DNA of 21,445 bases from a virus: the IMG/VR virus record IMGVR_UViG_3300044613_002045, positions 1 through 21,445 of that record; one strand, 5' to 3'. Every line of letters starts with the position of its first letter. Position 1 is the stretch's first letter. Positions 1-21,445 of this stretch are shown piece after piece. The notes beneath the pieces were generated by a model. The model had not been told where the DNA came from and made no database searches. It was given only the letters and a program-made list of their open reading frames with translations. The position numbers were made by a program, and so were the translations under genes.

Positions 1-363
1 GATCAGTTGATTGCCAAGATGAACTATGCAAAAGATTTTGCCGAATTGAAACTTGTATCAATTGATCCTAAGACAATCATTGGTGCATCATCGTTGTGGG
101 TATACAATACCAAAACACGAAAACTTGGTGTGTATCAAGCCGCTGATGCTGCTGGTTTAAATGTAAAAGGCTCTACGATACAAAACTTTGCCGAGAGTAA
201 ATCGGTAAGCAAAAAGTTACGCAAACCAGAGGCAACAATATCTGAAGTGTTGAAAGGTGGTAAAGTTGCGTTGCGTAGTGTGTTAAATGATATTCGTGCC
301 GTTGAAAGTGCATTGACAGGACGAATCAATACTGATACAATATTACTGAGAACTGTAAAATGA
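1..363 (+). CDS. C-terminal part of an unrecognised phage protein (5' end outside window)
   Basis: The frame is open from base 1 (GAT CAG, then a TTG) to the TGA at 361-363, so this is the last ~120 residues of a longer protein; neither the TTG at 7 nor the ATG at 19 need be a start. The tail contains a motif around LWVYNTKTRKLG, then a KGSTIQNF stretch and a basic KKLRKPE segment, ending in TILLRTVK. I have an impression of similar C-termini in large proteins of T4-like marine and freshwater phages, but I cannot attach a function. It lies directly upstream of rnh and is separated from it by a terminator-like hairpin. A sigma70-like promoter is embedded in its last 20 codons. Confidence 0.75.
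   Translation, partial: DQLIAKMNYAKDFAELKLVSIDPKTIIGASSLWVYNTKTRKLGVYQAADAAGLNVKGSTIQNFAESKSVSKKLRKPEATISEVLKGGKVALRSVLNDIRAVESALTGRINTDTILLRTVK
313..341 (+). promoter_or_regulatory. Sigma70-like promoter (TTGACA-17-TACAAT) inside 3' end of first gene
   Basis: A perfect -35 TTGACA lies at 313-318 and TACAAT (5/6 to consensus) at 336-341, with 17 bp between them. Initiation would fall near 348, upstream of the hairpin at 383-407 and of rnh at 458. The hexamers lie in coding sequence, so chance is possible, but the same TTGACA-17 architecture recurs several times in this window. Confidence 0.45.
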
Positions 364-382
364 CAATGCGTGGCTATTACTA

Positions 383-423
383 CCGTAAGTTTAAATTCCA
401 CTTACGGGTTGCCTTTTTGTTTT
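383..423 (+). terminator. Rho-independent terminator-like hairpin before rnh
   Basis: CCGTAAGT (383-390) pairs perfectly with ACTTACGG (400-407) around a 9-nt loop. It is followed by a T-rich stretch (five Ts, a G, then five more) at about 413-423. It lies 20 nt after the stop codon of the first gene. The T tract starts 5 nt after the stem, so efficiency may be moderate. Confidence 0.6.
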
Positions 424-457
424 TAATTAAAGGCATTATTCTAGGACAACATGTAAA

Positions 458-1306
458 ATGATAATCTTTGACTACAATCAAGTAGCCATCTCCTCATTGA
501 TGGAACAAATCGGCTCATCTAAAAAGCCGGTTGAAGAGGCATTGGTGCGACATATGATTTTGAATGTAATTCGCACATATGTCAAAAAGTTCAAGGCTAC
601 ACACGGACCAGAAGTCGTGATTGCTTGTGACAATCGCAATTACTGGCGCCGTGAGTTTTTTCCACAATACAAGGCGGGTCGCAAGAAAACACGTGATGCG
701 TCTGGTCACGATTGGAATTCTATCTTTGAGTGTCTGCATAAAATCAAAGAAGAACTAAAAGAACATTCACCATATAAAGTCGTTGATGTTGACACTGCTG
801 AGGCTGATGACATTATCGCCACATTGACGATACGCTACTCTGCACACCAAAAGGTGATGATTCTGTCCTCAGATAAAGACTTTGCACAATTACAAAAGTT
901 TGACAACGTTGAACAGTATTCACCAATACTGAAGAAGTTCATCAAAGAACCTCTGCCAGCGGTACAGTTAAAGCAAATGATTATTCGTGGTGATAAGGGT
1001 GATGGCATACCTAACATTCTATCTGCTGATGATAGCATTGTAAATGGTGTGAGACAAAAGCCAATTACTGAAGCCAAGATTATCAACTGGCTGAATCAAG
1101 CACCAGAAGAATTCTGTGAAGGTGAAATGCTGCGTAATTACAAGCGCAACGAAATGATGATTGATTTGACCAGAGTGCCAGAATCACTTCAGAAAAGTAT
1201 TATAGATACATATGAAAGTGCTGCTGGTCACACCAAACAGCATTTTATGAATTACATGATTGCAAACAAACTTAAAAATCTAATTGAGGTCATTGATGAG
1301 TTCTGA
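458..1306 (+). CDS. rnh: RNase H / 5'-3' flap exonuclease (T4 Rnh-like, FEN1 family)
   Basis: In T4 the enzyme removes RNA primers and adjacent DNA from lagging-strand fragments, working with gp32. This protein has 282 residues (T4 Rnh has 305) and shows the metal-binding acidic set of the FEN/5'-exonuclease family: Asp5 in IFDYNQ, Asp58 in ACDNRNYWRREF, Glu115-Ala-Asp117-Asp118, Asp139 and Asp141 in SSDKD, and Asp179 and Asp182 in GDKGDGIPN, which is the helix-hairpin region. Lys72 and Arg75 in the YKAGRKK bridge are also present. The leader has only a weak ribosome site. The last 11 nt overlap the next gene, suggesting coupled translation. In T4, rnh lies near genes 33, 59 and 32; here those genes are about 14 kb away. 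Confidence 0.93.
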   Translation: MIIFDYNQVAISSLMEQIGSSKKPVEEALVRHMILNVIRTYVKKFKATHGPEVVIACDNRNYWRREFFPQYKAGRKKTRDASGHDWNSIFECLHKIKEELKEHSPYKVVDVDTAEADDIIATLTIRYSAHQKVMILSSDKDFAQLQKFDNVEQYSPILKKFIKEPLPAVQLKQMIIRGDKGDGIPNILSADDSIVNGVRQKPITEAKIINWLNQAPEEFCEGEMLRNYKRNEMMIDLTRVPESLQKSIIDTYESAAGHTKQHFMNYMIANKLKNLIEVIDEF

Positions 1307-1727
1307 AAAACTATACTCCGAAATATTTGAGGAGTTTGAAAAATTAACAACCAAACAAGAACGAATAAACTTTTTACGCAGTGAAGGTGATGAACGTTTT
1401 CGTTTCTTTCTTCAATTAGTATTCAACCCTGCTATAGAGTTTGATATTGCGCTGCCTGACAGGTATCGACCAGCAAAAGAACCTGCCGGTTTGAACTATG
1501 CTTATCTGGACACACAGATGCCGAAAATGTATCGATTCATCAAGAATCATCCTATGCGACCAGAAGGCTTTACCGCAGAAAAGACTACACAACAACTTTT
1601 AGTTATGGTAGAATCACTACATAAAGATGAGGCTGCTATCATACTGGATGTTCTACAAAAAAGATTCAAAGTAAAACAACTTACTGCCAATTTAGTTAGA
1701 GAAGCATTTCCTGATTTAGCAATATGA
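1296..1727 (+). CDS. Conserved T4-like phage protein of unknown function (DUF6433-like)
   Basis: The protein has 143 residues starting at ATG 1296. This start is preferred over the in-frame TTG at 1284 because GAGGT sits 6 nt upstream of it and the N-terminus MSSEKLYSEIFEEFEKL looks natural. It has a helical N-terminal half, a central segment with ALPDRYRP and GLNYAYLDTQMPKMYRFIKNHP, and a helical C-terminus. From memory it resembles the small family annotated as DUF6433 in T4-like phages. No catalytic motif or membrane segment is visible. It overlaps rnh by 11 nt and the next gene by 4 nt (ATGA), so it belongs to the same translational unit. Confidence 0.8.
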   Translation: MSSEKLYSEIFEEFEKLTTKQERINFLRSEGDERFRFFLQLVFNPAIEFDIALPDRYRPAKEPAGLNYAYLDTQMPKMYRFIKNHPMRPEGFTAEKTTQQLLVMVESLHKDEAAIILDVLQKRFKVKQLTANLVREAFPDLAI

Positions 1728-2164
1728 AAATAGTCGTTGTCTCTGGTGGATTTGATCCCATTCATTCGGGTCATCTTGCCTTGTTGCGTGAAGCATCGGG
1801 CATGGGTGACAAACTTATCGTAGGTGTAAACTCTGATGCGTGGCTCACACGTAAGAAGGGTAAGCCATTTATGAATATTCACGAACGCAAAGCCATACTT
1901 GAATCAATTCGTTGGGTTGATGAGGTGTGGGAGTTTGATGATTCGGATGACACCGCATGTGAGTTACTTTATCGTGTAAGAAATCATTTCAATCAAACAC
2001 TTCCGATTTTATCAAACTATTCAATTTGGTTTGCAAATGGTGGTGATCGCAACGAAACAAATAATGCAGAAGCAAGTGTACCAAACATCAACTTTGTGTA
2101 TGGTGTGGGTGGTAGCAATAAAAAGAACTCTTCTTCTTGGTTACTAAGGAGTTGGAATGAGTGA
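1724..2164 (+). CDS. Nucleotidyltransferase of the cytidylyltransferase/HldE-C superfamily
   Basis: This 146-residue protein opens with VVVSGGFDPIHSGH. The HSGH at residues 14-17 is the HxGH nucleotide-binding signature of GCT-type nucleotidyltransferases (glycerol-3-phosphate cytidylyltransferase, PPAT, and the C-terminal adenylyltransferase domain of heptose synthase HldE). GVNSDAWLTRKKGKP at about 34-48 and an NERK-like HERKAILESIRWVD follow. The C-terminal KKNSSSWLL occupies the place of the family's second motif (ISSTR-like), so that motif is degenerate. Substrate cannot be read from sequence; activation of a sugar phosphate or polyol phosphate fits the glycan genes that follow. It overlaps the preceding gene by ATGA, and the next gene starts 8 nt before its stop. 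Confidence 0.85.
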   Translation: MKIVVVSGGFDPIHSGHLALLREASGMGDKLIVGVNSDAWLTRKKGKPFMNIHERKAILESIRWVDEVWEFDDSDDTACELLYRVRNHFNQTLPILSNYSIWFANGGDRNETNNAEASVPNINFVYGVGGSNKKNSSSWLLRSWNE

Positions 2165-2303
2165 CGGTGGAAAAGGTTCGAAGCCTAGACCAATTGAAAT
2201 ACCACGTGAAAAATTTGAACAAAACTGGAATGCAATTTTTGGTAAAAAGGTGAAAAATGAAAGTAGCAGTCGTAACACCAACAATCGGCGCAAAAACACT
2301 TAG
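2157..2303 (+). CDS. Small conserved phage protein, MSDGGKGSKPRP type
   Basis: The protein has 48 residues and starts at ATG 2157 behind a strong AAGGAG at 2146-2151 with 5-nt spacing. The N-terminus MSDGGKGSKPRPIEIP and the following EKFEQNWNAIFGKK match a very small protein that I recall as recurrent in many unrelated phages (GGKGS.RP ... F..NWD.IF). Its function is unknown to me. Homologues usually end soon after the FGKK motif; here the frame continues about 17 more residues and runs 47 nt into the glycosyltransferase gene in another frame. That unusual overlap suggests either a recent stop-codon change or tight coupling. The ribosome site of the next gene lies inside this reading frame. 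Confidence 0.75.
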   Translation: MSDGGKGSKPRPIEIPREKFEQNWNAIFGKKVKNESSSRNTNNRRKNT

Positions 2304-3012
2304 ACAGTGTATTGAATCTGTTGAAGCACAAACATATGATGATGTGACACATTATATCGTTCTTGATGGTGAGGAAGAGCATGGCGACAAAATCTGGAAT
2401 CAACTTCAAGGCACATCAAAAGTTAAAACAATCCGTTTGGAAGAAAACATTGGCAAGGGTTGGTACGGTCATCGTGTATATGCAGCATGTGGTTATCTTG
2501 TCAATGCTGATGTTATATGTTATCTTGACGAAGACAATTGGTTTGAGCCTAATCATGTTGAGAAACTTGTTGAGAGAATCAAAAAGGGTGTTGATTGGGC
2601 ATACTCACTCAGAAAGATAGTTGACAAAGAAGGTAATTTTGTCGCTGAAGATAATTGTGAATCGTTAGGTCAATGGCCAATCTATTTCAACAAAGATGCA
2701 TTTCACATTGACACTTCATCGTTTATGGTGAAAGCAGACATTGCACGAAAAATTGGTCAAGCATGGTATGGTCAGTGGGGTGCTGATCGCAATTTCTTCA
2801 ATGCACTGAAACAATACTTTCCAAACTATTCATGTTCAAGGGAATATTCTTTGTGCTATCGTTTAGATGGTAATCCAAACTCAGTCAATGCCGAGTTCTT
2901 TGAAAAAGGTAATGCCGAAAACGAGAAACAATATCCCGATGGCTTTCCATGGAAACAACAATTTAAAGAAGAGTATGTTGTTGGACCTGGCATTACGATT
3001 GTGAGTGGATAA
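2257..3012 (+). CDS. GT2-family glycosyltransferase
   Basis: This 251-residue single-domain GT-A enzyme begins VAVVTPTIGAKTLRQCIESV, the typical family 2 nucleotide-sugar-binding start. A second acidic motif is IVLDGEE at about 34-40, and CYLDEDNWFEP at 88-98 contains the DxD motif (Asp91-Glu-Asp93) that chelates the metal and sugar diphosphate. GQWGADRNFF near residue 170 may supply the catalytic acidic region. There is no membrane segment, so it should act in the cytoplasm. Its start overlaps the 48-residue gene, and its stop shares an A with the next start (TAATG). Between an activating nucleotidyltransferase and two sugar-modifying enzymes it is probably the transferase of a phage glycan cassette; acceptor unknown. 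Confidence 0.9.
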   Translation: MKVAVVTPTIGAKTLRQCIESVEAQTYDDVTHYIVLDGEEEHGDKIWNQLQGTSKVKTIRLEENIGKGWYGHRVYAACGYLVNADVICYLDEDNWFEPNHVEKLVERIKKGVDWAYSLRKIVDKEGNFVAEDNCESLGQWPIYFNKDAFHIDTSSFMVKADIARKIGQAWYGQWGADRNFFNALKQYFPNYSCSREYSLCYRLDGNPNSVNAEFFEKGNAENEKQYPDGFPWKQQFKEEYVVGPGITIVSG

Positions 3013-3503
3013 TGATAATTGAGGATACAAATCTCAAAGGTGTTAAACTTATCAAGCCAACGGTACATGAAGATTATCGTGGCACGAATATTGAAGCATG
3101 GCACAAAGATAATTATGCACAGTTGGGTGTGAACTTTATCCTTGACAGTATTTCTACCTCACGCCGACACACTCTGCGTGGCATTCACGGTGATGATAGA
3201 ACAACAAAATTAGTTTCTTGCTTACATGGTACAATCTATCAAATCGTAATTAATCTTGATGAAGATTCAGATCAATATGGTCAATGGCAAGAGTTTACAC
3301 TATCAGACCGCAATGGTTATCAAGTGTTGTTACCACCAAAACACGGCAACGCACATTTGGTAATGTCTGAGCAGTGCGTATTCAGTTATAAACTTGACCA
3401 ATACTATGATCGTGCATCACAGTATACGGTAAAGTGGAATGATGATCGGTTCAACATTTATTGGCCAATCAAAAACCCTATTCTTTCTGAAAGAGATAGA
3501 TGA
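3012..3503 (+). CDS. RmlC-like dTDP-4-dehydrorhamnose 3,5-epimerase family cupin
   Basis: The 163-residue cupin has the RmlC layout: FILDSISTSRRHTLRGIHGD (about 42-61), where the family has S.s..GvlRGlHfq and the catalytic His; then GTIYQIVINL; then LLPPKHGNAHLVMSE corresponding to the usual IP.GfaHGF.vls; and YKLDQYYD carrying the position of the catalytic Tyr. It ends IYWPIKNPILSERDR, which is the conserved family tail (WP...p.lS.kD). The protein is slightly shorter than bacterial RmlC (about 180 residues). It could act on a dTDP- or other NDP-4-keto-sugar; no partner 4,6-dehydratase is in the window. It is coupled by a 1-nt overlap to the GT2 gene and ATGA to the epimerase. Confidence 0.87.
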   Translation: MIIEDTNLKGVKLIKPTVHEDYRGTNIEAWHKDNYAQLGVNFILDSISTSRRHTLRGIHGDDRTTKLVSCLHGTIYQIVINLDEDSDQYGQWQEFTLSDRNGYQVLLPPKHGNAHLVMSEQCVFSYKLDQYYDRASQYTVKWNDDRFNIYWPIKNPILSERDR

Positions 3504-4474
3504 GAACAGCATTGGTAACTGGTGGTGCAGGTTATCTTGGAAGTCATTTGGCAAAAGCACTGAAAAAAGCAGGCTACACTACAGTCTGCTTTGATATAAA
3601 ATCGCCACGCAACATGGTTTATTGGAACGATGCGTTCATCGGTGATGTTCGTGAATCAACTTTAGGGTGGCCATTCAATCAATATAAAATTGATGTAGTA
3701 TTCCATCTGGCAGGTCGTATTGAAGTTGGTGAATCAGTTAAACATCCCGAAGAGTTTTGGGATGTCAATGTGGGCGGCACGTGCAATCTACTTAACACAA
3801 TGAGGAAATTTGATGTTAGTAATATTGTTTATTCTTCTACTGCCGGCGTTTATCGTTCTCAGTTTACCAGCCTCTCTGAGAAAGCCGAAATAGATAACAA
3901 CAATCCGTATGCCAATAGTAAGTATGCTGCTGAGTGTGCAATTCGTGACGCAAAAGTGAATCATATCATCTTTCGTTTCTTTAATCTTGCTGGTGCCGAT
4001 CCTGATGGTGAGATGGGTGAAGACCACCATCCAGAAACACACTTGATTCCGCTAATGTTCAAAAGTCTAAATAACGAAAAGTTCATCGTATATGGAAATG
4101 ATTATCAAACGGCAGATGGCACTTGCATACGTGACTATGTTCATGTGTGTGATGTCGCTAATGCACATTTATTGGCTGATGAATATTTACAGAAAAAAGG
4201 AAAAAATCAACCTAGCCTATTCAATCTAGGCACTGGTAAAGGTTATACTGTACTACAAGTGATTGATGCTGCTAAACAGGAACTTGGCGTTCCAATTCAA
4301 TACACAATCGGTAAACGAAGAGAGGGTGACCCACGAAGGCTAGTTGCCAACTCTGATGCCGCCAAAGAACATCTTAATTTCAAACCCAAGCACGATTTAA
4401 AATCCATTTTGAGAACGGCGTATAATTGGTATGAGCGACAACAAAGAGAACGAAGTACAGGAAGTACAGTTTGA
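3500..4474 (+). CDS. NAD-dependent sugar epimerase, UDP-glucose 4-epimerase-like (extended SDR)
   Basis: The 324-residue extended short-chain dehydrogenase begins ALVTGGAGYLGSH with the Rossmann GxxGxxG at residues 8-14. GDVRE at 48-52, FHLAGRIEVGESV at 68-80 and the catalytic SST (112-114) with Tyr137-x-x-x-Lys141 in PYANSKYAAE follow. RFFNLAGADP and a nucleotide-sugar tail (KRREGDPRRLVANSDAAK) match the GalE group closely; GalE proteins are about 338 residues. It probably interconverts the C4 configuration of a UDP-hexose for the neighbouring transferase. The last 44 nt overlap the ClpP-like gene in another frame. Confidence 0.9.
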   Translation: MRTALVTGGAGYLGSHLAKALKKAGYTTVCFDIKSPRNMVYWNDAFIGDVRESTLGWPFNQYKIDVVFHLAGRIEVGESVKHPEEFWDVNVGGTCNLLNTMRKFDVSNIVYSSTAGVYRSQFTSLSEKAEIDNNNPYANSKYAAECAIRDAKVNHIIFRFFNLAGADPDGEMGEDHHPETHLIPLMFKSLNNEKFIVYGNDYQTADGTCIRDYVHVCDVANAHLLADEYLQKKGKNQPSLFNLGTGKGYTVLQVIDAAKQELGVPIQYTIGKRREGDPRRLVANSDAAKEHLNFKPKHDLKSILRTAYNWYERQQRERSTGSTV

Positions 4475-4976
4475 ACACTATGCCCATTTTTTGTCTGGCA
4501 GCATTGAGCCGACAAACATTGAGGCTGCGTCACGCTGGTTACTTTATGCAAAATTCAACAAGATTGAAAAGCCACTGACGCTACACATTAACTCAGAGGG
4601 TGGCAATCTAGGTGATGCTATAGGTCTTGCTGACTTGATGTTGGGTTTGGGCTTGCCCGTTCGCACACTTGCATATGGCAATCTAATGAGTGCTGCATTT
4701 GTGGTGTTCGCTGCTGGTGAAAAAGGTTATCGTGCAGTAGGCAAAAACACGACAATCATGATTCATCAATTCAATGATGAGATGGGTGGCAAGTATCATG
4801 ACATGCGGGCTTATGCTAAAGAGTGTGACAGGTATCATCATAAAATGGCAAAGATTCTTTCCGACTGTTCTAAACTGTCGGTCAAGGATGTGAAATCAAA
4901 GTTTCTGCGACCAACTGATGTTTGGCTGACCGCAGAGGATTTGGTAGAGTATGGTGTAGCAGATATTATCTTTTAG
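4431..4976 (+). CDS. ClpP-like serine peptidase (S14) with intact catalytic triad
   Basis: The 181-residue protein is close to the core length of bacterial ClpP. It shows FLSGSIEP (about 20-27, the family FL.g.I.d), LHINSEGGNLGDAIGLADLM (51-70), YGNLMSAAFVVFAAG with nucleophile Ser87, TTIMIHQF with His112, and LRPTDVWLTAEDLVEYGVAD with Asp163 aligned to the catalytic Asp of ClpP. All three catalytic residues are therefore present. There is no propeptide of note and no ATPase partner in the window. Phage roles considered for such proteins are prohead processing, or assembling with host ClpX/ClpA. The start at 4431 lies 44 nt inside the epimerase gene and lacks a strong ribosome site, so expression is probably coupled. 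An ssrA-type degradation tag is encoded in this same window. Confidence 0.92.
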   Translation: MSDNKENEVQEVQFEHYAHFLSGSIEPTNIEAASRWLLYAKFNKIEKPLTLHINSEGGNLGDAIGLADLMLGLGLPVRTLAYGNLMSAAFVVFAAGEKGYRAVGKNTTIMIHQFNDEMGGKYHDMRAYAKECDRYHHKMAKILSDCSKLSVKDVKSKFLRPTDVWLTAEDLVEYGVADIIF

Positions 4977-4987
4977 GAGCAATAAAT

Positions 4988-5140
4988 ATGTTGTCTGGCG
5001 GTAAGAAATTTCAGAAACCGAAAAAAACCAAATTTCACAAAAACCGTGAGCAGTACGAGAGTCAACAAATGAAGAATCAGAAGCATCATGATAAGTCTCT
5101 CTATCGCTTACTCAAGCAGGAAAAAGATTATGTCGTATAA
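4988..5140 (+). CDS. Small highly basic protein, unknown
   Basis: The protein has 50 residues and starts at ATG 4988, 7 nt after AGGAGC at 4975-4980, immediately behind the ClpP-like gene. About a third of it is Lys, Arg or His (GGKKFQKPKKTKFHKNREQY at the start, later NQKHHDKSLYRLLKQEKD), so nucleic-acid or other polyanion binding is plausible. No family is recognised. The upstream in-frame GTG/TTG extension was rejected because it would run deep into the peptidase gene. It overlaps the next small gene by 11 nt. Confidence 0.7.
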   Translation: MLSGGKKFQKPKKTKFHKNREQYESQQMKNQKHHDKSLYRLLKQEKDYVV

Positions 5141-5303
5141 AGAACAAATCAGGAAACGCATACGTGAACTTGAGGACAAGATTGCTGAGTCTGACATTGA
5201 CAAGGTTCAACTGGAAAGTCTGCGTTCCGAACTATCCAGACTGAACATGCAGGAATTTGAAGAAGACCTGCGGACTGAAGGTCAGCAACTACTCAAAGGT
5301 TAA
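5130..5303 (+). CDS. Small coiled-coil protein, unknown
   Basis: This 57-residue charged protein starts at ATG 5130 with AGGA about 8 nt upstream; the earlier in-frame ATG at 5088 lacks a ribosome site and lies inside the preceding gene. Residues 2-45 form a heptad-like helix (IRKRIRELEDKIAESD, LESLRSELSRLNM), suggesting a short coiled coil or dimer. No function is recognised. It is the last gene before the late promoter at 5321. Confidence 0.72.
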   Translation: MSYKEQIRKRIRELEDKIAESDIDKVQLESLRSELSRLNMQEFEEDLRTEGQQLLKG

Positions 5304-5320
5304 GTCGAGTCTTCTGTTCG

Positions 5321-5328
5321 TATAAATA
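5321..5328 (+). promoter_or_regulatory. T4-type late promoter (TATAAATA)
   Basis: The sequence at 5321-5328 is an exact match to the T4 late promoter element read by the gp55 sigma factor. Initiation is expected about 6 nt downstream, near 5334, leaving a short leader with GGAG at 5337-5340 before ATG 5347. It precedes two virion-type genes, as expected. It is the only exact copy seen on the + strand of the window. Confidence 0.8.
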
Positions 5329-5346
5329 AGCGAATAGGAGACTACT

Positions 5347-5856
5347 ATGCCATTAACAAGAATTCAAACTGGTGCATTGGCTAATGCCAATGTCACTTCG
5401 CCTAAACTGGCGCAAAATCTTAACATTTCTCTCACTAGAGTTCTAGAAGAAGCAAATATTTCTACAATTGCTCTTGGTGGTAATGTAAATATTGATGTTT
5501 CCAATAGCACAGTTTATTTCTTCAATGCCAACACTACGGCAAATCTAACATTCAATCTCCGTGCAAATGTCACACATACATTTGATTCTGCGACAGCGAT
5601 TGGTGAAACTACATCAGTTGCCATAGCCGTAAAACACGGAACTCAAAGACACTCCGCAAATCTGTATATTGACGGCGGTTTGATAACTGGCAATTTTTCT
5701 GGCACTTCAAATTCAATACTTTATGCGGCCAATACAAAACCCGAATTCGCTACTTTTTCGAGTAGTGAAATAAATCTTTTCAGTTATTCAATTTTTAAAA
5801 CAGCGGCAAATTCGTATACTGTGCTTGCTGGTAATACACTTTTTGGATTGACTTAA
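5347..5856 (+). CDS. Virion/tail-fibre-associated protein (putative)
   Basis: The protein has 169 residues with GGAG 6 nt before the start and a TATAAATA promoter 19 nt upstream of the ATG. The N-terminus MPLTRIQTGALANANVTSPKLA is typical of phage fibre or appendage proteins. The rest is rich in Asn, Thr, Ser and Ala with short beta-strand patterns (NVNIDVSNSTVYFFNANT; SANLYIDGG), suggesting a beta-structured trimeric protein. It is followed after 1 nt by the glycine-rich protein, so the two form a late pair, probably fibre and tip or adhesin. No enzymatic motif is seen; the exact structural role is inferred from composition and context. Confidence 0.7.
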   Translation: MPLTRIQTGALANANVTSPKLAQNLNISLTRVLEEANISTIALGGNVNIDVSNSTVYFFNANTTANLTFNLRANVTHTFDSATAIGETTSVAIAVKHGTQRHSANLYIDGGLITGNFSGTSNSILYAANTKPEFATFSSSEINLFSYSIFKTAANSYTVLAGNTLFGLT

Positions 5857-5857
5857 A

Positions 5858-8341
5858 ATGCCTATATTAGCGTCCCTAAGTTCAAATATTTTACTATCAT
5901 TTAAGTTAGTTGGTAGAGTAGCCGCACCAATAAATTACAACGTAAGCCGATTATTCACAGAAAGCACAACATGGGTTGTACCGTCGGGTGTGTCACAAGT
6001 GGATTATGTTGTTATTGCCGGTGGTGGTGGCGGTGGTGCTGGAGATGGTGGTGGTGGCGGCGCAGGTGGGTTTTTAACTGGAACTTCTTTGTCAGTTGTG
6101 CCAGGACAATCATATACAATCGCTGTTGGTGCAGGTGGTTCGGGTGGACCTTCTGCTTCTCAAGTTAAAGGCTCCAACGGTTCAAACTCTGGCATTTGGT
6201 CGTCATCACCCTTTCCATCAATCTGGTCTATTGGCGGTGGCGGTGGTGGTGGACAATCACCTGGAATTGCAACATTTGGAAATTCCGGCGGATCTGGTGG
6301 GGGTGGTACAGTATCTCCACAAGGCTTTCCAGTTGGACCAGCAGGCTTAGGTACACCAGGACAAGGTTTCAACGGTGGCGATAGTTATGCTGGTGGTGGC
6401 AACTACGGTTCGGGTGGTGGTGGCGGTGCTGGCGGTGTTGGACAAAACGGAACACCGGGTGGGGGTGGAATTGTAGCGGGTGGTAATGGTGGTATAGGAA
6501 TATTTTCTTCGATAAGTGGTGCAAACGTTGCATATGCTGGTGGTGGTGGCGGCGGCGCATATGGATCACCCATAGCCGATTCTGCCAGAGGTGGCGGTGG
6601 TTATGCAAACTACTCAACAGGATCACCTTGGTTGGGCACACCGTTTGGTGGTGGTGACGGTGGACTTGGTGGTGTTGGACCCACTGCTATTGCCGGCACT
6701 GCTGCAAATGCAAATACAAACACCGGCGGGGGTGGAGGCGGGGGCGGCGCCAATCCTTCAGGCAATCAAGGGGGGGGATCCGGATCATCTGGTATTATTA
6801 TTCTTCGTTATGTTGAAACCACTCCCACTGTTAATGGCATTTATGTTTTTGCAAACACAGGACAACTAAGAATACCTGATGGTGTATCAAGAGCAGATAT
6901 TATGGTGATTGGTGGTGGAGGTTCTGGTGCATCTGATGCCGGAGGTGGCGCCGGTGGAATGAGATATTTGGTCAGTTATCCAGTAAATGGTAATACGCTT
7001 TATACAATTACAGTTGGTGCTGGCGGTGCCGGAAAAACTGCGCTGGGTACTCCTGGAAATCCAGGCTCAGATTCTTCAATAACGGCTGCACCACCGTTTT
7101 CAAATGTTTCAGCAAACGGTGGTGGTGCTGGTGGTGGTGGTCCTACTGCGACTGGACTCATTGGTGGTTCTGGTGGAGGTGGCGGCGGACCTAATAATGG
7201 AGGAGGCTTATCAATACCTGCTCAAGGGCGTAATGGTGGAACTGGTGGTGGATCACCCGGTCCCGCTGGCGCACAACCCGCAGGCGGTGGAGGCGGTGGT
7301 GCTGGCGCAGTTGGTGGAAATGCTACACCAGGCGGCGGCTCAGGTGGATTAGGACTATTCTCTTCAATCACGGGCGCTAATGTTGGTTATGCCGGTGGTG
7401 GTGGAGGCGGTGCGCCATTTTTTGGTGGAGGTGGTTCAGCACATCCGCAATTTGGTGGAGCGCCTGGCGTTGGTGGTGGCTACGGATTAAACGGTGTAAG
7501 TGCTGCTTCAGGACAGGGTGGCGGTGGCGGTGGCGCACCGACATCTGGTGGTGGCCCCACAGGAAGTATACCTGTCACTGCTGGTTCTGGTGGTTCGGGA
7601 ATAGTAGTCGTTAAACTTGATACATCGAACAATCGAAATGGATTGTCTACTTTTTATAGCACAGAACAATGGGTTGTTCCGCCCGGTGTGACATCAATTG
7701 ACTATCTTGTAGTTGCTGGTGGTGGTGCTGGTGGTAAACAAGATGATGGTCGTTATGCTGGAGGTGGTGGAGGTGCAGGTGGATTTAGAATTGGTACAGG
7801 GTATGGTGTAACACCCGCACAAACATATACTGTTGTTGTTGGTGCAGGCGGCGCTCCTAGACCATCAAATGGTCGTGGTGCTAACGGAACAAATTCAGGT
7901 TTCTTTACTTCATCATCATCATTCTGGTCATCCGGCGGTGGCGGCGGTGGCGGAAGTAGCGATGGCGGCAATTCTGGAGGTTCTGGTGGCGGAAATGGGT
8001 TCAATACACCCGGATTCGTAACCGGTCGTGGAAATTTAGGAGGATATACTCCCTCAGAAGGAAATGATGGTGGTGCCGCTTTTGGTCTTTATGACACTGC
8101 CGGTGGTGGTGGCGCACTTAGTGCTGGTCTTTCCGGTAGTGTTGCGGGCAATGGTGCAAATAGTATTATTACTGGTACTGTTGCAACTTATGCTGCGGGT
8201 GGTATAGGTGGGTATGCAGCGTCAGTAGCACCTTATAGAGTAAATGGTACTGCCACAACTGGTAATGGTGGAAGTGGTGATTACTTGGCTAATGGTAACG
8301 CTGCTGGTGGTTCTGGTATTGTTGTTTTTAAATGGACTTAA
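5858..8341 (+). CDS. Glycine-rich triple-repeat adhesin-like tail protein
   Basis: The 827-residue protein is built of three homologous repeats (about 32-320, 326-587 and 598-827). Each opens with a beta motif: TTWVVPSGVSQVDYVVIAGG, GQLRIPDGVSRADIMVIGGG, EQWVVPPGVTSIDYLVVAGG. Each continues with YTI.VGAGG and many runs of 4-8 glycines, and closes with SGIIILRY, SGIVVVKL or SGIVVFKW. Repeats 1 and 2 also share GIFSSISGANVAYAGGGG / GLFSSITGANVGYAGGGG. Such runs fit polyglycine-II helix bundles like those in the phage S16 gp38 adhesin, and the glycine-rich domain seen in many environmental phages. It probably forms the receptor-binding tip. It shares the late promoter with the preceding gene. 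The DNA is an extreme GGT/GGC repeat, open to slippage and recombination. Confidence 0.82.
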   Translation: MPILASLSSNILLSFKLVGRVAAPINYNVSRLFTESTTWVVPSGVSQVDYVVIAGGGGGGAGDGGGGGAGGFLTGTSLSVVPGQSYTIAVGAGGSGGPSASQVKGSNGSNSGIWSSSPFPSIWSIGGGGGGGQSPGIATFGNSGGSGGGGTVSPQGFPVGPAGLGTPGQGFNGGDSYAGGGNYGSGGGGGAGGVGQNGTPGGGGIVAGGNGGIGIFSSISGANVAYAGGGGGGAYGSPIADSARGGGGYANYSTGSPWLGTPFGGGDGGLGGVGPTAIAGTAANANTNTGGGGGGGGANPSGNQGGGSGSSGIIILRYVETTPTVNGIYVFANTGQLRIPDGVSRADIMVIGGGGSGASDAGGGAGGMRYLVSYPVNGNTLYTITVGAGGAGKTALGTPGNPGSDSSITAAPPFSNVSANGGGAGGGGPTATGLIGGSGGGGGGPNNGGGLSIPAQGRNGGTGGGSPGPAGAQPAGGGGGGAGAVGGNATPGGGSGGLGLFSSITGANVGYAGGGGGGAPFFGGGGSAHPQFGGAPGVGGGYGLNGVSAASGQGGGGGGAPTSGGGPTGSIPVTAGSGGSGIVVVKLDTSNNRNGLSTFYSTEQWVVPPGVTSIDYLVVAGGGAGGKQDDGRYAGGGGGAGGFRIGTGYGVTPAQTYTVVVGAGGAPRPSNGRGANGTNSGFFTSSSSFWSSGGGGGGGSSDGGNSGGSGGGNGFNTPGFVTGRGNLGGYTPSEGNDGGAAFGLYDTAGGGGALSAGLSGSVAGNGANSIITGTVATYAAGGIGGYAASVAPYRVNGTATTGNGGSGDYLANGNAAGGSGIVVFKWT

Positions 8342-8362
8342 TGTTGTAAAAATACAACACAC

Positions 8363-8391
8363 TTGACAGAAGGTAGAGTTTCTGGTATACT
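8363..8391 (+). promoter_or_regulatory. Consensus sigma70 promoter (TTGACA-17-TATACT), likely leaderless start
   Basis: TTGACA is at 8363-8368 and TATACT at 8386-8391, exactly 17 bp apart, in the short gap after the adhesin gene. Expected initiation is near 8398, three nt before ATG 8401, so there is no room for a Shine-Dalgarno site and none is visible. Confidence 0.87.
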
Positions 8392-8400
8392 GTATATACT

Positions 8401-8757
8401 ATGAAAAATCTGCCTTCTGTTGGTTCTACGGTCACCGTAGATTGTCAATATATTACTAAATCGATATCTTTTACGGGTGTCGTTATCAAACCATATCGTT
8501 GGCTCTCTGCTGACGAATTCTGTTTACAAACTGGTAATCCAGACTTTCCCGTTTCAGTTATTCATTTGGCAAATGTTGTCGATATGAAAATACTTAACGG
8601 TACGACAACAAATATCCGCAAGTTCAAAGTTGCTGGTACGAAAGGTGAATATTTGGTAACATTATCAAATGAACATTTTTCTTGTTCCTGCATTGGTTTC
8701 AAATATCACAACAAATGTAAGCATATCACAAAGGTAAAAGAACAAATTACCTCTTGA
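8401..8757 (+). CDS. Small SWIM zinc-finger protein
   Basis: The 118-residue protein has a C-terminal CSC-x(8)-CKH arrangement (SCSCIGFKYHNKCKHI, about 97-112), the CxCx(n)CxH signature of SWIM zinc fingers, which bind DNA or proteins. The N-terminal two thirds look like a small beta barrel (VGSTVTVDCQY, FTGVVIKPYRWLSADEFCL) with no family that I recognise. It has its own consensus sigma70 promoter and is probably an early gene. Its TGA stop (8755-8757) lies inside the -35 hexamer of the next promoter. A role in host takeover or regulation is a guess. Confidence 0.82.
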   Translation: MKNLPSVGSTVTVDCQYITKSISFTGVVIKPYRWLSADEFCLQTGNPDFPVSVIHLANVVDMKILNGTTTNIRKFKVAGTKGEYLVTLSNEHFSCSCIGFKYHNKCKHITKVKEQITS

Positions 8758-8782
8758 CAAGTGGCTCAACCCTTGATATAAT
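8754..8782 (+). promoter_or_regulatory. Perfect consensus sigma70 promoter (TTGACA-17-TATAAT), likely leaderless start
   Basis: TTGACA at 8754-8759 and TATAAT at 8777-8782 are both exact consensus with a 17-bp spacer. The preceding gene's stop codon is within the -35 box. Expected initiation near 8789 is three nt before ATG 8792, the same geometry as the promoter at 8363. Confidence 0.9.
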
Positions 8783-8791
8783 GGTATTGTT

Positions 8792-9184
8792 ATGATGATC
8801 CGTATATATTCCAGTTCGAAGAAAAAGAAGTTGACGAAAAAGCAATTGCAAGAACAGCAAGACTTTATTTCGTCAATCAACAAGATTCCGCTACCGTCAG
8901 GTGGTCGGTTCCCTGCTGCTGCGCCCAAGAAAACAAAAGACAAGCCGCTGATGCCATATCGTGTTAAACGTGAGGTATCACATGCGCCGAGTCTGCCAGA
9001 CACACATAAGGGTGCTTTGACAAAAACTGGTATTATGAAAGATTACCACAAACTCTCACCTACCGACCGTGAGATTGTGGCAGATGTTGCATCCTGTACG
9101 GCGCCGATGCACAAGGGTAATTATGTTTACGTTACTCCTGGCATCAATCCGGCAGGTCTTGGTCGGAAAAACGAAGTATTGTAA
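8792..9184 (+). CDS. Conserved phage protein of unknown function
   Basis: The 130-residue protein starts at ATG 8792 or the adjacent ATG 8795. The N-terminus is basic (SSSKKKKLTKKQLQEQQDF), then a proline-rich linker, then a compact C-terminal part with REVSHAPSLPDTHKGALTKTG, KLSPTDREIVADVASC, PMHKGNYVYVTPGINPAGLG and a terminal GRKNEVL. I have an impression of similar sequences in other environmental phages but know no function. No ribosome site is present, consistent with leaderless translation from the perfect sigma70 promoter at 8754. Likely early. Confidence 0.8.
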   Translation: MMIRIYSSSKKKKLTKKQLQEQQDFISSINKIPLPSGGRFPAAAPKKTKDKPLMPYRVKREVSHAPSLPDTHKGALTKTGIMKDYHKLSPTDREIVADVASCTAPMHKGNYVYVTPGINPAGLGRKNEVL

Positions 9185-9187
9185 TGC

Positions 9188-9216
9188 TTGACAATTCGGT
9201 CAATCTTTGCTATACT
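9188..9216 (+). promoter_or_regulatory. Consensus sigma70 promoter (TTGACA-17-TATACT)
   Basis: TTGACA at 9188-9193 and TATACT at 9211-9216 are 17 bp apart, beginning 4 nt after the previous stop codon. Initiation near 9223 gives a leader of about 28 nt that includes GGAGGT at 9238-9243, so unlike its two neighbours this mRNA has a conventional ribosome site. Confidence 0.87.
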
Positions 9217-9250
9217 ATTATTTCTACTGTTGATAATGGAGGTCTTTATT

Positions 9251-9649
9251 ATGGCTCGTATTAAATCTGGCAAACCAATTCGCAAAGAACGCCTTCTGCA
9301 GGTTCTAGCGAACGGTGGTGTAATTACAAAACGTCAAATTGAATTGACAATGCAATATCAGGCGATGTATCGTATTCCTACTGAGTTGTGGAAACTCAAA
9401 AAAATGGGTGCGATTGTGAAGTCGCACAAAGAGGGTCGCACAGTTGTCGGCTATGAATTACTTAATGTCGTTGAAATGAAAAAACTGTTGACCAAATCTG
9501 GCTTTGATGTTTTGCCTCTGGTTTCAGATGAGAATGATGTTAAGGCTCTGTCTGATCTTAACGCAAAGCCGGCTAAAACTAAAGCAGCAAAACCTGCTAA
9601 GGTTGTTGCACCTGTGATTGAGGATGAAGTAACCGAAATCACCGAATAA
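9251..9649 (+). CDS. Small winged-helix-like, possibly DNA-binding protein
   Basis: The protein has 132 residues starting at ATG 9251, chosen because GGAGGT lies 7 nt upstream and the -10 box of its promoter overlaps the longer in-frame extension. Residues about 10-70 (RKERLLQVLANGGVITKRQI, then TELWKLKKMGAIVKSHKEGR and VVGYELL) read as a winged helix-turn-helix: helices followed by a beta hairpin wing. The C-terminus is an Ala/Lys/Pro linker (about 107-122) and an acidic end (EDEVTEITE). It is probably an early regulator acting on host or phage DNA; specificity unknown. The structured region at 9658-9732 follows. Confidence 0.78.
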   Translation: MARIKSGKPIRKERLLQVLANGGVITKRQIELTMQYQAMYRIPTELWKLKKMGAIVKSHKEGRTVVGYELLNVVEMKKLLTKSGFDVLPLVSDENDVKALSDLNAKPAKTKAAKPAKVVAPVIEDEVTEITE

Positions 9650-9657
9650 TCAGTTTC

Positions 9658-9732
9658 GGGGTGGCTGCCGTCAGCGTTGCAATAGGCTAGCCATTAAACA
9701 ACAATGAATGTCGGGAGACATCCACGTGCCCC
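9658..9732 (+). ncRNA. Candidate structured RNA (cis-regulatory leader or small RNA), unidentified
   Basis: The intergenic stretch folds by eye into several helices. GGGG (9658-9661) can pair with CCCC (9729-9732) as a closing stem. GTGGCT (9661-9666) can pair with AGCCAT (9689-9694), continued by GCC (9667-9669) with GGC (9685-9687) across a bulged T. A perfect hairpin ATGTC-GGGA-GACAT (9708-9721) has a GNRA-type loop. The first two helices compete for G9661. It ends about 9 nt before the ribosome site of the next gene. It does not match a tRNA, nor any riboswitch that I can name. Confidence 0.4.
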
Positions 9733-9750
9733 ATCTTTTATGAGGTGAAA

Positions 9751-9993
9751 ATGTCAAAACTTAAACAGTGGCTTGCGGCCAAGTATCTACAACTTGAGCA
9801 ACAGGCCGTTGATGCTATTGGCACTGCCAATTTTTATGGTAATTTATTTACTGATAGACAGAAGTTTAATATCGTAGTATTTTTTATGGGATTGTTTGCA
9901 CTTTCTGGTTTACATGGTGCAGTTCAATTCATTGCGCTGGTTTATATTATGAGTAAGATGACACCACCAGACAAAGACGATAAACAAGAATGA
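9751..9993 (+). CDS. Small membrane protein, unknown
   Basis: The protein has 80 residues from ATG 9751, with GAGGTG at 9742-9747 as ribosome site; a GTG at 9745 lies within that site and is not favoured. The N-terminal 40 residues are amphipathic and charged (SKLKQWLAAKYLQLEQQAVD). Residues about 42-71 form one long or two short hydrophobic segments (NIVVFFMGLFALSG, then VQFIALVYIMS), ending in a charged tail (PPDKDDKQE). It could be an inner-membrane protein of holin-like size, but no lysis partner is adjacent. It overlaps the next gene by ATGA. Confidence 0.75.
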   Translation: MSKLKQWLAAKYLQLEQQAVDAIGTANFYGNLFTDRQKFNIVVFFMGLFALSGLHGAVQFIALVYIMSKMTPPDKDDKQE

Positions 9994-10532
9994 ATATTTT
10001 TTACCTAGATCACGATCCTAAAACATGTGCCGAATACCACTGTGATAAACACGTGGTAAAGATGATTATTGAGTATGCACAACTCATGTCAACGGCACAT
10101 AGGATTTGTGATGGTCAGGAATATATTGATTTGACTGCGAATGGTCGTAAGATCAAGCGTTGGCGTTTGCCCGATGATCGTGAACAACGATTGATGAAAG
10201 CATCACACATTAATCACCCATCGAATGTTTGGGCTCGGGCAAATCATTTAAACTACAAATGGCTGTACGAAATGTGGGTGCATTTGCTAGACGAGTATAC
10301 ATATCGTTATGGTAAAGTACATGCATGTGCAAGACTGAAAGATGATCTGGCTAAACTACCAGAAAAGATTCCTGTTGGGTTGAGTGAAACAGAACCAACA
10401 CCAGCAATGCCTGATGACTGTAAAATACCAAATAATGTACTGGCTTCGTATCATAAATACTACAATGAAAAGAAAACACGTTTTGCACGATGGACAAAAC
10501 GACCTGCACCCAATTGGTACATATCTGCATAA
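9990..10532 (+). CDS. Conserved phage protein (possibly DNA-modifying/repair), unknown
   Basis: This 180-residue protein begins MNIFYLDHDPKTCAEYHCDKH and continues VVKMIIEYAQLMSTAHR; later come HINHPSNVWARANHLNYKWL and LLDEYTYRYGKVH. This His/Asp/Tyr-rich pattern is, from memory, widespread in phages and is sometimes annotated as pyrimidine-dimer glycosylase-like. It does not resemble the T4 DenV sequence, so I leave the function open. The invariant-looking HCDKHVVKM segment could be an active or metal site. Translation is coupled on both sides (ATGA upstream, TAATG downstream). Confidence 0.82.
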   Translation: MNIFYLDHDPKTCAEYHCDKHVVKMIIEYAQLMSTAHRICDGQEYIDLTANGRKIKRWRLPDDREQRLMKASHINHPSNVWARANHLNYKWLYEMWVHLLDEYTYRYGKVHACARLKDDLAKLPEKIPVGLSETEPTPAMPDDCKIPNNVLASYHKYYNEKKTRFARWTKRPAPNWYISA

Positions 10533-10837
10533 TGCCAACATACGATTTTTTAAATACTAAAACTGGTGAAACATTTGAGAAACTCCTTAGCATCTCCGGC
10601 AAAGAAGAGTATCTCAAAGAAAATTCACACATTCAACAAGTTCATCTTGGCGCCATGTCAATTGTCAGTGGCGTATCAATTACCGGTAAAGTGCCGGACG
10701 GTTTCAAAGAAGTTCTATCAAAAGTTTCCGAGAATCACAAACAATCTTCTGTGGCTAACAAACACGGTAAGAAATCAATTAGTGAATCACAAACACAGAG
10801 AATCGTGGACAAACATTTAGGAAAATTTGGGCAGTAA
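10532..10837 (+). CDS. Conserved T4-like phage protein, unknown
   Basis: The protein has 101 residues from ATG 10532, which overlaps the previous TAA by one base; an upstream in-frame ATG at 10490 lies inside the preceding gene and is rejected. It starts MPTYDFLNTKTGETFEKLLS, like the beta-hairpin start of FmdB-type zinc ribbons, but it has no cysteines. It continues KEEYLKENSHIQQ and GVSITGKVPDGFKEVLSKVS, and ends with a basic helix. I recall similar proteins in T4-like environmental phages but no function. Confidence 0.8.
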   Translation: MPTYDFLNTKTGETFEKLLSISGKEEYLKENSHIQQVHLGAMSIVSGVSITGKVPDGFKEVLSKVSENHKQSSVANKHGKKSISESQTQRIVDKHLGKFGQ

Positions 10838-10870
10838 CTATATTATGCGAACTTTTACAAAGGGGCATAT

Positions 10871-11053
10871 ATGGCTAAAAAATCTTTGCAGAAAAAAGTA
10901 GCACTTCTGAATGAGTACATCACCAGAGAAATTGAAAAAGAAATGACCACAGAATTATCACAAATAGAAAAAGACAATATCACTGCAAAGATAGAAAAGA
11001 AGTATCCTAGACAAAGTTATCCACATCACAGCCGAAATCATTACTTCACATAA
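10871..11053 (+). CDS. Small basic helical protein, unknown
   Basis: The protein has 60 residues, with AGGGGC at about 10860-10865 as ribosome site before ATG 10871. It is mostly helical and charged (KKSLQKKVALLNEYITREIE, TELSQIEKDNITAKIEKKYP), ending in a His/Tyr-rich tail. No family is recognised. It overlaps the exonuclease gene by one base (TAATG), which supports it being a real gene in this operon. Confidence 0.65.
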   Translation: MAKKSLQKKVALLNEYITREIEKEMTTELSQIEKDNITAKIEKKYPRQSYPHHSRNHYFT

Positions 11054-11718
11054 TGCGAACATTTGAACATGTAATTTTACCCCAATTACAATTTGACTTA
11101 AAAGCAGAAACCACCGATAGTGGTAGACTGTATACTACGCCAGAAGGCAATCAGTATAAGTCTATCACTACGGTGCTTTCGCATTATGGCAAGAAGGCAC
11201 TCTATGAGTGGCGACAGGCTGTAGGTGAAGAACGAGCAAACGAGATATCACGCAAGGCATCAAATCGTGGCACAAAGGTACACAAGATTTGTGAAGACTA
11301 CATCAACAATGAAATAAACGATTTTAGAATGCAGTTGTTGATGCCTGATCTGAAGGAATTATTCTTCAAGATTAAGCCGATTATTGATGAGAATGTTGGT
11401 AATGTTTATTCACAAGAACAAGCACTGTATTCTGACAAGTATCGTATTGCTGGTCGTGTAGACTTGATTGCTGAATGGAATGGTAAGTTATCAGTCATTG
11501 ACTTCAAAACATCCACGAAACAGAAAGATGAAGATTACATTCAGAATTATTTTATGCAGTGTACAGCATATGCGTTAATGTTTGCTGAACGAACTGGTAT
11601 TTGGATTGATGACATCGTAGTGCTGATTGCTACCGAAGAAGGTCCAGCGCAGGTGTTTGAGCGACAGATTCACGATTATCGGCAACCGTTGATTGAAATG
11701 ATTAATAAATATGCTTGA
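11053..11718 (+). CDS. PD-(D/E)XK exonuclease (Cas4/RecB/MGME1-like)
   Basis: The 221-residue nuclease has the order RGTKVHKICEDY with His77, QEQALYS with Glu122, GRVDLIAEWNGKLSVIDFKT with Asp137 and Asp150-x-Lys152, and a following YIQNYFMQCTAYALM, the conserved Q.. .Y motif of RecB-type nucleases. All catalytic residues of the fold are present. Cysteines for a Cas4 iron-sulphur cluster are absent. This matches the small exonucleases of T4-like environmental phages, related to mitochondrial MGME1. A role in DNA end processing or host DNA breakdown is probable. The TGA stop lies inside a TTGACA hexamer. Confidence 0.88.
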   Translation: MRTFEHVILPQLQFDLKAETTDSGRLYTTPEGNQYKSITTVLSHYGKKALYEWRQAVGEERANEISRKASNRGTKVHKICEDYINNEINDFRMQLLMPDLKELFFKIKPIIDENVGNVYSQEQALYSDKYRIAGRVDLIAEWNGKLSVIDFKTSTKQKDEDYIQNYFMQCTAYALMFAERTGIWIDDIVVLIATEEGPAQVFERQIHDYRQPLIEMINKYA

Positions 11719-11733
11719 CATTTTGGGGGCATC

Positions 11734-12264
11734 ATGCTATCATTCAAACAACATACTCAATTAGATGAAGGCAATCCGCTGGCAAGATTAGCTAAACATG
11801 CTGAAGAGGGTAGACACTATGCTGTTATTTCCTCACAGCGACCACATGATGAAGTATCGCCAGAACAAAATAAAAAGCATCATGAAGAACTTAAAAAGAA
11901 ACTGACTGCACAGGGCTACACTCACAAAGATGTTGAAGGTCATTGGGAAGGTGGTAAAGAGAAGTCTATACTGGTACATGCAAAAGGAAAGGGAGATGAA
12001 CACGGCAAACAACTACTCCATGATATTAAAAAACATGGAGAACATTATAATCAAGACTCAATCTTACATCATGATGGAAAAACAGCGACCTTACATGGGA
12101 CAAACAAAACAGGATTCCCAGGACACGGCAAGACAGAGAACGTAGGCAAGATGGCATTCAATAAGCCACATGCACCGTTTCAAACAGAAACAAAACCAAA
12201 ATCTGACAAGCCGCTGAAACCTGGTAGAACAAGTAAAGGTTCTGCAAGATTTACAACGGAGTGA
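11734..12264 (+). CDS. DUF3293-like conserved phage protein
   Basis: The 176-residue protein starts MLSFKQHTQLDEGNPLARLA behind a G-run at 11725-11729. It contains AVISSQR, an EELKKKLTAQGYTHKDVEGH segment, EGGKEKSILVHAKG, and YNQDSILHHDGKTATLHGTN followed by GFPGHGKTENVGKMAFN. From memory the order (long Tyr-containing helix, G.y..v.G, E.S..V, fgQdsv) resembles DUF3293 and its T4-like phage relatives. The Lys/Pro tail is low complexity. Function unknown. AATAAATA at 11704-11711, a possible late promoter variant, lies just upstream. Confidence 0.78.
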   Translation: MLSFKQHTQLDEGNPLARLAKHAEEGRHYAVISSQRPHDEVSPEQNKKHHEELKKKLTAQGYTHKDVEGHWEGGKEKSILVHAKGKGDEHGKQLLHDIKKHGEHYNQDSILHHDGKTATLHGTNKTGFPGHGKTENVGKMAFNKPHAPFQTETKPKSDKPLKPGRTSKGSARFTTE

Positions 12265-12266
12265 TA

Positions 12267-12437
12267 ATGCAAATAAGTGAGAAAGAATATTACGAAAGAC
12301 TTGATAGTTATTTGAGAGAATGTGGTCCAAATCTTGGCACCACATTTTTTGGTTCATGGGGCTGGTATGCAACAAAGCGAAATGAATTTAACGCAATAAT
12401 GAAAGAGGAAGGAATTGTTGTAATCCCTTCAAAGTGA
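12267..12437 (+). CDS. Small protein overlapping the tmRNA acceptor piece, unknown
   Basis: The protein has 56 residues from ATG 12267, two nt after the previous stop, with GGAG at 12258-12261. The sequence starts MQISEKEYYERLDSYLRECG and includes an aromatic FFGSWGWYATKRNEFN core and a KEEGIVVIPSK end. No family is recognised. The last codons (about 12423-12437) overlap the start of the tmRNA acceptor piece, including the strand predicted to form helix 2. The ribosome site and tight coupling favour a real gene; the overlap with a structural RNA is a caution. Confidence 0.6.
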   Translation: MQISEKEYYERLDSYLRECGPNLGTTFFGSWGWYATKRNEFNAIMKEEGIVVIPSK

Positions 12438-12478
12438 AGGCATTCTGGACGTGGGTTCGACTCCCACCTGGTCCACCA
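12423..12478 (+). ncRNA. ssrA: tmRNA acceptor piece (T arm, acceptor 3' strand, CCA)
   Basis: The conserved GGAC before the T arm is at 12447-12450. The T stem is GTGGG (12451-12455) with CCCAC (12463-12467) around TTCGACT. Acceptor strand CTGGTCC is followed by ACCA at 12475-12478. The upstream boundary is set at the CCCTTC strand of helix 2 and is uncertain by several bases. Confidence 0.9.
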
Positions 12479-12508
12479 AAAGCATATTATACATTGTGTG
12501 CTTCTGAT
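12479..12508 (+). other. tmRNA intervening spacer, expected to be excised
   Basis: Thirty nt join the encoded CCA to the acceptor 5' strand. AAGCA (12480-12484) can pair with TGCTT (12499-12503), so the precursor would be one hairpin continuing from the acceptor stem. In known permuted tmRNAs this segment is removed to give two RNAs held together by base pairing; removal here is inferred. Confidence 0.75.
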
Positions 12509-12675
12509 GGGCCAGACATGGTTTCGACAGGGTGAGATAGTGGAGAAGGCAACACAGTAGGCGATGACTGTAAATCAAGCAAATTAGTAAACGCAAATGA
12601 TGAGCGTTACGCACTAGCAGCCTAAATTGCTAGTTGGGGTTTCGGGAGTGTCCTTATTACCAAATCACTCCCACC
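12509..12675 (+). ncRNA. ssrA: tmRNA coding piece (acceptor 5' strand, D-like loop, PK1, tag frame)
   Basis: The piece opens GGGCCAGACATGGTTTCGAC, matching the conserved tmRNA 5' end with its TTCGAC motif. A PK1-type stem is ACAGT (12554-12558) with ACTGT (12567-12571). After the tag, ACTAGCA (12613-12619) pairs with TGCTAGT (12628-12634), putting the tag stop in the helix 5 loop as in other tmRNAs. GGGAGTG (12644-12650) pairs with CACTCCC (12666-12672), and TTGG (12634-12637) with CCAA (12660-12663) could add a pseudoknot. The 3' end is estimated. Confidence 0.88.
12593..12625 (+). other. tmRNA tag reading frame, ANDERYALAA
   Basis: The resume codon GCA is at 12593-12595 and the stop TAA at 12623-12625. 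The peptide ANDERYALAA differs from the E. coli tag ANDENYALAA only at residue 5 and ends in LAA, the ClpX-recognised end. Position -4 relative to the resume codon is A, as in the E. coli tmRNA (A86). Arg at residue 5 recalls betaproteobacterial tags. Confidence 0.93.
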
Positions 12676-12689
12676 TAATTTTATACATT

Positions 12690-13358
12690 ATGAAAATTTA
12701 CACATCAAAGTATCGTAATCATTGGATTTCTCCATACACAATACTGGAGAAAGTTTTCTTTTGGCGTGAAATTGATTATGATGAACCTATCATTAAAAAA
12801 CTTAAAAATATCCTAGAGCCTTTCTGTACAGCATGGATGAAGTTTCTTGATTTTATTCATCCACGAATCAACTACGTCAAGATTGACTATTGGGATGTGT
12901 GGAATGTGGATCACACACTCTCACCAATTATTCTTCCGATGTTGAAGAAACTCAAAGAAACAAAACACGGTTCTGGCTTTGTTGATTTGGAAGATGTACC
13001 AGAACACCTTCGTTACACAACAAAAGAAGATTGGGACTCACAACAATCATTTGCTTTCTATCACGAACATGAGATCAAAGAGGGTGAAGCAGATATTCAT
13101 GCACGTTGGAATTGGGTACTTGATGAAATGATTTTTGCCTTTGAGCATCTTGTCGATGATTCATGGGAAGAAGAATATAGTTCTGGTGAAATTAATATGA
13201 TATTTGTACCTGATGATGAAAATCCAAAACTTAAACGAATGGAACACGGACCGAATCACACATATGTTTGTGATTATGAAGGTATAATGAAAGTGCATGA
13301 ACGCATAGATAATGGTCTCCGATTATTTGGTAAATATTACCGCAATCTGTGGGATTAA
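12690..13358 (+). CDS. Conserved T4-like phage protein, unknown
   Basis: The protein has 222 residues from ATG 12690; the longer frame from 12627 is rejected because it starts inside the tmRNA coding piece. It starts MKIYTSKYRNHWISPYTILE and is very rich in Trp, Tyr and acidic residues, with IDYWDVWNVDHTLSPIILPM in the middle, ARWNWVLDEMIFAFEHL later and a charged tail. From memory close relatives occur in many T4-like environmental phages without assigned function. There is no signal peptide or clear membrane segment. No good ribosome site precedes it, only the tmRNA end and an AT-rich gap. Confidence 0.85.
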   Translation: MKIYTSKYRNHWISPYTILEKVFFWREIDYDEPIIKKLKNILEPFCTAWMKFLDFIHPRINYVKIDYWDVWNVDHTLSPIILPMLKKLKETKHGSGFVDLEDVPEHLRYTTKEDWDSQQSFAFYHEHEIKEGEADIHARWNWVLDEMIFAFEHLVDDSWEEEYSSGEINMIFVPDDENPKLKRMEHGPNHTYVCDYEGIMKVHERIDNGLRLFGKYYRNLWD

Positions 13359-13362
13359 AATA

Positions 13363-13370
13363 ACTAAATA
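13363..13370 (+). promoter_or_regulatory. Possible late promoter variant (ACTAAATA)
   Basis: ACTAAATA matches the T4 late element TATAAATA at six of eight positions and lies in the gap before the next gene. Initiation near 13376 would put a perfect hairpin (13375-13401) at the very 5' end of the mRNA. Weak evidence on its own. Confidence 0.35.
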
Positions 13371-13374
13371 TATG

Positions 13375-13401
13375 TACTGGCATCACACACATTCGCCAGT
13401 A
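13375..13401 (+). promoter_or_regulatory. Leader hairpin upstream of the 90-residue gene
   Basis: TACTGGC (13375-13381) pairs perfectly with GCCAGTA (13395-13401) around a 13-nt CA-rich loop. It lies 25 nt before ATG 13427 and does not cover the AGGAG at 13416-13420. It could stabilise the 5' end of the mRNA. There is no T tract, so it is not a terminator. Confidence 0.5.
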
Positions 13402-13426
13402 AACACACACAACACAGGAGAAACAA

Positions 13427-13699
13427 ATGAGTAATCTGACACCGTTCGAGATTCGTCTTGAACTTCTAAAAATGGCGAAAGAACTCTTGTTAGAAGAGTA
13501 CCACTCTAACAAAGATCGCCTAACCAATGAATGGCACGTAAAGGTAGAGTCCGCTAAACTAAACGGACAAGCAATACCGGAACATCCAGCCTTTCCAACT
13601 TATCCCACAGAAACCGATATCATTACCAAGGCACAGTCCTTGAATGGATTTGTTTCGAACATTACAGCAGAAAAATCACAGAGCAAAAAATCTGCCTGA
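13427..13699 (+). CDS. Small conserved phage protein, unknown
   Basis: The 90-residue protein has a strong AGGAG (13416-13420) 6 nt before the ATG. The N-terminal half is a long amphipathic helix (LTPFEIRLELLKMAKELLLE, then EYHSNKDRLTNEW). The second half is Pro-rich (AIPEHPAFPTYPTETDIITK), ending in a Ser/Lys tail. I recall this start from T4-like environmental phages; function unknown. It is followed by the TTCG-loop hairpin at 13707-13726. Confidence 0.8.
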   Translation: MSNLTPFEIRLELLKMAKELLLEEYHSNKDRLTNEWHVKVESAKLNGQAIPEHPAFPTYPTETDIITKAQSLNGFVSNITAEKSQSKKSA

Positions 13700-13706
13700 T
13701 GGGACC

Positions 13707-13726
13707 GAGTGTGCTTCGGCACACTC
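13707..13726 (+). terminator. Strong TTCG-loop hairpin between genes (weak or no T tract)
   Basis: GAGTGTGC pairs perfectly with GCACACTC around a TTCG tetraloop closed by C-G, the very stable cUUCGg type. No T run follows, so it may be a transcript end, pause or RNA-stabilising element rather than a full intrinsic terminator. The next gene's ribosome site follows at 13736-13740. Confidence 0.6.
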
Positions 13727-13745
13727 CTAACTTATAGGAGAAAGT

Positions 13746-14297
13746 ATGCGTTACATCACACTATTACTTTGTAGTATATTTGCGGCATTCGTTGTTTACA
13801 TTGGACACGCAGCAGCACAAATAAAAGTACCGATTGAACCTAGGGTTCAACTACAAGATTTATCACCCGATGCAAGGGCTGAAGTGGAATGCCTTGCACA
13901 GAACATGTATTTTGAAGCAGGATTAGAACCAAGATTAGGTCAACTTGCTGTAGCATTTGTTACACACAACCGAATGCAGTCTGGTGTGTTTCCAGATACC
14001 TATTGTGGCGTTGTGAAACAAAAAGTTGGTACTGTTTGCCAATTCTCATGGGTATGTGAAAATCGTCCTAAGGATATGATGCGAAAAGGCCTCTTGACAC
14101 TAGAGAGCAATTCGTTGTATAATAGTGTAACTGAGTTAGCATTGGCGTTCTATCTTTACACTGAGAAGTTTAAAGATCCAACAAAAGGTGCTTTGTTCTT
14201 TCATGCAGACTATGTAAAACCAGGTTGGAATAATATGAGATACACTGTGCAAATCGGCAGACATTTATTCTATAATAAGGCAAAGAGAAGTTCATGA
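13746..14297 (+). CDS. Exported cell-wall hydrolase, SleB/CwlJ family (Hydrolase_2)
   Basis: The 183-residue protein carries an N-terminal hydrophobic signal (about 3-20) with a likely AAA|Q cleavage near 24. The hydrolase domain follows: ECLAQNMYFEAGLEPRLGQL has the catalytic Glu57 of the SleB fold, then AVAFVTHNRMQSGVFPDTYC, CQFSWVC at 98-104 and a C-terminal ALFFHADYVKPGW. SleB-type enzymes are lytic transglycosylases that cut peptidoglycan glycan strands. The signal would place it in the periplasm, so it may be the phage lysin exported by the host Sec system. AGGAG lies 5 nt before the start. A sigma70-like promoter lies inside the gene, and the membrane protein that follows could be a lysis partner. 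Confidence 0.88.
   Translation: MRYITLLLCSIFAAFVVYIGHAAAQIKVPIEPRVQLQDLSPDARAEVECLAQNMYFEAGLEPRLGQLAVAFVTHNRMQSGVFPDTYCGVVKQKVGTVCQFSWVCENRPKDMMRKGLLTLESNSLYNSVTELALAFYLYTEKFKDPTKGALFFHADYVKPGWNNMRYTVQIGRHLFYNKAKRSS
14094..14123 (+). promoter_or_regulatory. Sigma70 promoter (TTGACA-18-TATAAT) inside the SleB-type gene
   Basis: Exact consensus hexamers TTGACA (14094-14099) and TATAAT (14118-14123) are separated by 18 bp. Initiation near 14130 would give a leader of almost 200 nt before the small membrane protein at 14327 and the genes behind it. Confidence 0.65.
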
Positions 14298-14326
14298 GTA
14301 TTTTATCAAGTAAAAAGGAGAAGATG

Positions 14327-14545
14327 ATGGAAAAAGGATTGAGTAGTATAACCACAGTTTCAGTTACTCTGGTTTTACTTTCAGTCGTTGCTGCGGCTTG
14401 TATCTATGGTTTAAATGATCGCAAGTTAATGGCAGCAAATATTGAAAACGCTATTGCAAAAGGCATTGACCCATTGGCTGTACGGTGTTCATATGCCAAG
14501 AGTGATGATATTGTTTGTATTGCACACGCTGCTAATCGTAAATAA
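14327..14545 (+). CDS. Small one-span membrane protein
   Basis: The protein has 72 residues from ATG 14327 with AAGGAG at 14315-14320 six nt upstream; ATG 14324 and the ATG at 14294 (overlapping the hydrolase stop) are alternatives with poorer spacing. One transmembrane helix spans about residues 8-27 (ITTVSVTLVLLSVVAAACIY), followed by a soluble part with AIAKGIDPLAVRCSYAKSDD and two cysteines. From memory the ..KG.DP.AVRC.Y..... motif recurs in small membrane proteins of environmental phages; function unknown. Being next to an exported muralytic enzyme, a lysis role is possible but unproven. Confidence 0.78.
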   Translation: MEKGLSSITTVSVTLVLLSVVAAACIYGLNDRKLMAANIENAIAKGIDPLAVRCSYAKSDDIVCIAHAANRK

Positions 14546-14563
14546 AAAAGGGGAAAATATATT

Positions 14564-15013
14564 ATGGATTTTGATAACGACAATTATGAGTCTCATAATT
14601 TTACAATTCGATTTGATTCAAATGATGGCAAAAGAAGTCTTGAGATGAACTTTAGTGAATTATTTCTTGATGACATCCTCAATCAATTTAGAGACTTTCT
14701 AAGAGGATGTGGCTACGAAATTGATGGACAGATTGCCGTAATTCCTTGGGATCAAGAGGATCCAGAAGATCCTAAACAATATCAAAAAGAGTTTAGTTTT
14801 GAAAATATTCCAAATAATAATTGGCCGTTTGGTAATTTGAAAACTGAATCTATTCAAGCACTGACTACTGCCGACATAGCCGCTATAAAGCCGATTGATT
14901 TGTCTTCATTGAATCAGTATCCTACAATGGTACCTTTAACTACCCAGCAAATGTATTCATGGTCAACTGATATGCCAGGAACATTAGGTGGTGCAAAGAT
15001 GTCGTACAGATAA
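14564..15013 (+). CDS. Acidic protein of unknown function
   Basis: The 149-residue protein is preceded by AGGGG at about 14550-14554. The N-terminal part (NFTIRFDSNDGKRSLEMNFS, then ELFLDDILNQFRDFLRGCGY) looks like a beta strand pair and helix. The middle is acidic (DQEDPEDPKQYQ). The C-terminal third is Ser/Thr/Pro-rich with a MYSWSTDMPGTLGGA end. I do not recognise the family. It sits at the head of the gp33-gp59 cluster and ends one nt before the gp33-like ATG. Confidence 0.75.
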   Translation: MDFDNDNYESHNFTIRFDSNDGKRSLEMNFSELFLDDILNQFRDFLRGCGYEIDGQIAVIPWDQEDPEDPKQYQKEFSFENIPNNNWPFGNLKTESIQALTTADIAAIKPIDLSSLNQYPTMVPLTTQQMYSWSTDMPGTLGGAKMSYR

Positions 15014-15014
15014 A

Positions 15015-15239
15015 ATGCCAACTAAAGATGAAATGCTGAAGTTTTCTTTGCAGATAGAGCGGCTGGTAGCCAATACAGATTACACATATCTTGAGGCTAT
15101 CACCGAACACTGCAAAGGAACTGGTTTGGAAATTGAGATTGCTGCTTCACTCATTACACCAAATCTCAAGGCAAAAATACATGAACAAGCGGAGCGTTTA
15201 AATATGTTGAAGGTGAAAGGCAATCGTTTACCGATATGA
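15015..15239 (+). CDS. 33: Late transcription coactivator, gp33-like (putative)
   Basis: The protein has 74 residues from ATG 15015; the earlier in-frame GTG would start inside the previous gene. The sequence MPTKDEMLKFSLQIERLVAN, followed by DYTYLEAITEHCKGTGLEIE and AASLITPNLKAKIHEQAERL, matches my memory of the short gp33-type proteins of marine and freshwater T4-like phages, shorter than T4 gp33 (112 residues). In T4, gp33 bridges RNA polymerase and the sliding clamp for late transcription at TATAAATA promoters. Its position directly before gp59 repeats the T4 neighbourhood. The ATGA overlap with gp59 shows coupling. Confidence 0.75.
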   Translation: MPTKDEMLKFSLQIERLVANTDYTYLEAITEHCKGTGLEIEIAASLITPNLKAKIHEQAERLNMLKVKGNRLPI

Positions 15240-15847
15240 CGGGATATGAAGCATTTTGTTTATACACTTCTCTTAAACTCCACTTCAATTCAGATTCTTA
15301 CGATTACTTTAAGTATAATGGTAAAGTAAGCACAAGCATTGGTGCATTTGAGAATCGCAAAGATAAGTGGCACTTTTACAAACTCAGCCGGAGATTCACA
15401 AATGATGACATATGCCGTGATTATATTGTTGCTAATTTGGTGTTTAACCATGATGTATGGATAGGTCATCTTCTGACCAATGATGCCGATATTGAATATC
15501 GTAAGCGTCAGAAGATTATTCAGTCTTTGACATATACCTTTACAAATGAGATTGAATCATTGATGAGTCAGGAGAGCCCAAATGATTCATTAATGGTACA
15601 TGATGGTGAGTATCCAGTATTGCTACAGAAACTTTTACATAATGAAATTTCACTTGAATCAATTTGTATCCTGAATAAGATACTCAACTTTTTGCCGTTA
15701 TGGGATAAGAAAATCGGTGACACGATTCATTATCCAAACATCAGTCGCAAGATAAAGAAGTACACACCGTTTATACCATTCGAACCAACAAAATACAAAC
15801 TTATACTCAAAAAGGAATACGATGCGAATACAGAAAATATATCTTGA
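15236..15847 (+). CDS. 59: DNA helicase loader, gp59-like
   Basis: The 203-residue protein (T4 gp59 has 217) begins TGYEAFCLYTSLKLHFNSDS and YDYFKYNGKV, matching the T4 pattern of ..VYKLYLMIKQHMN.KYDVIKYN. A KDKWHFYKLSRRF segment corresponds to RDKYFFQKLSEKY, and VANLVFNHDVWIGHL corresponds to ISNLVANQDAWIGDI. gp59 loads the gp41 helicase onto gp32-coated forks. The helical C-terminal half is less conserved. It sits between gp33-like and the HAD gene near gp32, close to the T4 order 32-59-33. Its last 26 nt overlap the HAD gene. Confidence 0.88.
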   Translation: MTGYEAFCLYTSLKLHFNSDSYDYFKYNGKVSTSIGAFENRKDKWHFYKLSRRFTNDDICRDYIVANLVFNHDVWIGHLLTNDADIEYRKRQKIIQSLTYTFTNEIESLMSQESPNDSLMVHDGEYPVLLQKLLHNEISLESICILNKILNFLPLWDKKIGDTIHYPNISRKIKKYTPFIPFEPTKYKLILKKEYDANTENIS

Positions 15848-16364
15848 TATGGATGGTGTGTTGTCTGACTTCAATAAAAGATATAAAGAAGTCTTCAAAG
15901 AAAAAGCAGCAACCAGTCGTGAGCGTGGTGAGAAACATGATGATAAATGGAATCAGTTCGTAGACGGCAACAACTTTGAAACCCTTGATTGGTATCCGGG
16001 TGGTAAAGAACTATTGAAATACATTATCTCACTTGATATTCCTGTAGAGATACTTTCTTCTTCTGGTGGACGTATGCATCATGAAGAGGTGAAGCGGCAG
16101 AAAAAGGTTTGGCTGAAAAGACATCACATTGACTTTACAGCCAACATCGTACCCGGTCGTCATTTGAAAGCGAACTATGCCAAATCAGATATTATACTCA
16201 TTGATGATACCAAAGATGTCATTGATGATTTTAATATGGCGGGCGGCATAGGTATACTTCACAAAGATACGGCTAAAACGATAAAAATCGTGCAATCGGT
16301 TCTTGACGATACATATATACAAGTATATAATGAATCATGTGGACAAGACGCACATACTTTTTAA
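15822..16364 (+). CDS. HAD-family phosphatase, 5'(3')-deoxyribonucleotidase-like
   Basis: The 180-residue protein begins IYLDMDGVLSDF with Asp9 (nucleophile) and Asp11 (acid) of HAD motif I; VEILSSSGG (motif II) follows at 75-83, with Lys121 in ANYAKSDIILIDDTKDV (motifs III and IV, Asp128-Asp129). Cap insertions and length fit the NT5C-type nucleotidases and phage relatives, which dephosphorylate nucleoside monophosphates. AAGGA lies before the start. It is inserted between gp59 and gp32 genes. The gp32 promoter lies in its last 60 bp. Confidence 0.86.
   Translation: MRIQKIYLDMDGVLSDFNKRYKEVFKEKAATSRERGEKHDDKWNQFVDGNNFETLDWYPGGKELLKYIISLDIPVEILSSSGGRMHHEEVKRQKKVWLKRHHIDFTANIVPGRHLKANYAKSDIILIDDTKDVIDDFNMAGGIGILHKDTAKTIKIVQSVLDDTYIQVYNESCGQDAHTF
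16303..16331 (+). promoter_or_regulatory. Sigma70-like promoter for gp32 (TTGACG-17-TATAAT)
   Basis: TTGACG at 16303-16308 and TATAAT at 16326-16331 are 17 bp apart, inside the end of the HAD gene. Initiation near 16338 leaves a leader of about 50 nt before ATG 16389, with GAGG at 16379-16382. T4 gene 32 also has its own promoters. Confidence 0.75.
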
Positions 16365-16388
16365 CAACTAACTTATACGAGGTAAATC

Positions 16389-17246
16389 ATGGCAGACTTT
16401 TCCAGTCTCAAACGCAATCGCAATTCGTTCGACAAACTCACCAAAGCGATTGAATCAATCAATACTCCAGCAGAAGGTTCTAAAGACGATGATCGTTTTT
16501 GGCAACCAGAAACAGACAAAGCTGGTAACGGTATGGCAGTTATTCGTTTTCTGCCAGCACCAGCAGCAGATGGTGATGATGCGCTTCCCTGGGTTCGTGT
16601 CTTCAATCATGGCTTTCAAGGTCCAGGTGGCTGGTACATTGAAAACTCTTTGACTACTTTGAATCAGAAAGATCCAGTATCAGAATACAATTCTGTTCTG
16701 TGGAATTCTGGCATCGAAGCAAACAAAGAAATTGCACGTAAACAAAAACGCCGTCTTACATATATTTCAAATGTGCTTATCGTTTCTGATCCTAAGAACC
16801 CAGAGAACGAAGGTCAAATCAAACTATACAAGTTTGGTAAGAAAATCTTCGATAAACTGACTGAAGCAATGAACCCACAGTTTGAAGATGAAAAGGCAAT
16901 CAATCCTTTTGATTTTTGGGATGGTGCAAACTTCAAAATCAAGATTCGTCAAGTTGAAGGTTATCGCAACTACGACAAGTCTGAGTTTGAATCTTCTTCA
17001 CAACTATTCGATGGTGATGACGCTAAACTTGAAGCACTCTGGAAAAAAGAACACTCACTTAAAGAGTTTCTTGATCCAAAACATTTCAAGTCATATGATG
17101 TGTTAAAGGCAAAACTTGATAAGGTTCTTGGTCTTGATGGTGTTGCTCCGGTGTCGAAGACTAAGGCTGAAGACTTCACACCACGTTCTTCACCAGATAT
17201 TGAAGATGAAGAACTTGATTACTTCAAGTCTCTAGCAGAAGATTAA
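16389..17246 (+). CDS. 32: Single-stranded DNA-binding protein gp32
   Basis: The 285-residue protein (T4 gp32 has 301) has a basic N-terminus (SSLKRNRNSFDKLTK, the cooperativity region), the OB core with GMAVIRFLPAP, RRLTYISNVLIVSDPKNPEN and EGQIKLYKFGKKIFDKL, and an acidic C-terminus (SSPDIEDEELDYF) that in T4 recruits gp59 and other partners. The place where T4 has CPVC for its zinc reads DPVS (95-98), and no cysteine remains, so the zinc subdomain is lost. The gene has its own promoter and a strong terminator, implying a high-level monocistronic mRNA. Confidence 0.94.
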   Translation: MADFSSLKRNRNSFDKLTKAIESINTPAEGSKDDDRFWQPETDKAGNGMAVIRFLPAPAADGDDALPWVRVFNHGFQGPGGWYIENSLTTLNQKDPVSEYNSVLWNSGIEANKEIARKQKRRLTYISNVLIVSDPKNPENEGQIKLYKFGKKIFDKLTEAMNPQFEDEKAINPFDFWDGANFKIKIRQVEGYRNYDKSEFESSSQLFDGDDAKLEALWKKEHSLKEFLDPKHFKSYDVLKAKLDKVLGLDGVAPVSKTKAEDFTPRSSPDIEDEELDYFKSLAED

Positions 17247-17252
17247 ACTGCG

Positions 17253-17278
17253 ACGGCACCTTCGGGTGCCGTTTTTTT
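17253..17278 (+). terminator. Rho-independent terminator after gp32
   Basis: ACGGCACC (17253-17260) pairs with GGTGCCGT (17265-17272) around a TTCG loop and runs into seven Ts (17272-17278). It ends the + strand units. The minus-strand gene stops at 17277, so the hairpin lies just 3' of that gene as well, but on that strand only a weak T tract follows. Confidence 0.93.
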
Positions 17279-18977
17279 ATGCTGCCGCTGATAAGATTTT
17301 TTCTTCTCTGATGATGGTGGTGTTGTTTGTTACACCAGCATTTACAACTGTGGGATTTTTTGGTTTAGATTGATTGCGTTGTTCAACTGCAATTTCGTTT
17401 GATGATTTACCGATGTTGGCACCTTCAACGACTTTACCAGTTGCAACATCAACTGCATTACCTTTTTTATCAGGCACTTCTGCATCATCTGGTGTTGGTG
17501 GTGCGCCAGCAATAGTAACGTGCCAGTCTTCACCTTTAACATTACGAATCAGTCCGAATTTTTCTAACCAACCAGTCGGCTTGTCTCTGGTGCCAGCAAG
17601 TTCATTTAAGCCATCAGCACCTTTACTGTTGATATCAATACCCAAGCCTTTCATGTGAACACTACCAGCACCTTGACCTAGTGGTGCCATTGGTTGTGCT
17701 ACTTTACCGCTTGGTTTGCCATTATTTTTAGCTAAGTCTGCATCATACAGTTCTTTTTGTTTTTCATTTGAACGATAGCCAGAAGTAATCATCAGCATTT
17801 TACCAGTTTCTTGTTTAAATGCTGTGGCCATTAACTCAATGCGCCGCTGAAACTCACCGTTGAACTTTGATGTATCTACGCCAGGGTCTGCTTTTTTTGT
17901 GATGCTATCTAAGTTGCCTGCCGGTTTAGTTACTGGTTGTCCAGAAGGCACTTCACCAGGAGTGCCTTTGATTGGTGTTGCCAATGGTGCCGCAGAAAAT
18001 ATAGATTTCTCTGAAACACGCCTTATTGGTAAGTTTACTGGTGGTGGAGTAGGTGCTTCTCTTACTGCACGACCTTCCGCTTTTTCTTTTTCATATTCCT
18101 TTTTATTTTCAAGATACTCTTTAAGTGAAACGATTCTACTTTTGAGTAGAGAAATATCTTCATCAAGTGCCTTGATTGTTTCTACTGCATTTGCATATGG
18201 ATCTTCTTCGAGTTCTTTTCTTCTTTCTTCTTTAACACCTGCCGTTTCTACACCAAGTCCTTTGTCGAGTGAACGACCAAAAGACATAAGTTTTTCTTTT
18301 ACCCAATCTGCAATGCCGCCAATAAATGAACCTATTCGGTCTGTTACTGGTTTGATGAAAGTACCAATACGTTCTAACACTTTAGTGGCATCGTCTTTTG
18401 AAATGAGTCCAAAAGAAATGAACTCAATGAATGTAGACATCTCATCTGTTACAATTTCCGCAAAATTAAACGATGAGAAAAATCCAGTGATTGATGAATA
18501 AAGAGAATCTAGTGCTGAACCAATAATGCCTTCAACGCCACCGTACATTTGTAAAACATCAAGTACCAAATCTTTATTGAAGATAAAGACTGTAAACAAA
18601 AGAGTAGCAGCGATAATTAATGGCTTGAATATTATTTCAAGTAACGACTTACGTTTCTTTTCTTTCTTTTCTCTTTTTTCTTTTGGCTCTTTTAGTTTGA
18701 CTTGCGTAATTTGATCTTTTAGTGGTGCAAGTTTACTCAACAAACTTTCTTTTGCAGGCTTTTCACCCGTTTCATTTGTAAGAAATTTACTAAAGCCCTT
18801 TGCTGATGCATTCAAGTCTCTACCCATGCGGGGGAGAACAAGCATATTTTTAGATATTATTTTGAGCGAAGCAACACCAAGCAAAGTGTTCTTTCTTTGC
18901 TCTTCTTTTTCTTTGTCCTGTTTTGATAATCCAAACAGTTTATTTGAAATGGATTTACCTAATATCTCTCTTATCAT
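17277..18977 (-). CDS. Virion-type protein with C-terminal M15 D,D/L,D-peptidase domain
   Basis: In this 566-residue protein, residues 1-110 are basic with LPRMGRDLN (48-56) and a Lys/Glu-rich run; a hydrophobic helix spans 115-133; FGLISKDDATKVLERIGTFI (189-208) belongs to a helical region; a coiled coil spans about 265-302; and a Pro-rich linker precedes the enzyme. The M15 (VanY/DacB-like) domain shows ITSGYRS (397-403), GSVHMKGLGIDIN with zinc ligands His441 and Asp448, and DWHV with His486. It should cut peptide cross-links in peptidoglycan. The C-terminal VVNAGVTNNT resembles ends of other virion proteins. The start overlaps the GH19 gene stop (ATGA), so the two are coupled. It is paralogous to its neighbour outside the enzyme domain. 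Confidence 0.88.
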   Translation of the reverse strand: MIREILGKSISNKLFGLSKQDKEKEEQRKNTLLGVASLKIISKNMLVLPRMGRDLNASAKGFSKFLTNETGEKPAKESLLSKLAPLKDQITQVKLKEPKEKREKKEKKRKSLLEIIFKPLIIAATLLFTVFIFNKDLVLDVLQMYGGVEGIIGSALDSLYSSITGFFSSFNFAEIVTDEMSTFIEFISFGLISKDDATKVLERIGTFIKPVTDRIGSFIGGIADWVKEKLMSFGRSLDKGLGVETAGVKEERRKELEEDPYANAVETIKALDEDISLLKSRIVSLKEYLENKKEYEKEKAEGRAVREAPTPPPVNLPIRRVSEKSIFSAAPLATPIKGTPGEVPSGQPVTKPAGNLDSITKKADPGVDTSKFNGEFQRRIELMATAFKQETGKMLMITSGYRSNEKQKELYDADLAKNNGKPSGKVAQPMAPLGQGAGSVHMKGLGIDINSKGADGLNELAGTRDKPTGWLEKFGLIRNVKGEDWHVTIAGAPPTPDDAEVPDKKGNAVDVATGKVVEGANIGKSSNEIAVEQRNQSKPKNPTVVNAGVTNNTTIIREEKILSAAA

Positions 18978-21043
18978 GCTACTCTTGCCGTTGCCATTTC
19001 GTTAGAATCACCTTTTTTTGGTGCTAAGGTCTTTGTGTCAAAACCTTTTGTATTATTTGTTTGAGACACATTAACGACATCAGCATCCTTAGGTTTAAGT
19101 TGTTCTCTTTGACCTTGTGATACTTCTTTACTTGTTGATGACAATTCAACGCCACTAAAGTCGGATGAATATTTGTCAACCTTTGCCAGAATCTCAGCAC
19201 CTATACCTTTGTCTAGGTTGAGAGCCTTACCACCAATTGCTTGTGTAATTGCACGATTGGCTTCAGATTGAGAAGTGAATGAATTAACTTTGCTGCCTGC
19301 CGCTTTAAGAATAAATTGTGCTGTTACTTTTGCAGCGACAATCGGATCAAGTAGCTGTGTTGGATTGTTTACTAAGTCTACACCAGCTAATTTTCCATAT
19401 AAAGCATAGTTGTTTTTACCGGTTAACTGAATAAAACCACGACCGATATATTTGAAACCATCCCCTTCAGCGGTGTTACCCATGCCTTTTCCGATGGGAT
19501 TATTTTTGCCATAAATGACTTCAGCAAACTTGTATGGATCTTTTTTAATTTCATGTAATTCAGCATCAGAGAAGTTTTTAACTCTAGTAGTGAACACCTG
19601 TCGAATTCTATCGTTTGCCGTGTTCTTGTATGCCAGGATATTTTCTTCGAAGTTTTTGAAGCCAGTTTCTTTTTGCACATTGGCTAGTGTTGCAATGATT
19701 GCAAAACGATTTGTGATGCCAACATTCTGTAACTCTTTAACGATAATTTTTACAAGTTCATCACGACCAGAAACTTTTGTTGGTGCTGATGGTGGAACAC
19801 CACCAGGTGCAGAGGGTTTTGGTGCATACGCTTCTTTTTTTGCCTGTTGTTCACGCTGAATAGCATCAGCCAAACCTTTTTCTGATGTACGCAGTTCTTC
19901 TCTTTTTTCTTGAAGTTTTTTAGTTGTCTCTGATGGTTTACCCATTGACTGTTCTTCTAAAACGGCAACTTCATCAAGTAAACGATCACGTTCTTCAGTT
20001 TTCATTAAAATGATTTCACGTGCTTTGGCTAAATTTTCGGCAACTTGTTTTTGTCTTTCTACTTCTGCTTTTGCTGCTTCTTCAGCGGCTTTTTGTTGGT
20101 CTACAATTGCACCAAGTTCCTTTTCACTGAGAGGTTTTTCTTTCAGCGGATTCATCTCCATCATTTTATCAATAGCGTTATTCACAAACGTAAAGATGTG
20201 ATCTGATGTATCATTAATAAAATTGGATAATCTTTCGGGAAAGTTTTTTATAAAATCTACAGTACCATCGATTACTTTCTTGGCTGTGTCTTTATCAAAT
20301 AGCCCAAATGTGAGTGAGTCAACAACGCCAGCGATACCTGCTTTAATTGTTTCATACAAACTTCCAGTAGATTGCCATGTATCCCATGCATCAGTCAAAC
20401 CATCCCACAGAGTTAAAATGATTAATGCAATCCAACCTATTGGTCCTGCTGCTGCCGCAATACCTCTGAATGCCACTTTGACTGCTGACTTCTCAGCCAT
20501 CTTAGCCATTTTCTTTTCAAGTTTACCTTTGAGTTTATCTACCATCGGTCGTAGATACTTCTCAAAGGCTTCTTCAAAGTATTTCAAGGTATTTTTGGCA
20601 AAATCTTTAATCTTACCTACAAGTTGTTTGGCAAGTTTTTTTATTTTATCAAATAATTTTAAAAGATTTTCTTTTAGTTTCTTTACTTGGTCTTTGGCAA
20701 ACTTTTTAAATTTTTTGAACAACTTACCTTTAGAAGATTTTTCATCATCTTCGGACTGTGTATTCTTTTTTACAAATTCGTCTTGGAGAACCTTGAATTT
20801 TTTCTCACGCTCATCATCTTTGAGAAAGTGCATGTCTGGATTTTCTGATGCTTTACCACCATAAATCTCTACAAGTTTAATAATGTTTTGACGAATGATG
20901 TTCAAGTCTCTGGCAATTCGTGAGACTGCCATAAAATTCAAAGAAGTTTTTTGGAGTTTTTTGACTGTGGGTGAAGTTCTTTTAGTAGAAGTTTTATTTA
21001 AAACTTTCTTACTTATTGTTAGCCCAAGTTTTTCGGATAACAT
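18974..21043 (-). CDS. Virion-type protein with GH19 lysozyme/chitinase domain
   Basis: The 689-residue protein has a basic helical N-terminus with SRIARDLN (41-48), an extremely Lys-rich amphipathic region (105-185), an Ala/Ile hydrophobic segment (193-213), FGLFDKDTAKKVIDGTVDFI (246-265), a Glu/Lys/Ala coiled coil (about 300-405) and a Pro linker. The GH19 domain covers about 425-630: TLANVQKETG with catalytic Glu459, DPYKFAEVIYG, and YIGRGFIQLTGKNNY (532-546), the family signature. It should cut the glycan strands of peptidoglycan. The C-terminal VVNVSQTNNT (656-665) matches the neighbour. Size, architecture and the opposite-strand virion context suggest a tail or baseplate component used in entry rather than a free lysin. 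Confidence 0.88.
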   Translation of the reverse strand: MLSEKLGLTISKKVLNKTSTKRTSPTVKKLQKTSLNFMAVSRIARDLNIIRQNIIKLVEIYGGKASENPDMHFLKDDEREKKFKVLQDEFVKKNTQSEDDEKSSKGKLFKKFKKFAKDQVKKLKENLLKLFDKIKKLAKQLVGKIKDFAKNTLKYFEEAFEKYLRPMVDKLKGKLEKKMAKMAEKSAVKVAFRGIAAAAGPIGWIALIILTLWDGLTDAWDTWQSTGSLYETIKAGIAGVVDSLTFGLFDKDTAKKVIDGTVDFIKNFPERLSNFINDTSDHIFTFVNNAIDKMMEMNPLKEKPLSEKELGAIVDQQKAAEEAAKAEVERQKQVAENLAKAREIILMKTEERDRLLDEVAVLEEQSMGKPSETTKKLQEKREELRTSEKGLADAIQREQQAKKEAYAPKPSAPGGVPPSAPTKVSGRDELVKIIVKELQNVGITNRFAIIATLANVQKETGFKNFEENILAYKNTANDRIRQVFTTRVKNFSDAELHEIKKDPYKFAEVIYGKNNPIGKGMGNTAEGDGFKYIGRGFIQLTGKNNYALYGKLAGVDLVNNPTQLLDPIVAAKVTAQFILKAAGSKVNSFTSQSEANRAITQAIGGKALNLDKGIGAEILAKVDKYSSDFSGVELSSTSKEVSQGQREQLKPKDADVVNVSQTNNTKGFDTKTLAPKKGDSNEMATARVA

Positions 21044-21044
21044 T

Positions 21045-21398
21045 TTATGTTGTTAAGTAGTTATTCATAAAACTTGAGTTGTATGGATCAGAGACACTTT
21101 CAGAAGATGGTGCTTGTTGTCCAGATGTTGTGCTTGTCGTTGGTGCATTTACAATTGTTCCCGCATCAGCAGCCGCATCCATTCTTTGTCCTTCTGCAAC
21201 TGTTGCCGAATCGGATGATATTGCAGAACCCGATGGTGCTGACATTGCTGGTATTGGCATGGGTGACGAAGGCGCTGCACCGCCAGCACTCACTGCACCA
21301 CCTGTAGCGCCTCCTGTTGACACGGAAGCACCACCAACATCACCACCGCCAGTAGCAGGTGCAGCGGGTGCTGGTGATGTACTTGTACCTTTTGCCAT
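21045..21398 (-). CDS. Gly/Ala/Ser-rich disordered protein, possibly the C-terminus of a longer one
   Basis: From ATG (complement of 21396-21398) it has 117 residues, almost all Gly, Ala, Ser, Thr and Pro (for example ATGGGDVGGASVSTGGATGG), ending SFMNNYLTT. No domain is seen. No ribosome site precedes the ATG, and the same frame is open upstream to the window edge at 21445 (RKIIAVGGEPTKILQ just before the Met). It may therefore be the low-complexity tail of a protein that starts outside the window. Its stop lies one nt from the start of the GH19 gene, so it is probably the preceding gene of the same virion operon. Confidence 0.6.
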   Translation of the reverse strand: MAKGTSTSPAPAAPATGGGDVGGASVSTGGATGGAVSAGGAAPSSPMPIPAMSAPSGSAISSDSATVAEGQRMDAAADAGTIVNAPTTSTTSGQQAPSSESVSDPYNSSFMNNYLTT

Positions 21399-21445
21399 CT
21401 GTAAAATTTTAGTGGGTTCACCACCAACGGCAATAATTTTACGGC

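Follow-up and report, generated by a model that had tools for sequence, protein, structure and literature searches.

Gene content of the locus

The window, i.e. the whole stretch of viral DNA that was analysed (21,445 nucleotides), is a 21 kb fragment of its genome, and related records used for comparison may be incomplete. Matches to phrog and Pfam families identified gp32, a gp33-like coactivator and gp59 near the tmRNA gene, and the carrier is a T4-like phage, as had been proposed. The tmRNA gene is located between a PDDEXK nuclease gene and the gp33-gp59-gp32 genes on the same strand. The tmRNA gene of phage Melnitz occupies the same slot, which was also common to many of the permuted-tmRNA loci that were fetched. 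The genes that define the slot are as follows.

11053-11718, plus strand: PDDEXK exonuclease, conserved; upstream landmark of the slot
12690-13358, plus strand: phrog_11543 gene directly downstream of the tmRNA; variable between close relatives
14988-15239, plus strand: late-transcription coactivator (gp33-like, PF16805); downstream landmark
15236-15847, plus strand: gp59 helicase loader (PF08993/PF08994); downstream landmark
16389-17246, plus strand: gp32 single-strand DNA binding protein (phrog_224); downstream landmark

A member of the S-adenosylmethionine lyase family (PF23780, 48 bits), with a possible role in anti-restriction, is encoded just upstream of the tmRNA at 11734-12264 (+). It is followed by a 56-residue open frame at 12267-12437 (+), which runs with its final codons and stop into the beginning of the tmRNA core (from 12416). 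Near the tmRNA, no plus-strand terminator was detected in a scan for promoters and terminators, and promoters did not exceed the number expected by chance. The gene at 12690-13358 was about 50-100% identical between phages with other neighbours about 95% identical, and may belong to a cassette that is exchanged. No match to cultured phages was obtained by megablast of the window. In the cultured phages reached via the 12690 gene, phiM12 and Limnohabitans phage DC31, the context was different and no tmRNA was annotated.

Identification and structure of the tmRNA gene

Positions 12365-12678 (+) were matched by Rfam to the beta_tmRNA model RF01850 with 196.9 bits (E 2.2e-62) over the full model (1-331). 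The tmRNA_permuted model RF04321 matched positions 12416-12625 with 156 bits (E 1.4e-31). Both scores were above the gathering cut-offs of 84 and 47 bits, respectively, while the alpha_tmRNA model RF01849 gave 48 bits, which is below its cut-off. The assignment to the beta lineage follows from the Rfam run keeping the best model of the clan, the cyanobacterial model not being scored apart. ARAGORN called a 'tmRNA*' (permuted) at 12386-12716 with the tag ANDERYALAA*. A circularly permuted tmRNA with this tag had been proposed by the sequence-only reading, which had also named the tmRNA models and ARAGORN as a check, and it was confirmed by all three matches. One of the models named, RF02544, is the mitochondrial and not the cyanobacterial tmRNA model; the latter is RF01851.

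The order of the parts was that of a permuted gene, with the T arm, the acceptor 3' strand and the CCA all located 5' of the acceptor 5' strand, and the features expected for alanylation, G3-U70 and A73 (A at 12475), were present. The acceptor stem, G3-U70, A73, CCA, T arm, PK1 hairpin and tag frame, as well as the D-like motif, were assigned from the sequence, the former seven at the positions first given for them. The placement of the tag stop in a helix-5-type loop was also borne out, as TAA is enclosed by a stem. The gene does lie at 12423-12675, the extent first claimed, but the pairing of 12416-12420 with 12550-12554 moves the start of its core about 7 nt upstream, to about 12416. The window thus contains a real, complete, beta-type tmRNA gene of the permuted two-piece type. 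Its parts are listed below; pairing values refer to the alignment described in the next section.

12365-12678, plus strand: whole permuted tmRNA gene, precursor including flanks (RF01850 match)
12416-12478, plus strand: acceptor piece with helix-2 strand, T arm, acceptor 3' strand, A73 and CCA; 5' end predicted
12416-12420/12550-12554, plus strand: helix, paired in 90.5% of alignment cells
12451-12467, plus strand: T arm, 5-bp stem (12451-12455/12463-12467) and loop TTCGACT
12468-12474, plus strand: acceptor stem 3' strand, pairing with 12509-12515; G3-U70 is 12511/12472
12475 and 12476-12478, plus strand: A73 and encoded CCA
12479-12508, plus strand: intervening segment, predicted to be excised during processing; folds as a hairpin
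12509-12672, plus strand: coding piece with acceptor 5' strand, GGTTTCGAC, PK1, tag and 3' hairpin; 3' end predicted
12509-12515, plus strand: acceptor 5' strand
12520-12528, plus strand: D-like motif GGTTTCGAC
12555-12570, plus strand: PK1-type hairpin, 83% of cells paired, double changes in 4 of 4 pairs
12593-12622, plus strand: tag frame ANDERYALAA (GCA..GCC), followed by TAA at 12623-12625 (ARAGORN, coding constraint)
12614-12619/12628-12633, plus strand: helix-5-type stem with the stop codon inside its loop
12644-12672, plus strand: 3' hairpin GGGAGTG/CACTCCC, weaker covariation

The acceptor stem consists of the pairs G1-C72, G2-C71, G3-U70, C4-G69, C5-G68, A6-U67 and G7-C66.

Selection on structure and tag

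Covariation was determined in an alignment of 21 tmRNAs (20 from phages and one from Cupriavidus), in which pairs were counted for the structure read from the window. This structure was paired in 87.8% of the alignment cells, and 28 of its 41 pairs showed changes on both sides. The covariation score was 0.390, compared with 0.150 for shuffled alignments and 0.06-0.11 when the structure was slid. None of 500 shuffles reached the score, and the reading of these helices as chance hairpins was rejected on this covariation in the homologues together with the CM E-values. The acceptor stem, T stem and helix 2 were 98-100% paired despite letter changes; the T stem was paired in 100% and the acceptor stem in 98% of cells, each with double changes in three pairs. 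The G3-U70 pair was invariant, being U-G in 21 of 21 tmRNAs. Support was weaker for helix 5 and the 3' hairpin (63-70% paired), and folding of the window sequence alone gave a modest signal (z -2.4 against shuffles).

Single-base differences between similar tags were synonymous in 81% of cases compared with 28% expected, a figure that rests on non-independent pairs. The N at tag position 2 and the terminal A-A were invariant across 24 ten-residue tags, and nearly all tags ended with an ordinary LAA-type signal. Selection acts on both the RNA and the coding frame of the window tmRNA.

These results bear on the idea that the phage tmRNA is a decoy, which titrates SmpB and blocks host trans-translation like the DS6A RNA. 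The inhibitory TLD-only RNA of mycobacteriophage DS6A is a precedent (PMC4131195, PMC11915505), and all phage-group records searched lacked an SmpB of their own. A decoy, however, needs no tag, while the relatives retain a tag frame in which most changes are synonymous, and PK1 is conserved as well. A tag-less decoy of the DS6A type was rejected, as the window tmRNA has a tag frame, and we regard a decoy function as very unlikely.

Frequency and residence in the phage group

So that the choice of relatives did not depend on the tmRNA, they were fetched by means of the nuclease. The 48 loci that were kept had sufficient flank and a nuclease at least 59% identical; some of the contigs were near-copies. 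A tmRNA was detected by ARAGORN in 47 of these 48 relatives and by blastn in the remaining one, L218. The L218 tmRNA (11512-11880), which ARAGORN missed, has the T loop GGCAGTA and the D-like motif AGTTTCGAC. Its acceptor stem has changed in sequence but still pairs (CTCGTCC/GGGCGAG), and its tag, ANDNYYAMAA, is intact.

A single pattern scan of IMG/VR yielded at least 119 permuted-tmRNA stretches. It is common for aquatic T4-like phages to carry a permuted tmRNA; the earlier impression that one on a T4-like phage is uncommon did not hold in view of this number, of the occurrence in 48 of 48 close relatives and of the published phage Melnitz with the same slot.

Distances between the tmRNAs followed those between five flanking proteins (Mantel r 0.73-0.81, 0 of 2000 permutations for each), which argues for a long-resident phage gene and against a recent capture. 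The tmRNA of the window is a fixed core gene of its T4-like phage group in which it has long been resident. A recent accidental capture of host ssrA, or a relic of it left by prophage excision, either of them without function in the phage, might be considered because integration at ssrA is known and the intervening segment is still Cupriavidus-like. The tmRNA, however, has both ends intact, shows covariation, is fixed in the clade and has been inherited together with its neighbours, and no integrase was present among the window proteins assigned to families, which cover the part of the window ORFs that was searched. A prophage att relic was rejected, and a functionless host gene appears extremely improbable.

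Variation of tags and types at the slot

Phages with nucleases about 95% identical nevertheless had different tags, such as ANDERYALAA, ANDAFYGEERLAA and ANDNYYAMAA. Between close phages the tRNA-like domain was nearly constant, while the intervening segment and the 12690 gene differed. The tRNA-like domain was 75-100% identical at the DNA level even where the tag and the intervening segment were far less so.

The best lineage model varied as well: it was alpha for Melnitz, L143, L255, L262 and others, while the window and most others matched the beta model best. In both the gp32 and the nuclease tree, Melnitz (alpha) was the sister of L073 (beta). The fewest type changes were three on the gp32 tree and four on the nuclease tree, but these counts rest on best-model scores and poorly resolved deep forks, and the claim is limited to the at least two changes forced by well-supported branches. 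Replacement of the tmRNA at the slot, between alpha and beta type, is likely but not proven. Both the switching of the slot between the types, with at least two changes, and the different tags among phages with neighbours about 95% identical look new.

In L255 a manA RNA motif (RF01745, 62.8 bits; 2065-2240) is located directly after the alpha-type tmRNA, recalling the glutamine riboswitch of Melnitz.

Probable origin and host

The intervening segments of the window tmRNA and of Cupriavidus were recognisably homologous, with an alignment score of 33 against a mean of 5.6 for shuffles, none of which (0 of 2000) reached it. Together with the high beta score, this Cupriavidus-like segment makes descent from a betaproteobacterial-type tmRNA likely. 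In the tree the window tmRNA grouped with phage tmRNAs and not with Cupriavidus, which was the sole bacterial reference; deep forks were weak. The references were limited to three Cupriavidus plasmid copies because two exact-pattern scans of genome contigs gave no bacterial tmRNA, and a plasmid search with the Cupriavidus tmRNA returned only Cupriavidus matches. The Cupriavidus plasmids and megaplasmids L122, L123 and L124 carry seemingly complete copies of ssrA that are unannotated in the PLSDB table.

The sequence-only reading had assumed capture from, and function in, a betaproteobacterial host. The beta-type ancestry was upheld; capture from the present host and function in a betaproteobacterial host were not demonstrated, the gene having long co-evolved with its neighbours. 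The tmRNA type is a weak guide to the host because phages isolated on Xanthomonas and on Synechococcus elongatus match the beta model, while Melnitz, with a methylophilalean host, is of the alpha type. The type alone therefore does not name the host.

Proposed function

The gene, one of the resident core genes of a T4-like phage group, most probably encodes a functional beta-type permuted tmRNA that performs trans-translation with host factors. The precursor would be cut at the encoded CCA (12478) and before G1 (12509), and the acceptor and coding pieces would be held together by the acceptor stem and helix 2. Charging by the host alanyl-tRNA synthetase would occur via G3-U70, and host SmpB and EF-Tu would then carry the tmRNA to stalled ribosomes. 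Addition of ANDERYALAA to the nascent chain is expected to free the ribosome and to mark the product for proteolysis by the host, possibly partly by the phage. During infection the host's trans-translation might in this way be topped up or replaced while mRNAs are broken. It is plausible that the tmRNA keeps ribosomes recycling.

SmpB was not found in 39 distinct related records (26 plus 15, two shared) by a search that was positive in 10 of 14 control genomes. Host SmpB is thus probably used by the phage tmRNA.

The window also encodes a ClpP-family protease at 4431-4976 (+; PF00574, 99 bits), in which the catalytic Ser, His and Asp line up with those of solved ClpP. ClpP was present in 10 of 10 tmRNA-bearing records of at least 60 kb from the nuclease search and absent from Melnitz and the tmRNA-bearing records G080 and G081; ClpX was not found in 13 records. 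A link between ClpP and the tmRNA is only a suggestion. It relates to the view that the main purpose is not ribosome rescue but tag-directed proteolysis, either for amino-acid recycling or with a tag preferred by a phage-run protease. Selective tagging of host proteins was proposed by the authors of the Melnitz study (PMC9004378), and both the window-encoded ClpP, with its regular occurrence in the large records, and the different tags of close phages would fit. On the other hand, the absences of ClpP and ClpX just given and the ordinary LAA-type ends of nearly all tags make proteolysis as the main purpose unlikely. We give somewhat more, though still little, credence to a dedicated slot in T4-like aquatic phages at which whole tmRNA types (alpha, beta) and tags are swapped, either to suit the host or to direct proteolysis; in some clades a phage ClpP would take part, and the phage would thereby run a share of its own tag-and-degrade system. 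Trans-translation with host factors remains the preferred function.

Comparison with known systems

The tmRNAs of the Bxz1 group, Wildcat and phage G have the standard one-piece form and belong to unrelated phages. These carriers of phage-encoded tmRNAs are mycobacteriophages (Bxz1 group, Wildcat) and a Bacillus phage (G) (PMC4131195). Two-piece forms made up 53 of 133 unique phage tmRNA structures, and 50 of these 53 were marine or aquatic (PMC9004378). An enlarged tmRNA database includes 79 sequences from phages; the merged permuted model that is now in Rfam is the work of the same authors (PMC11915505).

The closest published case is Melnitz EXVC044M (MZ577097), a T4-like phage of a marine methylotroph, for which a two-piece tmRNA was reported in 2022 (PMC9004378). 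It shares with the window the permuted tmRNA, the T4-like phage and the order PDDEXK nuclease, tmRNA, gp33, gp59 and gp32. The Melnitz tmRNA is, however, of the alpha type (RF01849, 106.7 bits) with the tag ANDNYVPVDYALAA, whereas that of the window is of the beta type, and a glutamine riboswitch lies downstream of the former, while Rfam reported no riboswitch in the window.

Betaproteobacterial ssrA (RF01850, Cupriavidus plasmids) resembles the window tmRNA in the permuted order, the acceptor and T-arm layout, the intervening segment and the ANDE..ALAA type of tag, but the Cupriavidus copies score 284-287 bits compared with 196.9 bits for the window. Phage-borne permuted tmRNAs with RF01850 as the best model are also present in Xanthomonas phage XacN1 and Synechococcus phage BUCT-ZZ01, with lower scores (107.8 and 94.5 bits); their slots were only partly compared with that of the window. 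In XacN1 (L126, 1274-3080) a GOLLD RNA lies about 1 kb downstream of the tmRNA, and both are unannotated. The tmRNA of BUCT-ZZ01, a cultured lake cyanophage, is likewise unannotated (L286, 5790-6190), and this phage was also the top cultured-phage match to the window ClpP among the matches listed.

Far from being a stray host gene, the tmRNA of these viruses is fixed and under selection; its slot is conserved, while its tags change quickly. Whether the phage's own trans-translation is needed in infection, and whether type and tag track host jumps, have become testable questions. The phage two-piece tmRNA is already known as a kind; what the window contributes is the presence of a beta-type member in the slot known from Melnitz, together with clade-wide fixation, likely type switching and varied tags.
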